Source: Coemansia sp. RSA 487
Taxonomy: Eukaryota > Kickxellomycota > Kickxellomycetes > Kickxellales > Kickxellaceae
Direction: 5' to 3'
DNA: 64,000 bases
Assembly: GCA_027577595.1 (NCBI GenBank)
Contig: JANBRJ010000030.1
Location: forward strand, 1-64,000
Part shown: positions 1 through 64,000 of the stretch, in pieces
Numbering within the stretch: position 1 is the stretch's first letter
Layout: every line of letters begins with the position of its first letter
Made by a program: the position numbers and the translations under genes
The notes under the pieces: generated by a model
Seen by the model: only the letters and a program-made list of their open reading frames with translations
Database searches by the model: none
Told to the model about the DNA's origin: nothing

Positions 1-12
1 CAGAGCACAGTT

Positions 13-414
13 TCAACCTACCTGATTGCGAAAGTTGTTTTGTGGCGGCGTTGCAGACGCACTGCTCATGAGTCTAAAGTGCTGTTGGATGCCCCTGTTA
101 ACATCCTTAAGCTCGCGGAATTCCCTCTCCATCCTTTCATCGCGTGCTTTTTGGTCGTCGCGCATTTCCTGAAACTGCCTGGCAAGGTTTTGGTCTCGCT
201 CCTCTTGCCTTCTGTCTCGCTCCTCTTGCCTTCTGTCCCGCTCTCTGTCTCGCTCCTCCTGCCTTCTGTTCCGTTCTCTGTCTCGCTCCTCTTGCTTTCT
301 GTCCCGCTCCTTTTGATGCTCCATAAAGCTGTTCTGCGATTCAACAAGGCCAGCTATTGACCGGAGCAAAATTTCCAAAGTTGAGCTTGGCAATTCATTA
401 CCCGTATTCGACAT
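13..414 (-). CDS. Charged coiled-coil protein, probable first exon, gene continues off the left edge
   Basis: The frame opens at an ATG at 414 and encodes about 130 residues: an ordinary N-terminus, then a long run of Arg/Glu/Asp/Gln repeats of the type RDRRQEE (residues about 35-95), predicted to form a single charged helix or coiled coil. The frame can end at a TGA at 13-15. A strong splice donor (CAG then GTAGGT, intron beginning at 21 and reading left) falls exactly between two codons, so positions 22-414 may instead be a phase-0 first exon. A TATA-like stretch lies at about 465-472. I recognise no family; the helix repeat alone carries no function. It could be a host gene or the N-terminus of an element-borne protein. 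Confidence 0.45.
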   Translation of the reverse strand: MSNTGNELPSSTLEILLRSIAGLVESQNSFMEHQKERDRKQEERDRERNRRQEERDRERDRRQEERDRRQEERDQNLARQFQEMRDDQKARDERMEREFRELKDVNRGIQQHFRLMSSASATPPQNNFRNQVG

Positions 415-2762
415 TGTGTGGCAAGACTAAATGAAAAAGTAATGTTGTTGGTAAAGTGTTGAAAGGGGTATATTCCAATGCAAAAAGTAGTAGTGAAACT
501 CAAACTTGAACAAGACAGAAAAAGAGAGAAAAGAAAGGCTGGTGGAAAAGGCACTGAAGCTTGTTTATTTTATTTTTTGTGGGCCAATCAATCACACTCG
601 ATTTTCCGCAGTTTTATTTTTTTTCTTTTGTGCCTTGATTTCACATACAGCATCGGCTGGCTCATGTCTTTGCCAAGCCAGAAGAATGACTGACTGCCGA
701 GCCAAAAAATGGCTTTGTTGAGACTGCCGATTAGATGGCATGTGTGAGAAAAGCTTGGTGTCCTATCACTGGTATAGCCATTAGAAGCAACAGAAAGCTC
801 TAGCTCCGCCACCCTCTGTTGTGGGTATCTGGCTCCCTTGCACTTGCGCTGCTGATACTTGCTGCTCGCAATTTTGGATGCTCGCAGATCCCCCAACTTG
901 CCAAGTCTCCAAGCTCGCGGTTGCGCTGAGATGCATAAGCATCTTCATGGTAGAAATGCCCACAGATGCCGAAAGCCACACTGTTTGGTTCTCAGTCGCT
1001 GTGCAAGACAGCGAAGCGCTAATCGGACCATGGCAGCCGCTTCCATTCTTGCTCTGCACCTGCGCTGTCCATATATTTGGCAGTTTTGGTGCTTTTACTA
1101 GCACACACTAGATTGCCTCCACTTGATTGAGCATTCCGCTGTGAAGCCACAGTCCACAACAGGTGTTTTGCCAGTGATAAAAAGTTCAAAACGCTATACA
1201 TGCTATCCTGGGATACTACGGCAGTACCGTCTGCTCTGTACAAGTACTTGACATTTGATGGAAGCAGAGGCTTTTCCAGCGCACTCGTCGGCATTGGTCA
1301 TCCCACATCCATACACAAAAGGCACAGCCAAGTCGATCGAACAAGTGCCCAGCAGCGACCTTATCCACGCAGCGGCTGCCGTATAAAGTATCAGCCAACG
1401 TGAAAATAAAAGCTTTATAGTTCTGACGAAGCAAGCAACGAGCTTACAAAAAGCTCATCTGGAAATCTCGCAGAAATAGCAGCGAATCAGCTAGTGTTGG
1501 TAGCATCAGCTGTTTGTGGTTGCTATTAAACTGAGCTCACGCCTGCGGCTGTGTGCTCTCTTGATGCCTGACTATCCAGTAACGTCGTGACCCATCATTT
1601 TCAGCTGGAAGCGCCACATTCAAGTCAAACGCAGATGTCTAAATTACAAATGCAAACATGAAAAGTACAGGAAATAAAAGGAATAGAAAAGTAAATGAAA
1701 TGCCAAAGCGGTAAATAAGCATTCTTTATTAGCCTACAAAACAGCTCACTAATGACTAGCAGTTTCCAGGCGGTCCATATGATCACGCATCCAGCCAAAT
1801 AGACCGTCAAAGCTCTCTGCAATCGCAATTTGACAGTGTGTAGTCCTCTTTAGCATCATTACAAAGCTTGGATTGTTCATAGGGGCCAGAATCAAGGGTA
1901 ACGGGACAAGAAGACCTAATATAAAACAACAAATATTGTGTTGCATTGGTAGTTTGTGAAACAGAGTGTTTTGCACTCTACAGATGTGCTTATAACTGGA
2001 ATATCGTTCTGGCACAGCTGCCGCTTCAACCCTTCAATACTTTGTGGTGCATCTGGAATTATAGTGGTTGTTGAAACAGATATGGCGCCTTTAGCGATTG
2101 CAAACAAAGAAACTGTGCTACTACGGCTATGGTGAAATCCAAGTCGATTGAAACTGAAATAAGCAGATGCTCTATACAAACAGACAATTCAGACAAAGCT
2201 TTTGACGCTATCATTGCATGCCCCTCCAATGCGTGCATGTTTCTGGTAAATGCAAGACTGAATAAACAAAGACGTAACCCAAATGGAACTACAACCCAGC
2301 CTTTCAATCGTAGAGGAATAGGCAAAATAATTGGGATTCGTGTCCCCTTTCTCGGATAGATAACGACAAAAGCAGAGCTGCAATGTTTGCGGGCACGATA
2401 TATAATAACCAAATGTAGCGACAAAGGACAAGCATAAGCCTTTGCTTAATCAGTGCTAGCATCAAGTGCTTGATGATTTTAGACAAAGGGAACAAAAATT
2501 CTGTTTGTGAAAACAGACTAGAATTAATTTTGTATGAATAAAAGTATATTATAAAAGCTGAAGAGATCAAGAGAAGAAAAGACTTGTCTACCTGCAATGA
2601 CATGACATGCTGTTAAATAATGGTAAATATACATCCAGTAATTAGATTTTGTATCACATTGGCAATAATAGACAGAATTATAATTAGAACTGTTAATGTC
2701 TATTTTGATTTTTTAGCATAGTTTAAATATATATAGTGTGAAATATATGGCAACACAGCTCA
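415..2762. other. Gene-poor stretch with decayed coding-like patches
   Basis: No single convincing gene. A GC-richer patch at about 780-1440 is open in several frames on both strands but has no long frame and no motif I know. Minus-strand open segments at about 1749-2430 look coding-like in composition and are broken up; one piece near 2040-2090 faintly resembles helicase motif Ia of RecQ proteins. From about 2430 rightward the DNA is AT-rich and runs into the repeats listed separately. Confidence 0.5.
2519..2670 (+). repeat. Dispersed repeat Y, copy 1
   Basis: This 150-bp segment matches 11165-11320 in the same orientation with scattered substitutions. Both contain a TATA-like stretch (TATTATAAAA) followed about 75 bp later by an ATG opening a short frame that starts MVNIHPVIRF in both copies. 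A third, shorter match lies inverted at 9601-9655. Several differences within the short frame are synonymous, but the frames end differently, so coding is doubtful. Confidence 0.7.
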
Positions 2763-2909
2763 TGCAATAATAATTCACTATGTAACTTGCACACTGGGTC
2801 ACAATCAAAAGTTTAATTGCTGTATTGTTTGTATGGCTACAAAAGCCAGACTGTTGATGAAAAATAAAGACAAGGAAATTTAGTTCTGTCAAGACTTTTA
2901 TTTGTAACA
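2763..2909 (+). mobile_element. Solo LTR, family B short form (147 bp)
   Basis: An LTR fossil with TG start and CA end, 147 bp, the same length as the copies at 7467-7613 and 11478-11624. It carries the family TATA block (GGCTACAAAAGCC here) and an AATAAAG polyadenylation-like signal before the TTTGTAACA end. Flanking pentamers GCTCA and GTTCA match at four of five bases, as expected for an old target duplication. No internal region is attached. It is old and decayed. Confidence 0.75.
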
Positions 2910-3300
2910 GTTCAATCACTGAAAGCTGATTTAATGTAATGAGGCAGATTTGGTGGGCCATGTGACGAGTTTACCATGGACCTAGGATAAAATAACACAG
3001 AGTAGTTATTTGATATCTTATTGCTCAAACTAGATAAGAAAAAAGAAAAGAAAACAAAATCCTTTTGCCTTCCTTCGGAAGGCAATAATCCACGGGCAAT
3101 GCTGCCTTTATATGTAGCAGAGAGCCGCTACATGTTGTGGGCTATTTCATTGTTAGTGTTTAGTGGCTGTGCAAACCCATTGTCATGGGTTTGCCTTGCA
3201 TACGGCCATCACACTAGCGTGACATGCCAAATACTCCTTACTTGAGCTGTATTTGTATAGTTTAAGATATCCCCCATACTACTTGTAAGAATTTGTATTT
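2910..3300 (+). repeat. Dispersed repeat X, copy 1, split by an LTR A insertion
   Basis: Positions 2910-2960 joined to 3225-3300 align without interruption to 11050-11160 (shared landmarks: GAGGCAGATTTGGT, then TATAGTTTAAGATATC). In this copy the alignment is broken by the LTR at 2961-3224, flanked by GGCCA and TGCCA; in the other copy the site is empty. X was therefore present before the LTR inserted. Confidence 0.75.
2961..3224 (-). mobile_element. Solo LTR, family A (264 bp)
   Basis: This LTR fossil lies in reverse orientation. Read on the minus strand it begins TGTCACGCTAGTGTGA and ends in CGTCACA, with a TATA box (ACATATAAAGG), a hairpin (CAAACCCA/TGGGTTTG) and a second hairpin formed by GCCTTCC/GGAAGGC. 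It aligns along its length with 8939-9200 and 9351-9600. The target duplication GGCCA/TGCCA and the empty site at about 11094 confirm the ends. TG/CA ends, 5-bp duplications and size fit Ty3- or Ty1-like LTR elements; no internal genes remain to say which. Old. Confidence 0.85.
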
Positions 3301-4493
3301 GGATTGTAATACATGTCAGTTTCTGAGCTCTGGAATATTGAAATCGAGTTTAAACCCATACATGTTTTAGTATTGTTCCCAACTCATTGCTTTTTTCAAA
3401 AAATTATAAATATTCTCAATGCCAATAATTCCAAGGCACGCTTGTTATTTGGTACTAATAAAGCACTAAGCATAGTTGTAAACTACACTTGCATAAATGA
3501 GTTTTACTGATTGTGTGCTTCAATGTTCATGGAAATTTGTGACAGTTATAAGTTATAACAGATATAAACAATACAGCTTATACGCCAAGGGTTTCATTTT
3601 GAAGCTAGACTATAACACAATGTACAAATCACAAAGAAAATCCCAACCGGACATTATCACAAGTTTAATTGCTGACATTGCATTTGACTTTAACAGTTGC
3701 TGTAATGTCATTGTCATCTGCGCTAATTGGGCTTCTCGCAATCTTGTCATATGGCATAATCGCACAAGATGCCCTTTAGCTGTTGCTTTTGGGAATCTCA
3801 TCATATGCCGAATCAATCTCTTGCAAAAAGTAGCTGGAAAGGCAGAGAGATACGTGGATACATTGCTCTCTTGGGAGACTGCATCTGCTTGTTAATCCAC
3901 TTGAGCATTTCAAATACTTTGCTACAACTCGTGTGGCAACCTGGGTGGTAAAAGCAGCAACTCTGCCATTTCTCGGCTTGATTGCTTCCTTCCTGAGCTT
4001 ATCACGAGATTTCTGGGCTGACAAGGCAATGTTGGCTTTAGTCACAGGATAATGACCTGAGCACGACTTTTGCAGTGGTGTCTGCACTGTGTGTCCAGGG
4101 CTGAGAGACAATGATCAAACCTGTGCAGCTATACCAACATTACTGAAAGTAATGCGTTTGTCGCGTTGGTTGATGGCTACCAAAGAATCAGACTGGTACT
4201 TTGGCTCTCTTTTTATTGTTCACTGGGAGTTGACAAAAGTTTCGTTTTCTCTGTCTGATGTGGCCATTGTCACAATTTGTAAATGGTAAAACGAAAAGGC
4301 AGGGTTTAAAAATAAACAAAAAGGCAAAGGGAAAAGAAAAACAAAAAGTTAAAACTATGGTCAGTGTTTATTTACTTGTTTGTTGTGTTGACAGTGAAAA
4401 ATTGCAATCAGACAAACACAGCCAATGGATTCAATCAGATGATTTTCCAAGCCAAAAAAAAAACAATCGTTCAACTTTGCTATAGGCTCTTGG
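3301..4493. other. AT-rich stretch without a gene I can support
   Basis: Open frames up to about 130 codons occur (plus strand 3497-3895, minus strand 3776-4111), but their composition and overlap on both strands look like chance or decayed sequence. I see no motif, splice pattern or promoter that would support a gene. Confidence 0.45.
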
Positions 4494-4708
4494 TATTACA
4501 TGAATAAAAAGTAATCACAAATGGAACTAAAATTTCTTTACATTTATTATAATAAAACATGGCCTTTTATAGCTGCTACAACCAAACAAAAACTATTCAG
4601 ATAATTGGATAGCATATATCGCATGCTATCCAACAATATGATCCACTTAACGCGAGTCAAGCATATTGCAATTCGGCTCTCAAATGGCAGAGCCGAATCG
4701 TTATTACA
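4494..4708 (-). mobile_element. Solo LTR, family B long form (about 215 bp)
   Basis: This LTR fossil is in reverse orientation. The minus strand begins TGTAATAACGATTCGG and contains three consecutive inverted repeats: TCGGCTCT/AGAGCCGA, an AATATG arm pair, and GGATAGCAT/ATGCTATCC. A TATA block (GCTATAAAAGGCC), an AATAAA-like signal and the family GGAACT block follow. Its start abuts the RecQ fragment at 4709. No target duplication is visible. Old, solo, decayed. Confidence 0.75.
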
Positions 4709-4851
4709 TATGCTGTAAGCTGGAAAACAAGGATTTTGCCTGCACCGGTGGGCATGATGCAGATAACATCTTTGCCGGACACATGTGTAAAGTAAATGGC
4801 ATGCAATTTGTCATTGGAACCATTAAAGAGATATTTTCTAGGTGGAAACAA
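4709..4851 (-). pseudogene. RecQ-type DNA helicase fragment (motif I region only)
   Basis: On the minus strand this piece encodes about 47 residues that include GKDVICIMPTGAGK followed by VFQLTA. This is the Walker A motif of RecQ helicases (family pattern G-[KR]-D-V-x(3)-M-P-T-G-A-G-K-S-L-x-[FY]-Q-L-P-A), with an LHAI segment upstream where the family has its Q-x-x-A-I element. The invariant Ser after GAGK is Ile here, and nothing of the remaining helicase adjoins. Both ends abut family B LTRs. It is a relic. RecQ genes of this sort are known at fungal subtelomeres (TLH genes) and in multicopy elements; which source applies is unknown. Confidence 0.7.
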
Positions 4852-4852
4852 A

Positions 4853-4967
4853 GTTCCTCTTTGACTTTATTCAGACAAAATATTGGCTTTTATAGCTGCT
4901 AAAGCCCTACGCAAAACATTTTGTAATGATGATGGCTCGACAATTCACGAGTCTGATCTCTATCACA
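4853..4967 (-). mobile_element. Family B LTR, truncated
   Basis: The minus strand starts TGTGATAGAGATCAGACTCG, carries the TATA block GCTATAAAAGCC, a GAATAAAG signal and the GGAACTTTG block, then loses the family sequence at the junction with the helicase fragment. An LTR fossil, solo and incomplete. Confidence 0.6.
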
Positions 4968-5191
4968 CTGGTAGCACCTTCAGGATTAAAAAGGTTCTAT
5001 ATAGAATCATTCAAAAGGTTGAACTTTATAATTCATTTATTATAGTAAAAGAAAATAATGCAACAAAACCAGTATATTTGCATATTTCCAAAAAAAATAT
5101 GACAAAGGCAGTTGACATAATGCAACTGCATATGTGAGTTGCTAGGGATATTGCATGCCAACAGCTAAATTACAATATCCTTCAAAAATAA

Positions 5192-5362
5192 TTACTTGTT
5201 CTTTATTTTTTTGATTATTTCCTGTGCTGCCTTAACTCCTTCCGAATTCAAAGCATATTTCCTTGGACGTGGTTGGTTACTGCCACTGCTGCTTGATCCC
5301 TTATTGCCGCTGCTGCTTGATCCCTTATTGCCACTGTTGTCTGAACCCTTATTTTCACTCAT
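5192..5362 (-). CDS. Micro-ORF, 56-aa Ser/Gly/Lys-rich basic protein (RxRKY family)
   Basis: An ATG at 5362 opens 56 codons. Residues 5-28 hold an Asn-Lys-Gly-Ser repeat (about 2.5 units of GNKGSSSS), followed by PRPRKYALNSEGVKAAQEI and a lysine-rich end. The RPRKYAL segment resembles RERKYTL in the ORF at 11928-12083 and RERKKGL at 10239-10376. A TATA box (CATATAAAAGGG, about 5470-5482) lies about 110 bp upstream on the same strand. Codons end mainly in A or T, unlike the GC-ending core genes of the window. No signal peptide or membrane segment. Function unknown; a disordered nucleic-acid-binding peptide is one guess from composition only. Confidence 0.5.
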   Translation of the reverse strand: MSENKGSDNSGNKGSSSSGNKGSSSSGSNQPRPRKYALNSEGVKAAQEIIKKIKNK

Positions 5363-5469
5363 TGCTGAACTGTATTATGCCGTTTGTTAGTATACCTGCG
5401 TTTTGGCGTTTGTTAATCTGCTTATGCTATGATGTGGAGCAAAAATGAAAAAACAACTGCCTCACCATT

Positions 5470-5482
5470 CCCTTTTATATGT
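5470..5482 (-). promoter_or_regulatory. TATA box for the micro-ORF at 5192-5362
   Basis: ACATATAAAAGGG on the minus strand, about 110 bp before the ATG at 5362. Similar boxes precede the other micro-ORFs of the island. Confidence 0.45.
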
Positions 5483-5511
5483 CCCATCAACAATTTTTCA
5501 AGCTACTATAA

Positions 5512-5605
5512 TGTTACAAATAAAAGTCTTGATGGAACCAAAGTTTCTTGTCATTATTTTTACGAACAACCTGGCTTTTGTAGCCATACAAACACCATAA
5601 AAGTC
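5512..5605 (-). mobile_element. Family B LTR, truncated
   Basis: The plus strand begins TGTTACAAATAAAAGTCTTG, then GGAACC, the polyadenylation-signal block and GGCTTTTGTAGCC. It matches the 3' part (in LTR orientation) of the 147-bp copies closely and then diverges after about 5600. An incomplete LTR fossil. Confidence 0.65.
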
Positions 5606-6160
5606 ACATATATCCCCATCATATCCACCTAGCTACCTTTCCTACTTGGAAAAAGAGAGATCCACTGCATATCCTCTGGACAAAATTTTAGAGAGAATAT
5701 AAACACATAGAACATCAATTCTATCATTAGAACCCAGTCCTAAAATATTGCACGCAAAGTGAATTTGCAATGACACAAAGAGTTTCAAAGGACGCAAAGG
5801 AATATATTCAAAGGATAAAAAGACCAAAAAGCTAGAAAGGTTATAATTGGGGATGACAGATGAAGGTACTACAAGATTGGATGGATGAATAGGTGACTTT
5901 TTGTTTTTCAATGATAGATACTTCTAGCCATTGTTATATAGCCAATAAAACAAACCAATATGAAGACATATTGTGTTGAAGAATTTTAATCTGGTTGTTT
6001 TCATATCGAATATTCAAAGTCATTGCATTATAGCCAATGGGGGTACTCCAATAGACATTTTGTTGGACAATTCAAATTCCACTGCTTGTATTCACTATAC
6101 AATACTGAATCACTAGGCGTTTAAGCTAAAAAGAATAGCAAAATTCTGTATGGAATGGCC
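5606..6160. other. AT-rich stretch, no gene seen
   Basis: One minus-strand open segment (5642-5911) has coding-like composition near its middle but no recognised motif and no clear start context. Otherwise I see nothing here. Confidence 0.4.
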
Positions 6161-6171
6161 AGTCAGTAGTG

Positions 6172-6180
6172 GTATAAATA
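6172..6180 (+). promoter_or_regulatory. TATA box for the 24-aa micro-ORF
   Basis: GTATAAATA, about 82 bp upstream of the ATG at 6262. The intervening leader is CA-rich (CTCCTCCATTACCAACCAGC), which looks like a fungal 5' UTR. Confidence 0.5.
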
Positions 6181-6261
6181 GAGAAAGGGCGTCTTGACAT
6201 TGTTAGCTCCTCCATTACCAACCAGCAACACCATTACGTTTCCTCAAACAAGCAAGCCAAG

Positions 6262-6336
6262 ATGCCTCCAGATAGACCAGTAAAGCCACCACTTCCTAGT
6301 CCTTATCCGAGACCTGTTAAGAAGCCTAAAAAGTAA
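6262..6336 (+). CDS. Micro-ORF, 24-aa proline/lysine-rich peptide
   Basis: The ORF has 24 codons beginning MPPDRPVKPPLP and ending PVKKPKK before tandem stops (TAA, then an in-frame second TAA). Eight of the residues are proline and six lysine. A clean TATA box lies 82 bp upstream, and the next LTR B begins only 15 bp after the stop. The peptide is too short for homology. The composition is that of an SH3-ligand-like or DNA/RNA-binding basic peptide, but that is only a description. It may be a chance frame; the promoter context is the main support. Confidence 0.35.
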   Translation: MPPDRPVKPPLPSPYPRPVKKPKK

Positions 6337-6351
6337 TAAATCACCACCTTT

Positions 6352-6563
6352 TGTGATAATGATTAAGCCTGCAACTTAAAATCCTAGTGAAATCACAATA
6401 TGATTGACTCTGAAAGTGAATCATATTGTTGGGAAGAATATTATATATGCTTCCCCATTATCTAGTTCAACTGTCGTAGTGTTTGTATGGCTATAAAAGC
6501 CAGGCTATTAATGAAAACAAAGACAAGGAATTTTGGTTCCATTTAAAGAATATTAATGTAATA
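6352..6563 (+). mobile_element. Solo LTR, family B long form (212 bp)
   Basis: The copy begins TGTGATAATGATTAAGCC and includes the AATATGATT/AATCATATT inverted repeat, the TATA block GGCTATAAAAGCC and GGTTCCATTT near its end. Flanks CCTTT and CGTTT match at four of five positions, supporting the ends as a target duplication. A solo LTR fossil. Confidence 0.7.
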
Positions 6564-6789
6564 CGTTTGATTATTTTTCAATATGATCTGAATGGGAAAT
6601 ATTTTTTATTATAGCATTTTAATCTAATTTAGCTATTTACATTTTAAATTATGCTGTTGCGATGGGGATATGCATGCAAATTGCATGCTACATCATAATT
6701 TGCAAGATCTAGAGCTGCTACACGTCCATTTATGAAGTGATTGTTTTCGCTATGTATGTACTGAAGGAGTTTTTCAGCTATACCCTACT

Positions 6790-7009
6790 TGTGATAGCGA
6801 TTGGGCTTGCAAGCTACGAGCCTAGAAAAATCGCAATACGATTGTCTCATAATGAGTAAATAATATTGTTAGGAACCATACAATATATGCTTTCAGTTAT
6901 CACAATCCTTTTGTTATAGAGTTTCCACGACTGTAAAAGGCATGTTTTATTTGGAACTAAACACGGGGAACTTTAGTTCCATTTTGTTCAGATTTTAGAA
7001 ACTGTTATG
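6790..7009 (+). mobile_element. Solo LTR, family B long form (about 220 bp)
   Basis: The copy begins TGTGATAGCGATTGGGC and retains the GGGGAACTTTAGTTCC block, but its TATA block is eroded. Flanks CTACT/CTACC would be a target duplication with one mismatch if it ends at 7009; the right end is less certain than the left. An old LTR fossil. Confidence 0.6.
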
Positions 7010-7095
7010 CTACCAACTGGCATATTATGATTAATGAAATAAACTCTTTCAATAGCTGACTCTAGCAGTTTGCATTCCAAGCTGCTTACCCCATA

Positions 7096-7316
7096 TGTTA
7101 TAATAAACCTTGAAACTTTACTTGACAGAACTAAAGTTCCTCTCACTTTCTTTCAAAAACAAAACATGGATTTTATGGCCATCAAAACACTACAAAGAAA
7201 GGATTGTAATAATTGGATAGCATACAGTACATGCTTCCCAATAATATGATTGGCTTGCATTGAGTCAATCATATTGCAATTCAGCTTGCATGCTGTTGAG
7301 CTGAACCATTATCACA
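7096..7316 (-). mobile_element. Solo LTR, family B long form (221 bp)
   Basis: In reverse orientation: the minus strand begins TGTGATAATGGTTCAGCTC and ends TTATTATAACA. The inverted repeats TCAGCT/AGCTGA and AATATGATTG/CAATCATATT are intact, and TGAGTCA sits at 7261-7267. No target duplication is visible. A solo LTR fossil. Confidence 0.7.
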
Positions 7317-7466
7317 CTATCTTGTAACATATGCATCTGTTAAGTGCACCACATGTTCTTGAAATGCATGAGAGGCGCGTGGCTGACACAAAAATATCCA
7401 TTAGATATATGTATTGGTTTGGCTTATGAGTAGTAATATCAAATTTGAACAAAAAAATAAGGAGGA

Positions 7467-7613
7467 TGTTACAAATAAAAGCCTTGACGGAACTAAAATT
7501 CCTTATCTTTATTTTTCATGAACAATCTGGGTTTTGTACTCATACAAAACACTACAGTAATTAAATCTGTGATTGTGACTCACCACGCAACTCGCATGCC
7601 GATCATTGTCACA
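7467..7613 (-). mobile_element. Solo LTR, family B short form (147 bp) with perfect 5-bp target duplication
   Basis: The plus strand begins TGTTACAAATAAAAGCC and ends ATTGTCACA. The flanking pentamers are GAGGA (7462-7466) and GAGGA (7614-7618). This fixes the ends and the 5-bp integration footprint of the family. Length is identical to 2763-2909 and 11478-11624; by eye about three quarters of positions agree with the latter. TGACTCA lies at 7576-7582. A solo LTR fossil of moderate age. Confidence 0.9.
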
Positions 7614-7757
7614 GAGGAGGGTAAATTACTCCAGAAATATGAGAGCACCTTCATGTAAGAATTATCCAGGGATTTCGAGGAATGTCTTCAATTAACACAA
7701 TTTTTGAGACCCACATGCTCTGCATTGTCAAAATTGATCTACAATTATTTAATCATA

Positions 7758-7928
7758 TTAACGTAGCTTATTAAGTTCCCTATTTATTGATCTTATTCTT
7801 GCATCAATCTTACTCAAAAGTTCGATATATTGCATATTTCCTGCATCACCAAGTAATAGGTTAGAAAGACGTTTTTTTTCATCAGACGCTTTTTGTAAAG
7901 CATCTTCTAGTTTTGATATTGAAGGCAT
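7758..7928 (-). CDS. Micro-ORF, 56-aa helical protein
   Basis: The frame runs from ATG 7928 (MPSISKLEDALQKASDEKKR) to TAA at 7758. An upstream in-frame ATG at 7970 would add 14 residues. I prefer 7928 because the TATA box (TTATATAA, about 8003-8010) then lies about 80 bp upstream, as for its neighbours. The sequence has heptad-like Leu/Ile spacing throughout (LEDAL, LSNLLL, IELLSKI, IRSINREL) and should be a short helical hairpin or coiled coil. No family recognised. The 171-nt reading frame equals that of the ORF at 5192-5362, probably by coincidence. Confidence 0.45.
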   Translation of the reverse strand: MPSISKLEDALQKASDEKKRLSNLLLGDAGNMQYIELLSKIDARIRSINRELNKLR

Positions 7929-8010
7929 TATGTTTATATATTGGGATATTGTCTGTTGATGATCGAACATGACGGAAAAATGGACAATAGCTTGTTCGGC
8001 TTCTTATATA

Positions 8011-8560
8011 ACCACCAACTAGGTACACTCATGAAATGTGGCACTTTTATGATGCAACCAAAAAACCATCTAAAAATGGAACATCCACAATGGACATCAT
8101 ATTATCATTGAACCTAATATCCACTTCTAAATATGACTTAATATAATACATTACGTTTAGAAAACATATAATCGCTGTGCAATTAGAAATATACAGGCTA
8201 CATATAGGATTCTATTTTCAATTGCAGGATAATGGTAATAATATCAATATTTTGCAGAGCACATATACAAACAATGCTGCATAAGAAATATCCCTGATTC
8301 TCATTTAGTAAATAATTCAGCTATCAATCATTTGTTATATTTATATTCCTATTCAATCTTTTATATTAATAATTCATCCCATATTGCAGTCAATTAATAA
8401 CACGTATTAACAGAAAGGTAAATATAGTAACAGAAGCTATATAATTAAAACTAATGGTAATTCTAAAAATATCATTTGGAAAGATGCAGGTAGAAATAAA
8501 AGTGAACATTAATAATTTTTGAAGAGTATATTACATTAAGAACAATCCAGCACATACTTC
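8011..8560. other. AT-rich stretch, nothing recognised
   Basis: Very AT-rich DNA with stops in all frames. It ends in the promoter of the ORF at 8647 (TATAAAAAG at about 8566-8574). Confidence 0.5.
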
Positions 8561-8646
8561 TGTAATATAAAAAGCGAAGAAAATTTTATAGCCATTTTAT
8601 TTTTGCTGCTATGCAACAGCATTAACCTAACCTCTATACATCCAAA

Positions 8647-8886
8647 ATGGGTATAACTGTGATATTTATGCACCATGCTGGTGCTGCTAACATGGCATTT
8701 ACTCATCCTGGTGATCCTAATAAGCAGAAAGATAGGAAGGCAGCTGTAAGGGCTTTACTAGCTAGAAGAAGAGAGACTATGGTAAACAACAACGAATCTG
8801 AAGAAGAAATTAAAAGAGCTATAAAACATATTATAATTGTTGGATATCAAGCTGGAGCGATTCCCAAAAGGACAGAAAGAAAATAG
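8647..8886 (+). CDS. Micro-ORF, 79-aa basic helical protein
   Basis: An ATG at 8647 opens 79 codons; a second in-frame ATG at 8692 (MAFTHPGDPNKQKDRKAAV) would give 64. A TATA box at about 8566-8574 lies about 80 bp before the first ATG. The central part is strongly helical and basic (KDRKAAVRALLARRRE), followed by an acidic NNNESEEE stretch and a second helix (EIKRAIKHIIIVGYQAG). Family A LTR begins 53 bp after the stop. No family recognised; it is the longest of the island's small ORFs and has balanced, protein-like composition. Confidence 0.5.
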   Translation: MGITVIFMHHAGAANMAFTHPGDPNKQKDRKAAVRALLARRRETMVNNNESEEEIKRAIKHIIIVGYQAGAIPKRTERK

Positions 8887-8938
8887 AATTCAGAGAATCC
8901 AAGAAGGAATATGGATAAATACGGCTATGTAAGTCGAA

Positions 8939-9200
8939 TGTCATGCTGGCGGGCTGTCGTATGCAAAGTTGGCTCATTGTTATGGGTTTGCACAACCACT
9001 AAATGTTAACACTGCAATAGTACACTATACGTAACAGCTTCCTATTACATATAAGGGCAAGCTTTCCCGTGGTTATTGCCTTTCAGATAGAAGACATGAA
9101 TTCTTATTCATTATTTTTATTTTATTAAGATTAGAGGAATAAGGAAACACCTATAAAATACTCCACTATTTTATTCTGGATCCATGATAAATCCGGCACA
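8939..9200 (+). mobile_element. Solo LTR, family A (262 bp)
   Basis: The copy begins TGTCATGCTGGCG and ends CCGGCACA. It aligns with 9351-9600 and, inverted, with 2961-3224 (shared TATGGGTTTGCACAACCACT and ATTACATATAAGG blocks). It is the most diverged A copy. Flanks TCGAA/CTGAA agree at only three positions. A solo LTR fossil. Confidence 0.75.
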
Positions 9201-9224
9201 CTGAAACTAAACAGTAGATTAAGA

Positions 9225-9350
9225 AATCTATTGCAGGAATATTCTGTAAGCAGAACTGAATTTCCTTTCACTTTCATTAATAAACAAAACATGGCTTTTA
9301 TAGTCTCAAACATTATAAAGGAATGTTTACAATAATTGGGAAGCATATAT
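9225..9350 (-). mobile_element. Family B LTR, truncated at a family A LTR
   Basis: The minus strand keeps the TATA block (ACTATAAAAGCC), the GAAAGTG region and the TTATTGTAAAC segment of family B, then stops exactly where the A LTR starts at 9351. Its missing half is not found beyond 9600, so the junction is not a simple nested insertion. An LTR fossil. Confidence 0.55.
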
Positions 9351-9600
9351 TGTCACGCTAGTGTGAGTGTCGTATGCGAGGCAAACCCATGACAATGGGT
9401 TTGCACAGCCACTAAACGCTAACAATGCAATAGTCCACTACATGTAACGGCCCCCTGTTACATATAAGGACAGCGTTTCCCGAGGGTCATTGCCTTCTGA
9501 GGAAGGCAATGATTTTTCTTCTTATATCTAGTTTGAGGAACAAGATATCGAATAATTAATTTGTGTTATTTTACCCCGGGTCCATGGCAAATCCGTCACA
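9351..9600 (+). mobile_element. Solo LTR, family A (250 bp)
   Basis: The copy begins TGTCACGCTAGTGTGAG and ends ATCCGTCACA. It has two perfect hairpins (CAAACCCA/TGGGTTTG and CATTGCCTTC/GAAGGCAATG) and the TATA stretch TTACATATAAGG. Left flank TATAT and right flank TCTTT do not match: the left neighbour is a truncated B LTR and the right neighbour an inverted Y repeat, so an ectopic exchange or deletion is likely. A solo LTR fossil. Confidence 0.8.
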
Positions 9601-9655
9601 TCTTTTCTTCTCTTGATCCATTCTTCAGTTTTTAAGAATATACTTTTATTCATAC
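9601..9655 (-). repeat. Dispersed repeat Y, inverted partial copy
   Basis: The reverse complement matches 2525-2580 and 11195-11250 (GAATAAAAGTATATT, then CTGAAG, GATCAAGAGAAG). It is cut at its 3' end by the family A LTR. Confidence 0.6.
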
Positions 9656-9746
9656 TAAAATCTGAAAGGATAAGCCTTTCATATGACAGCACACTAGCGC
9701 GACACCCAATGCATTAACACTGCACATTTTCCTTTATGGCACAAAT

Positions 9747-9925
9747 TGTCATGCCAGTTTTAAATATCTATCACAGGAATATGATATCCTATTCTTGATA
9801 AGTGATTCCTGAACGTTGTTATGATCATTGGTGGCGTATGGCTATAAAATAGCCTAACACTCATACCATTTCTTCATGTCGTCCTTAGTTTCTGTTTTAA
9901 ATATACATTATACTCCTACGTAACA
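9747..9925 (+). mobile_element. Candidate third LTR-like element (179 bp)
   Basis: The segment begins TGTCATGCCAG, has GGCTATAAAATAGCC about 75 bp before its end, and ends CCTACGTAACA. Its last 45 bp and the DNA just beyond (to about 9945) match 11385-11450 in inverted orientation. Because the match crosses the proposed end, the boundaries are unproven. If real, it is another LTR-class fossil. Confidence 0.35.
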
Positions 9926-10010
9926 GTCCTAGCGTCTACAGTATAACACAAATGATAATAAATGAATGCATATAAAAGACAATTATTTATTTTTATAATC
10001 TGCCTTTTAG

Positions 10011-10106
10011 ATGTATTTTTCTTTAGCTAGTTTTTTATTTTTGTTTATAATAAGTATAAGAGAAGACACAGAACAAAGACTTAGTAAATTTGTTACTCCT
10101 TGTTAG
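10011..10106 (+). CDS. Possible 31-aa signal-peptide-like micro-ORF
   Basis: The frame starts MYFSLASFLFLFIIS, a short hydrophobic segment of signal-peptide type, followed by 16 polar residues. A TATA box (CATATAAAAG) lies at about 9969-9978. It is short enough to be chance; the promoter is its only other support. Confidence 0.2.
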   Translation: MYFSLASFLFLFIISIREDTEQRLSKFVTPC

Positions 10107-10178
10107 GCGTCCCAGATTTTGCATCCACCAGTAACATATTGTGACTCAACTCAGGCATCGGGCTGCTATCACAATCTC

Positions 10179-10235
10179 TGTAATAATGCTTCAGCTCTGC
10201 AGCCTGCAAGCTGGGTCGCAATATGATTGGATTAA
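10179..10235 (+). mobile_element. Family B LTR, 5' fragment
   Basis: TGTAATAATGCTTCAGCTC to CGCAATATGATTGG matches the start of the long-form B LTRs (compare the minus strand of 7260-7316). The fragment ends within a few bases of the stop codon of the micro-ORF at 10239-10376. A second, minus-strand B start (TGTGATAGCAGCCC) lies just left, ending near 10172. An LTR fossil. Confidence 0.5.
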
Positions 10236-10238
10236 CCT

Positions 10239-10376
10239 CTAATTCTTATCTTTGGTCAAGGCGGCAGCAGCATCTTTAGCAATCTTTTGTTCGTGTTTTG
10301 CTTTATCTCCAACTAAGCCTTTCTTTCTTTCACGTGTTTTACCAGCTTTTTCCCCTGAATTCTTGGTAGTACTCAT
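10239..10376 (-). CDS. Micro-ORF, 45-aa lysine-rich protein (RxRKY family)
   Basis: The ATG at 10376 opens 45 codons: MSTTKNSGEKAGKTRERKKG, then LVGDKAKHEQKIAKDAAAAL and a lysine-rich end. It aligns with the ORF at 11928-12083: both begin MST, have RERK-x-x-L-x-GDK in the middle, and end in alternating Lys, Asp and Asn. A TATA box (CTATAAAAAGC, about 10446-10455) lies about 75 bp upstream on the coding strand. About a quarter of residues are Lys; none are Cys, Trp or Tyr. Function unknown. Confidence 0.55.
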   Translation of the reverse strand: MSTTKNSGEKAGKTRERKKGLVGDKAKHEQKIAKDAAAALTKDKN

Positions 10377-10445
10377 AGTTGTATTTGTTTAAAATCTAGG
10401 AAGCAAGCTACTGGGTTAGTAAAAAAATGTACCCCAAATGTTTTG

Positions 10446-10455
10446 CTTTTTATAG
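10446..10455 (-). promoter_or_regulatory. TATA box for the micro-ORF at 10239-10376
   Basis: CTATAAAAAG on the minus strand, about 75 bp upstream of the ATG. Confidence 0.5.
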
Positions 10456-10459
10456 TCCT

Positions 10460-11040
10460 GGAGAGCATGTGATATGAATTTGTTTTATATATGCCTAGGT
10501 GTCTAATAATAGGAAAACCCAATTGGTGGAATGGCCCCACGTAATGCAAAATTAATTAATTGGAAATACTTTATTTTGTAAAAAGATTTTAATTAGACAT
10601 TTCATTAAATGTTGTCATGTTAATGTTTCTTTGAAAAAGACAGAAATGACAATGCTTATAACATGAAGCATTTCTAATGATGACTGCTATTTGTTGATTT
10701 ACCAACTCTTTGAACAATACGAACAAGCAAGGGCTAATTAGCATTTGCTTTGTTGTTGCAATCTAATGACTCATCAAATTGCACAGTTTTGTAAGTCTAT
10801 ATGTTTTACTTGAATGAAATTAAGCAATTTGTATAGCCATTGGAGATTAGTTCTAACCCAGAAATTTTACAAAATGTAATAAAATAAAGGAGGGTTTGAC
10901 AATTCACTGAAAACATCTTTGGCATCCGCTTCAACTTTCAGCGATACTCATTGAATGCACATATTCAGCGACTGGAGGGAAATGAAGCTTGGTATAGATG
11001 TCATGTTCTATGGTTTAAATGTGCAAATCTATTACAACTT
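10460..11040. other. AT-rich stretch, no gene supported
   Basis: One short plus-strand open stretch at about 10900-11075 has protein-like composition (IRFNFQRYSLNAHIQRL) but no start and no known motif. Otherwise I see nothing. Confidence 0.4.
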
Positions 11041-11160
11041 CTGGTGCTTTTCAACTATCAGAAGTTGATTTAATGTGGCGAGGCAGATTTGGTAGGCCAA
11101 ACCCTCTCCATTTGTGTTATATTTTTATAGTTTAAGATATCTTCCATTGCTATCTTGAAA
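11041..11160 (+). repeat. Dispersed repeat X, copy 2 (empty site)
   Basis: This copy matches 2910-2960 plus 3225-3300 and reads straight through both points at which the other copy carries an LTR. It is the pre-insertion form of the family A target. Confidence 0.75.
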
Positions 11161-11164
11161 ACTA

Positions 11165-11320
11165 GAACATTAATTTGATTAAAATTTTATTTTTGTATGA
11201 ATAAAAATATATTATAAAAACTGAAGAAGAGACCAAGAAAAGAAAACGCCTGTCTACCTGCGATAAAATGGTATGCTGTTAAATAATGGTAAACATACAT
11301 CCGGTAATTAGATTTCGTGT
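11165..11320 (+). repeat. Dispersed repeat Y, copy 2
   Basis: Matches 2519-2670. Here Y follows X, whereas in the other copy Y precedes X, so the two blocks have been rearranged or belong to a longer tandem unit. Confidence 0.7.
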
Positions 11321-11477
11321 CACGTTTATTGTTCAAATTATGACATTCAGAATGCTAGTTTGTGTGGACTTTTGTTACACTATTGACGCTAGGGCTGTTA
11401 CGTAGGAGTATTCAATATCTTCTTAAAACAGAACTCAGGATGACATGATAAATATGTTATGAATCTTAGACCATTTA

Positions 11478-11624
11478 TATTACAAATAAATGTCTTAACG
11501 GGACTAAAGTTCCTTGTCTTTATTTTTCATGAATAATCTGGCTTTTGTAGCCATACAAACAGTACAACAATTAAACTTGTGATTGTGGCTTAGCTTGCAA
11601 CTTGCATGCTGAGTCACTATCACA
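11478..11624 (-). mobile_element. Solo LTR, family B short form (147 bp) with perfect 5-bp target duplication
   Basis: The plus strand begins TATTACAAATAAATGTC and ends CACTATCACA, flanked by ATTTA at 11473-11477 and ATTTA at 11625-11629. It contains the TATA block (GGCTACAAAAGCC on the minus strand) and TGAGTCA at 11610-11616. A solo LTR fossil. Confidence 0.9.
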
Positions 11625-11927
11625 ATTTATATAGTTGTAGAGCCAAGAGTTATAATAATATTTCCTTAAATCACATGTCAAGGATATGATATATCATATA
11701 TCATATATCGTATATAATATGTCGTAGTATGTCTTGTTGCTGTATGCAAAGCTGGAATGACAGCTTTCTCTCTGATTCACTATTCCCTTCTAACTTAACA
11801 ACCTGTTAGTATTTGTTGGTAGATTTTTTATCTTTGTCTAAAATTTATGTTTACAATGTAGTAATGCGTTTATTAGCATAATAAAAATGAAAAGGGCTTA
11901 GTATCCTATTATTTCATCACAAATTTA

Positions 11928-12083
11928 TTAACTTTGGTTGTCCTTTTTATCTTTACTGTTTTCTGCTTTATTTTTGCATTTTTCTCCCAGGTTCCTTCTT
12001 TTATCTCCTGCTAGAGTATATTTTCTCTCACGCTGTTTAGCAGGTGATGTATCCTTTTTTGATAAATCCTCAGCAGTGGACAT
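11928..12083 (-). CDS. Micro-ORF, 51-aa lysine-rich protein (RxRKY family)
   Basis: ATG at 12083 opens 51 codons starting MSTAEDLSKKDTSPAKQRER, then KYTLAGDKRRNLGEK and a Lys/Asp/Asn-rich end. It is the closest relative of the ORF at 10239-10376 (shared MST start, RERK-x-x-L-x-GDK core, similar length and tail). A TATA box (GTTATAAAAAGAG, about 12170-12180) lies about 90 bp upstream. Strongly basic and probably disordered. The antisense frame on the plus strand is also open but is hydrophobic and lacks a promoter, so I treat it as a shadow. Function unknown. Confidence 0.55.
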   Translation of the reverse strand: MSTAEDLSKKDTSPAKQRERKYTLAGDKRRNLGEKCKNKAENSKDKKDNQS

Positions 12084-12183
12084 GATGGTAATGGAGTTAG
12101 AAGCGGTGCTTTATAGAATAAATGTGTGTGGGTAGATGGCAGGATTAGTTAAATTTATGTCAGCTCCTCTTTTTATAACTTTT

Positions 12184-12680
12184 GAAAACCGAGTAGGCTG
12201 TAATTGTAGCAGCTTTCTTTAATATACCAAAAGTCTTCTTTTTGATTAAAAAAGAAGCAGCATAATAAAGTAAAGCCCATTGCTTTTCTTACTTGCCAAG
12301 AGCATCCATTTTGTGAAAGGGAATTTGTACAATACATCTCTTTGTAAATGACGCTCTTTTGTCTTGCCAGATTTCTGCTTTTCGTTGAAAGTGTGTACAA
12401 AGAGTCAAAGTTTTCTGTTAAAGTTTGCATTGGCCATTCAATCAACAACTGGTGTGGAAGCAAAAACAAAAGTGTGGCTAATCGGGTGATCACAATCATG
12501 TGGTCAGTTGAGGAAAGCAATGGAGGAAAAGCAAGGGAACGGAGAACATCAACAAATGCAACAAGGAAAAAAGGGTCCTTCCTTTTCTCCTCTTTTATGT
12601 CACTAGTTAGCCTACTTTTTTCCCCGGCTTTTTTGCATTTTAAAAATTTTGGCAGCATTGGCGCATAACGACAATTTGCA
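12184..12680. other. Spacer and promoter region of the UBTD-like gene
   Basis: Transition from the AT-rich island to the gene-dense region. No gene seen; the last 150 bp should hold the promoter of the gene at 12681. Confidence 0.4.
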
Positions 12681-13370
12681 ATGGGGCTATGTTTTTCGCG
12701 GCCACACACAGAAGTCGGCCAGCAGCAGAGTCCTAGGGCATCGCCACGCACAGGGCAAAGCAGCAGCCATACGGTGGACTTTGGACATACCGAGCAATGG
12801 ACTATGGAGCAACCAGTTTCGCGAAAGGGATTGGAGCGGCAGCGCAATGAGTTTTGGGAAACTGCCCCGTACTATGAGGGGAGTGCGGAGATATGGCAAG
12901 CGCTGCGTGTGGTAAGCGAGAGCACGGATACGCAGCTGGCAATGGCGATTCTGGACAGTATATCGGTGACAGTGCCTACGGGGCGATTTGTAGACGGAGT
13001 CTATGACGAGCGCGGTGTGTGCTACAAGGTGCCCCAGTTCTGTGTAAGCGAGCCCGCCAACATCATTGACGATGGTGATGATGCGCAGTCTGACAAGTCG
13101 GTTGCGGCGCTGTCGGGAGCCGGAACGTCAAGAGATGCGCTGACGCAGCCGGTGCTTGTGCGGCTGTTCTCTGGCGGCGATGTCAGGCTGGCTCTGGCGT
13201 CGGATACGACGGTTGCGCAGATGGAGCAGAAGCTGTCGGATGGCGGGCACGTGCCGACGGGAGCGCGGGTGCGGTTCTTCTACTTGGGCAGGCTGCTCAG
13301 TCCGGCGGTAGCGCCTGTGCGTGATATGCAATTGCCAGGAGATGCCGTGCTCCAAGCAATGCATGCGTGA
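12681..13370 (+). CDS. UBTD1/UBTD2-like ubiquitin domain protein
   Basis: A 229-residue protein. Residues 52-130 form the UBTD N-terminal domain (QRNEFWETAPYYEGSAEIW, LAMAILDSISVTVPTG, YDERGVCYKVPQFC), and 156-229 are a divergent ubiquitin-like domain (VLVRLFSGG, RVRFFYLGRLLSP). The start MGLC offers Gly2 for N-myristoylation and Cys4 for palmitoylation, as in animal UBTD proteins (MGNC), so the protein is probably membrane-anchored. Animal relatives bind UBE2D ubiquitin-conjugating enzymes; that role is inferred here. Ends 113 bp from the convergent RNase H1 gene. Confidence 0.85.
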   Translation: MGLCFSRPHTEVGQQQSPRASPRTGQSSSHTVDFGHTEQWTMEQPVSRKGLERQRNEFWETAPYYEGSAEIWQALRVVSESTDTQLAMAILDSISVTVPTGRFVDGVYDERGVCYKVPQFCVSEPANIIDDGDDAQSDKSVAALSGAGTSRDALTQPVLVRLFSGGDVRLALASDTTVAQMEQKLSDGGHVPTGARVRFFYLGRLLSPAVAPVRDMQLPGDAVLQAMHA

Positions 13371-13483
13371 ATGGCAAACAAAAGAGCTGTTCAATTTTAT
13401 TTCCTTGATATTCGTTTTGGTTCCGATAATGTATTAATACTTCCAAAGTAAAATGAAATGGTAACTGGGCATTAGCATTTAGC

Positions 13484-14188
13484 TTAGTAACGCTTGTTGG
13501 CGCCTTGAACAGCCAAGCGGTCGGCTTCCTCGTTGCCATGGATGCCTGCGTGGCCTTTGACATGCTCGAACTGCACGTTTCCCCCGCGCTGGTCAATGCT
13601 GTCCATGATGGATTTAATCAGATCCTGGTTCTGGACCGGGGTGCCGTTGGAGGTGGTCCATCCGTTGCGCTCCCAGTTCTGGGACCACTTTGTGACAGAG
13701 TCGATTGCGTACTTGGAGTCGGTGCAGATGCGCACAGGCCCGCTGCCTTGCGTTTGGTCAAGTGCAGACTTGATGGCTTGCAGCTCAGCGCGCTGGTTGG
13801 TTTGTCTGGGGCCGTCGAGCGGCGCAGAGATGTTGCGCGAGTCGTTTGGTCCAAAGTACACGCCATAGCCGGCCCTGGCGTTGCTGTTTCCGTTCCCAGC
13901 GCTTGCGCCATCCGTGTACACGACGGTTTCGTTGTTCCCGCCAGCAGAGCAGCCGCCAGAGTTGTTGCTAGATCCGCCATATCCACTGGAGCTGCGACCA
14001 TAGCCAGTACCAGTGTTGGATCCGTCAATAAAGGACTGGGCAGTAGACTCGCTGCCAAACTTTTTAAATTCGGCACCAGCATAGCCACTGATATTTTGCT
14101 GGCACTCTGCCCACGACGAGTAGATGCCAGTGTTGCGGCCAACGCGCACAGCATAAAAGTTGCTTCCTTGCGATGATTTTCTAGGCAT
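13484..14188 (-). CDS. RNH1: Ribonuclease H1 (RNA-DNA hybrid ribonuclease)
   Basis: Cleaves the RNA strand of RNA-DNA hybrids. The 234-residue protein has an N-terminal hybrid-binding (viroplasmin-like) domain at 9-54 (FYAVRVGRNTGIYSSW, FKKFGSESTAQSFI), a Gly/Ser-rich linker at 55-86 and a type-1 RNase H domain at 88-232. The DEDD catalytic residues are visible: D93 in VYTDGAS, E135 in NQRAEL, D157 in CTDSKYA and D223 in GNEEADRLA, with H213 of the flexible loop in KGHAG. The open frame extends upstream without an ATG and overlaps the neighbouring gene, so ATG 14188 is the start. The DUF924 gene upstream on the same strand ends 70 bp away. Confidence 0.93.
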   Translation of the reverse strand: MPRKSSQGSNFYAVRVGRNTGIYSSWAECQQNISGYAGAEFKKFGSESTAQSFIDGSNTGTGYGRSSSGYGGSSNNSGGCSAGGNNETVVYTDGASAGNGNSNARAGYGVYFGPNDSRNISAPLDGPRQTNQRAELQAIKSALDQTQGSGPVRICTDSKYAIDSVTKWSQNWERNGWTTSNGTPVQNQDLIKSIMDSIDQRGGNVQFEHVKGHAGIHGNEEADRLAVQGANKRY

Positions 14189-14258
14189 TCTTTGAAAGAG
14201 GTAGTGTCGGAAAAAAAGGGTGGAGAGTGAAGAAGAGAGAAGCAAGTTTGGTGTTAGT

Positions 14259-14975
14259 TCAAAAGGGCGCACTTTTAAGCCATTCAAGTTCCTCCGACGT
14301 TGATTCGCGACCCAGCGCAGCGTTGCGGCTCGGAAAGCGGCCAAAATCTCTGATCACGTTGCGGTGCATCTCAGCGTAGCCGCCAAAGCCGTTGGTACGC
14401 ACATCGTCCTTGTCGACCTCGCCGAGCCGGTCGGCCAGCTCTGTGTACATTTGCACGCTCAGATCCTGGGCCTCGATATCTTCTGCATGCATCAGCGGCA
14501 TGTACACGAACGCTTGCTTCACAAGCCGCAGCTGCTGGTGGAACTTGCGCCGCACCATATACATTGCAAGCGACCGCGCAATCGAGTCGCCTGAGAACGC
14601 GCGAGCCGAGCCGCGGTACATGTTGCGACCCATTTGGTCCAGCAGCACAATCAGCGCCAACGTTCCTGACGCCGACTCCTTGGCATGGTCCACATGCGCC
14701 TTGGTTCCGACCACCAATGAATGGTCCGCCGAAAACCGGTCAGCGATTTGTTCGTCAATTGCCGGTGTCTGCTGGAACCACCAACCCTGGAAGCTGGGCT
14801 TCCCAGCGGTGTGCAGTCTGTCAGACTCTGCAAACCAGAATGTGTTTATTCTGTCGAATAGCTCCTGCGACTCTGCCTTTGTCGGCAGTGAGCCTGTAGT
14901 GGTATACCATGAACGCGTAAGCCGTCCGATGTTTATTGCTGTTGGAGAGCGCCTTGCCAGATTTAAAGCGAGCAT
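14259..14975 (-). CDS. DUF924 family protein, probably mitochondrial
   Basis: A 238-residue protein with the DUF924 hallmarks: WFQQTPAIDEQIADRF, the LDQMGRNMYRGSARAFSGD block and FVYMPLMHAEDIEAQD. The fold is an all-helical TPR-like bundle in the family; the molecular function is unknown. The first 25 residues (MLALNLARRSP, GRLTRSWYTT) are basic and free of acidic residues, like a mitochondrial presequence. The gene is divergent from the isopropylmalate synthase gene with a 416-bp shared upstream region. Confidence 0.88.
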   Translation of the reverse strand: MLALNLARRSPTAINIGRLTRSWYTTTGSLPTKAESQELFDRINTFWFAESDRLHTAGKPSFQGWWFQQTPAIDEQIADRFSADHSLVVGTKAHVDHAKESASGTLALIVLLDQMGRNMYRGSARAFSGDSIARSLAMYMVRRKFHQQLRLVKQAFVYMPLMHAEDIEAQDLSVQMYTELADRLGEVDKDDVRTNGFGGYAEMHRNVIRDFGRFPSRNAALGRESTSEELEWLKSAPF

Positions 14976-15179
14976 TTTATTTGTAGTTTCTGATTACTGG
15001 TGCTGAATGATTAAACGATTAACAAGAAATGGAAAGAAGGAAAGCACTATTTGCGAAAAAAGGGAGATAGCATATTTTTCATTGTGACTAGAAAGATTGT
15101 GTCATCATCGAGCCATAGCGAGCTGATGAGCCGAGCACATGACCTTAAGCAGCGGAAAAAAAAGGCTTTTTATCAGTGA

Positions 15180-15286
15180 TGAGTCAAATCAACAAGCTCC
15201 GCCAAATTTTTGCTTCAGAGCCAATTGAGTGAGTCACAATCGATCTCAATCTTGATCTCGGCACACTTGAAAGAAAAGGTATAAAA
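15180..15286 (+). promoter_or_regulatory. Two Gcn4/CpcA-type sites and TATA box upstream of isopropylmalate synthase
   Basis: TGAGTCA occurs at 15180-15186 and again at 15230-15236, exactly 50 bp apart. TATAAAA at 15280-15286 lies about 106 bp before the ATG. TGAGTCA is the consensus of Gcn4/CpcA, the general amino-acid control activator, which in yeasts induces LEU4. The DUF924 gene shares the region in the other direction. Confidence 0.75.
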
Positions 15287-15391
15287 TCAAACCTTCTCCC
15301 TCCTCAATCTAGAAAGCACAGGCTCCCTTTCTTCTCTATTATTTCCTTTCTTTCTGTTTTAAAAACTTTGACTACTGTAAACAAATCTAAA

Positions 15392-17128
15392 ATGTCTTCT
15401 GTCTCGCAAAAGGACAAGCTTGTTATATTCGACACGACTCTTCGCGACGGCGAGCAGTCGCCCGGCGTCACCCTCAACACGGAGGAGAAGATCGAGATCG
15501 CCAAGCAGCTGTCGCGCCTGGGCGTCGACATCATCGAGGCGGGGTTCCCTGTCGCATCGCCTGGAGACTTTAACGCAGTGCAGCGGATCGCGCGCGAGGT
15601 GGGTCCGCTGATGGAGGGCCGCGACGGCGAGGGCCAGGTGGGTCGTCCCATGGTGATCTGCGGGCTTGCGCGGTGCGTGGAGAAGGACATCCAAACGGCA
15701 TACGATGCAATCAAGGATGCACCGCGGCACCGGATCCACGTGTTTCTGGCCACCTCGGACATCCATCTGGAGCACAAGCTGAAAATCACGCGCGATCAAT
15801 GCAAGCAGCAGATTGCAAAGATGGTTGGGTTCGCAAAGAGCCTGTGCCAAGACATCGAGTTCAGCCCTGAGGACGCCGGCCGGTCGGACCGCGACTTCTT
15901 GTGCGAGGCGCTTGCAGTGGCCATCAAGGCAGGCGCCACCACACTCAATATCCCAGACACCGTCGGGTACAACAGCCCTGCGCAATACGGGTCGCTTATC
16001 AAGCACCTGTGCGACAACACCGAGGGCGCCGACTCGGTCACGTTTTCGACGCACTGCCACAACGATCTGGGGCTGGCCACAGCCAACACGCTTGCCGGCA
16101 TCACCAACGGCGCACGCCAAGTCGAGGTGACTATCAACGGAATCGGCGAGCGCGCAGGAAACACAGCGCTCGAGGAGGTCGTGATGAATGTGCACACGCA
16201 TCCCGGCGCATACCCGGTGCACCACACCATTAATACCAGGCTGTTCTTCGCCACATCGCGCATGGTCGAGGATCTGTCTGGCATGGCAGTCCAGTCCAAC
16301 AAGGCCATTGTCGGACGCAATGCCTTTCTGCACGAGAGCGGCATCCACCAGGACGGCGTGCTCAAGAACAAACAGACCTACGAGATCATCCGTCCCGAGG
16401 ATGTCGGTGTCACTTCGGGCAACTTGGCGCTGGGCAAGCACTCGGGCCGCCATGCATTCAAGACCAAGCTTGAGGCGCTTGGGTACGCAGGCGGTGCACT
16501 CTCCGATGCGCAGTTCCAGACAGCGTTTGCCAAATTCAAGCAGTTGGCCGACGTCAAGAAGACTGGCGTCACCGACGGAGATCTGCACGCGTTGGTTTCC
16601 GATTCGCGCAACAGCTTGTCAGCAACGATTTCAACTGAACTCCCAACCGAGGAGATAGCCATGCCCGAGCCGTCGGTTCAGCGGTTCACGCTCAAGCACA
16701 TGCAGGTTTTCACAGGAATCGGTGTCACGCCGACTGCCACTGTGACGCTCCACGATGTAGTCAAGGGCGAGGACCTTACAGACGCAGCGCTGGCCAGGAA
16801 CGGCCCAATCGAGGCTATTTTCTCCGTCATCCAGCGCATTACTGGGCTCTCGATCGATCTGCTCAACTTCAACGTCTCCGCCACCAGCGAAGGCCAAGAG
16901 ACGCTTGGCAAGGTCGCTGTCCGCATTGCACGCTCAACCACTGATGCTGAGACGAATTCACCTGGCTTGGCACCTAACGGTCCGGTGCCCAAGTTTGCAG
17001 GTCTCGCCACAAATGTCGACATCATCACAGCCTCTGCCAACGCGTACGTCGCGGCTCTCAATCGTCTGGTCAGCCACGACGAGCGCAACACGCGTGCCAG
17101 CCACAAGGACCGCAACGTGGACATTTAA
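15392..17128 (+). CDS. LEU4: 2-isopropylmalate synthase, LeuA type-1 form
   Basis: Catalyses condensation of acetyl-CoA with 2-oxoisovalerate, the first committed step of leucine synthesis. The 578-residue protein has the TIM-barrel domain at 11-275 with FDTTLRDGEQSPG (13-25), metal-binding HCHNDLG (221-227) and GIGERAGN (250-257), a subdomain to about 400, and a C-terminal LeuA regulatory domain at about 430-560, where leucine feeds back. The sequence is of the bacterial/plant type-1 class, not the Leu4 type-2 class of Dikarya. The first ATG of the frame is at 15392, 106 bp after a TATA box with two Gcn4-type sites upstream. No presequence is evident, so a cytosolic enzyme is likely. Confidence 0.93.
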   Translation: MSSVSQKDKLVIFDTTLRDGEQSPGVTLNTEEKIEIAKQLSRLGVDIIEAGFPVASPGDFNAVQRIAREVGPLMEGRDGEGQVGRPMVICGLARCVEKDIQTAYDAIKDAPRHRIHVFLATSDIHLEHKLKITRDQCKQQIAKMVGFAKSLCQDIEFSPEDAGRSDRDFLCEALAVAIKAGATTLNIPDTVGYNSPAQYGSLIKHLCDNTEGADSVTFSTHCHNDLGLATANTLAGITNGARQVEVTINGIGERAGNTALEEVVMNVHTHPGAYPVHHTINTRLFFATSRMVEDLSGMAVQSNKAIVGRNAFLHESGIHQDGVLKNKQTYEIIRPEDVGVTSGNLALGKHSGRHAFKTKLEALGYAGGALSDAQFQTAFAKFKQLADVKKTGVTDGDLHALVSDSRNSLSATISTELPTEEIAMPEPSVQRFTLKHMQVFTGIGVTPTATVTLHDVVKGEDLTDAALARNGPIEAIFSVIQRITGLSIDLLNFNVSATSEGQETLGKVAVRIARSTTDAETNSPGLAPNGPVPKFAGLATNVDIITASANAYVAALNRLVSHDERNTRASHKDRNVDI

Positions 17129-17158
17129 CTTTTTTTTATATATATAACCTATTTTCAC

Positions 17159-17190
17159 AAGCTTTTTTTTTTTAAAAAAAAAAAAAGCTT
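17159..17190. terminator. Palindromic bidirectional terminator between convergent genes
   Basis: AAGC followed by 11 T, 13 A and GCTT forms an almost perfect inverted repeat in the 63 bp between the stops of the isopropylmalate synthase and FUSC-like genes. It reads as an efficiency/A-rich element on each strand, so it probably serves 3'-end formation for both genes. Confidence 0.5.
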
Positions 17191-17191
17191 C

Positions 17192-20100
17192 TTAGTACGA
17201 TCCGTATAGCTCTCGCATCTGTGCGCCAATGACATCCAGCTCTCGAACTACCTCCCATCCAAGCATCACTTGCGTGTAGTAGAACACGTACCGCACACGC
17301 ATAGCTGCTGCCTGTGGATCGTGCGGATACACAGGAGTATCCTCTGCAGGGTCCAGGACGTCTTGCATCGCACGAGCCACGCGGTGCTGCGCTGACTGTG
17401 TTGGTGGAAGCACCGCTGGCAACGGTGTTTTCAGCACAAGCGCTGATGCCAGCACATACATCGACAGAGTCACCAGCGAGTCCCTGTGTTCGCGCTCCAG
17501 GGCTGCCAGCAACGCAACTACCGCCAACGAAGATAACGATGACGATGACGATGACGGCATACCCATTTCTTGCTGCTGCTGCTGCTGGGATGCCAGTTCA
17601 ATAGGAAGATCCATCATGTTTCGCAGTGAAGAAGAATCATGCACCGGCAGTACGACCCAGCGCGCAGCCACCATTGCATCCAGCAGTCGCTGGCACGCAT
17701 TGGCTATTCGCTCATACGTGCGTGCGGGATACGGACCCTTGAGCCGTGGCTCGCTGGCAGTCAACGCAAGCAGTGCACGAATCTCAACCAGCGAACCCTG
17801 CAGCTCCAGCTCACTCTCCAAGTAGTCGCGAACAGTATCCAGAGCATCGTCCCACTCGTCATCGCTATCGTCTTCCGACATCCTATTGGTGGCCCCTGAT
17901 GACATTGCAGAACTCTGCCAAAGATCGCTCCACAGTCGGTCATAGAGCAACGACGCGCGAAGCAGCCACCAGCTCAGCGCCTTGCGCACGCGCACACGCG
18001 CCTCGTAGGGCCACACATACATGGTTACAAGCATCCCAGCCAACACGCCAAGCGCAACAGATGCTGTGCGGCGCACTGCCAGAGTACCGATGCTTTCTAG
18101 GCGATCCTCGCGAGCCACCCACTTGTTGATCAGAACCACGCCAAACGTAATCAGCGCAAACTGGCCTATTTTCGGATACTTTCCATGAAGCATTATGTGG
18201 AAGCACGGAATCGAGAACAGAACAAGTAGCATGTACATGAGCACAGGCACTTTGTTGGCTATCTCGTATACCAGAAAGGCTGCCAGTCCGCCTGCGCACG
18301 TGCCCAGCACGCGGTACACGCTAACCACAAGCGATCCGCCAACTGTTGGCACCATGATGGCTGCTGCAGAGATGACCATCCAGTCCATCCGCTCCTGGTG
18401 GAACGCCAAGTACATATCCATGCTCCAGTAGCAAGGCAACGATAGCAAGGTAATGAGGAGCGCGTACTTTGTTGCAAACTTGACGTTGATTTGGCGGGCC
18501 CATGTTAGAATGCGCCAGATCGTGTGCGCCAGACGCTGGGATCGCGTGACGGGCCGCGGCGTGTGCAGGGACCGTGGGTCAGCAAACTGCGCAAACTCGT
18601 ATCGTGTCTCCAAGTCGCTTGTGGCGCCAGTGTCCCAAAGAGCACGAAAATGGCAGCACGCCCAAAGAGCAAAGGACCGGATCCCCGGAATAATGCTGGC
18701 CCTTGCCAAGCGCAGTGGCGGCAAGCACACGGATTCGACATACGGGAGAACGTCAAAGAGCTCGTCGGCAAACTCGCGCAGACTGTATACGAAAAAGTGC
18801 ACAACGAACAGCTGCTCCTCCGTTGATTTCTGGTTGCTGTCGTTCGTTCTACTGGCTACCGGCGTGTCCAAGTCACAGACGGCTTCGCTGTAGTTGGTGT
18901 GGAATTCGTGGATCGCACTAGTCATCTCCAGCCGCAGACGCTCGATCTTGCGTGCCACTGTGGCAGCATCCTCTCCCTCCTCCTCTTCCTCGGCAAACGC
19001 CACGCCAACCATATCGTGGATCGCCATCAGTGTTTTGTCGCACATGCGCGAGAGCTGCAGCACTGGAATATGGATATGGCTGACAATACTTGCGTATGAA
19101 GATCCAGGATCGTTGTTGCGGTCGGTGGTTTGCTGGAGCTCCAGTCCAGAACCCATGCTGTTGAGTCGCAGCCCGAGCTCCTCCAGCCGACCAACCAGGA
19201 GCCCGACTTGGCTGCGCCGCGCCCATACGCGTCGGTCAGTGGGATCCAAAGATATAGCTGTCAGCTGCGTTTTCAGCGCTTGCAGCTGCTCCCAATGCGC
19301 ATGGATCGCCGATTTGAGCTCGGCCGGCTTTGCTCCATCGCGGCGTTTGCGCCTCGACGCATTCGACGCATTCGGTACGTCCCCGTAGTAAGACGTGGTT
19401 TGTTCGTTGCCAACGTTGATGATGGGCGCCAGCAGCTGCGGCAAGATATCGCGGAACGAGTCAAGCGCAGTGCCCAGCTTCTTACGCAGCAGGGCACGTG
19501 ACGTGGTGGGCCGCACAAACCACCCAACTGTTAGACTGATTGCCATGCCGGTGAGCACAGCTACCAGAATGTGCTCAGCCTTTTTCCCTACGCTTTCGGC
19601 CAAACTATCTTCATCGCCATCCGGTCCAGGCCAAGGCACACGTCCGCCACCGCCGTGGCCGCTGTCTTGTGCGTGTATATTGGGACAGCTACCGTTAGCT
19701 GCCGCCTTATAGTTGACGATTGGTGCCTCCCGTAACATTACCAAATAAAGCACAATGTTGGCAATCGTCGTGCCTGTAGCCACCGATATGCGGTTACTGT
19801 TTGCCTTGAAAAAGGCCAAACACCAGCTGTATCCAAAGACAAACACCACGAGACAAGCGACTTTGCTCTGGGTCGCAAGCGGTAAAGCTTCCGGCAGCCC
19901 CTCATTGCCAGAAACACCGCTCGAAGACGAAGCATATGTACAATGCAGGTATTCTGCAGTATACAGAGCCATATATGCAACACAGCTAGTCACGCATACC
20001 CAAATGACGCTTACAAGCCCACCTTCCGCCAATGCACTACGTGTACGTGCGGCATGAAGCCAAATGGTTGCGTTGGTGACTAGATGCGGCGACATGTAGT

Positions 20101-20539
20101 CCGGGTCGCCTAGCCAGTCACGTAGGAACGGAATGAACGGGAACAGAGCAGCTATTGCGTAAGCCAGCACCGCCTTGAATACACTTGTCTGTTGTGATTC
20201 TTCAAGCGGTACAAGCCATCCAATGATAGTTTTCAGCTTCAACGGATGCGTTTCCTGAGGCGTTCTCCCAAGCAACGGCAGCGTTTCATCGCTACTTGCC
20301 CCTCGCCCTGATGATGCGCCTTGGTTGTCTCTGGATGCTCCTCCTCCACCCATCGTTATTGTGTTTCGTTTCAACGGCCATGCCATAGGCGACTGTGGTG
20401 GACGCTGTTGCTGTGCACCAGGCACTGGTGATACGGCTGCTGTTGCGTGGAGCTGTTGGAAAAACTGACTTGATCTGTTGCCCGCTCCGCTGTATGTAAA
20501 GCTCCGCAGAGCAATTGACGGCGGTCTCTCATCGGTCAT
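17192..20539 (-). CDS. FUSC/BRE4-like multi-pass membrane transporter (DUF2421 family)
   Basis: An 1115-residue membrane protein. After a disordered N-terminus (1-100) comes a first membrane block at about 120-370 (VLAYAIAALFPFIPFL, VACLVVFVFGYSWCL, HILVAVLTGMAISLTVGWF), a large soluble part to about 660, a second block at about 665-850 (KYALLITLLSLPCYW, MVISAAAIMVPTVGGSLVV, LAVRRTASVALGVLAGM) and a C-terminal cytosolic DUF2421-type region. This is the architecture of fungal brefeldin-A-sensitivity protein 4 and aromatic-acid-exporter relatives. Substrate unknown; efflux of small aromatic or toxic compounds is inferred from the family. No intron. Runs of Gln and Ser near residues 1010-1030 come from short codon repeats. 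Confidence 0.82.
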   Translation of the reverse strand: MTDERPPSIALRSFTYSGAGNRSSQFFQQLHATAAVSPVPGAQQQRPPQSPMAWPLKRNTITMGGGGASRDNQGASSGRGASSDETLPLLGRTPQETHPLKLKTIIGWLVPLEESQQTSVFKAVLAYAIAALFPFIPFLRDWLGDPDYMSPHLVTNATIWLHAARTRSALAEGGLVSVIWVCVTSCVAYMALYTAEYLHCTYASSSSGVSGNEGLPEALPLATQSKVACLVVFVFGYSWCLAFFKANSNRISVATGTTIANIVLYLVMLREAPIVNYKAAANGSCPNIHAQDSGHGGGGRVPWPGPDGDEDSLAESVGKKAEHILVAVLTGMAISLTVGWFVRPTTSRALLRKKLGTALDSFRDILPQLLAPIINVGNEQTTSYYGDVPNASNASRRKRRDGAKPAELKSAIHAHWEQLQALKTQLTAISLDPTDRRVWARRSQVGLLVGRLEELGLRLNSMGSGLELQQTTDRNNDPGSSYASIVSHIHIPVLQLSRMCDKTLMAIHDMVGVAFAEEEEEGEDAATVARKIERLRLEMTSAIHEFHTNYSEAVCDLDTPVASRTNDSNQKSTEEQLFVVHFFVYSLREFADELFDVLPYVESVCLPPLRLARASIIPGIRSFALWACCHFRALWDTGATSDLETRYEFAQFADPRSLHTPRPVTRSQRLAHTIWRILTWARQINVKFATKYALLITLLSLPCYWSMDMYLAFHQERMDWMVISAAAIMVPTVGGSLVVSVYRVLGTCAGGLAAFLVYEIANKVPVLMYMLLVLFSIPCFHIMLHGKYPKIGQFALITFGVVLINKWVAREDRLESIGTLAVRRTASVALGVLAGMLVTMYVWPYEARVRVRKALSWWLLRASLLYDRLWSDLWQSSAMSSGATNRMSEDDSDDEWDDALDTVRDYLESELELQGSLVEIRALLALTASEPRLKGPYPARTYERIANACQRLLDAMVAARWVVLPVHDSSSLRNMMDLPIELASQQQQQQEMGMPSSSSSSLSSLAVVALLAALEREHRDSLVTLSMYVLASALVLKTPLPAVLPPTQSAQHRVARAMQDVLDPAEDTPVYPHDPQAAAMRVRYVFYYTQVMLGWEVVRELDVIGAQMRELYGSY

Positions 20540-20687
20540 CTTTAAAATAAAATAAAAAAGTGAAATACAAAAGTATTATTACTTTTTAAAATGGAAAAAT
20601 TAAAAATACAAAAAACTGAAAAGATAAAGTGCACTGACCGCACAAGGAGGGAAAAGGAAGGTAATTGTATCAGAATACGAAAAACAG

Positions 20688-20693
20688 AAAAAA
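20688..20693 (-). terminator. Pol III terminator of tRNA-Val
   Basis: Six T residues on the minus strand begin directly after the tRNA discriminator base. Confidence 0.8.
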
Positions 20694-20766
20694 TGATTCC
20701 GGCGAGGATCGAACTCGCGACCTTTGCCGTGTAAAGGCAACGTAATAACCACTATACAACAGAACC
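20694..20766 (-). tRNA. tRNA-Val (anticodon UAC)
   Basis: The minus strand folds as a 73-nt tRNA starting GGTTCTG. The acceptor pairs with CGGAATC before discriminator A. The D arm contains AGTGGTTA, the anticodon stem TTGCC/GGCAA encloses TTTACAC (anticodon TAC, reading GUA valine codons), and the T arm contains GAGTTCGATCC, the B box. No intron. It resembles the yeast tRNA-Val(UAC) closely. Confidence 0.95.
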
Positions 20767-20953
20767 AAATCCGACGAAAAATGCCACTTCAAAAACTGAA
20801 AAATTAATTAAACTAGTGTTTTCAACAGTTTTATCTTCCACAAAGAAAGGAACGCCTTTAAGCCTAATCGAGTGTAGAGTAAGGTCGGATGATAATTATG
20901 ATAATAGGGAATGTCAAATGGAAAAAGGAGGAAAAGAGAGAGAAAGAGGAATA

Positions 20954-23278
20954 TTAGTCCGTGTAGATGTGTGTTCCAGGCACAGCACACAGAATAGCCA
21001 AGCTGATGGCAGTCATGGCCATAGCACCAATGAACCAACGGATGCTGCGCGCACGTACCATACGCGTAGCCGTTGGGTCCACCGAAACACGTGTGGAGAA
21101 CCATGCGCGATGCCAGTCGCCAACCGACATTTTCTTCAGAGAAGCAGCTGGCTGTGGTGCGGTTTTGGTTGGCTGGCCAATAAAGTCCTTCATCGTTGGA
21201 GACTGATACCTGCGCATCGCAGCCAAAAGAAGATCGCATCCGCCAAAGCCGACAGACATATTCCACCAGCCAAAGAACTGAGGGATAACGCTCCACGCAC
21301 GCTGTGCTTTGGGCTCGTGGTCCAAAAGGATGAGCGCCAGCGGAAGCGCAAAGCCAAACCACAGCAAAAGGAAGGCAAAGAGAACACGTAGGATGCAGTG
21401 GTCGCGGGTGACGTTGCGGGATACAGCGTCGGCAATGAATATGGGAAAGTAGTAAGTGTCCAGCACATCGTACGCATAGAGAAGAGCTTCGGAGAAAAGG
21501 GACGCATCGAGGGCCGCGCCATCGTGAAGCAGCCGCTGCTCGATTTCAGTCAGGATCTCTGGAGGCCACGGCATGTGGTAGTACAGGTGGTGGCGGGACG
21601 AGGCGCTGAAGGCGTTGATCATTCCACGCGTGCCCAGCGCACTGCTTCCGCCAGCTCCGCTGCCCGAGTTCTGGCTCATATGCAAATAATTGCGGCCGCT
21701 GGAGCCGGCGCTGCCATCAGCGTTGATTGGCGTGTTCAGGTGCTCGCGAGACATGTTGAGCGACTCGGTCGACCCAAGCTGGCCTTGCTTGTTGTCATAT
21801 TTTCTGTTGGCTCCCGAGTCGTTGCGGTCGCGGCCCAGTTGGCCGCCCGACCGCGAGTGCGATGCGCTGGGGCTGATATAAACGCTGTCGGTTGCTGCCA
21901 CGCCGTATCCTTGGTGGTACGGGTCGTCAAAGACGGGTCTGTGCGCCGTGCGGTTGACGTAGGCACCAGTCTTCTGCGTCAGCATGCGCTTAAGCGACCC
22001 CATTTTGCCGCCGTTGGCTGTTGTCAGGCCACGCGCACGTGCAGATGCCGCTGCTGCTGCCTCTGACGGCGTCGCGTATGTCTGGCCCACATTGCCAGCC
22101 CCGCCGCTGGCCGACCAAGTGCCTGAAGCGCCCGCCGATGCATGCTGCAGCAAGTTGGGGTCGAGTGCTGCGCGGAAGTAGCGCAAGAAAATGGTCTCCG
22201 CCGCAGTCTGGATCTGCACAGCCATATGTGAGCTCTGGCGCCGGCTCCGCCGAAACCCATCCCCCTGGGAAGAAGCGTTGGCAGCCGACCTATTGACAGC
22301 ATCATCCTCAGGCACAAGCACTTGCTCCGCAGGGTTAGGGTCTTTCCTATTTCCACGGGACAGCGATTTCATTGTTTCGCTACGCGCCGCCGCGCGTCTG
22401 AAGGGGTCGTTCTGCTTCTCGTTCATTTCAGTCAACTGGGACTGGCGGTTAGAGTTCCGATGATGCGAGGAATCGGGAGGCAGCAAATGGCTGTCAAGGG
22501 ACGCATACTGGCTACGCGCCTTTGCATGCCGTAGGTCGCTTTCGTACGCAAGACACATTTTCTCATGCGTCCTTGCAGCCATGTAAAACTCAAGCCATCT
22601 GCGAGCCTGCGGTTGGCGGACAGAACAGTGGACTGCAAAGTCGCGCAACGCAAGGGGCGCACGTGTACGGCGGGTCAAAACTTGGTCCAGCGAGGGGAGC
22701 CCGCCGGTCCGCAGATTATGGTCTTGCATGTACGCCCAATCGATAGCACCACCGTCGGTATCAGCTGTTTTATCGCTCAGCATCGGAGCCCCCGTATGCG
22801 ACACCGATAAAAGAACATTAGATGGTCTGCTAACGCGCATAGAGTCCGACTTGACGCCCCATGCAGCAGTACGCTCTTCGGCAAAATGCAGCTGACTAGA
22901 CGTGCCCGATGATATAGAGTCATGAGCTCCGCCCATAGCTGCAGGCATCCGTGGAGGCGGTTCCAGCTCTACCACATCAAGCTCCATTGCTCCTACCGCC
23001 ATCTGCGTATACGGCATCAGTCTCTCTTCGCGCTCCAGTTCGTCAATGTTTAGTGGGTCGCGTACGCCTTGCGGAAGCACCGTTGACATACGTTGCCATG
23101 TCGGAGTTCCAAAGAAAGTTGCCAACGGCGCCCTGTCATCTGATGACCTTGCTGACATTGTACGGAACCCGTCGCTTTCAGACCGTCCACGCGTAGGTAG
23201 TACGTGCAGGTCACCCATGCTATGGCTTAGTGGCCGCTCATTGGGAAGCGGCACATTGTATTCGTTAGCGTACTTCAT
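20954..23278 (-). CDS. RAX1: Rax1-like RGS-domain membrane protein
   Basis: A 774-residue protein with a split RGS-like domain: first helices at about 195-240 (LPSLDQVLTRRTRAPLALRD, RRWLEFYMAARTHE), a long Ser/Gly/Asn-rich insertion, a middle part near 358-385 (IQTAAETIFLRYFRAAL) and the last helices at about 575-625 (ALDASLFSEALLYAYDVLD). Three hydrophobic segments follow (about 635-665, 675-700, 745-770). RGS plus C-terminal membrane spans is the layout of fungal Rax1, a bud-site/cell-pole landmark; signalling as a G-protein GAP is not established for that family. The ATG at 23278 is the first in frame. It is on the same strand as tRNA-Val, about 190 bp upstream of it. Confidence 0.75.
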   Translation of the reverse strand: MKYANEYNVPLPNERPLSHSMGDLHVLPTRGRSESDGFRTMSARSSDDRAPLATFFGTPTWQRMSTVLPQGVRDPLNIDELEREERLMPYTQMAVGAMELDVVELEPPPRMPAAMGGAHDSISSGTSSQLHFAEERTAAWGVKSDSMRVSRPSNVLLSVSHTGAPMLSDKTADTDGGAIDWAYMQDHNLRTGGLPSLDQVLTRRTRAPLALRDFAVHCSVRQPQARRWLEFYMAARTHEKMCLAYESDLRHAKARSQYASLDSHLLPPDSSHHRNSNRQSQLTEMNEKQNDPFRRAAARSETMKSLSRGNRKDPNPAEQVLVPEDDAVNRSAANASSQGDGFRRSRRQSSHMAVQIQTAAETIFLRYFRAALDPNLLQHASAGASGTWSASGGAGNVGQTYATPSEAAAAASARARGLTTANGGKMGSLKRMLTQKTGAYVNRTAHRPVFDDPYHQGYGVAATDSVYISPSASHSRSGGQLGRDRNDSGANRKYDNKQGQLGSTESLNMSREHLNTPINADGSAGSSGRNYLHMSQNSGSGAGGSSALGTRGMINAFSASSRHHLYYHMPWPPEILTEIEQRLLHDGAALDASLFSEALLYAYDVLDTYYFPIFIADAVSRNVTRDHCILRVLFAFLLLWFGFALPLALILLDHEPKAQRAWSVIPQFFGWWNMSVGFGGCDLLLAAMRRYQSPTMKDFIGQPTKTAPQPAASLKKMSVGDWHRAWFSTRVSVDPTATRMVRARSIRWFIGAMAMTAISLAILCAVPGTHIYTD

Positions 23279-23752
23279 ATGGAATAAAAAAAATATCAAG
23301 AAAGAATATTTTAAATAAAATAAAATAAAACTAGAGAGAAAAAAACCTGTTGTTTCTTTTCTCTTGTTTCCATGCTTTGCTTTCTCTTTCTCGCTGAAAT
23401 TCTTGCATGCAGGATTCTTACGTATTTTCCTTTGACAATCTGAAATAACATGCTTTGTTTAGGTCTTTTAATTGACCCATGGTCTGGCGAATCAGAAGGC
23501 TTCTAGAAACAACAACACACACAAAAACAACTAGAAAAGAGGGGAAATGAGGGACTCCAGCCTCTTTTCTCTTCCCCCCTCCCCACCCCCAAAATAGCAC
23601 ATATGATCAAATCTCTTGATCCAGAGAAGTGGGGCACGTGATCACAGCGCACACGCAAACAAACCACGTTTCACTGGGGGAAAAAAAATACGTTTTTTCT
23701 TCTCTTCAACAATTCTCATTTATTTTATATCTGTATCATAATAAACATCACA

Positions 23753-24424
23753 ATGAAGCTCTTCTTCGGGACCACAAAACCAAAGGCCACGGCCAAGGAT
23801 GCAATCATAACACTACGGGAGAACATCTCGATGCTCGAGAAGAGAGAAACGCATTTGCAATCCAAGATTGATTCCGAGTATGCCAAAGCACGAGAGAATG
23901 CAACAAAGAACAAGAAAGCCGCGTTGGCTGCACTTAAACGTAAAAGACTGCTAGAGGCGCAAATAGAAAAGATAAGCGGATCGAGGATGACACTCGAAGC
24001 TCAAGCGATGACGATTGAAGCGGCAAACGTGAATTTGGAAACTATGAAGGCAATGCAAAGGGGCGCTGATGCAATGAAGGGTATTCATAAGGACCTTAAT
24101 GTCGATAAAGTCGATGATACGATGGATGAGATACGCGAGCAAATGGACTTGGCCAACGAGATTTCGGACGCTATTTCGCAGCCGCAGATGTTTGGTGCCG
24201 ATTTGGATGAAGACGAGCTTAATGCGGAGCTTGAGGAGCTCGAGCAGGAAGAGCTGGACAAGAAACTGTTGGACGCGGAGCATGCGCCTGTGGTGCTACC
24301 AAACGCTCCTGTGACTTCAGTTAGACAGCAGCATGAGCAACAACAGCATCAGCCGGCGGCAGCTGTTTCTGACGAGGATGATGAGCTGGCCGAGTTGCGC
24401 GAAAGCATGGGTATGGCCGCCTAA
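23753..24424 (+). CDS. SNF7: ESCRT-III subunit Snf7 (Vps32/CHMP4)
   Basis: The 223-residue protein is the main polymer-forming ESCRT-III subunit in endosomal sorting and membrane scission. The basic N-terminal helix (about 10-60), the ALAALKRKRLLEAQIEKI helix 2, VDKVDDTMDEIREQMDLANE and the hallmark DEDELNAELEELEQEELDKK near 160-180 are all present. The acidic C-terminus ends in a MIM1-like helix (ELAELRESMG) for Vps4 binding. A Gln/His-rich linker precedes it. Convergent with the TBC gene at 24577, 152 bp away. Confidence 0.95.
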   Translation: MKLFFGTTKPKATAKDAIITLRENISMLEKRETHLQSKIDSEYAKARENATKNKKAALAALKRKRLLEAQIEKISGSRMTLEAQAMTIEAANVNLETMKAMQRGADAMKGIHKDLNVDKVDDTMDEIREQMDLANEISDAISQPQMFGADLDEDELNAELEELEQEELDKKLLDAEHAPVVLPNAPVTSVRQQHEQQQHQPAAAVSDEDDELAELRESMGMAA

Positions 24425-24576
24425 GGCTCCGTTTTTCCTTATTCTAGAACACCATTTTTCTTTTCCCATACCAGACACTTTTAAAAATAGTTTTGATAAC
24501 ATTGAAAGAATACAAACAAAAGAGCTTTTCTCTGGCTACAGCCACAGCTACTCCTCCTCCTCCTCTCCCTCCCCTC

Positions 24577-27369
24577 CTACAAGTCTGTAGTGGCGGTGCT
24601 GCCGTCGTCGGCGCTGAGGCCGTTGCGGCGCGGGTTTGACTGCAACGAAAGGGGTGGTGACGTCTTGCTGCGGTGCAGCATAGCCATGGGGATAACCGAA
24701 TGGCGCTGAGCGGAAGAGCTGCTAGGGCTTGGGATAGAAGCAGCGGTAGGCGAGGTTACAATAGGCAAAGTGCCACCAGTTTCTTGCTGCATGGACTGGC
24801 GTGGGCTGGTGATAGCACCACGGATAGCAGACCAGTTGGACGCAAAGCTCGAGATGCTAAACCGATTGCTACTACTATTGCTTTGCTTTGCTGCATCGTC
24901 CACAAGCGCTGGTGGCGATTGAGTGTTGTGCGGGGTAGTTTCAGCAATGAATTTGCGCAAGTTGTCCAGCTGACGCACAAGCAGAGCCCGTTCTTCGTCA
25001 GCTTCCGCCAGCTCCATCCGTGTCTTGATGAGAGCGTTCTCGGATTGGCGTGCTTGCGCCTGAGAATCGGCTGCCGTTTCCTGCGCACGCACACGGTCTG
25101 CGTCGACTTTGCGCACCTCCATGCGTAGACGCTCGTTCTCGGCTGCCACTTCTGCGCGCACAGTCTTTACCATGACCAGCTCAGTACGCAGCACCTCCAG
25201 CTCCGCTTGCAGCGATGCCAAGGCATCCCGGTGCGTATCGCTGGTGACGCGCGCGTCATGGAGCTGCTGCTGCAGGGGCTCCAATACCTCGTGGCGCCAA
25301 GCGCTGTCGCCCAGGAGATCCGGCGTGGCTGCTGTCGCGCTAATCGACTTGCGATGGTACATCTGGCCACCAGAATCGGCCCCACTGCGCTTGCATTCGC
25401 AAGACAAGGAGGACTGTGGTGTGGTATGACCGCTATTACCAGTAGCACCGCGATCATTTGTCTGGTGTTGTTGTGCAAGCAGCCCGCCAAACCCTCCCAG
25501 AACTGTTGCCGGCACAGTTGCGACGTCGTCGTCTTCGTCTGGTGTTTGCAGAGATCGGATCATTTGGTCGCGCAGCTCCAATGACCGCTGGTGCTGTACA
25601 TCAGTCATCTCGAGAACGCGCGGACTAATACGTCCGCCATTGCGTGCGCGCGCATACGCTGTTGCAATAACAGTATCGTCGCTGTCAAGGTCATTAACGC
25701 TGTCGTCCGAGTTTGTTGCAACGGATGACGACACCGACACTGCTCCTTTGGATAGAAGAGGCGCCTGTTTACTTCCACCAGCTGGTGTTGATGTTGGTGT
25801 GGTTGCCGTAGATGGCGAGTCCTTGCTCCAAGGCCAGCCGAGGAACTTCATAATTGCGTGGTTTGAAGATGATGACGATGCAGGAACAATCGGGCGTGTA
25901 GAGTCGATGGAGCTGATAGATGCGCTCGGACGGCCCTTTAGCACCACGCCCTGATCCTTGCAGTACTGGCGCTCCAGAGCATCCAGACGGTCCCGCGTGA
26001 CGACGGCGCTAAGGCGCGCAGCCTCTTGAAGCAAGTACCCGGGCCTGTCCTTGGGATTCGCCTCGTCGTCGTACAGCCCGCTATTCAGAACACTCATCGC
26101 TGACTCGAAATCCTCCTGCTGCATAATCTTTTCGGCATTGCGCTGCAGAAGCGCAACTCCGATGCGGATGATCGACTCTGGCGCGCCCTCAGCAACAATG
26201 ACGTCCATGGCACGCAGTACAAAGCTCAGCGGCATTGTGTAAGCAAACAAGGAAAGGAACCATGATGGCACATACATGGCTGGAAGCACGCCATGCGACT
26301 CTAAGTGCGCCATCAGCGTCGGTGCAATCTCCATCGCCAAAGCCTGGAATTGGTACAGCCGCAAGTGCAAACCCGCCATATCCTCAGTAAACATTCCACG
26401 CAGATCATATGTTTCCATTAGTCGCACCAGGACGCAGAACGCAGCGCATTCTCCCATGTTCATTATCAGCGGCCCAATGATGAACCCCAGGCCCTGGCAG
26501 TATCCGACCTCGGCATCGTACAGCGAATACGCCTTGAGGATGCGGAACAGCCGCAGCTGGCCCTCGCCGCCCTCCACTTTGAACACAGGCACTTTGGGGA
26601 ATGTGCGCGTCAGGTCGCGGCGGATCACGCGCTCGTGTGGCGAATACTCCTGAATCAGCTGTGTGTAGACGGTTTGCAAGTACGTGGACCGCGCCTGTGT
26701 CAGCGTTTGCCACACAGGGCCACGGATCCGCCCGGGTATCCCTGCCCTGATTTTGGCCGCCAGATGCAGTGGCGCGCGCTTGCGCAGCCCCTCGGCATCA
26801 TCGATCACCGAGCGCCAGAAATCGCCAGTATCGCCAAGCGCTTCGAGCGACGCCTCCCAGTCGCTTGTGGTTGCATCCAGCTCGTCCATTGTCTTGCTGC
26901 GGAGGAGGAACCCTGGCAATCCGCGTTCGTCGCCCTCTGGGTACACGCGGTAGCTGGTTCTGCTATTCTTCATGGCGCCCTCCTGGTTGCTCTCAATTTC
27001 TTCGTCAGGAACGGTTGCCGACGTAGGCGATCTGATGTCCACCAGGGACCGAAGAGTCTCGCCATCAGCTGTCAAGCCACCGCCTTCGAACGCCACACGC
27101 TTCGGGTCGCTATACAGTAGGTCATTGGCCACTTCTGCTCGTGCAAGCATCAGTACTGCTGCATCTGCTGTTTCGTTTTCTTCATCCGATACTTTTGAGT
27201 CTCTCTTTTGTCGCACGTGTGATGGTGATGGGAGTGGTGGAATAGTGTCGGTAGTATTTAGTGCTGGTAGCTGATGCGGAGCAGTATCTTTGTTGTGTCT
27301 TTGTGCTGGCGTCCGTGGCAAAAGCACTGGCAATTCCAGTGACTGTAAACGCTGGTGTTGGTCTGTCAT
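24577..27369 (-). CDS. TBC-domain Rab GTPase-activating protein with C-terminal coiled coil
   Basis: A 930-residue protein. The TBC domain spans about 209-440, with the arginine finger R255 in IRRDLTRTFP and the glutamine finger Q292 in GYCQG, so catalysis should be intact. The N-terminal 200 residues are disordered. After a Ser/Thr-rich linker there is a coiled coil at about 695-815 (ASLQAELEVLRTELVMVKT and following). This order (disordered region, TBC, coiled coil) resembles Gyp5/Gyl1 and EVI5-type RabGAPs acting on Golgi-to-surface traffic; the target Rab is inferred, not shown. Confidence 0.88.
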   Translation of the reverse strand: MTDQHQRLQSLELPVLLPRTPAQRHNKDTAPHQLPALNTTDTIPPLPSPSHVRQKRDSKVSDEENETADAAVLMLARAEVANDLLYSDPKRVAFEGGGLTADGETLRSLVDIRSPTSATVPDEEIESNQEGAMKNSRTSYRVYPEGDERGLPGFLLRSKTMDELDATTSDWEASLEALGDTGDFWRSVIDDAEGLRKRAPLHLAAKIRAGIPGRIRGPVWQTLTQARSTYLQTVYTQLIQEYSPHERVIRRDLTRTFPKVPVFKVEGGEGQLRLFRILKAYSLYDAEVGYCQGLGFIIGPLIMNMGECAAFCVLVRLMETYDLRGMFTEDMAGLHLRLYQFQALAMEIAPTLMAHLESHGVLPAMYVPSWFLSLFAYTMPLSFVLRAMDVIVAEGAPESIIRIGVALLQRNAEKIMQQEDFESAMSVLNSGLYDDEANPKDRPGYLLQEAARLSAVVTRDRLDALERQYCKDQGVVLKGRPSASISSIDSTRPIVPASSSSSNHAIMKFLGWPWSKDSPSTATTPTSTPAGGSKQAPLLSKGAVSVSSSVATNSDDSVNDLDSDDTVIATAYARARNGGRISPRVLEMTDVQHQRSLELRDQMIRSLQTPDEDDDVATVPATVLGGFGGLLAQQHQTNDRGATGNSGHTTPQSSLSCECKRSGADSGGQMYHRKSISATAATPDLLGDSAWRHEVLEPLQQQLHDARVTSDTHRDALASLQAELEVLRTELVMVKTVRAEVAAENERLRMEVRKVDADRVRAQETAADSQAQARQSENALIKTRMELAEADEERALLVRQLDNLRKFIAETTPHNTQSPPALVDDAAKQSNSSSNRFSISSFASNWSAIRGAITSPRQSMQQETGGTLPIVTSPTAASIPSPSSSSAQRHSVIPMAMLHRSKTSPPLSLQSNPRRNGLSADDGSTATTDL

Positions 27370-28354
27370 ATTTGATCCTTTATATGAAAAAAAGAGAGAA
27401 AGGAGAAAAAGTCAAAGTAGTAGAATAGTATGCTAAAAATGCGAAAAGGAGAAAAGAAAGTTGGTTTGCCTACTTTTCAGTGTATAGGAAAAATACAATT
27501 AGTGGTTTGTGTAATCTTTAAGAAAAAAGCCACTCCATACTTTTCATGCCCTTTTCTGTGGTTTGTTGTTATTTTCAGACCATTGGTGAGGGGGAGGGAC
27601 CAAAACATGGTGTCTGAGCGGGGGAGTGGAGGCAGGTTGCAAACAAATATATGTAAATCCTTTCTCTCGTCACAAAACAAGTCCTCGTGGGTTATTTTTT
27701 TTCAGAGAGGAGAGAATCAAAGAGGTTTCTTCTTACCAAAGGGGTTTTGCGGCTCAACAGGCGCATTCACTAAATGCTCTTGCGTATTTTTCCAAATAAA
27801 AATAAGAGATAAATTCAATTACAAGTGGGGGCTCCTCGCTTTCCATAGTATCCAGGGCGCGAAGCTTGTTTACTTTATGTATTATTTAATGTCATTTTGA
27901 TCGGGTTGTTACTAGAATTACTTTCATTGCCAATTCTAAATATAGAAGCTGTCAGTTCAAACATTACATTGCATACGTTGTCACAGCTGGGCAAATATAG
28001 AAGGATGTCATATGTAGAGAGCGTGATGCAAAAAGCACACTATCTCCCAAATCTTCTTTTGGAAGATAAGCTGCTGCTGCTGCAATCAATCCTCCAGCCC
28101 CACTGTTGGCTGTTCCAAACCAGCACATTCTTTTAGCGAGTAATGCTGTGGTGCAGAAGAAATGGCAAAATGAGAGAGGGTTTAGGTTGCACAGACACAA
28201 ATGCCACATTCTGACTCTGTGTGCGATTTCCTTCCCCATAAGGATTCAAAATGTGTTCAAAGGTATATCAGCTAAAAATAAAAATCCTGGAAAAACTAGT
28301 CTTGCTACTACATTTTTCACTAATTGCCATTTCATCATTAAAAAAAGAAGAGGA
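27370..28354. other. Intergenic, divergent promoters
   Basis: No gene that I can support. An open plus-strand frame at 27430-27900 has a low-complexity, non-protein-like composition. The region must hold the promoters of the TBC gene (leftward) and the FAM32A-like gene (rightward). Confidence 0.4.
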
Positions 28355-28666
28355 ATGCCTGACGAATACGACTACGGCGTCGTCCACGGCTCACTCAAGC
28401 TCAAGAAGCCCAAGGGGCTGTTCAAAAAGACCACAAAGAAATTGAGAAAGCCAAAGTCCAAGAAACAGCCAGCAAAGACCGACAATGCAAGCAGCATAGC
28501 TAAAACCGAGGCTGAGAAGCGGTTCGACGATATGAAAAAGAAGCGTAAGCTTGAGCACATTGAACGGTTGGCTGAAAAGTCATTCGGAGATAGGGTTAAA
28601 GAATTCAACGAGAAATTGGAGCGCACACCCGAGCATAACGATGTGCCCAAGGTTGGTCCAGGCTAA
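28355..28666 (+). CDS. FAM32A-like nuclear protein
   Basis: 103 residues: MPDEYDYGVVHGSLKLK, a lysine-rich middle (KKTTKKLRKPKSKK), then the conserved FAM32A end TEAEKRFDDMKKKR and KSFGDRVKEFNEKLERTPEH. Animal FAM32A is a small nuclear protein seen in the late spliceosome, where its C-terminus stabilises the exon junction; that role is inferred here by homology. The start is placed at ATG 28355 because the conserved domain begins there. Stops 61 bp from the convergent TFB2 gene. Confidence 0.9.
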   Translation: MPDEYDYGVVHGSLKLKKPKGLFKKTTKKLRKPKSKKQPAKTDNASSIAKTEAEKRFDDMKKKRKLEHIERLAEKSFGDRVKEFNEKLERTPEHNDVPKVGPG

Positions 28667-28727
28667 CAAGAATATCCATATTACTTTTTATTTCGGTATA
28701 ATAATAAAACATGTACTTTTGCAATTT

Positions 28728-30203
28728 TCAAGCTGATGGCGATTGTGCCACCGCAGTCGTACTAGATGCACTGGTATTGCTGCGCTGGTTTCGTACAATC
28801 TCGACGATCTTTGCATGGCCCGCACGAGTGACAACCAGTTGCATTTTTTCTGTATTGGCCCACAGAATGACACCAATGTCCTGGGCATACCTGAAGACGC
28901 GCTCAAACTCCGACTTGTGGTTAAAGTCCTTGTAAAAGTGTGCGTGCACCGGATGCAAGCGGTTGCGTTCGCGTTCCCACAGCCGCACTTGGTCTGTGAC
29001 AGTCATTGGTAGGACAGGCATTTTTCCGTGCATTTGCGGATGCGCGTTGGTTGTCAGAAATGTGATGATTTGATCAGCAGTGATCCCATGGCTGATTGCG
29101 CTACGGATGCTCTCGCGCGTCAGTGCGCCTGTCACAAAGTTTGGGAACCGATTGACCAAGTGCACAAACAGATTTAGGATGGCTATCTGGAGCGGCGAGC
29201 TTGTATATGCGTACAGTCGGCAATTCGTTTCCAGAATAATGTACCCCGATTCGCTGGGCACCGCCATTTCACCGATATCTGCCGATTTGGACAAAGGCTT
29301 GGCACTGGAGCTGCTGGTGGTCGAACCTGTTGTTGCAGCTGACCCACTTGTCAAAGACGTTATCAGATGCGTCGGATAGAACCGGCGTGCCGCGCCATCC
29401 AAGTACAAGAGTCCGAAGTCGCACAGCTCGCTAAGCATTCTGCGTTGGTTCTTTGTAAGCGCTTCGGTCGAGTACTGCTGTGCAGGCTGCAAACTAACGA
29501 GCTGGAACAAGAAATTAAGGACCTCCACCACATCCATGTCTTGCATTTCCGCAAGTCGTAGATACTGAAGAAGCACTGTCCATACTTGTGAAACCGGATC
29601 TTGTAGTAAGAACTGGAACCCACTGTTGCTGATCCTTAATCCTTCATTGTTACTTTCGTCCATAAGGTGGGACATTTTGAGGATGCCACGTACGCTTTCC
29701 GAAGGAGGAGCAACTTCTGCTGATTGCCCAACCATAAAGTGAAGGATGCTTTCCCATCGCTCGTTTGCATACCGGGCGAGCCATGATGCTGTGACGCGCG
29801 GGTCGCGTGGTCCCCTGTACAGGATACCAAAGCTACCAAAGTCTCCACCGCCCGTCAGTGCATTTCTCAGCTGTTCGCGGAATATTGGGTTAAGAGATAC
29901 CATGTTCTTTTCTTCGACTAGGATTTGCAGCTTGCGTAGTTGGTGGATTTTGGATTTCACAGTTCTTTGGTGGTTTGGTTTGGCCCATTGGTGCATGTCG
30001 TGGAGCTGGAGCGGTGAATCCAAGTACAACATCGATATTATCAGCTGTTTACCCACTGTTGATAAAAGTCGAAAGATTGCAAGGCATGCGGCAGGGTTAG
30101 AGAATACTCGTCGGATAAACTGTGTTGGCAGAGACTCTAGGTATTCTGCTATCGTTAGTCGAAACTCATCCTCGCTTCCAATTAGAGCTGGTGTTGAAGT
30201 CAT
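28728..30203 (-). CDS. TFB2: TFIIH core subunit Tfb2 (p52)
   Basis: The 491-residue TFIIH subunit anchors and stimulates the XPB/Ssl2 ATPase in transcription initiation and nucleotide excision repair. Family segments include EYLESLPTQFIRRVF near the start, LLYLDSPLQLHDMHQW-type helices, the central YIILETNCRLYAYTSSPLQ block and the C-terminal HAHFYKDFNHKSEFERVFRY and GVILWANTEKMQLVV region that binds Tfb5. A Ser/Thr/Gly insert lies at about 280-305. Length matches the family (about 460-515). Start ATG 30203 is followed directly by conserved sequence. Divergent from the TFC6-like gene across a 263-bp gap. Confidence 0.95.
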   Translation of the reverse strand: MTSTPALIGSEDEFRLTIAEYLESLPTQFIRRVFSNPAACLAIFRLLSTVGKQLIISMLYLDSPLQLHDMHQWAKPNHQRTVKSKIHQLRKLQILVEEKNMVSLNPIFREQLRNALTGGGDFGSFGILYRGPRDPRVTASWLARYANERWESILHFMVGQSAEVAPPSESVRGILKMSHLMDESNNEGLRISNSGFQFLLQDPVSQVWTVLLQYLRLAEMQDMDVVEVLNFLFQLVSLQPAQQYSTEALTKNQRRMLSELCDFGLLYLDGAARRFYPTHLITSLTSGSAATTGSTTSSSSAKPLSKSADIGEMAVPSESGYIILETNCRLYAYTSSPLQIAILNLFVHLVNRFPNFVTGALTRESIRSAISHGITADQIITFLTTNAHPQMHGKMPVLPMTVTDQVRLWERERNRLHPVHAHFYKDFNHKSEFERVFRYAQDIGVILWANTEKMQLVVTRAGHAKIVEIVRNQRSNTSASSTTAVAQSPSA

Positions 30204-30466
30204 TGTCAAATTAATACAGAATGTTAAAGAGTAGTTTTTGAAAAAGAAAAAATAATAACCAAAGGCGATTTTTCTTTTGTGTTTTTGATCAAAGTTGGGC
30301 AGTATCACCACCTCTGCGTCTAAAAGCTTGTGGGTATTTTAATAAAAGATAAAAGCGAACGCGTCAAAATTTCTTTTTTTTTTCTTTTCTTTTCTTGTTA
30401 TTGTTGAAATTGTGAATTTTGTTATGCTCTATCTTGTATTAAAAAAACTACTTTTTTACTTTGATC

Positions 30467-32761
30467 ATGTCACCCAATCCAACAAGCACTGAGGAAGTGC
30501 CTCGGCGAAAGCGCGGAAGACCAAGAAAGGACCCAAGCGATATGTCTGTGCGGAAGCCTAGCAGAGGCAGAGGAAGGGGCAGAGGAAGGGGCAGGGAGAG
30601 AGGCAGGGGACGTGGGGGTAAAAGTCAATCGCCAACAACAAATAGAGAACTAGCGAATGGATCAGAATCCGAGTACTCTGACAAAAACAACGATAGCGAA
30701 CCCATTGAGCCTCCACCAGTTCGTATTGGCGCCAAACGCGGAAGAAAGCCCAAAGTAAAAATAGAATCACTAGTAGAAGGAGAAGGAAAGGGAGGAGAAG
30801 GAGAAGGAGAAGAGGAACTAGATCATGCAAGAGCACCAGATGTACCATGGGCTTCGCAACAGAGAGCCGCCATCCAGCGTAAAGTTTCAACGTTAACAAA
30901 GACGCAGGAGAAACGTAGATGCATATGGAGCGGTCCGCCGGATCTGCTGGATTTGGGTCGGAAGGATCCATTACCCACGCGTAGCACAAATTGTATCGAC
31001 CTGGCCACCGACGAAGCTGTCTGGAACACGTTACGCGAAACACAGCCTGCCGTTGCTGATATCGATTTGGAACCAAATGCATTGAAAGTACGCGAATACA
31101 TCGGTGGTATCAATTTTGCTGAAGCAGATAAAAGCACTGAGGCTGCCGCGCCCCTATCGCTAGTACTCAGTGACAAAAGCCCAGAATACCAAGGGAGCGA
31201 CAACACCGGCGAAATTGTAGAAATTGATCCGCTTTGCGCAGCACATCGGTTCGAGACGCCCGGCAACAGAGGCTGGATAGCCAACGTTAAGCAATCGGTG
31301 CTGAGCATCGACTGGGCGCCCCAGCGACATCAGCAGGGACCGCGAGACACCGGTACCATAAATACAGACTATATAGCTGTTGGTGGGCTGGGCGTGGGCT
31401 CCGAGGGGACCGACAGTATGAGCCAATTGTACTTGGAACGCGACAAGCATCCAAAACCTGGCGCTATACAGATATGGGCCGTCCACACGGATCCGATGAC
31501 AAAGCAGGCGACCAAGGAAGAGTCATGTAAACTGGACATGCTTCTATTGCATACCTTTGGCCGCTGTCTCATGCTCAAATGGTGCCCCATCAGCATTCCA
31601 CAAAGCGAAACAGAGACTGGCAATGTGAAACTCATCGGATACCTGGCGGCTATCTTTGGCGATGGATATCTCCGCGTTTGCGCTGTCCCTCACCCGCATT
31701 TTCTGCGCAAAGATACAAGCCCCAGCAGTATTGCTGTGTCGATGTACTGGCCACGAGAAAAATCGCTCCTGCAGGTGCGTGCACCGCGTGGTATCTTTAC
31801 ATCCATCGACTGGGCGTGCGCCGACCTGGTTGTCGCCTGCACGTCCAAGGGTGCAATCACAGTATGGCCGCTGGGGCCTTGCGTCACGGATGGATCGCCC
31901 CACAAGGAGAAGGATACGAATGTTTATCCGATTCTGAACCAGACTGCCCATTCAGGCCCAATATCCCTGGTCAACGCTATTAGTGTTGCATACTTGTCGC
32001 CCTTGAGCAACCGCCAGGCAGAGTTCACAAAGATAAGCGTTGCCAATGTGCAAATATTCACCACAGGCAGTGACGGGCGACTCTATAGGACGCTTCTGGG
32101 ACTACAGTCGCGCCAGCGACACCCATTGATGCGGTTCCCTGGACGTATGTATTCAGGCGCAGTGTTTTGGCCCACGCGATCCTTCTTGCTCCCCGATATA
32201 AACAACAGTGCACGTATATTCAACGAGTCTGTATTAACGCAGCTGACAGATCCCGTAGGGGTTTCTTTACTCGACCACTACAGCTACGACCCTGACGCAG
32301 ATGTGGTTTCCGTCAAAAGAAGAGCTGACCAGAACGTCTTGCCGTGGAATTCTGATCTCGATTTGCATATTGTGAACTGCTACCATTTCGATAGCACTTT
32401 ACTGCAGATGGCGTCATCGGAATTCCATTCCTTTGTTGCAATGGTTTCGGCTAATGGACAAGTGGTTTTACAGAACGCTGAGTATTCCAGATTCACCCGG
32501 CGGGGAAGCATATTTCACCGCATCGTGTATGAGCTGGCCTGGGACCACGAGGCCGAGCGCCTAGTCTGCTACAGAGGGTGGTGCTTCTGTAATTTGCCAG
32601 TGAAGAAGGGAATGGCTGGCGAGTTTGGCATATTCCCAGTCCAAGTGGCCGTGCAAGCTTGTGCGTGGTCGCGTAATCCGTTATCGTCTGCGTGGATGGC
32701 TTCTGCGGGAGCCAACGGTTTGCTTAGAATAGAGAATGTTTCTAGACTTCCCTACATTTGA
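30467..32761 (+). CDS. TFC6: TFIIIC WD40 subunit, Tfc6/GTF3C2-like
   Basis: 764 residues. The N-terminus has two AT-hook motifs (RKRGRPRKD and KRGRKPKV) around an Arg-Gly repeat (RGRGRGRGRERGRG) and an acidic Gly/Glu stretch. From about 260 on it has WD40-like beta-propeller repeats: SVLSIDWAPQ, LMLKWCPIS, FTSIDWACADLVVACTSKGA, ITVWPLGP and IFTTGSDGRLYRTLLG. AT hook plus propeller is the layout of the tau-91 subunit of TFIIIC, which assists binding to the B box of Pol III genes. Paralogous WD proteins are the main alternative. The first ATG of the frame is 30467. Confidence 0.72.
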   Translation: MSPNPTSTEEVPRRKRGRPRKDPSDMSVRKPSRGRGRGRGRGRERGRGRGGKSQSPTTNRELANGSESEYSDKNNDSEPIEPPPVRIGAKRGRKPKVKIESLVEGEGKGGEGEGEEELDHARAPDVPWASQQRAAIQRKVSTLTKTQEKRRCIWSGPPDLLDLGRKDPLPTRSTNCIDLATDEAVWNTLRETQPAVADIDLEPNALKVREYIGGINFAEADKSTEAAAPLSLVLSDKSPEYQGSDNTGEIVEIDPLCAAHRFETPGNRGWIANVKQSVLSIDWAPQRHQQGPRDTGTINTDYIAVGGLGVGSEGTDSMSQLYLERDKHPKPGAIQIWAVHTDPMTKQATKEESCKLDMLLLHTFGRCLMLKWCPISIPQSETETGNVKLIGYLAAIFGDGYLRVCAVPHPHFLRKDTSPSSIAVSMYWPREKSLLQVRAPRGIFTSIDWACADLVVACTSKGAITVWPLGPCVTDGSPHKEKDTNVYPILNQTAHSGPISLVNAISVAYLSPLSNRQAEFTKISVANVQIFTTGSDGRLYRTLLGLQSRQRHPLMRFPGRMYSGAVFWPTRSFLLPDINNSARIFNESVLTQLTDPVGVSLLDHYSYDPDADVVSVKRRADQNVLPWNSDLDLHIVNCYHFDSTLLQMASSEFHSFVAMVSANGQVVLQNAEYSRFTRRGSIFHRIVYELAWDHEAERLVCYRGWCFCNLPVKKGMAGEFGIFPVQVAVQACAWSRNPLSSAWMASAGANGLLRIENVSRLPYI

Positions 32762-33133
32762 AGTTTTTCTTTAATTGTTTTTGCTGTTTGTATATTTGAC
32801 AAAGAGAGAGAAAAAAAAAAGTCAAGCCATCGGTTATGCAAAAAAAAAAAATACCAGAAAAATGTAAAATGTCAATGTCCAAAAAAAGATAATATGACGC
32901 TCGTTTTGATGAGAACGATTTGCTTATTGGTGCAGGTTGCATTACAGCCTATCACTTGTACGTGTTGAATATGACTGAGATATTCCCATTGGTCTTTTTT
33001 GTGTAATGTAAGAAGAGTACAGTAAAAATAAAAAAGATGAACAAGTGCGGAATTCTTTTTCTTTTTCAGTTTATTATATATATTCTGTATAGATATAAAA
33101 TAGTACTATTCTTTTACCCGAGTTTATTATAAA
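32762..33133. other. Intergenic, promoter of the Zn2Cys6 gene
   Basis: No gene seen. AT-rich, with TATA-like runs near 33075-33105 before the ATG at 33134. Confidence 0.4.
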
Positions 33134-34668
33134 ATGCAACATCCGGACAACAACTACTACCAGCAACCACAACAACAACAACAACAGCAGCAGCAGCAAG
33201 TGCCGTTGATGATATCTGTTGGTTCGCCAACCACAAGCTTTAACTTGGCTCAACAACCACCACAGCATCTTGTTCGGTACCGCCACTCTTGCGAGCACTG
33301 TAGGTAAGCCATATATTCATATATTCCCATCACGTATGGAGCAATCGTAACATGTGATTGTCAATAAATATGGATATACACAATGAATGGATTTTGCTTT
33401 TTTTTTTTAGAAGACGAAAGATAAAGTGTAGCGGCACTAGGCCGATATGCGACCACTGTTTACGGCGTGGAATTCAATGCATATACAAGCCATTAGCACG
33501 GACCCCACGACGCACAGTATCCACAGGATCCGGAGGAGGAAGCACGCAACAAAGCGCCAGCCCACTCCATAACCATGGAGTTCAACCGATATCCATTCCG
33601 ACATCTGGTGCTACCTTTTTGTCACCGTTAGCGTCATCCTCGTATTTACATACCCATACAGACATAGCCAGCGCACCTGCGTTCCATTCAATGTCTCCGC
33701 TTCTAGGATACGGCATTCCCCTCAACAGCGGCGCCAAGACACAACAGCAAAGAAACGAATTTAATGGAAGTTTGCCCAAATCCCTACGTTCTCCAGCTCC
33801 CGCTATCCCATCACATATGTACAATGGCGGCGTGGCACCGAGCAATATACCGGTACAATCGCCTTTAGTGTACGGGTCGTTTAACAGCGACATGGGTGGT
33901 ACACCTGGAAGCTTTACGTCGATACAAAGTGATTTCTCCGATACTTCGCCATCGCAACCGAGTTTCAGCTTCAACCAAGTGCCGGTGACCCCAACAAAAA
34001 CATCGTCTTCAGCAGATACAACGGGAATGGTGGGATCCAGCGGGTTTCTTGGTGGTTTGCAAATGGATGATCCGGCGATACAACAGAGTACATCAATATA
34101 CGATTTCCAGATCCCCATGGAGCTTACAACAACCACAGGTTCGTTCAATTCGGGTCAGCACCAAATGGATATGACATTTACAAACCAAGGGTCGATGGGA
34201 TTCAGCCTGCCTAATCATTTTAATGCGATGTCGGCAACGTTGGGTGGTGGACCGTTAGATAACGGGTTGTCTGAATCGGAGAGCAATAGACATGAGCGCA
34301 AGACAACGGGCGACTCGGCTGACAGTATTTCTAGCATGCCACTTCTCGAGAGATCGGCAATGGGGGGAGAAGGACGGTCTGGCTATGCAGGCGCCAACAA
34401 ACCCAATTCCGGTGGTGGCGGTATATCTGATGAAATACTAAGCTATTACTTTTCAACACAACAGCAACAGCAACAGCCACTACATCATGGATACGTCGCT
34501 GGTAGTAGTAGTAGTAGTAGTAGTAGTACAGCTGTCAGTGGAATAGCGCCTGGATTGACAATATACCAGCATACTAGTGGATCGCCGTCAGTTGCAAACA
34601 ACACCACAGCATCCAGAAGAAACAATGCTGCTGGTAGTAGTAGGTATGACATCAAGAAGCAGCGATAA
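33134..34668 (+). CDS. Zn2Cys6 transcription factor, two exons
   Basis: Exon 1 is 33134-33303 and exon 2 is 33411-34668, separated by a 107-nt intron (GTAAGC to a poly-T tract and TTTAG). Joined, they give 475 residues. The intron splits the zinc cluster after its second cysteine: C53-x2-C56-x6-C63-x6-C70-x2-C73-x6-C80, a perfect fungal binuclear zinc motif with a basic RRRKIK segment. The N-terminus is Gln-rich (Q run 13-22). The rest is Ser/Gly/Gln-rich, with a Ser run near residue 420 encoded by an AGT repeat. I see no fungal-specific middle-homology domain. Targets unknown. Confidence 0.88.
33304..33410 (+). other. Spliceosomal intron in the Zn2Cys6 gene
   Basis: Donor GTAAGC at 33304 and acceptor TTTTTTTTAG ending at 33410. 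Splicing restores the cysteine spacing exactly, which proves the intron. Confidence 0.9.
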
Positions 34669-34820
34669 AAAGACATTTGGGTTCTAGGCTTTTTTAATTG
34701 ATCCGAAAAAGGCTCGCTTTTCTTTCATTCTGTATCCAAAAGATTCGCCCTAATCCCAATCCATGTAAATAGAAAGAAGATATTGCAAGCAGGAGTAGGG
34801 TGTGAGATAAAAAGGCAAGG

Positions 34821-34948
34821 TATATAAAACGCGGCAAACAGCAAAACGACAAGAGAAGAAAGATCGTAAAACTGCAGTCTTTTTTTCTTTTTCTTTTTCT
34901 TGTTCTTGTTCTTGTTCTTGTTCTTGTTCTTGTTCTTGTTCTTGTTCT
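34821..34948 (+). promoter_or_regulatory. TATA box and (TTCTTG)n leader of 6-phosphogluconolactonase
   Basis: TATATAAA at 34821-34828, then a (TTCTTG) hexamer repeat of nearly nine units at 34897-34948 in the probable 5' UTR, 52 bp before the ATG. The repeat makes a long pyrimidine-rich leader. Confidence 0.55.
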
Positions 34949-35000
34949 GCTCTTAGTTTTATACCAAAGCTCAATCTTTTCTCCTTCGTATTTATTAACC

Positions 35001-35768
35001 ATGCCGCTTACCAAAGTATATTCGTTCCACAAGGTCGACGACGTGGCCAAGGGGTTGGACAAGTTTCTGGAGCGCGAGTCGGCCGAAGCCATCGAACGTA
35101 ACGGCATGTTCACCGTAGCGTTCTCTGGGGGATCGCTACCAGCAACGGCATGCAAGTACTTGCGCGACAACACGAAGATAGACTTCAGCAGATGGTACGT
35201 GTTCTGGGCGGACGAACGGTGCGTCGATTACGATAGCGAGGAGTCAAACTACAAGCTACTCAAGCAAGAGTTGTTGGACCCGCTTGGTGGCAAGATCCCT
35301 GAGGCGCAAGTGATTGCGATCAACGAATCGCTGGTCGGTGATCCTGAGGCAGCAGCCACCGATTACCAGGAGCAAATGGAGACTGTTTTCGCCAAAGGAA
35401 AGAGCAAGTTCCCCGAGTTTGATTGCATTTTGCTTGGCATTGGGCCCGATGGACACACGTGCTCGCTGTTTCCGAACCGCCCGCAGCTGGAGGAGCGAAA
35501 CAAGTGGGTGGTGCATATCGAGGATTCGCCCAAGGAGCCACCATGCAGGATCACGCTGACCCTGCCTGTGCTTAATGCTTCAAGGAGCGTGGCGTTTGTG
35601 GCCACAGGTGCAGGCAAAAGTAAGACGGTCAAGGAGATCGTCGATGATAGAGATGTGGCGAAGCCTGCGTCGCATGTGGCGCTATCCAAGGGGACCCTGT
35701 ACTGGTTCCTGGATGCTGGTTCAGCTAAAGGGCTGACTACCACCAAGCCGACGGAATTCAAGCTGTGA
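35001..35768 (+). CDS. SOL3: 6-phosphogluconolactonase
   Basis: Hydrolyses 6-phosphogluconolactone in the second step of the oxidative pentose phosphate pathway. 255 residues with the family motifs FSGGSLPATA (41-50), WYVFWADERCVDYDSEESNY (65-84) and LLGIGPDGHTCSLFP (144-158). The length is typical of the monofunctional cytosolic enzyme; no presequence. Confidence 0.95.
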   Translation: MPLTKVYSFHKVDDVAKGLDKFLERESAEAIERNGMFTVAFSGGSLPATACKYLRDNTKIDFSRWYVFWADERCVDYDSEESNYKLLKQELLDPLGGKIPEAQVIAINESLVGDPEAAATDYQEQMETVFAKGKSKFPEFDCILLGIGPDGHTCSLFPNRPQLEERNKWVVHIEDSPKEPPCRITLTLPVLNASRSVAFVATGAGKSKTVKEIVDDRDVAKPASHVALSKGTLYWFLDAGSAKGLTTTKPTEFKL

Positions 35769-37595
35769 TGTGATTAGCTTTTAGCCATATCCAGTGGAGT
35801 GGGTGGGAGGGAGTAATTATATATCTGTTTTTCTAAATCAACGTCAAACCAAGAAGGCATCTGCTGCCGCCGTTTCAAACTGAAGATAGTGAAGATAACA
35901 GAAGACAAAGTCTCATATTTCCAGATTGTAGAAAATTGTGTGAAGCATGTTTGATGGGCAAGCTTGGTGCATTGCACATTTTATTTTAATCGGAAATAAA
36001 AAAAGAATATACCAAACGAAACAAAGCGGGGATGCACGACAATTACACTCAATGAAAGATCGCAGCTCAACATATCGTCGACACCAGATATACAGCTTCC
36101 GTGGAATTCTAAGAAAATACGCACTAGCACTATACATCCCTCTCGTTTGTAAATAGAATAGCAATTGCCTGACTGTGGATGAGATGCAAGGGAGGCAGAT
36201 GCAATGAATGAGAGAGCCTGCCGCAGACAAGGTCGCCCGATATCCTTGCGGAGATAGACATGCAAGGAGGAGGATTATTGCACAGGCAGTGAGAACAAGA
36301 TTTTCACTTATCGTATCCTAATGAAATGATCAATATTACTAGTTTCCTTTTTCCAGTGGCCATTAATTACGCGATGGAAGCCGCATATTCCAATTTAATA
36401 CGAATGATTGACAATCAAGAGCAAAATGAGCGGGGCAAACAAACAAACAAACAAACAAACAAACAAACAAAAAAAAGCTAACCAACCCAACCCCAATTTG
36501 AAATGTTTATCGAAAACAGGCAATTCCATTATGTTTCTCTACAATATGCACGTCATATTTACATCAAATAGCAATAGTGTAAATCCTTAGCTCGTGCAAT
36601 ATAATTTGTCGATTATGTTGAGGCGATCATTTACTTTTTCAATATGCAATTTGAGCCACAAAGAAAGACTCAACCCAAGTTTTTGTCAATACTCTTCAAT
36701 AATCTTTGTGCAGTTTGCTGTAAATCAAAAAAGATTGACCGAAAGAAAAAAGGAAATAGCTGCACATGCAAGTTGATAAAGATTGGAGCCACTTTGTGGA
36801 GACTTTTTGCTTGCCATTCCGATTTGTTTTGTTGCAAATTGCTTTTTCACTCTTGTGCCTTCATCTTCAGAACGAAGGAGAGAGAGAGAGGAGGGAGGAA
36901 GATTTTAGCAACTGTACTGGTATTTTTTTTTCTTGCTTCCTAAGGGAAAGGAGACAGACAGTGCTTCTGGTTTTCCACTTCTCCTTCGCTTACATGCTTC
37001 CCAGTCATTGCGTTTGCCCTTTGTATATAGATACTAGTGGCTTCTATTAGGAAAACAGGATAGCAGGTGACCCTTCATAGTGCACGCGGACGCAGCTATT
37101 TCGGTTGCATTCCCGTCCCCTAAAGTCTCGGACACTGAGGAAGGGAAGGCTTCCGACGATTAGTAAAAAGCAAAAAAGATAAAACAAGATTCGGCCCTTG
37201 TGTCGTGAAGCGGGAAGGAAAATAAAAAAGATCTGTAGGTGTATCAAAAGTCCGCCTTACTTGCTAACAATAAAAAACATCATATTAGAATCCCTGGCCC
37301 TTTTATTATTTTTTTTTTTCCAATCACAGGCTTGAGGTCGGATTGGAAAAACGGGATTTTCTCCTTTCCAAGGTGGAGGAGGAAGGGAATATAAATAGGA
37401 AATATTGAGACGGATAAGAGAGGAAGGTACAAAAGAAATAAATCGTTTTTCATCCTGGTCCGTTGTTTTTTTCTTTCTTTTGCTATTTATGTAAAGGCAA
37501 CATTCAAGATAATCCACTTTCACAGGATCCTCTTTTTTTTGTTGGTTCCGCTTTAATTTACGTTTGCATTATTTTTCTCTTATTTTCTAAATAAA
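35769..37595. other. Long intergenic region, no gene seen
   Basis: 1.8 kb with no frame I would call. It holds a (CAAA) tetranucleotide repeat at 36436-36470, and a TATAAATA at about 37389-37396 that is a plausible promoter of the P450 gene 200 bp downstream. There is no tRNA-like structure. Confidence 0.45.
36436..36470 (+). repeat. (CAAA)n microsatellite
   Basis: About nine tandem CAAA units, followed by a short A run. Confidence 0.9.
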
Positions 37596-39260
37596 ATGGC
37601 ATTGCGGCTGGAATACAAAGCCGCTGTTGGACACGCAGTACTGTCATATCTAACAAGACTGGGGCGGACAGCCACAGCGGTATCACAGACCATCGGGACC
37701 GCCGATTTCACAACAATAGCACGGCAACTTGTGCAGCTGTTCCAGCGCACAGTAACGCCACGACACGTGTGCGCCGGGATAGCAGCATACGCAGTGTGGC
37801 GCACAGTCTATGCGCTATGTTTCTCGCCACTGCGGACGGTCCCAGGCAGGTTTCTTTACAGGCTGAATCCGGTGTTCTCGCTGTTCGACAGCGTAACAGG
37901 CTCCACCAACGACGACATGGTGGAGGACTGCAGGCAGTACGGACACGTGTACGTTATGGAGCCACGCAAGGTAGCGGTGTGTCATCCAGACGACGGACGG
38001 CTGGTGCTGAGCAGCTACTCGTTCGTCAAGGACAAGCTGTACGACAATCCAGATTTCCTGGACCCGTCGATATTCACAACACGGGACGCGGAGCTCAACA
38101 AGCGGCGGCGGCGACAGGTGGGCCCGGCGCTAAGCATGAGCGGGCTGCTGAAAATGGAGCCCACGGTGCTGGCGGCCGGAGTGCAGCAGCTGATGCGCAA
38201 ATGGGACGAGTACATCGACAGGTCGCAGGGGAAGGCCAAGGTGTGCTACTTTTACGACATTAAGCTGATGACGTTCGACGTCATTGCGTCGCTGAGCCTG
38301 GGCCACAAGCATCGGTCGCTGACGGACGGAAGCAGGAGGACTGGCGCGTGGGTCGAGAAGACGTTTGCGCTGATGCTGACGCAGATGATGCTCCCCATAG
38401 TCAAGCGGTGGCCGCTACGCGCACTCACGTACTTCCTGTGGGGCCGCGACATCAACGAGTTCCTCGAGTTTGGGCACCGCACCATTATGCACCGCAAGGC
38501 CGACATCTCCAGAGACCCATCCAGCAAGCCAAACGACATCCTGCAGCAGTTCATCGATGCCGAGGACCCAGAGTCCAATGGCATCAAGATGACGCCAAGC
38601 GAAGTGCTTACCGAGACCATTACGCTGATCATAGGCGGCGTCGACACCACGTCCACGGCCATCTCGTGGAGCATCCATCTCCTCCTGCTGTACCCGGAGC
38701 ACCTGAAGCTGCTGGTGGATCAGATCCGGTACGCGTTTGCCAAGGACCAGCTGATTACGTACGAGATGGCGCGGGACCGCGTGCCGTACCTAGAGGCATG
38801 CGTGCTTGAGTCGCTGCGTCTATGCCCGACATCGACCAACCTGCCACGCACCGTGCCCAGGGGCGGCATCACGCTGCGGGGCCACCATATTCCCGAAGGC
38901 TACACGGCTGTCGTCAGCATAGCCGCATGCGCCATGAACCCATCGGTGTGGGCCAGCCCCCGCCTGTACGACCCTACGCGCTTCCTTGGCTGCGAAGCAG
39001 AAGCCAACAGGCGCAACGTGCTGACATTCAGCGCCGGCGTGCGTATTTGCCCCGGCCGCCATCTCGCAATGATCGAGATTGTCACCACGCTGGTCAACAT
39101 TCTGAACCGCTACGACGTTTCGCTTCCTCCAGACGCCCAGTACACGCCCTTCAATGTCGACAGCGAAGGGCTGCCTATCATCATGCCCCGCACCAACATG
39201 GTTAGCATGGTGCCCAGATACCCAGCTCGCGATTGCAACATTGTCATCTCCAGGCGATAA
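37596..39260 (+). CDS. Cytochrome P450 monooxygenase
   Basis: 554 residues. A hydrophobic N-terminal part anchors the protein in the ER (HVCAGIAAYAVWRTVYALCF, about 57-76). The I-helix has GGVDTTSTA, the K-helix ESLR (ExxR), and the heme loop FSAGVRICPGRHLA with ligand Cys485. All elements of an active P450 are present. Substrate unknown; CYP family assignment needs comparison. Very GC-rich at third positions, like the neighbouring core genes. Convergent with ADE13, 194 bp apart. Confidence 0.93.
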   Translation: MALRLEYKAAVGHAVLSYLTRLGRTATAVSQTIGTADFTTIARQLVQLFQRTVTPRHVCAGIAAYAVWRTVYALCFSPLRTVPGRFLYRLNPVFSLFDSVTGSTNDDMVEDCRQYGHVYVMEPRKVAVCHPDDGRLVLSSYSFVKDKLYDNPDFLDPSIFTTRDAELNKRRRRQVGPALSMSGLLKMEPTVLAAGVQQLMRKWDEYIDRSQGKAKVCYFYDIKLMTFDVIASLSLGHKHRSLTDGSRRTGAWVEKTFALMLTQMMLPIVKRWPLRALTYFLWGRDINEFLEFGHRTIMHRKADISRDPSSKPNDILQQFIDAEDPESNGIKMTPSEVLTETITLIIGGVDTTSTAISWSIHLLLLYPEHLKLLVDQIRYAFAKDQLITYEMARDRVPYLEACVLESLRLCPTSTNLPRTVPRGGITLRGHHIPEGYTAVVSIAACAMNPSVWASPRLYDPTRFLGCEAEANRRNVLTFSAGVRICPGRHLAMIEIVTTLVNILNRYDVSLPPDAQYTPFNVDSEGLPIIMPRTNMVSMVPRYPARDCNIVISRR

Positions 39261-39305
39261 CCTACCACCTTACCCACCACCTCTCGCCTACTTATCTACC
39301 CACCC

Positions 39306-39438
39306 ACCTGCCTACCTGCCTACCTGCCTACCTGCCTACCTGCCTACATACCTAGCTGCTGAGCGGGAGGGGGGAGGAGGGCTTTTTTCTCCTTCAGAAG
39401 AAAAAAATAGTATTTGTTAATATATATATATATATATA
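39306..39438. repeat. (ACCTGCCT)n and (TA)n simple repeats
   Basis: An octamer repeat ACCTGCCT occupies about 39306-39346 and a TA repeat about 39419-39438, both in the spacer between the convergent P450 and ADE13 genes. Confidence 0.75.
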
Positions 39439-39454
39439 AAGAAAATTATTATCC

Positions 39455-40912
39455 TCAGACCGAAAGCACGGCCGGCTTCTTTGCCTCAATAATGTGCTTG
39501 TACGGCTCGAGCGCCGGCTCCACGTGCTTGGCAACAAAGCCAACGACCTGCTGCGGCGCACGGCCAATGAACGTGGCCGGGTTGAGCAGCTCGTCAAGCT
39601 CATCCTTGATAGGCGCAAAGTACGCACACTCGCTGACGCGCTGGATAAGATCGTTGTCGCCGCCCTCTTGCTTGACAACAGCAGCCGCCTGATGCGACAG
39701 CACGCGGATCTGTTCGTGGCATTCCTGGCGGTCGCCTCCCTTTTTGACCATGGCCATGATAAAGTTCTCTGTGGCCATGAATGGAAGCTCCGTGCGGATG
39801 CGCCGCTCAATGACCTTGGGATACACCACCAGGCCCTCGACTACGTTTTGCATCGTGGTTAACACGATATCTGCCGTCAGGCAGGCCTCGGGAATGCTGA
39901 TACGGCGGTTGGCCGAGTCATCAAGCGTGCGTTCCAGCCACTGCACCGACGCAGTCTGCAACACGTCGCCGATAAGCACCATCAGGTGGCGCGACAGCGA
40001 GCATATGCGCTCGCACCGCATAGGGTTGCGCTTGTACGCCATGGCCGAGGACCCGATCTGGTCCTTTTCAAACGGCTCCTCGATTTCCTTCAGATTGGCA
40101 AGCAGGCGGATGTCCGTCGCAATGCGGTGCGCCGTGGCTCCGAAGGACGCCAGGGGACTCATAAAGTCCACGTCGATCTTGCGCGAATACGTCTGCCCAC
40201 ACACCGGGTAGCAGGCGGAAAACCCGCTGAGCTCGGTCACAAGCGCATCAAGCTGCTCGACCTTGTCATGGTCTCCCGAGAACAGCGCAAGAAAAGACGC
40301 CTGCGTCCCCGTGGTGCCCTTGACGCCCCTGAACCCCAGGTCATCCCTGGCTCTTTGCATGTTGCGCAAATCCCATAGGAGCTCTTGGATCCACAGCGTT
40401 GCACGCTTGCCCACCGTGGTCAGCTGTGCCGGCTGGAAATGCGTGAACCCCAGCGTTGGCAGGTCCTTATGCTCGATGGCGAATTTCGCCAGATCGCTTA
40501 TCACGCACACAAGCTTGCCGATAAGCAGATCCATGGCGTCACGGAATATGATCAGATCAGCGTTATCCGTTACAAAGCACGATGTTGCGCCTAGATGGAT
40601 AATCCCAGCCGCCTCGGGTGCTGCTAGCCCGAACGTATGTACATGGGCCATCACGTCGTGTCTACGCTTCTTCTCTTCCGCCTCGGCTACTTTGTAGTCA
40701 ATCGTGGTCAGGTTTGCTTTCATTTGCAGCAGTGCCGTGTCGCTGATACCGGGGATCCCTAGCTGCTTCTCGGCTACTGCCAGGTTGTACCACAGTTGGC
40801 GCCACGTTCCGAACCTCTTGTTGTTCGAAAAGTTCGCTGCCATCTCTGGCGATGCGTACCGCGATGTCAGCGGGCTTTGGTACTTTGCGTTGGGGTCGGC
40901 AGCAGCAGACAT
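39455..40912 (-). CDS. ADE13: Adenylosuccinate lyase
   Basis: Cleaves SAICAR and adenylosuccinate, two fumarate-releasing steps of purine synthesis. The 485 residues include RRHDVMAHV (H86), [11 protein letters not shown] (H158) and the superfamily signature [14 protein letters not shown] (287-300) with the catalytic serine pair. Length is equal to the yeast enzyme within a few residues. The ATG at 40912 begins [19 protein letters not shown], typical for the family. Confidence 0.96.
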
Positions 40913-41304
40913 TTTTTGTAGCAGAGCTTACGAAGAAAAAGTGTAAATGTTTGATAAAGTAGCAAAAAGCTGAACGAAAAAAAGAGCAAGATCAAAAGGA
41001 ACGGCGAGAAAAAAAATGAAAAGGCAAGAAAATTTTTTTTACTGTGATCAAAAAACCGCCTTCTTTCCCTTCCCCTCCTCCCTCCTCCCCCCTCATTGCT
41101 GTTATCAGCACAGAAGAGGATTGGATTGGTACCTTTTTTTTTTTTCTTCCACAAATTATAATATGACTCAGTGCCTGGAACATCCATCGTCATCATCATC
41201 AATAGCCAGTTTCAATTTCTGCCATCCACAGCTTGTATTTTGAGCGCAAGTGCTTTGATACTGAAACAAATAAGAAGGAAAGAGAAAAAACCCTACTGTT
41301 GCAA
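40913..41304. other. Short intergenic region upstream of ADE13
   Basis: Pyrimidine/purine-biased spacer holding the ADE13 promoter and the CDC50 3' end. Nothing else seen. Confidence 0.4.
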
Positions 41305-42519
41305 TCATGGCCGCTGGCGCATCATATCATTGCCCACGTTCTTGTTACGGCCGGTCGAAGTCCCAGCAGAGTTGGAATTGTCTGCCAGTCCCGATGCCAC
41401 CTGCTGGTTCCATGACAGATACGTGTGGTCGCCAAGACGCCTCGGGCGGTAGAAGTGGCGGATGGCGAAGATGCAGCCAAGGAGCACGCACAGCCCGCCG
41501 ACTACAATGAACGCAATCCCCAGCACAGGGTTCCGCCCACCCATGAACGAAGTTGTTGAGATGACGATCGACTTGGTTCCGCCAAACGACCTGGTGTCGT
41601 AGTTCATCATCACATTGATTGAATACGTGCCGCTATTCATCGTGTCCTCGGTGTTTTTCATGTACAGCTTGCGGAACGTTGGCAGTCCAGCAGTGCGCAT
41701 CCACACAAGAAAGTGCTCGTCCTGCGACAGATCCGGGATCCCCGTAGTATCGTTGTACTTAGTGCCGTATTTGGCGTACCAGTTGGGTGGCGGATACGCT
41801 TGGTCCGGCTTGTAAGCTGTCGGGTTGACGCGCTTGCGATCCGACTCCCACGCAATCCCGCTCTCTGTCATCACATACGTTGTCGGCGGCTGGTTTCCCG
41901 ACGGGTTTGTTAGCACTGGCTGGCTAATCGTGTCGTTGAAAATCGAGTTTGCTATCAGTCCGCAAGGGTAATACGGAAGCTTCCCGTTGCCCCCATCGGA
42001 CGTCACATCCAGTGGGCTGCAGTCGCCGCCTTGCAAATCAGACGCTGACCGCGCCTTCCCCTTCAGCTGGTCCACGTCAAAGCTGCGCGTGTACCGTCTG
42101 TGGTTCTGATAAAAGCTGGTCAGTCGATAATAGAGGAACACTCCCGGATCCAAATCCTTGGGTAGAGAGAACGTGATCGTGCACGTGCTGTTCTCGCTGT
42201 TGTACTGCTGCTGCGGCGCCGCAATTTTCTTGCTTTCGATTCCGTGCAGATGGTAATCGTACAGGGTTGGGCCAATGTCCGACGGCGAATTGCTCAGCTT
42301 GTCGCAATCCGTGTAGTCAATCCGCAACTCATTTATACGCTGCGACGCCCACAAAAGCCATCCGCCGATGGGCGCAAATATTATTCCAATCACGAAAAAC
42401 GTAGGCAGCACGCTCTTGGGTGTAAGAAGCGGCTGCCACGCGCGCAGTCGCTGCTGCTTGAACGCCGTATTGGACGGGCGTTTGCTCTTGGCTTCGTTTG
42501 TAGCCCCGCTGTTGGTCAT
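41305..42519 (-). CDS. CDC50: Cdc50/Lem3 family subunit of P4-ATPase lipid flippases
   Basis: 404 residues. TM1 at about 36-58 (SVLPTFFVIGIIFAPIGGWL) is followed by a large luminal domain with paired cysteines (Asp-Cys-Asp-Lys, CTITFSLP, GDCSPL, YPCGLIANSIFNDT) and the signature RTAGLPTFRKLY. TM2 is at about 331-352 (NPVLGIAFIVVGGLCVLLG). These are the marks of Cdc50-type chaperone/beta subunits needed for flippase exit from the ER. Start MTNSG at 42519; the upstream open frame is hydrophobic leader sequence without support. Divergent from the folylpolyglutamate synthase gene, 366 bp apart. Confidence 0.93.
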   Translation of the reverse strand: MTNSGATNEAKSKRPSNTAFKQQRLRAWQPLLTPKSVLPTFFVIGIIFAPIGGWLLWASQRINELRIDYTDCDKLSNSPSDIGPTLYDYHLHGIESKKIAAPQQQYNSENSTCTITFSLPKDLDPGVFLYYRLTSFYQNHRRYTRSFDVDQLKGKARSASDLQGGDCSPLDVTSDGGNGKLPYYPCGLIANSIFNDTISQPVLTNPSGNQPPTTYVMTESGIAWESDRKRVNPTAYKPDQAYPPPNWYAKYGTKYNDTTGIPDLSQDEHFLVWMRTAGLPTFRKLYMKNTEDTMNSGTYSINVMMNYDTRSFGGTKSIVISTTSFMGGRNPVLGIAFIVVGGLCVLLGCIFAIRHFYRPRRLGDHTYLSWNQQVASGLADNSNSAGTSTGRNKNVGNDMMRQRP

Positions 42520-42885
42520 CTTGGGATAAATGAATGTAAAAAAGAGTATACAATGAGCGAAATAAAACAAAATAAAAAGTGTAAAATAATAGAATGAGGC
42601 GAAGGGGGGAAAGCGGAATAAAGTGATTGATGATGCCTTGGCAGCAAGCGTAAATGCACTCTCACAGACAGACAACTGCCACACGCTTTTTTATTTTTAT
42701 TTATTTAAGCCTTGTTGAATGCCAGAAATCTCCCGCGCGCAAAAGCATATCTTTTGGCAAGAGGCCTCTTTTTTTTTGGTTCTAGCCCCTTTTATTTCCC
42801 CTCTCTTTATTCTTGCTTCTTTATCTCGGCTTCTATTTGTCTGCATTAGCTCTGCTTTCCCTTTGTTGACAGCCGCGCTTCAGCT

Positions 42886-44679
42886 ATGCGGCACTGGAAA
42901 CATCAGCTTCTCTTGCGCTTGGCGGCCCTGCAGTCGCATGCAGCAAAAACACAACTGTTCCCAACAAAATCAGCAGTGGTCACAACTACCACCAACAATA
43001 CCAACGCTAACAGGATGGTGGTGGTAGGCGATCACATCCCAAAAAACTTTTCTCTTTCCACCACTGCTAACAGCAGCAGTAGTAGCAGGCGGCCATTCTT
43101 TTCCTCCCTTCTTTCACTTTCCACCACCACCACCACCGCTACTAATACACCTAAAGCTTTATTTTCAACTATGCGCGAAGGGACCGCCGGAGCTTCTGCT
43201 TCTACTGACGGCGACAAAACGTACGAGTCGGCCGTCAAGGACCTCAACAACCTGCAAACAAACTACCAGATCATGGAGCAGATCCGGGCGTCTGGCGGGC
43301 GGCTCAACGAGAACAGCATCCCCGAGTTCGAGGCGTTTCTAGAGAAAGTGGGCCACCAAACACCCGACCTTGACCGACTCAACGTCATCCATATCACTGG
43401 AACCAAGGGCAAAGGGTCGACATGCGCATTCGTTGCCTCCATCCTGTCGCAACTATCTTTGGCTGGTAGTACCCAGAGAAAGCTAAAGATTGGGGTGTTT
43501 ACGTCTCCGCATCTGATCGAGGTGCGGGAACGCATCCAAATAGACGGATCCCCTATATCTGCCGACTCGTTTGCAAAGTATTTCTACGAGACCTACAACG
43601 CGCTCCGCAGCCCCACGCCGCCGCTGCGCAAGGTCGCTCCCGAGTCGCCCGACATGCCCATGTACTTCCGGTTCCTGACGCTGATGGCATACCACGTGTT
43701 CCTTAGAGAGAATGTCGATGTGGCAGTCGTCGAGGTTGGCGTCGGCGGCCAGTACGACTCGACCAACGTCATCCGCAGTCCCGTTGTGTGCGGCATCGCA
43801 TCTCTGGGGCTCGACCATCAGACCACCTTGGGCTCCACCATCGAACAGATCGCTTGGCACAAGGCAGGGATCATCAAGAACGCTGTCCCTGCCTACACCG
43901 TCAGCCAGGACGACGGTGCGCTTGCGGTGATCCGCGAGCGCGCAGCCGAGCGCAGCGCACCACTTCACATCGTTGATCCAGCGAAACTACTCGGCCCTTC
44001 GGTGGAGCTGGGCATCCCGGGCAGCCACCAGCAGACCAACGCTGCGCTTGCCGTGTCGCTTTGTCGCGAATGGGTGCGGCGGACAAACATCTGTGCGTCT
44101 GTCAGCTCAGATGCTTTGGATCTGGCCATCGACGCTGGATTGCGCACTGCCAGCTGGCCAGGCAGGTCGCAAACATTTGTATCGCCACGTAATGCCAAAC
44201 TGACGTGGCACGTCGACGGCGCACACACAATCGAGAGCATGGCTGCGTGCGCCCAGTGGTTTGCGCAAATTCCAATCGATACCAGCAATGGTTGCCACCG
44301 TGTGCTTCTCTTCAACGCCGCGCATTCCCGAAATGCACCAGAGTTGCTCACCACGCTTGTAAAGAACACTGTAGTGGGACAGGATTGGTTCTGCGAGGCT
44401 GTATTCTGCCCAAACATCTCGTCCCGCTCAGACAGTGTCAACTTCACCGTGCACAATGATCCGAATCTTGGTTCACAGAAGGATGCGGCGACTGTGTGGC
44501 AGCAGTTGACGGAACTGCCTGAGACAAGTACTACGGTGCTGCCCACAATCACTGATGCGGTTGCGCACATCGAGGCCAAGTACGGTACCGCAGACGATGG
44601 TGTACCAACGCATGTACTGGTCACTGGTAGTTTGCACCTTGTTGGTGGTGTTTTGGACGCTGCCAAAGGGTCAATATAA
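42886..44679 (+). CDS. MET7: Folylpolyglutamate synthase
   Basis: Adds glutamates to folates, which retains them in cytosol and mitochondria. The 597-residue frame contains the ATP-binding HITGTKGKGSTCAF (169-182), VFTSPHLIEVRERIQ, VEVGVGGQYDSTNV and LGLDHQTTLGSTIEQIAWHK. The first 95 residues are basic, Ser/Thr-rich and acid-free (MRHWKHQLLLRLAALQSHA), i.e. a mitochondrial presequence. A second ATG at 43171 (MREGTAGASASTDGD) lies just before the conserved domain and would give a cytosolic form, as alternative starts do in animal FPGS. Confidence 0.94.
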   Translation: MRHWKHQLLLRLAALQSHAAKTQLFPTKSAVVTTTTNNTNANRMVVVGDHIPKNFSLSTTANSSSSSRRPFFSSLLSLSTTTTTATNTPKALFSTMREGTAGASASTDGDKTYESAVKDLNNLQTNYQIMEQIRASGGRLNENSIPEFEAFLEKVGHQTPDLDRLNVIHITGTKGKGSTCAFVASILSQLSLAGSTQRKLKIGVFTSPHLIEVRERIQIDGSPISADSFAKYFYETYNALRSPTPPLRKVAPESPDMPMYFRFLTLMAYHVFLRENVDVAVVEVGVGGQYDSTNVIRSPVVCGIASLGLDHQTTLGSTIEQIAWHKAGIIKNAVPAYTVSQDDGALAVIRERAAERSAPLHIVDPAKLLGPSVELGIPGSHQQTNAALAVSLCREWVRRTNICASVSSDALDLAIDAGLRTASWPGRSQTFVSPRNAKLTWHVDGAHTIESMAACAQWFAQIPIDTSNGCHRVLLFNAAHSRNAPELLTTLVKNTVVGQDWFCEAVFCPNISSRSDSVNFTVHNDPNLGSQKDAATVWQQLTELPETSTTVLPTITDAVAHIEAKYGTADDGVPTHVLVTGSLHLVGGVLDAAKGSI

Positions 44680-44836
44680 CATTTAATTTGATTATTCGTG
44701 ATTTGCCTTTTTTTTCGTTTTTTTTTTTTGTGAAAAATTCTTAAGGCTGAAAAAAATAGATAAACAGTGCTCAGCGCAAATACAGCTTGGGATCCCTTCT
44801 CTTACTTTCTATTTAAAATTGCATTTTGCTGTTTCG

Positions 44837-45206
44837 GTAAGTACTGTTGCACTCGATGGATGCGATCATGTTCTGGATGGATTCGCACGCTTTTTTTTTG
44901 GAGATACGAATCCATCCTTGTCTGAATGCACAATGAAAGATTGTATTGAGCCCCACACCTTCTCTTTTTTTGGGATGGAAATTCGAATCGTGAAATTGCC
45001 AGCAATTTCACATATTTCCTTTGGTGCTTTTGTTTTAAACGCCTCGCCTCCCAACCTGTACTCCAATTCAAAAACAAATTTGCCTTCAAGCTCTCCATAT
45101 TCCATGGAAGAGGAGGACACTACAGCGAAAGAGAAACTGGGTCATTTTTATTTATAACTTTCCTCTCCCTTGTGTGTGTATTTTTATTTCCTATTGCCAC
45201 TGGTAG
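44837..45206 (+). other. Probable 5' UTR intron of RPS22
   Basis: A perfect donor (GTAAGTAC) at 44837 lies 394 bp before the RPS22 ATG. Downstream there is a branch-like TATAAC at about 45151-45157, a pyrimidine-rich tract and an AG at 45205-45206 (alternatively 45224-45225). Ribosomal-protein genes of fungi often have leader introns. The segment contains two strong hairpins described separately. Confidence 0.5.
44875..45012 (+). ncRNA. Candidate intron-hosted structured RNA
   Basis: Two perfect inverted repeats: GGATGGATTCG (44875-44885) with CGAATCCATCC (44907-44917), and GTGAAATTG (44990-44998) with CAATTTCAC (45003-45011), the second followed by an ACA. Two stems with a terminal ACA are loosely H/ACA-snoRNA-like, and yeast RPS22B hosts snR44 in its leader intron. 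I cannot identify an H box or a target, so this is tentative. Confidence 0.25.
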
Positions 45207-45230
45207 ACGTTTTTTTTTTGAAAAGATAAA

Positions 45231-45623
45231 ATGGTTCGCGTTTCGGTTCTCAACGACTGCCTTAAGACCATCAGCAATGCTGAGCGCCGCGGTAAGCGCC
45301 AGGTGCTTGTGCGCCCCAGCTCCAAGGTCATTGTCAAGTTCCTTTCGGTGATGCAGAAGCACGGGTACATCGGTGAGTTCGAGATTGTCGACGACCACCG
45401 CAGTGGCAAGATTGTCGTCCAGCTTAACGGTCGCCTCAACAAGTGCGGCGTCATTTCGCCTCGCTTCCCTGTCAAGATCCCCGACATCGAGCAGTGGGTC
45501 GCTGATCTGCTCCCGTCGCGCCAATTCGGCTACCTTGTCATGACCACCTCTTCTGGTATTATGGATCACGCCGAGGCACGTCGTCGCCACGTTGGTGGAA
45601 AGATCCTTGGTTACTTCTACTAG
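45231..45623 (+). CDS. RPS22: 40S ribosomal protein S22 (uS8, S15A)
   Basis: 130 residues, exactly the eukaryotic uS8 length: [20 protein letters not shown] at the start, [20 protein letters not shown] in the middle and the C-terminal [20 protein letters not shown]. Small-subunit protein binding helix 21/25 of 18S rRNA. The coding part is uninterrupted. Codon use is strongly biased to C-ending codons, as expected for high expression. Confidence 0.98.
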
Positions 45624-46374
45624 GCTCCAAAAAGAACGCTAGCGTAAAATATTTTGCGCTCGGTTTGTTAGTTCTCAGTTTTTGATGCTTTAAAATAACA
45701 CCGAAACTTCACCAATTTCTCCTCCCCCTTTTTTTCTCTGTACATCTCTTAGTTTTGCAAAATACATTTATGAAGAAAACAACTGCTTGCGTCAATTAAT
45801 TGTTTTGGATGAATGGATATTTTAAAGTTGTCTAATTTTACTTTGGTATATTTTTGTTTCAATGCATTTTTTTGTTTCGTGTTTTTTTTACTTCATTTTG
45901 TGTTTGCTAATTTGAATGCATTGTTGAGCTATAATAAATGTTGGTTAAGCTATTATAGTCAGAAATACAAACCAGCCCCAGTGTGCTTGTCAGAGTTGGA
46001 AGTGGAACCATGGTGGGAGAAGGTGGTGGCTTTTGGAAACAGACCTGCAAACACCTGCCTGCGGTTCTGCGAATGTGATAAATCAAATATCAATGTATGT
46101 GCCAATGCTGGACTGCAATGCCAGATACATTCGATGACCATGAAACCATTGTAACAGTTCTCGCTGCCAAGTGCCTTCTTCCTATAGGTTAATGTTAAAA
46201 TTGTCTGCCACGATGCAGTGGATGTCGGATTCGGGATTGATATACTGTACAAATTTGCTTTTTATATCAGGGGCTCGCATACGGAGAGTGTTGCATATAC
46301 CGAGATTAATCTTGTATCTCCAAACGTCACCGCAGCTATACTGATGGTGCCATGAGATCTCTATAGTTATTTAG
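45624..46374. other. Intergenic region with an eroded coding-like patch
   Basis: After an AT-rich 3' region, positions about 45960-46353 are GC-richer and contain plus-strand segments in different frames with protein-like composition, each interrupted. I recognise no family. The patch directly precedes the family B LTR and looks like a decayed gene of unknown origin. Confidence 0.4.
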
Positions 46375-46587
46375 TGTAAGACAAGCGAGTAGACGGAACT
46401 AAAGTTCCTCATCTTTATTTTCAATAAACATCCTGGCTTTTATAGCCGTACAAAGAAACATTACAACAAATGAACTAGATAATTGAGGAGCATACGATAT
46501 ATGCTTCCCAATAATATGATTAACTATTCTAAGCGTTGATCATGTTGGAATGGCGGCTCAGCAGCTCACGAGCCTAATCGTTATCAG
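46375..46587 (-). mobile_element. Solo LTR, family B long form, reaching into the MIC26/27 stop codon
   Basis: The only family B copy I found outside the AT-rich island. The minus strand starts near TCTGATAACGATTAGGCTC and carries the TATA block GGCTATAAAAGCC, AATAAAG and GGAACTTTAGTTCC. The family start lies inside the reading frame of the MIC26/27 gene, so the LTR supplies its last codons and stop. No target duplication seen. An LTR fossil. Confidence 0.75.
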
Positions 46588-47188
46588 ATCTCCTGTCTGA
46601 TTTATTGACAGAGAAGCCCCTGCCTTCTTGCAACGACAAGCGGAGCTCCTGTACCGAGTCTGCAACACGCAGCCTGAACGAGTGCTCCGCCTGCTTTGCC
46701 TCACGCCATTTGTCTCTGATCATGTCAATGGTTGCTGGATCCCCGTAGCGGCCCCAGATGTTGCGCATCACGACGTTGGATGTTCCTGGAAGGAAGTAGA
46801 ACGAAGCCAGTGATGCAAACACAAGCGGTGAAGTCCAACGGATAGCGAAATTGCGACGCCTGGTAAAAATGGGGCCAGCAAGGGAAGCCACGCCTATGTA
46901 GATGATTCCTGGTGCCAATTTCTCGCCTCGAGGAACCGTGCGCTCCACAAGATGCGCGATTCTCTTCTCTGTATCAATCCACCGATCCACTACCATTTGT
47001 CCATGCGCTCTAGTCATATTTACTAAATGCACAACCTCTTGGCGCACACATTTGGTCCATGCTGCTATACGCGGTACACTGGTATCAATAGTTTGCGTAG
47101 GCAGTGGTGCAACTAAAGGTTCTTGGTCATATATCGTCTTTTTGGCTGCTGTGGTGTTGTCGTGGGCCGCATGACTTGGCTTGCTCAT
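46574..47188 (-). CDS. MIC26: MICOS subunit of the Mic26/Mic27 (apolipoprotein O) family
   Basis: 204 residues. After a polar N-terminus the helical ApoO domain runs from about 45: RQEVVHLVNMTRAHGQ, LVERTVPRGEKLAPGIIYIGVASLAG (first membrane segment) and RWTSPLVFASLASFYFLPGT (second), then NIWGRYGD and a helical tail. These proteins shape mitochondrial cristae junctions. Mic26 and Mic27 cannot be separated by eye. The last four codons and the TAG stop (DND then stop) lie in a solo LTR, so the ancestral C-terminus has been replaced; the conserved domain ends about 50 residues earlier, so function should survive. Confidence 0.8.
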   Translation of the reverse strand: MSKPSHAAHDNTTAAKKTIYDQEPLVAPLPTQTIDTSVPRIAAWTKCVRQEVVHLVNMTRAHGQMVVDRWIDTEKRIAHLVERTVPRGEKLAPGIIYIGVASLAGPIFTRRRNFAIRWTSPLVFASLASFYFLPGTSNVVMRNIWGRYGDPATIDMIRDKWREAKQAEHSFRLRVADSVQELRLSLQEGRGFSVNKSDRRSDND

Positions 47189-47707
47189 CGTTGCTGCTGC
47201 TACTGCTGCTCTAAACGGTGCGAATACCTAAGCGTTTAATATCGAAAAAGGCGTCCCCATATAACAGACTCTTTCCTTGTCGATTAATTTCAAATTGCTT
47301 TTAAATCTATGCATTCTATTTAGATAAAGCGAACGATAAAGCCCCATCCTCCCTTTTTTGACCATATAGCCAATTACTTACTTTTGCTAATTGTTTGCTT
47401 TACTAATCCCCTTTAAAGACAAAAAAAGAATTGAATTGAATTGAATTGAATTGAATTGAATTTCTCACAAAGAGCTTGATAAAAAAAAGATAAAAGCGAA
47501 AAGAAAAAAAAACACAATGGGAACACAGAAACAAACACAAGTCAACAAAGAATAGGGCAGTTTAATTTTGTTATCATACTGGTTGATCTGCTGATCCATC
47601 AACGGCTGGGTTATAAATACTATATTATTTACAAATGATTTCGATATTAAAACTATCCCTAGTTATTTAAAAAAAAAAAAAGAAAAAAGAAGGCACAACG
47701 TCAGATC
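47189..47707. other. Intergenic with (AATTG)n repeat
   Basis: AT-rich spacer with an AATTG pentamer repeat of about six units at 47429-47462. It contains the MIC26/27 promoter; nothing else seen. Confidence 0.5.
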
Positions 47708-48253
47708 TTAGCGCAGAATGTCGATGGCTTGACTAAGTGGATGTGCTCGTCTTTGAATGTTCTTGTATATTTGCTGTTCGCGCATCATCTGCAGCTGCTG
47801 GACCGCTGCTTTATACACAAACTTTGAGGGACGATGATATGTCGGTGAGAAAGGAGTAGTCGGTTTATTTATAGCTATGCCATTTTTATTCAAACCAAGT
47901 GGTGGGCTTGTTGGGCTATTTCTGGCTACCCGTGGAAGTGGAGGAGTCTGGCTTATATTGTTTGTAAAGTTTTGCAGAGAATGGACATTTACTTTGCTTT
48001 CAGCATTAACGATAAATAGTTTTATATGCTTGCCAATTGCATAGTCTTGCAGCCGTTGTTCGCTTTCTAAAACGGTTATTGCCAGCTTCCTGCTGTTTTC
48101 TACATGTACCAGGTAGTATTTACCCTTTAATCTCATCATTGCCATTGTTTTGCTCAAAAGGAAGGAAACTTTGATGCTTGGGCTAGTGTGCATTTCAAAA
48201 TCATTAACCTTGTTAGCCGGGTTTAAAATAGATACTTTGATGGCTGTTCTCAT
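47708..48253 (-). CDS. Hypothetical protein, 181 aa, possible beta-grasp N-terminal domain
   Basis: ATG at 48253 opens 181 codons. Residues 1-87 alternate hydrophobic strands and one helix (MRTAIKVSILNPANK, IKVSFLLSKTMAMM, YYLVHVENSRKLAITVL, IKLFIVNAES), reminiscent of ubiquitin-like or Ras-association folds; this is a reading by eye only. The rest is Pro/Ser/Asn-rich and ends in a basic helix (AVQQLQMMREQQIYKNIQRR). It lies in a low-GC stretch and uses A/T-ending codons, unlike the core genes. It could be the last exon of a longer gene; see the ORF at 48821-49168. No family recognised. Confidence 0.5.
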   Translation of the reverse strand: MRTAIKVSILNPANKVNDFEMHTSPSIKVSFLLSKTMAMMRLKGKYYLVHVENSRKLAITVLESEQRLQDYAIGKHIKLFIVNAESKVNVHSLQNFTNNISQTPPLPRVARNSPTSPPLGLNKNGIAINKPTTPFSPTYHRPSKFVYKAAVQQLQMMREQQIYKNIQRRAHPLSQAIDILR

Positions 48254-49865
48254 CTTTAAGCTTCAATGCAATTGTTATAAGCACAGAGCAGCTTTAAATA
48301 ATATTTTTAAACCTATATTATCAAAAATAAATGGAGAAAGGAGGATGTAAAAAAAGAAATTATTTGAAGAATAAGGACGGAAGGGAAATTACCATTTTAA
48401 TATGGAAAAGTAATGTGCTTTGGTGGATATTTTTTATTTTTGTACTCAAATAAGAAATAATGCATGTTTCAAGTATTTCTCTTTGCTCTTTCTACATAAA
48501 GAGTTTTCCATTTCATTGAAACACCCATTTATCTTTGGAGGCAGTGCAATATAAAGATGAATGCTTACTGCTTTTTTTCAATAAAACACAAGACTTTACT
48601 CTCTTTTTATGAAGATATCCCACTTTATACAAAAGAGCGAAAATGTGACTTTAAGCTTGATTGAACATCCCCCAACCATCCTTTTTTTACTTGTTTCCTT
48701 TATTGTTTTGTGCGCACAACTGTCCGCTGCCTATTTTTGTATAATCGTTTCCAGTTGTGTCTCGTCCACAATGCTTTCCGTTATTCACATGAAATATACA
48801 AGCTAATCATGCATTTCCTTCTAACTTTCTAGTTTCATTTTATAATTAACCCTATAATATCTTTCTCTAATTTCCCAAATACACTCTGTTGGTACTGGTG
48901 TTTCTAGATGCACAAAGTTGTTTGTACACATTGGTTCTAGATACACGTAGCATTTACATCTTGTTATAACGACATTTTGGATATGATTTCCTTTCTCTTT
49001 GGAAATAATTAGTAAAAGGTTTTGAAAAAGAGTAGCGTTTCCCTTTATCCTTCCATCTTTGAACAGATGCTTTGAGTGACCAAAAAATAAGAAGAAACAC
49101 TCAGACAGTCCATACAGATATGAAATACACCAGCTATTACTTGCAAGACTGGGACGATTTGTCCCCATTGCATATTAAAATATATCCTAAAAAGTCTTTG
49201 TAGCAGATAATTACATGTTTTTTTATTAAAATGTGTCTGTCAGTGGTAATACAAGATCTACAATCCTGTCTTACCTGTTGGGGGCATGTATGGGACTTGA
49301 TTAATAATTAAAGCGACTGTTATTAATATTTTCCATCCCAGCGGATTCGAAGCAATGATGAAACTAATTCGTCATCGTTTTTATTTGCCTCCAAGGAGTT
49401 TTTGTAAACAAAGTTGAACCTCCCTTTCGTTCTTCATTTATCTAGAATATCGTAATATTAATAGCTTATGGCGCATCCAGCATAATCTGATAATTTATAA
49501 AAATAATCAGATTTATAGAATCTCTGCCAACCGACGATGTTATCTCTGGATTATACAAATGATCAGAACGTCACTTGGGGGAGATAACACATGAACTAAC
49601 TAATTGCATCACTAGTATCCGTAAAAGTTTTAGTCAATTAATTGGTATGAGACTTTACGTATATTGCGTCTGGAGACTGGCATTGTAACGTAAAAAGTAG
49701 ATTTGTTTTTAATTATTTACTTTCATGTTATGAACAGAATCTGGCTTCTGTTGAATTTTTTATACCAAATAAGCCAATGCAGCTATTAGGTGTGCCACAG
49801 CACATCAAAAAGGCTCTAATCAGAGGAAATTTCATAGCTTTGATAACTCGGACCAAAAATGCTTC
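48254..49865. other. AT-rich region with one possible small ORF
   Basis: 1.6 kb, AT-rich. Apart from the minus-strand frame at 48821-49168, listed separately, I see no gene, repeat or structured RNA. Confidence 0.4.
48821..49168 (-). CDS. Possible small ORF, 115 aa
   Basis: ATG at 49168 opens 115 codons with strand-like, evenly mixed composition (ATLFQNLLLIISKEKGNHIQ, NVVITRCKCYVYLEP). It is on the same strand as and 570 bp upstream of the hypothetical gene at 47708-48253 and might be an exon of the same gene, although no convincing splice pair was found. No family recognised. Confidence 0.25.
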   Translation of the reverse strand: MGTNRPSLASNSWCISYLYGLSECFFLFFGHSKHLFKDGRIKGNATLFQNLLLIISKEKGNHIQNVVITRCKCYVYLEPMCTNNFVHLETPVPTECIWEIRERYYRVNYKMKLES

Positions 49866-51512
49866 TCAAAAAGAAGTATCTTCCAAGCGCTTCTTCAGCT
49901 CTGCAACCATGTCCGAGCGCTTGACAAGAACGCCCATCTTCTCAGTCTCGACCTTTTGAAGCATGCTTTTAATCCTCACCATGCCTTGTTCCAGCTCATC
50001 CTTACCAATGATAACGGCCCAAGGAATGACATTGCTATCGCAGACATTGTACTGGTTTTGCATGCGGGGCTTGGCCTTGTACGCAAACTCTGCTGGAATA
50101 TCGCTGTCCCAGAGCTCAGCCGCAATACGCATGCGCTCCTCCAGCAGTCCATCCTTTACGCTAATGACGTAGACGGCGGTTCTGTTAGGCTTAATGGTTT
50201 GCGCCTGCATCTTGTTCCAGACAATCGAAAAGATCCTCTCAACGCCAAACGAAATGCCAACGCACGGGACATTGTTTTCCTTGCCCTTTTTGTGGTTTGC
50301 AGCAGAAAACTCGCCAACAAGGTTATCGTACCTACCACCAGCAGCGATAGATCCAACACGCACTTGGCTTTCGTCGATTGCAGCGCCGCCGTCCTTGACC
50401 TCTTTGCCCTTTGTTGCAGTCGGTTGCGCCTCGGTCGGACGAACATTTTCCTCAACAAGCACAGCCTCGTATATGATACCCGTATAGTAGTCCAGACCAC
50501 GCGCCAGACTCATGTCAAACGACACGTAGTTGAGAATCCCGTAGATGCTGGCAAACTTCAAGAACAGCGCCATGTCGGCAATACCTTCTTGCGCCTTCTT
50601 GCTGCTCATCAGCTCAGGCATCGCCTGGAGCTTCTCGACCAAATCTGCGCCGCCCTTAAGCTGTACGTACTCGCCGATTCTATCGGCCACGTTTGCATCG
50701 AGGCCCTTTTCCTCGGTCATTTCCTTACGGACGTCAGCCCATGGCAGCTTGTCAAGCTTGTCAACAGCTGAAGAAATCGAGCGGATCTTTGGTTCCGGCA
50801 CGCCAGAGACCTCAAAGATGGCATCGAGGATCTTGCGGTGGTTCACTTTGACCACAAAGGAACCAACATCCAGTTTGGTCAGAACCTCCACCGCCACGCG
50901 CACGCACTCGGTGTCGGGGATCATCGGATCATAAGCGCCAGCGATATCGTAGTCGCACTGGAAGAACTCGCGCATCCTGCCCTTAGTCATTGCCGGTTGG
51001 TCTCGGCGGTACACCTTAGCGATATGGTAGCGCTTGATGTTAGCGATGCCGTTCATCGCCACGTACCTTGTGAATGGTACCGTCAGATCATAGCGTAACG
51101 AACACGATTCGCCACCTTGGTCCTTCAGGTCGTAGATCAGCTTGCTGTCCTCCCCGTACTTGCTCATCAGGATCTCTTTCAGCTCAAACACTGGCGTATC
51201 GATTGTCACAGCACCGTGCTTTTCGAACACACTCACAATGGTGTTGAAGATCTTTGTCCTCACAGACATTTCCTTGTCGTTGTAGTCTTTGGTTCCCTTG
51301 GGCGTTTTCAGCGCAACTGCTTTGGCACTCGTGGCCTTTGCTGGTGATTCGCCTTCGGTGGCGATGCGCAGCTTATCCTTGAGACTAAGGAGAGCTGCTA
51401 CTTGCTCTTTGACGTCCTCTGCGGCAGCTTTATTGATCTTCAGCTCGCGCACAGCGTCGCCCTGCTCCTTGATCTGCTGTCGAAGCTGTTCGATATTATC
51501 GGCCATTGTCAT
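49866..51512 (-). CDS. HTS1: Histidyl-tRNA synthetase with WHEP domain
   Basis: Class II aminoacyl-tRNA synthetase charging tRNA-His. 548 residues: a WHEP domain at about 7-55 (LRQQIKEQGDAVRELKINKA), the catalytic core from about 70 (KTPKGTKDYNDKEM), motif 2 YRRDQPAMTKGRMREFFQCD, HisA motif ARGLDYYTGIIYEAV, motif 3 region AAGGRYDNLVGEF and SFGVERIF, and the anticodon-binding C-terminal domain. Two ATGs, 51512 and 51506, give nearly identical products. No mitochondrial presequence is visible, although in yeasts one gene serves both compartments; a second gene or an unseen upstream start may exist. Confidence 0.95.
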   Translation of the reverse strand: MTMADNIEQLRQQIKEQGDAVRELKINKAAAEDVKEQVAALLSLKDKLRIATEGESPAKATSAKAVALKTPKGTKDYNDKEMSVRTKIFNTIVSVFEKHGAVTIDTPVFELKEILMSKYGEDSKLIYDLKDQGGESCSLRYDLTVPFTRYVAMNGIANIKRYHIAKVYRRDQPAMTKGRMREFFQCDYDIAGAYDPMIPDTECVRVAVEVLTKLDVGSFVVKVNHRKILDAIFEVSGVPEPKIRSISSAVDKLDKLPWADVRKEMTEEKGLDANVADRIGEYVQLKGGADLVEKLQAMPELMSSKKAQEGIADMALFLKFASIYGILNYVSFDMSLARGLDYYTGIIYEAVLVEENVRPTEAQPTATKGKEVKDGGAAIDESQVRVGSIAAGGRYDNLVGEFSAANHKKGKENNVPCVGISFGVERIFSIVWNKMQAQTIKPNRTAVYVISVKDGLLEERMRIAAELWDSDIPAEFAYKAKPRMQNQYNVCDSNVIPWAVIIGKDELEQGMVRIKSMLQKVETEKMGVLVKRSDMVAELKKRLEDTSF

Positions 51513-52457
51513 ATTACAAATGGTGATTATTCTTTCAGATTGTCTAATTTATAAAAAGAAAAGGTAAAAAGAGAGCAAAAGAAAAAAAACGGGCAAATCC
51601 AGAAATATTCAACTTTCATTCTTTTCATTTTTCTTCTGTGTGAGCCACACGAACTTTTTTGAAATGCAAAAGTGAATCACCACAGTAGCCATTCAAATCA
51701 TAGTTCCTTGCAAGATCTAATCATGATTACGCCTTTTCGTTTAAATATGGTGTGATGTCATGTTCTTCAGTGTTGCTTCAAGATACCAGAGTTCGACATC
51801 AACAAGAGCATTTATTATGAATGCCAGCGCCATAAAGTTCTAAAAGAGCTACTTGTCTGTTATCAATTGTAGGCCATGTATTGTCTAGGATTTTTCAAAG
51901 ATCAAGCGCCACACGTTTTCCATATTTATTTTATTGCCCAAGAATCTCTGAAATGTTTTGACAAAAGCAAAACGATATAAAACAAATTTTGTAGCCAGAC
52001 TAACACAAGCCACTGCTTGTCTAAGTCTAGTATTAACATGTTTATTGATCCATGCCTACAAGGTAATTGTTAATAGTTTTTTTTAGGGATTTCAGAAGGT
52101 TTGAACGCATGAGGTCAAGCCACTCTAGCCTCGATTGATATTCATTTTGCAACGAAGATGGTTTCGATTATCCTGCGTTAAACAAAACGATTCCGAACAA
52201 GACCACCAGTCGATTTTGCGTAACTGGACATGGAACTTTTTTTTAATTTGTATCTGAAAGGAAACCACATCTCGCAAGTACCGGAAGGAGGAAAATAACA
52301 GACGGTCTCTGCGATATAAAAAGAAACAATTCATCCTGTTCAGAACATAATAAAGCCATCTTTCGTCAACCAACACTAGCAGAAAAGCATCCTTATAGAT
52401 CCCGATATTCTCTTTCCAACGCAAACCTCTACTATCCTTTACCTTATTCTAAGAAAA
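51513..52457. other. Intergenic, divergent promoters
   Basis: No gene seen. GATATAAAAAG at about 52314-52324 is a likely TATA box for the secreted-protein gene, about 140 bp before its ATG. The left end holds the HTS1 promoter. Confidence 0.45.
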
Positions 52458-52985
52458 ATGAAGTTCTTTGCTACTCTTCTCATTGCCGCCACTGCCGTTC
52501 TTGCACAACAGCAGGAGGGCAACCAGGGCCCCAACGCAGCGACGGGACCCAACGCTGTTAGCAACCCAAACGTCAACAGCGGATTCCAGGCGCAAGGGTC
52601 GTTCTTCGATGGCAGCAAGAGCGGAGGCAACGTCATTGATGGGCAGGTGGGCGAGTCATTCAACCACGGCGCCAGCAACAGCGGCATCCAGGACAGCAAC
52701 TTTGTCAACCCCTCTAAGAACTCGGTTTCCGGTAACCACGGCGACACCGCCAACGGCGCCGATAACCAGATCGGCGACTTTGTCCAGGACCTTGGGTTCG
52801 GCGGTGCGTTCCGTAGACGCGACACTTTCTTCAACAACCACGAAGGCGGCTTTGCGCGCCCCGGATTCGGTGCTGCCATCCCTGTGGGTGCTCCTCTGGT
52901 CGCTGAGCCCTTTGTTGGTGCTCGTCCAGTTGGCCGCGTCAATGATAACCGCCAAGGCGCTGCGATTGTGCAAAACCAGGCTTAA
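52458..52985 (+). CDS. Secreted Asn/Gly-rich protein
   Basis: 175 residues with a clear signal peptide (MKFFATLLIAATAVLA, cut before QQQ). The mature protein is rich in Asn, Gly, Ser and Ala with loose repeats (GPNAATGPNAVSNPNVNSG), a possible Kex2-type cleavage site at FRRRD (about 119) and a more hydrophobic end (AAIPVGAPLVAEPF). No cysteine, no GPI signal. It looks like a disordered cell-wall, spore-surface or effector-type protein; no family recognised. The strong TATA box and C-ending codons suggest high expression. Confidence 0.8.
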   Translation: MKFFATLLIAATAVLAQQQEGNQGPNAATGPNAVSNPNVNSGFQAQGSFFDGSKSGGNVIDGQVGESFNHGASNSGIQDSNFVNPSKNSVSGNHGDTANGADNQIGDFVQDLGFGGAFRRRDTFFNNHEGGFARPGFGAAIPVGAPLVAEPFVGARPVGRVNDNRQGAAIVQNQA

Positions 52986-53128
52986 AGGAAGTAGATCCGC
53001 AATAGTCGTGCAATATAGGCTTGGTGGGTTTTCCTAGTTCTTGATTTGGACCTTTTGTGACATCCTCTTTTTATTCACTAAATCGATAAATTATCTCTAA
53101 CCAAGCTAGCTTACTGGCAAACGATAGT

Positions 53129-53150
53129 GGCACTTTTCTTTAAAAGTGCC
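53129..53150. terminator. Perfect hairpin downstream of the secreted-protein gene
   Basis: GGCACTTTT, loop CTTT, AAAAGTGCC: a perfect 9-bp stem 144 bp after the stop. A 3'-end or mRNA-stability element is possible; the role is unproven. Confidence 0.35.
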
Positions 53151-53443
53151 GTTTGGTACATGGCGCATCCGTTGCTAAATAGAATAAAGTAAAATAAAAC
53201 GAAATGAAATGGAAGGAACAAAGTACCAGTTAGTAGCTTGTATTTTTCTTGCAAGAGCTGGAATTTATTGCTCCCATAAACACTTTAAGTTAGGAGGCGG
53301 GTCCACGAAAATTCGAAAAGTCGGAAAAATTGCCAAAAATCTTGGATCCAGCGAATATACATTATCATTTATGTCTTATACTACTGGTAATAATGCTTTA
53401 CTTGACAAAACATGTATTATCAGCAGGATGTCGAACGTCTTAT

Positions 53444-55177
53444 ATGACACATGCGCCGTTCAGCAAATCTAAAGCAAGGGCTTGTTGTCTATTACGACAT
53501 TCCCACAGCAACGCAAACGAGCCAAGGGAAATGTTCAAGAACCGACTGGAAGTGGAAAAAGCGTACATTTACGACGATACGGGGCGCAGAAAGATGGCAA
53601 CAAAATTCATACGTCTACGAATGTGGACGAAAGAAGAGCAACACAAGCTAATGAACGTAATTGACCGTACAATCAAACTGAACGGGTGTGTTGACTGGGC
53701 CAAGGTATCCAGCGAAATGGATACCAACCGATCAGCGAGCTCTTGTTTTGTGCAGTATCGGCGAATCATGCAAATGAACAAAACCCCCGAGCCCGCTCTG
53801 TTGGCGCATGCAAAAAGAATCGAGGCGCTAGTGCGGACCAAATACGAGCTATCCGATTACGCATACTATTTGGGAAAATTATTCAGGGGCTCCAGAACCC
53901 CGTGGTCTCCGAAGGACGATGAGGCACTGCTTGACTACGTGGCCGCATTTGGGCCGCATTGGAGCAAGGTCAGCATGCACATGGTGAAGTTTTCGGGAAT
54001 GCAGTGCCACATCCGCTATAAAGCGCTGACCCAGCAAAAGAACAGCAGCAGCAAAACGAGTACTGGCAGTCCTTCCAAGAAACTGCCGCCCAAGAAGCCA
54101 AGTAGTCCCCGAGCTATACCGCCACGTGCCTGGGCCCAAGAGGACGACCGTCGGCTATTCAATCTGATCGAGTCTACCGGCGAAACAAACCTTTCAAAGC
54201 TAATGCCACATTTTCCCGAGTTCACTAAAATGACTGTGTACATTGCACTCTTCCGGTTGCGAGCAGGGCCTGGGCTCAGGATCGGGCGGTGGACGGCTGA
54301 AGAGCACCACGCACTAATGAATCTGGTCCAGCAGCATGGCACCGACGACTGGGTCCTGATTGCGCGGAACATGCCGAACACTAAGCGAACGCCTGTGCAG
54401 TGCAGAGCACACTATTATTTCGTCGGGTGCCAGCCAATAAACGTGCGGCAAAAGTGGTCTGACGACGAGACGCAAAGGCTCAGACGCCTCGTGGAGCTCT
54501 ACTGCCAAGGAAAGCTGGTAGCAGCTGAGCAATTGTCGACGCCCAGGGATCTAGAGAGCAAACATGCGTCCATGCACAAGCTATTTGGAATGCAAGGGCC
54601 CCGCGGTACCGCAATATCGGAGTTTGGAAACAGTTTGCTCGGCATGATGGAAGATGCTGTCAAGCGCGATACACAGCAAACAAAGCAGCAGGATACCAAG
54701 CTGAAAAACATCCCATGGCCTATTATCGCCTCATATATGATAACGCGGTCTGTAAGCCAGTGCCGGAACAAATGGTATGTGGACAGAATCCGCCAAGCAG
54801 CAACCAACGCAGCCCAGTGCATTACGGATCCATGGTCGCTTGAAGAGGACACCCAGCTGTATAAGTTGCAATTACAGGCACCCAATAAATGGAAGTGGAT
54901 TGCGAGCTCGTTGCCTAGAAGACGTGCCTACTCCCAAGTCATGACACGGTACTTGATATATGTTAAAAAGTATGTGAAAATGCTTCGTGAATGCAGGGGT
55001 CCTGGATGGGATCCGCTGGCTGATGGGTTTGAGGAGGTCCATATGCGCTGTGAGATTATGGCTTGGTACAAGGGTGTTCTTGTTGGGTACCGGCCACAGG
55101 ACTCGCACAAGTGTCCGTACGACCTCGACCTTAACGGATACCAAAGCTGGATTAACCAGAAGAACGACTCATCATAG
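53444..55177 (+). CDS. Multi-Myb/SANT protein, SNAPc4-like
   Basis: 577 residues from the ATG at 53444; other in-frame ATGs at 53393 and 53531 are possible starts. It contains about six Myb/SANT repeats: about 60-107 (RMWTKEEQHKLM), 152-195 (TPWSPKDDEALLDYVAAFG), 230-280 (RAWAQEDDRRLF), 292-340 (GRWTAEEHHALMNLVQQHG), a diverged one around 347-450 (QKWSDDETQRLRRL, ending QCRNKWYVDRI) and 455-510 (DPWSLEEDTQLYKLQ). Tandem degenerate Myb repeats of this kind are found in SNAPC4, the DNA-binding subunit of the snRNA-gene activator, and in other multi-Myb regulators. Which one is not settled by eye. Likely nuclear and DNA-binding. Confidence 0.7.
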   Translation: MTHAPFSKSKARACCLLRHSHSNANEPREMFKNRLEVEKAYIYDDTGRRKMATKFIRLRMWTKEEQHKLMNVIDRTIKLNGCVDWAKVSSEMDTNRSASSCFVQYRRIMQMNKTPEPALLAHAKRIEALVRTKYELSDYAYYLGKLFRGSRTPWSPKDDEALLDYVAAFGPHWSKVSMHMVKFSGMQCHIRYKALTQQKNSSSKTSTGSPSKKLPPKKPSSPRAIPPRAWAQEDDRRLFNLIESTGETNLSKLMPHFPEFTKMTVYIALFRLRAGPGLRIGRWTAEEHHALMNLVQQHGTDDWVLIARNMPNTKRTPVQCRAHYYFVGCQPINVRQKWSDDETQRLRRLVELYCQGKLVAAEQLSTPRDLESKHASMHKLFGMQGPRGTAISEFGNSLLGMMEDAVKRDTQQTKQQDTKLKNIPWPIIASYMITRSVSQCRNKWYVDRIRQAATNAAQCITDPWSLEEDTQLYKLQLQAPNKWKWIASSLPRRRAYSQVMTRYLIYVKKYVKMLRECRGPGWDPLADGFEEVHMRCEIMAWYKGVLVGYRPQDSHKCPYDLDLNGYQSWINQKNDSS

Positions 55178-55375
55178 AAATGTGTTTTTAGCTTCGTTTT
55201 ATAAAAGGAGATGTGGGGGGAGCTCAAGCTCAAAGGTAAAGGGAAGGGGATGGAATGACTTAGTTTTTTCTCTCCCCTTTTGCATTCTTTTATGTATAGT
55301 ATTTTTCTTTTTTGTGTTCCAATTCGCATTATATACACCTTGTACTTTTTCATATATAAATTTTAAATCTTCATA

Positions 55376-57538
55376 ATGTCACAATCAATATCCAGCGAAA
55401 GCTCACCGCTCCGTAAAACCACATTATCCAAGCACGTCAGACGAGCGGCACGCACTCTAGGAGCAACAACACTAGAGAACACAAGCACCAGCAGCCGTCC
55501 AGAGAGCGTGCATTCATCGGATGGACAAATGGAGTCGGTAGTAGGCAATGCCCGAAAGGTCCGGTCACAGTCAACGAGCTCAGCAACACTTGCAAACAGT
55601 AGCGACACAAGAGTAGTACCACCGCCACCACCACATAGAGCAACGCCTTCACACATTGGGTTGTCAGGCAGACGCAGCACTGTCTCGGCAGGAACTGCCG
55701 CATACCATGGGTTGCCAGCTGCACAGCAGAGGAGCAGCTCTTCGTCGTCGTCGTTGCCGAGAGCAAATGGCGATTCCACAACAATGCTACGGTGCCCGAT
55801 ATGTGGCGTCATGGCACCCAGCCTATTTGCACTGAACGTGCACTTGGACGACATTCATTTTGGGGGAGGAGGCACAAATGATGCGCAGAGCAGACATATG
55901 CTTGCGTCATCAAGCAATGGCATGCCAGCCGCCGGTGGGAGCCACAGCGAAGTTGTACGATCGCGGTATGCGTCGCAAGATGACTTGGACGAGGTCAAGG
56001 GCGCGATTCTCGGGTTCTTTCGCGGTGCCGGCAAGGCGGTGAAGGGCCTCAGCGGAGGAGGAGGATCCCCCGCAAGCCCACCAGAGAACGGAGTGCCTTT
56101 TGAACAACCGCAGCGGAGCAGCAGATGGAGGGCAGGCGAACGGGATGGCGCTGACTGTGATCTTGTCACCCGTGCGCACTGGCAGATGATGCACCCTGGA
56201 GCTCGATGCAGCGTCCCTGCATGCGCCATCGAGCTACCATTGCAAGCGTCAAGCGCTTTGAACTGCCGGTGCTGTGGAAGACTCATGTGTCCGCAGCACT
56301 GCGACCGCCAGGTGCGGCTCTCAGACACCGCACAGCCGTCGCCACGCGGCGCCCTTTGCCGGTGCTGCGACGAGTGCTACGCTCGTGCTGCAGGAAACCA
56401 CGGAGCCGGCCAAACACGCACATTGACTGCGGGGTTTTTGCACTTGCGCAAAAAGGCCGTCAGCACCGCGCTGCTGGAAGGAAATAGGATCGAAAAGAGG
56501 CTGGAGAAGCTAGCGTATGCGCACAGCAGCACCCTGGACGGTTCGACCACAGGGTCCAGTACACTGATATCGGCGGCAGCAGCAGTCCAGCTGGCACGCG
56601 CAAGGGCTCTGCAGGCAGCCGAGCAAGCCGTGGTAGTGTGGGAAGACGATGCGTCGGTTTCGAATTGCCCGCTCTGCCACAAAGCGTTTGGGATGTTGTC
56701 GTCGCGCAGGCATCATTGCAGGCTGTGTGGGCGGGTCGTTTGCGCGCGACCCGCATGCTCTTCCCTTCTCTCGGTGCCCATGAATCACGAAGAGAATAGC
56801 AAGGGAGGGCGCTCTCCTCATTCGATTAATCGGTATGCAGAGATCCGTGCGTGTGCCGAGTGCGAGCACGTGGTTCTCAGGCAACGCGACCGCGTGGCAC
56901 GTGCACTCCAGCAACAGAACCCAGACGAGCTGACGCGCCTGTACTCCAGTGTCCGCGAGTACATGGCAAAGATCGAGGAAACCCTTCCGACCTTCAACAC
57001 ACTAGCCATGAAACTCACGCATCATTCTGCTTCATCGGCAGGGCCTCCGGATATTTCGAGAGCAGCGAGGATCCGGAAGCAGCTCACCATGGCCTTCAAC
57101 AATCTGGATGCCGCGTCCAAGCGGATCGTAGCGCTCCCAGTGTCCAACAAAAGCTACACGCGCTTGCAGTTGGCCATCAGGCGGTCTATCGCCCAGTACT
57201 TGCAGCTGCATATGTTTCCGCTGACTATGCTTCCCAAGCCCGAGAGGCCCGGAACTAGGTCGCAGTCAAGGGCGTCGGTGGTTTCGATGGAGTCAATTAG
57301 CCGGCCCACAAGGACTCCTACGCCGCTAAGGATGCAGCAGTCTTTCGGCAATGGTGGTGGTGGTGGTTCTGCTAATATTGCGGATGACGATGATGTAGCA
57401 TCGCTTCCTTCAAGTATGTCGACGCTTAACCTGGAAACGACGCCACCATCGTCATCGGCACCCAATGGCACCAGAATCGCCGCTGTGCCGTTCAGTATGA
57501 ACCAAACCAGTCGGAGCAACAGCGCCGAAACCACCACC

Positions 57539-57574
<36 letters not shown>

Positions 57575-57949
57575 AACGAGGAGGACGATGCTATACCGAC
57601 GGCCACTTCCAAAAGCAACAGCGGCATTGCATCGTCACTTCTTTCGTTTGTCAAGATTGCCAAACCTACATCCTCTTCGGAACCTAGCGAAGCTAGTGTG
57701 GCGATGATGCAGCAGGAGGAATCGATTAGGCAAGCTCTCTTGACTGACCCAGGAAAAAGGGATCGGATAGCCGCAATGGCACAAGATGAAAAGATTGCAT
57801 CGCTTGAAGTACTTCGAGACCAAAGACAACGTGTCCTTGGGTACATAAGCGATGCTCAAAAGGATCGTAGGATAGAAGATGCTGTGTCGCTTCAGTCGTC
57901 ACTAATTGATTTGGACGTGGAGCTATCGCTTTTGGAGCGATCGCTTTAA
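55376..57949 (+). CDS. PEP7: FYVE-domain Rab effector, Rabenosyn-5/Vac1 (Pep7)-like
   Basis: 857 residues: a C2H2 zinc finger at 140-161 (LRCPICGVMAPSLFALNVHL), a diverged FYVE-like zinc cluster at about 278-336 (CRCCGRLMCPQHCDRQ), a canonical FYVE at about 431-499 with the PI3P-binding RRHHCRLCGRVVC, and a C-terminal helical Rab-binding tail (EKIASLEVLRDQRQRVLGYI, about 800-857). One C2H2 plus two FYVE-type modules matches Vac1/Pep7 and Rabenosyn-5, which link PI3P, Rab5 and the Vps45/SNARE machinery at endosomes. Long Ser- and Ala-rich linkers, including an 11-Ala run near 720 from a GCA repeat. Confidence 0.85.
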
Positions 57950-58095
57950 AGAATGCCACTTTATTTTTTGCTGCTCTTTTGAAACTGAATTGGATTTTCC
58001 ATTTTAATATCTGAAACTTAAAGAGAGAGAAAACAGGTTATGAAGAAAAGGAAGAAAAAAAAACTGACATCATACCAACATAAAAAGATGAGGAT

Positions 58096-58662
58096 TTACT
58101 CTGACTTTAGGTTTGTTGCTGTCGAGGACCCTGCAGCAGTCGTGGAGCCGTTGGTTGCAGCAGTAGCAGTAGCAGCAGGAGCAGGAGCCGCCGAAGCAGG
58201 GATACGCTTGTTCCTGAGGTTCAGCATAATCGGCCTCACTCCAGTATGGTAGAGCTTCTCGGCGCCGCGCGTAGCCGGCAGCATGAGCCAAACAAGGAAG
58301 CCAAGCTTAGCCACGTAGAAGAACGGGAACCAGTAGAGCAAAAAGCCAGTGAAATACTCGACCACATTAAGCATACCAAAGATAACCCAGTACGTCAGCC
58401 ACTGCGTATCGTCTTCCTTTCCAGGGCTTTCGATAGCACCTACAGTTGCATAAGCAGCGTATCCGAATCCTACCAAGTTGACTAGCAGGGGGGCTCCGAT
58501 GTTGAAGAAGACCAGGGTTACCCATACACCAGCTACTCCTGCTGCTCCGTACACCTTGGGCATACCCGTCTTGTTCTGGAACGTTACGGCTGCAGGGACT
58601 TTGCTTAGCGCTCGGTCGGCTGCCTCGTAGTATTTGTCATGGACTTGGCGCGCGTGTTCCAT
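58096..58662 (-). CDS. YOP1: Yop1/REEP5 ER-tubule-shaping protein
   Basis: 188 residues of the TB2/DP1/HVA22 family: paired hydrophobic hairpins (VWVTLVFFNIGAPLLVNLVG and WLTYWVIFGMLNVVEYFTGF), YPAYATVGAIES-type segment read here as GYAAYATVGAIESPGKEDD, and the LWLMLP-type motif (FLVWLMLPATRGAEKLY). It bends ER membranes into tubules together with reticulons. The C-terminus is an Ala/Thr/Ser-rich tail. Confidence 0.95.
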   Translation of the reverse strand: MEHARQVHDKYYEAADRALSKVPAAVTFQNKTGMPKVYGAAGVAGVWVTLVFFNIGAPLLVNLVGFGYAAYATVGAIESPGKEDDTQWLTYWVIFGMLNVVEYFTGFLLYWFPFFYVAKLGFLVWLMLPATRGAEKLYHTGVRPIMLNLRNKRIPASAAPAPAATATAATNGSTTAAGSSTATNLKSE

Positions 58663-59142
58663 TCTTTGGGAATTTGTTCGCTTTTACAGTGAGAAAATAT
58701 ATGTATATAAAGGTTTCGGGATTTGAAAAAGCAAGTGGAAAAAAAAAGTAAAAGGGTGAGAAAGAATGAATGAGTGAAAGGTAAAAAAAAACTTCCCCTT
58801 CTCCCGTTTTTGCCAAGGGATGGGATTTTTCTTTTTTTCGTTGCATTTTTTGTGGCCGCTTGCAAAGAACACAATGCCTTTTTCTCCATTCTCCGAATAC
58901 ATGACATAAAGGGGACAGTGGAAAAAAAAAAGAGGGGCTGCGCAACAGCAGCACACCACCACAGCCAGGCAAAGCATGACGGAGATGAGATGCTGGCTGA
59001 TGTCGTCACCTGCAAGGGAATAGATGTGATGGCAAAAGCAGCGGCTCATTTGCATTGTCACATGCTTGTGCTGTCGAACTATTATTGTTCAAATGCGACA
59101 AAACAATAACATTAATAAAATTACTATAAAAATCGGCACGAT
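58663..59142. other. Intergenic region upstream of YOP1
   Basis: Purine/pyrimidine-biased leader and promoter of YOP1, then the 3' flank of the second TBC gene. No further gene seen. Confidence 0.4.
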
Positions 59143-62139
59143 TCACAGCACCGTTGACGACGCCTGAGTTAGCCGGTCAATGTGCCGCTCAGACAGCTTC
59201 ACGCGCATAGCCGCGGCAACAAGCACGTCGGCCTCCACCAACCCACGCGGGATGTGCAGCAGAAATCCAAGCAGCTCTGCTATGGTCGGACACGCGTCCA
59301 GGAGATATGCGCTGGCAAGGTCGGTGATCCCCAGCGCGACACGGAACAGAACCTTAGGCCCACGGTACACGAACCAGTCCCACACGCGCAGCGCCGCCGC
59401 CCAGGGCAGCGACAGCGTAAACACGGTCATGAACCACGGCGTCGCATACATAAGTGCCTCGCATCCCTGCTCGGCCAAGTGCGCGTGCAAATGCGGGTTA
59501 TGCTCCTGCAGCATCATTTCGAACGCCGCCGTATGCACACGCAGCCCGCCCAGGTCGGACTCGTAGTACTGCGGAATGTAGTTTTGGATCACTGCCGCCA
59601 GCACCCAGAATGCATGCTCCTCGGACAGCCCCGATATCAGAAACAGGCCAACCAGCCGTCCCATGCCCTGGCAGTACCCGATCTTCGCGTTGTGCTGTGC
59701 GTACGCCCGGAGTATCCGCCGCAGCTGCCGCTGGCCTTGCCCGTCCGCATCCGCAAACATCACGTGGTCCGGGTAGCATCGCGGGACATCGCGCTCGATA
59801 ACATCGAATATCGGCAGGTCCTCGAGCGCCAGCAGCCGCGCGTACTCGCCCGGCCGCTCCATAGCCGATGCGCCCGACAGCACGTAGTAGAACCGCCCGC
59901 GCAGTCGCTGCGGAACCCCGGCTTGCACCAGCTTCTTGACCTTGCGCGACCCACGCAACGCTGCTCTGTCAAACGACGCAAGCAGCGTTTCCCATTTGGT
60001 TTCGCTGCCAGCATGCAGCTCTGCGCTCTCCATTTGCAATTGCCGCTCAAGTCTGTGTGCCGCCACTTTGCCAGTCTTTTGCATCCGCCACGCCTTGTAC
60101 TGCTGCGTGTGCTCAGACTCGCGCTCGCCATCGCCCTCGAACTCCATGAACCCGAACTCATCAATGTGCTTCACTTGCTTGCGACGCTCGGTCTTAAGCC
60201 CCTGTAGTCCGTTTGGATCCAGTTCCACCCCAGTCACAGACGCCGCGTCAAAGCTCACGCCCATATCCTCGCTTTCGTCTTCGCCTGCTTGCCTGTGCAA
60301 CGCATGACCGTGACCGTGTCCAATTCGCGCCACGCGAATTGCGATGCTGCTAAGGCCAGCCCGCATGAGCAGTCGCGTGGCCACCTTTTTCGAATGCGAC
60401 GACAGCTGATGGTGGTGACTCTTGCCCAAACGGTGGTGGTTATGGCTGTGGTGGTGTCCTCCTTTTCCAGGAACACCCGTTGCCGGTCGTATAAAGTCCT
60501 GTTTTTGCAACCGCTCAGGACCCAGCGATTCCAATTCTCCTCCTCCTTCGGTAGGTGCTGCTGATATCGATGAAAAGTACGAAACAACAGATAATCTGTT
60601 TCTGTGGATCCGGGTTGTTGTTTGTGGTGATGAAATTACGCTGCTGTCTTTGTCATCGAGCTCCGATCCCAAAATATCCGATTCGGCAGTATTGTGCCCA
60701 CGCTGTCGAACTTCGCGTGACGTTGACGGACGAACCGATGAAGACGAAGAGAAAGTATGTGGTGTTACTGCGCCTCGCTGCTTCACGCTCTCAGCACGGC
60801 CACCATCCGTTAGTGGAACGGGCTGGTCAAACCCAGCACGTCTGGGCAGAAACTCGTCAGTATTCTTCCTGTTTGAATTCGCCGCACTGCCAGTAAAACT
60901 GTGTGTCGACGACATTGGCACAGCGTCCGCTGACGTATCGTGTGTACGAGGCAACAGTTTAGAAATAGGCACAGCATCGTTGCTATGCTTACCCATTAGT
61001 AGCGGCGGTGCTGTGGTCTTGAAAGATGGCTCGGATCGCATTGCTCTTGACCGCTCGATAGCCAATCGTGGATCAGGCATGGGTGGTAGATCAACGGCTG
61101 GGATGTAGCTTCCTGTGTTGACAATGCTAAAGACTTCACGCGACGCAGTCACATTGCGTGCTCTGCGTTGACGGATGTTTTCCTTTCCCGGCCGCGCACG
61201 TGGCATTGCTGCAGCATAAGGGTTGGATGCATCGGCGATATCCAGTTCGCGGATCTGTTCGACGGCTTGCGAGTAGAATAGGGCGTTTTCCAGCGTGCGT
61301 GAGTAGCTGTTCCGGACATTGACATCCTTTGTAGCGGCAACTCTAGGTATTTGTTTGATGGTTGATATTAATGGCTCGCTCTTGTATGTCGACCGCAATG
61401 GTGGTGGGGGTGGAGGGGGTGGAGGAAGGGAGTTTGGTTGTTGTTGTTGCACAAAAGCCGTGTCATCTGCACTGTGAATGTGCTCGTCATTATCTAAACC
61501 GACATTGTTATGTTTCTGTTGCTCATCATGGATGTTCTCAGTGGATGCGCTATCGCCAACAATCGCCAGATAATCAGAGTAGCTTCCAAACCGATCGACG
61601 TAATTCCTTTCATATACGATATCTTCGTTATTAGCATCACTAGCGTTTCCACTGGAACCATTGGCCAATGCATAGCTGCCACGACCAGAAAACGATGATA
61701 TGGTGGAAGAGAATGGTGGTGGCTCGATTGGCATGCAATTGTTCACCAACGCATGCGGACCATCGCTACTGACACAGTTATCTCCATAATCATCAACCAC
61801 ATCATACGTGTTGTTCACATTGCGTTGTCCACCCTTAGTTACTGCCACACCAGCGTAGTTAACGTTTTCAGAAGCATCCTCTATCGACGAAGCAGTAATG
61901 GTTGCAGTAGCAGCCATGCTTGCATTCCTCGTGCTATCTATCTTGCTGGATACAAGAGCATTTACTGCTTGCGTTGTTGTCGTATCCGATGCTAAAGAGT
62001 CCCCCGATGGAACCATACCGGAATCCTTTGACCCAAACGTATGCGACGAGGACGTTGCAGCTGTTACGCTGTCCGATTGCTGCTTCTCTGGCGTATGGTA
62101 TTGACGGATATGCGCGTTATTTATCGATGCACCAGCCAT
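59143..62139 (-). CDS. TBC-domain Rab GTPase-activating protein (second)
   Basis: 998 residues. The first 700 are disordered, Ser/Thr/His-rich, with a run of nine prolines near 250. The TBC domain is at about 740-950: AGVPQRLRGRFYYVLSGAS, arginine finger R787 in VIERDVPRCYP, glutamine finger Q824 in IGYCQG, and EALMYATPWFMTVFT. Both catalytic fingers are present. It resembles fungal Gyp-type and TBC1D10/EVI5-like GAPs; the Rab is unknown. Start MAGASINN at 62139; the open frame upstream is hydrophobic leader translation. Unlike the other TBC protein of this window, there is no C-terminal coiled coil. Confidence 0.86.
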   Translation of the reverse strand: MAGASINNAHIRQYHTPEKQQSDSVTAATSSSHTFGSKDSGMVPSGDSLASDTTTTQAVNALVSSKIDSTRNASMAATATITASSIEDASENVNYAGVAVTKGGQRNVNNTYDVVDDYGDNCVSSDGPHALVNNCMPIEPPPFSSTISSFSGRGSYALANGSSGNASDANNEDIVYERNYVDRFGSYSDYLAIVGDSASTENIHDEQQKHNNVGLDNDEHIHSADDTAFVQQQQPNSLPPPPPPPPPLRSTYKSEPLISTIKQIPRVAATKDVNVRNSYSRTLENALFYSQAVEQIRELDIADASNPYAAAMPRARPGKENIRQRRARNVTASREVFSIVNTGSYIPAVDLPPMPDPRLAIERSRAMRSEPSFKTTAPPLLMGKHSNDAVPISKLLPRTHDTSADAVPMSSTHSFTGSAANSNRKNTDEFLPRRAGFDQPVPLTDGGRAESVKQRGAVTPHTFSSSSSVRPSTSREVRQRGHNTAESDILGSELDDKDSSVISSPQTTTRIHRNRLSVVSYFSSISAAPTEGGGELESLGPERLQKQDFIRPATGVPGKGGHHHSHNHHRLGKSHHHQLSSHSKKVATRLLMRAGLSSIAIRVARIGHGHGHALHRQAGEDESEDMGVSFDAASVTGVELDPNGLQGLKTERRKQVKHIDEFGFMEFEGDGERESEHTQQYKAWRMQKTGKVAAHRLERQLQMESAELHAGSETKWETLLASFDRAALRGSRKVKKLVQAGVPQRLRGRFYYVLSGASAMERPGEYARLLALEDLPIFDVIERDVPRCYPDHVMFADADGQGQRQLRRILRAYAQHNAKIGYCQGMGRLVGLFLISGLSEEHAFWVLAAVIQNYIPQYYESDLGGLRVHTAAFEMMLQEHNPHLHAHLAEQGCEALMYATPWFMTVFTLSLPWAAALRVWDWFVYRGPKVLFRVALGITDLASAYLLDACPTIAELLGFLLHIPRGLVEADVLVAAAMRVKLSERHIDRLTQASSTVL

Positions 62140-62910
62140 TTCTTCGTTTTTTTTGTTGTTGTTTAACAAATAATGAAAAAGTTGATGCGATAAACGAGAA
62201 AAGTGTAAAGAGATAACGAAGAAAGACTGCTGTGTTAAAAAGAAGGAGTGAATTAGGCGAAGTAGAGGACAAGGGAAAAAGGTGGGGGGAAACGAATAAC
62301 ACTTTGAAAAACAAGCGCGTAAAGAAAAGAAAAATAAGAAAACAGAGAAGGAAAAGGAGTAAATATTGCACATACGCTTTTTCTAAAAAAGACGCAGCAG
62401 TAGCAGCAGCAAGAATTGATGTTCCAACATGGATCTTGACACTTAACTTTTTTTTTGTCAAAACGCAACTGAACGCCTCGTTCTCTCTCCCCCTTCTCCC
62501 TTGTTCCGAACAAAAAAGGTTCTACTGCTGGAAGAACGCACTGACGGAAAGAGGGTGGCCCATTCTATTTGCCAGAACCAAAAATAAAAATAAAAATGAA
62601 AATAAAAATAGCTAAAAATAAAAAAAGCTTTTCTGTCAAAACAAACGAGATACCACTTGTATTTTGATCTACATACATGGCGCAGGTTCCTGCGTCATAT
62701 TACTCGAATTGCGCCAGCTCATCACATGGATCCATTTGGAACGATTTGTTGCCTCCAAGCAACATTTGATTCATCTGGCGATATCAGAAAAAGGAAAGAT
62801 AAGCGAAATACTACATTTTTAGAAATTAATGGATGCGTCTTTTTTTGGGGGATGGGGGGTGGGAGGTTTTGGTTTCCTTGTAAAGCAAGAAAGAAGCAGA
62901 GCAAATGTGA
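62140..62910. other. Intergenic between BRE1 and the second TBC gene
   Basis: AT-rich spacer with (AAATA)-type runs near 62578-62622. It contains the TBC promoter and the BRE1 3' flank. No gene seen. Confidence 0.4.
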
Positions 62911-64000
62911 TCACAGGTAGATCTGCCGAACATCCTTGGCTCCAAATGGCTCGCTGCACGACGGACACTTGCGCTGTCTTGTCTCGATCCGCGAATCAAT
63001 GCACTGCTTACAAAAGACGTGCATGCACCGCAAAAGCACATGTGACTTGAAGTTGGTCTGGCATGTCGGGCATTTGAGCAACGCCTTGTAGTCGGCGCAC
63101 AGCTTGGCCAGTCCGATCTGGTCCGTGACCTGTTCGGCCTCGTTAACGCGCCGCATCGCCAAGTCACGCTCCTCCTCGGCGCGCTTCTTCTCGTGCTCCA
63201 CCACGCCCAAACTCTCAGTGCGCTCGTTGAGCGCGGCCGCCGCAAGCCGCACCTTGTCCTCGAGTGCTCGGTTCTGCTCCTCCAACTCCTGCGCCCGCTG
63301 CTGAGTCGCCTGCAACTGCGCCTGCGTCGACTGCCACGCTAGCGTTGCTTGCTGTGCCTCGCTGTTCATGAGAACAAGCTGGTGGTTCAGCGCGCGATCG
63401 CGCTCCTCGACAGCCTTGATGTGCTCCAGCTGCTTAGCGTTCTGGTGCCGCAGCGACTGGTTCGCCATCTTTTGCGCCTCGCGGTCCTTGTTCAGTCCGA
63501 TAAACTTCTCCTCGTACTTGCACTTTTCAGCTACTACGCGCGCGATCGACTGCTCCTTTTGCGCCAGATCCCACACTTTACTCGTGTTCTGCTCCTCGAG
63601 ACGCGAAAACGACTCGCAGATAATCTGCAGCTCGCGCTCCATCATCTCTGACGTCTTGTGCAGACCCTCACACTGCAGCGTCAGATCGTCCACGCGCTTT
63701 TGCTTTGCCACAAGCTCGTTGCTCTTGGCCAAATCGTCTACAGCCAGATTTCCGCTCGAGTCGACACACGCCTCTCCAAGAACCTCCTCGTACTTGCGCA
63801 CGCGCTGCTCCAGGACGCTGGTTTGCTCGCGCGCAGTCTGCAGCTCAGCCACAAGCCTTGCTGTCTCGCCCTCGCCTTGCTGTGCTGGCGATGCTTCTGC
63901 TTTCGTAGCAGCAGCAGCAGCAGCAGCGGCGGCGGCATCATCGGCATCGTCGTTGCCCTGGATAGTCAGCGCCTCGAGTTTTTCGGACAGCTTCTTCTCG
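62911..64000 (-). CDS. BRE1: E3 ubiquitin ligase Bre1 (C-terminal part, cut by the window edge)
   Basis: The frame is open from the right edge to the TGA/TAG-side end at 62911, giving about 362 residues. Most is coiled coil (heptads through KSNELVAKQKRVDDLTLQCE, EEKFIGLNKDREAQKM, QELEEQNRALEDKVRL), ending in a RING finger CPTCQ, CMHVFCKQCID, KCPSCSEPFG and the conserved tail DVRQIYL. This is the Bre1/RNF20 C-terminus, which with Rad6 monoubiquitinates histone H2B. An Ala run from a GCT repeat lies near the right edge. The N-terminus is outside the window. Confidence 0.94.
   Translation of the reverse strand, partial: EKKLSEKLEALTIQGNDDADDAAAAAAAAAATKAEASPAQQGEGETARLVAELQTAREQTSVLEQRVRKYEEVLGEACVDSSGNLAVDDLAKSNELVAKQKRVDDLTLQCEGLHKTSEMMERELQIICESFSRLEEQNTSKVWDLAQKEQSIARVVAEKCKYEEKFIGLNKDREAQKMANQSLRHQNAKQLEHIKAVEERDRALNHQLVLMNSEAQQATLAWQSTQAQLQATQQRAQELEEQNRALEDKVRLAAAALNERTESLGVVEHEKKRAEEERDLAMRRVNEAEQVTDQIGLAKLCADYKALLKCPTCQTNFKSHVLLRCMHVFCKQCIDSRIETRQRKCPSCSEPFGAKDVRQIYL

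Follow-up and report, generated by a model that had tools for sequence, protein, structure and literature searches.

Putative TATA-driven, lysine-rich microprotein genes among repeats in an AT-rich region of the Coemansia sp. RSA 487 genome

Genes that are this short and little conserved usually go unannotated and are seldom predicted. Neurospora lineage-specific genes are reportedly short. In one study, the Neurospora lineage-specific genes are orphan genes that are telomere proximal and clustered with HET-domain genes (PMC10684091). Potato cyst nematodes provide another system, the hyper-variable HYP effectors, in which variation is allelic and involves motif rearrangement (PMC11228951). The locus described here lies in a 64,000-nucleotide stretch of contig JANBRJ010000030.1 of Coemansia sp. 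RSA 487, which is referred to as the window. For HisRS, the nearest named relative is Coemansia sp. RSA 2399 (91% identical).

Three small minus-strand ORFs (ORF1 to ORF3), which the sequence-only reading had described as a family of TATA-driven, lysine-rich microproteins, are real: frames of 56, 45, and 51 aa were confirmed in coordinates and in ATG-to-stop translation (Table 1). All three begin with MS, share a motif (RPRKYAL..SE in ORF1, RERKKGLVGD in ORF2, and RERKYTLAGD in ORF3), and continue after it into a tail rich in K, N, and D, as had been claimed. A TATA box had also been placed 75 to 110 bp upstream of each frame; this holds for ORF2 (78 bp) and ORF3 (94 bp), but the ORF1 box is slightly beyond that range because its TATAAAA starts 117 bp from the ATG. 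Another TATAAAA begins 113 bp 5' of the ORF2 ATG. From 25 bp past the TATA start to the ATG of each ORF, there is no intervening ATG. The three frames are probably genuine single-exon, TATA-driven microprotein genes whose products form a single basic and largely disordered family. As far as searched, this family would be specific to this Coemansia lineage, and it would fall within a wider class of small genes that evolve fast in AT-rich repeat islands.

Table 1. Coordinates of the small ORFs, TATA boxes, and repeat-related features in the window
Feature	Coordinates	Strand	Description	Basis or remark
Helicase fragment	4660..4866	-	69-aa open frame	RecQ-like helicase motif I
Segment in common with C134:4239-4988	4707..5510	-	804 bp, 78% identical	Promoter, ORF1, and helicase fragment
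ORF1	5192..5362	-	56 aa, MSENKGSDNSG...RPRKYAL...KIKNK	Translation; paralogue on C134
ORF1 TATAAAA box	5473..5479	-	117 bp 5' of ATG	Kept in C134 copy
Coiled-coil-like ORF	7758..7928	-	56 aa, MPSISKLEDALQKASDEKKRLSNLL...	TATATAAG 82 bp upstream
C30d TATAAAA box	8566..8572	+	81 bp 5' of ATG	
C30d	8647..8886	+	79-aa TATA-led ORF	Missed by the sequence-only reading
ORF2	10239..10376	-	45 aa, TRERKKGLVGDK	Translation; best pair is ORF3
ORF2 TATAAAA box	10448..10454	-	78 bp 5' of ATG	
Dispersed repeat	11480..11624	-	About 145 bp, 3' of ORF3	Dozens or more matches across the genome, from the 40 candidates scored of 92
ORF3	11928..12083	-	51 aa, QRERKYTLAGDK	Translation
ORF3 TATAAAA box	12171..12177	-	94 bp 5' of ATG	

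Other TATA-led small ORFs, of about 40 to 105 codons, are present in the AT-rich loci that were fetched, and the class includes a beta-hairpin/helix group, the C5 pair, a "DSGY" family in which both protein ends are kept while the middle is variable, and two more ORFs in the window. A profile of three hairpin ORFs retrieves C111 (E = 6.6e-4). The two in the window are C30d, which is preceded by an upstream ATG 36 bp ahead with a stop after four codons, and the coiled-coil-like ORF, in which an in-frame ATG 42 bp upstream would give 70 aa and a very short leader. The region had been called gene empty; if the class is real, it is not, because these two further TATA-led small ORFs are present. 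The predicted fold of C30d is beta-beta-alpha-alpha-beta (single sequence; mean pLDDT 70, pTM 0.52), and a fold search with this model found no match at an E value of ≤0.001 in the PDB (44 at E ≤ 10) or in BFVD (327 at E ≤ 10). For ORF3, AlphaFold with a three-sequence alignment gave one helix (pLDDT 62, pTM 0.17). A 79-aa minus-strand frame at 44869-45105, in a second AT-rich stretch, was excluded from the class; its TATA-like box is 51 bp upstream, and it adjoins sequence resembling the promoter end of an ordinary gene.

With the four seed ORFs removed, the first ATG after a TATAAAA opens a frame of at least 40 codons in 27 of 159 cases, whereas the seven control words, taken together, do so in 74 of 800 (P = 0.004); the control word AAAATAT alone (20/123) is close to the TATA rate. 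The TATA ORFs (n = 54, seeds included) are more hydrophilic than 363 others (P = 0.001) and more often have G at codon position 1 (P = 0.003). A TATAAA 55 to 135 bp upstream was found for 1 of 22 long window ORFs that had been hand-picked as ordinary genes. Genome-wide, the pattern TATAAAAR N65-95 ATGAGY has 48 matches compared with 32 in the reversed control, which is a modest excess, and R.R[KR]..[LIMVF] occurs in none of the 46 matches read out, the remaining two being ORF2 and C112. One pattern match, on C54, is lysine rich, begins MSTTKERKRTVL, and stays open for at least 75 aa.

C112 is a fifth candidate, from a scan of other loci, with an MS start, a TATA box 86 bp upstream, and RERRDAI. 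The combination of an MS start, RxR[KR]xx[LIM], a K-rich tail, and TATAAA 55 to 130 bp upstream is present in 5/5 members (ORF1 to ORF3, C112, and the ORF1 paralogue on C134), although the same features served to find or define them. Similarity above shuffles is seen for ORF2/ORF3 and for ORF1/C134; it is weak between ORF1 and ORF2 or ORF3, and C112 cannot be aligned to the other four above shuffles, nor does a C112 profile find them. The proposed family is supported for ORF2 and ORF3, moderately for ORF1 and its C134 paralogue, and for C112 by layout only. The interpretation made in the sequence-only reading is partly supported.

No Pfam family was found above its curated cut-off for ORF1 to ORF3 or for 20 other small ORFs, a set outside which C134, C112, C155, and C15 fell. 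In 5.8 billion proteins, a profile of ORF1 to ORF3 and C134 gave 7 candidates and a second one, built on ten small ORFs (C30d plus nine of the fetched loci), gave 306, none at an E value of ≤1; the C5 family, the DSGY family, and C112 were outside both profiles. This absence is weak evidence because such genes are rarely predicted. A structural RNA origin was rejected after an Rfam scan of window positions 1 to 12600, which gave no match at the gathering level, the sole match at an E value of ≤1 being mir-315 (34.2 bits, compared with a gathering level of 63). The old LTRs reported around the frames were not confirmed; short interspersed repeats and a RecQ-like helicase fragment were seen, without a dedicated LTR search. 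An LTR-embedded gag start was considered because the pairing of a TATA box with a short leader is reminiscent of LTR promoters, and it was set aside, with one other copy of the ORF1 segment among the scored matches and no gag or polymerase frame seen downstream.

Selection on the protein had been proposed, with substitution rates between copies as the check; support for it comes from sister families of the wider class and not from the three frames themselves. Constraint on the protein is observed between the old pairs of two sister families, C5a/C5b (pN 0.35, pS 0.60; P = 0.01) and C177/C33 (pN 0.33, pS 0.68; P = 1e-4), but pN (0.20) is about equal to pS (0.24) between ORF1 and its C134 paralogue (P = 0.79), in which the start, stop, and TATA box correspond and the coding identity (0.879) is like that of the flanks (0.868 and 0.860). 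For ORF2/ORF3, pN is 0.37 and pS is 0.70, but in an alignment that was guided by the protein. Old paralogues have a pN lower than pS, whereas recent paralogues lack this difference; of three pairs, two are more diverged in the coding sequence than in the 5' flank. The frame is preserved in the copies, with simulations for five pairs giving 0.021, 0.011, 0.086, 0.0036, and 0.015 (0.049, 0.019, 0.138, 0.009, and 0.027 with half the gap blocks), a test that is biased because several pairs were found through both members being open.

It is unlikely that the three frames are open by chance within repeat debris and owe their common motif to coincidence in AT-rich sequence that encodes lysine. Among 18 ORFs of 40 to 60 aa from the first ATG on both strands of window positions 1 to 12600, a TATAAA or TATATAA 60 to 120 bp upstream is found for three, which are exactly ORF1, ORF2, and ORF3. 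ORF2/ORF3 is the top of the 153 pairs, with a BLOSUM62 score of 54 compared with 36 for the runner-up (BLASTP E = 2e-4), and 12 of 3,000 residue shuffles without MS equalled its score. In 2 Mb of strand simulated with a third-order Markov model, 236 MS ORFs of 40 to 65 aa included 16 with TATA, 1 with the motif, and none with both, the motif having been defined after the three frames had been seen. By these results, the combination of a TATA box, an MS start, and the RxR[KR]xx[LIM] motif exceeds chance, and the codon-position bias of ORF2 and ORF3 (99th and 94th percentiles of non-TATA ORFs) and the low pN relative to pS in the sister families also argue against coincidence. What favors chance, besides the lack of protein database homologues, concerns ORF1: its pair diverges at neutral-like rates, the codon-position signal is absent in it (44th percentile) and in the C134 copy (58th percentile), and shuffles equalled the real score 185 times in 3,000 for ORF1/ORF2 and 700 times for ORF1/ORF3, so its link is weak in pairwise alignment. 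With a profile of ORF2 and ORF3, ORF1 ranks first of the remaining ORFs in a set of 1,123 (E = 0.11).

Two other readings involve the neighboring sequence. In the first, which is very unlikely, ORF1 and its C134 copy would not stand alone but would be exon 1 of a decayed gene for a RecQ-like helicase. The intron would open with a GTAATT located at the stop codon and close with a pyrimidine-rich CCTAG ahead of the helicase fragment, which is on the same strand about 330 bp downstream of ORF1 in the same duplicated segment; in both copies this donor-like GTAATT lies across the stop, and the join would be in frame (by eye only), a phase match expected one time in three by chance alone. This fragment, which resembles motif I of RecQ-like DNA helicases (PDB 7a8r, Bloom helicase; PF00270), lies 3' of ORF1 and of the C134 copy and outside the small ORF, and its residues 28 to 53 match PF00270 weakly (E = 4.5e-4), under the curated cut-off. 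However, the layout is common to ORF2, ORF3, and C112, yet none of these has a match to the fragment nearby in a genome-wide search at an E value of ≤1, which gave six matches (the C30 fragment itself, C134, C14, C52, C34, and C58). In addition, the C14 copy has only the helicase part in common, and the C30 fragment is interrupted at about position 4707, past which its frame enters a dispersed repeat. It is also quite improbable that mobile repeats carry the small ORFs as passenger or accessory genes, providing both the promoter and the means of spread, with selection acting on the element and not on the host. The small ORFs are located among dispersed repeats, and the C58 tandem pair, with 5' flanks that are 96% identical and coding parts that are 76% identical, is like a cassette between repeats, but the promoters are low copy, that of ORF1 being found at least two times (40 of 91 candidates scored), that of C58 two times, that of ORF2 once, and that of ORF3 at least once (40 of 92 candidates scored).

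For genuine microprotein genes, the preferred reading, transcription, translation, location, and function are inferred. A focused TATA promoter would direct a short transcript, its leader about 50 to 90 nt long, and the first ATG would start a small protein, for which a signal peptide is not evident by eye. Duplication inside repeat islands would make copies, and the coding part would then diverge fast. The lysine-rich family would be a basic peptide whose RxR[KR] patch, together with a short helix, is expected to bind an intracellular target, either nucleic acid or an acidic partner. Much more tentatively, AT-rich repeat islands may be a breeding ground of an intracellular microproteome, in which many structurally unrelated families, possibly the disordered basic, beta-hairpin/helix, helical coiled-coil, and DSGY families, share one TATA-type layout and coding parts change more rapidly than the promoters in front of them. 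Such a diversifying system would serve some conflict, for example self/non-self recognition or defense against viruses or mobile elements. Coemansia annotation could lack the entire class, promoters and proteins alike, because genes so short and little conserved normally go unannotated, and the TATA-to-ATG layout would make such genes findable in other genomes. If the coding parts truly outpace the promoters, the islands would be a natural system for studying microprotein birth, diversification, and the driving conflict.

The DSGY family, with its kept ends and varying middle, is formally like the central hyper-variable domain of the HYP proteins. Unlike in those parasite effectors, the variation here is between paralogues in one genome, and the proteins have no signal peptide by eye and no known host. 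The genes described here are like the Neurospora lineage-specific genes in being short, lineage restricted, and concentrated in variable regions, and unlike them in that several unrelated families have a TATA-led, single-exon layout in common.

The three minus-strand ORFs (ORF1 to -3) lie exactly where the sequence-only reading had placed them, and among 18 ORFs of 40 to 60 amino acids (aa) from the first ATG on both strands of window positions 1 to 12600, exactly these three have a TATA box 60 to 120 bp upstream. Each ATG is the first one past the expected start-site region. ORF2 and ORF3 are the top of 153 pairs, with a score of 54 (runner-up, 36) that was reached by 12 of 3,000 residue shuffles and a BLASTP E value of 2e-4. 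The similarity of ORF1 is weak, its scores being reached in 185 of 3,000 shuffles against ORF2 and 700 of 3,000 against ORF3; a profile of ORF2 and ORF3 ranks it first after its own members, at an E value of 0.11, in a set of 1,123 ORFs drawn from the window and from loci fetched on other contigs. The proposed common family is largely right for ORF2 and ORF3 and plausible for ORF1. A simulated strand of 2 Mb contains 236 ORFs of 40 to 65 aa beginning with MS, 16 of which have a TATA box, 1 the motif RxR[KR]xx[LIM], and 0 both, a null that tilts somewhat toward the finding because the motif was defined from ORF1 to -3 themselves. The observation on these ORFs is confirmed, above chance.

The genome comprises 17.8 Mb in 184 contigs (denoted by C and a number; the window is C30:1-64000), and its histidyl-tRNA synthetase is 91%, 87%, and 82% identical to those of Coemansia sp. 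RSA 2399, RSA 1933, and RSA 1200, respectively, which marks the organism as a Coemansia-type fungus. The AT-rich stretch (window 2001 to 12000; GC, 0.31 to 0.38 per kb) is followed by a GC-richer gene region.

Features of the window and members of the wider class of TATA-led small ORFs
Feature	Position or contig	Strand	Remarks
ORF1	5192-5362	-	56 aa
ORF2	10239-10376	-	45 aa
ORF3	11928-12083	-	51 aa
Open frame with RecQ-like motif I	4660-4866	-	69 aa; downstream of ORF1, same strand; PF00270 E 4.5e-4, below curated cut-off
Class ORF	8647-8886	+	Preceded by a four-codon upstream frame
Class ORF	7758-7928	-	56 aa; in-frame ATG 42 bp upstream
Beta-hairpin/helix group	C58 (two in tandem), C59 (one or two), C111 (one), C134 (one)
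C5 tandem pair	C5		Two members, 44% identical
DSGY-ended family	C155, C177, C33		TATATAAAG upstream
Singletons	C15, C43, C56, C87, C88, C91, C126, C145, C176
Repeat with palindromic end	11480-11624		About 145 bp; part of a longer dispersed repeat; with similar copies, dozens of matches (best 40 of 92 candidates scored)
Frame at contig edge	13-414	-	133 aa, MSNTGNELPSSTLEILLRSIAGLVESQN..., Arg/Glu repeats; may continue past the contig end via a GTAGGT donor-like site

A 49-aa relative of ORF1 lies on C134 within an 804-bp segment showing 78% identity between the contigs. Promoter, leader, first 12 codons, start, and stop all correspond, and the remaining coding part is more different (RPRKYAL versus RKRRDAM). 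Scanning the window and loci (285,828 bases, with overlapping loci) for MS and an RxR[KR]-type motif, by a regular expression without the hydrophobic last position, gave one further TATA-bearing candidate, on C112 (59 aa; TATA 86 bp upstream; RERRDAI). Because it gives no alignment above shuffles with the other members, its assignment is one of layout and motif. The end of C112 matches window positions 616 to 1063, 1170 to 1416, and 4496 to 4714, in the same order.

A less likely alternative makes ORF1 the initial exon of a helicase gene that is now broken, since the helicase-like frame downstream of it on the same strand is cut off at about position 4707 by a dispersed repeat and the genome holds further helicase matches. 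The best PDB matches of this frame are RecQ-type helicases (E values of 0.0086 and weaker), and at an E value of ≤1, six matches occur in the genome, in the window itself, C134, C14 (one in-frame stop), C52 and C34 (long, intact frames), and C58 (short, in a repeat-derived end). None of them lies in the neighborhoods of ORF2, ORF3, or the C112 candidate, which argues against the exon origin. A long, coding-looking minus-strand stretch adjoins the C14 fragment (locus L070, about 1660 to 3180) and may be similar to orphan genes of the PD-(D/E)XK type in early fungi.

When the motif requirement was relaxed, further TATA-led, protein-like small ORFs were found in the fetched AT-rich loci, which are an uneven sample of the genome because they were obtained via repeat matches and contig ends. 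The resulting class list of 23, including ORF1 to -3 and the C134 and C112 ORFs, spans 42 to 104 aa; the upstream ATGs of two members slightly reduce confidence in the gene reading. In a search with a profile built from three hairpin ORFs, C111 comes up at an E value of 6.6e-4 and a second C134 ORF at 0.019, and five of the six best new matches (E values up to 1.7) are TATA ORFs, though just 87 of the 1,123 ORFs have a TATA box. The other groupings are weaker. A single-sequence AlphaFold model of 8647-8883 (beta-beta-alpha-alpha-beta; pLDDT, 70; pTM, 0.52) fits the hairpin/helix plan and has no match at an E value of ≤0.001 among solved and viral folds. Two coiled-coil-like ORFs, at window 7758-7928 and in L063 (C82; 83 aa), may, by eye, be related helical hairpins. 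The AT-rich loci L060 and L063 carry visibly related frames (MPNLE[RK][IV]..., 72 and 68 aa), with no TATAAA or TATATAA in the scanned stretch. L096 (C54) has a TATA-led lysine-rich frame that begins MSTTKERKRTVL at an ATGAGY match, lacks R.R[KR]..[LIM], and stays open for at least 75 aa, up to where the fetched sequence stops.

When the four seed ORFs (ORF1 to -3 and C134) are left out, the first ATG opens at least 40 codons after 27 of 159 TATAAAA boxes; for seven control words taken together, the figure is 74 of 800 (P = 0.004). The single control word AAAATAT reached 20 of 123, and some of its frames look, by eye, like genuine small proteins too. Compared with 363 other ORFs of the same loci, the TATA ORFs (n = 54, seed ORFs included) are more hydrophilic (P = 0.001) and richer in G at codon position 1 (P = 0.003). 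TATAAA occurs 55 to 135 bp upstream of 1 of 22 long window ORFs, hand-picked as ordinary genes. In codon-position bias, ORF2 and ORF3 reach the 99th and 94th percentiles, followed by C112 (85th), C134 (58th), and ORF1 (44th).

Divergence of ORF pairs and chance of an intact frame under random placement of the observed substitutions and gap blocks (gap lengths from an assumed list; several pairs were discovered through both frames being open)
Pair	pN	pS	P	Identity, coding	5' flank	3' flank	Chance	Chance, half the gap blocks
C5a/C5b (old)	0.351	0.598	0.01				0.0036	0.009
C177/C33 (old)	0.331	0.684	1e-4				0.015	0.027
ORF1/C134 (recent)	0.201	0.241	0.79	0.879	0.868	0.860	0.021	0.049
C155/C177 (recent)	0.126	0.170	0.59	0.872	0.947	0.972	0.086	0.138
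C58a/C58b (recent)	0.350	0.163	0.03	0.763	0.964	0.744 (badly gapped; almost identical again further downstream)	0.011	0.019

Selection on the protein, which had been proposed for the three ORFs, is borne out by substitution rates between copies in the sister families only, where pN is below pS in both old pairs; in ORF1/C134 the two rates do not differ significantly. In two of the three recent pairs, as their coding and flank identities indicate, divergence is greater in the coding part than on the promoter side, and gene conversion of the flanks, or cassette exchange, is as possible a cause as diversifying selection. The C58 tandem genes (L050, 1118 and 2351, minus strand) encode proteins 36% identical, with 5' flanks 96% identical. 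In the DSGY family (L010, L061, and L122 on C155, C177, and C33), an MSxNGxGNN-like start and a DSGYxSxxGN-like end are conserved around a variable middle, and the C155/C177 alignment has two gap blocks, each a multiple of three in length.

Judging from sequence, ORF1 to -3 are probably real TATA-driven small-protein genes. Each would be expressed from a focused TATA promoter followed by a short leader, yielding a small basic protein with, by eye, no evident signal peptide. The AlphaFold model of ORF3 (mean pLDDT, 62) shows a single helix, at residues 25 to 41, in a chain that otherwise has little structure; given the basic patch ahead of this short helix, the protein may bind nucleic acid or an acidic partner. 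The fast change of the class and its position among repeats point to a possible role in conflict or recognition.

A literature search on hyper-variable small proteins found nothing. In the source excerpts retrieved, no such Coemansia class appears among the matches listed for AT-rich regions and microproteins, Coemansia orphan genes and subtelomeres, or nematode hyper-variable effectors, and none was found for Coemansia and Kickxellales genomes and TATA-led lineage-specific genes. The two nearest parallels, as far as the excerpts describe them, are the lineage-specific genes of Neurospora (PMC10684091) and the HYP effectors of nematodes (PMC11228951).
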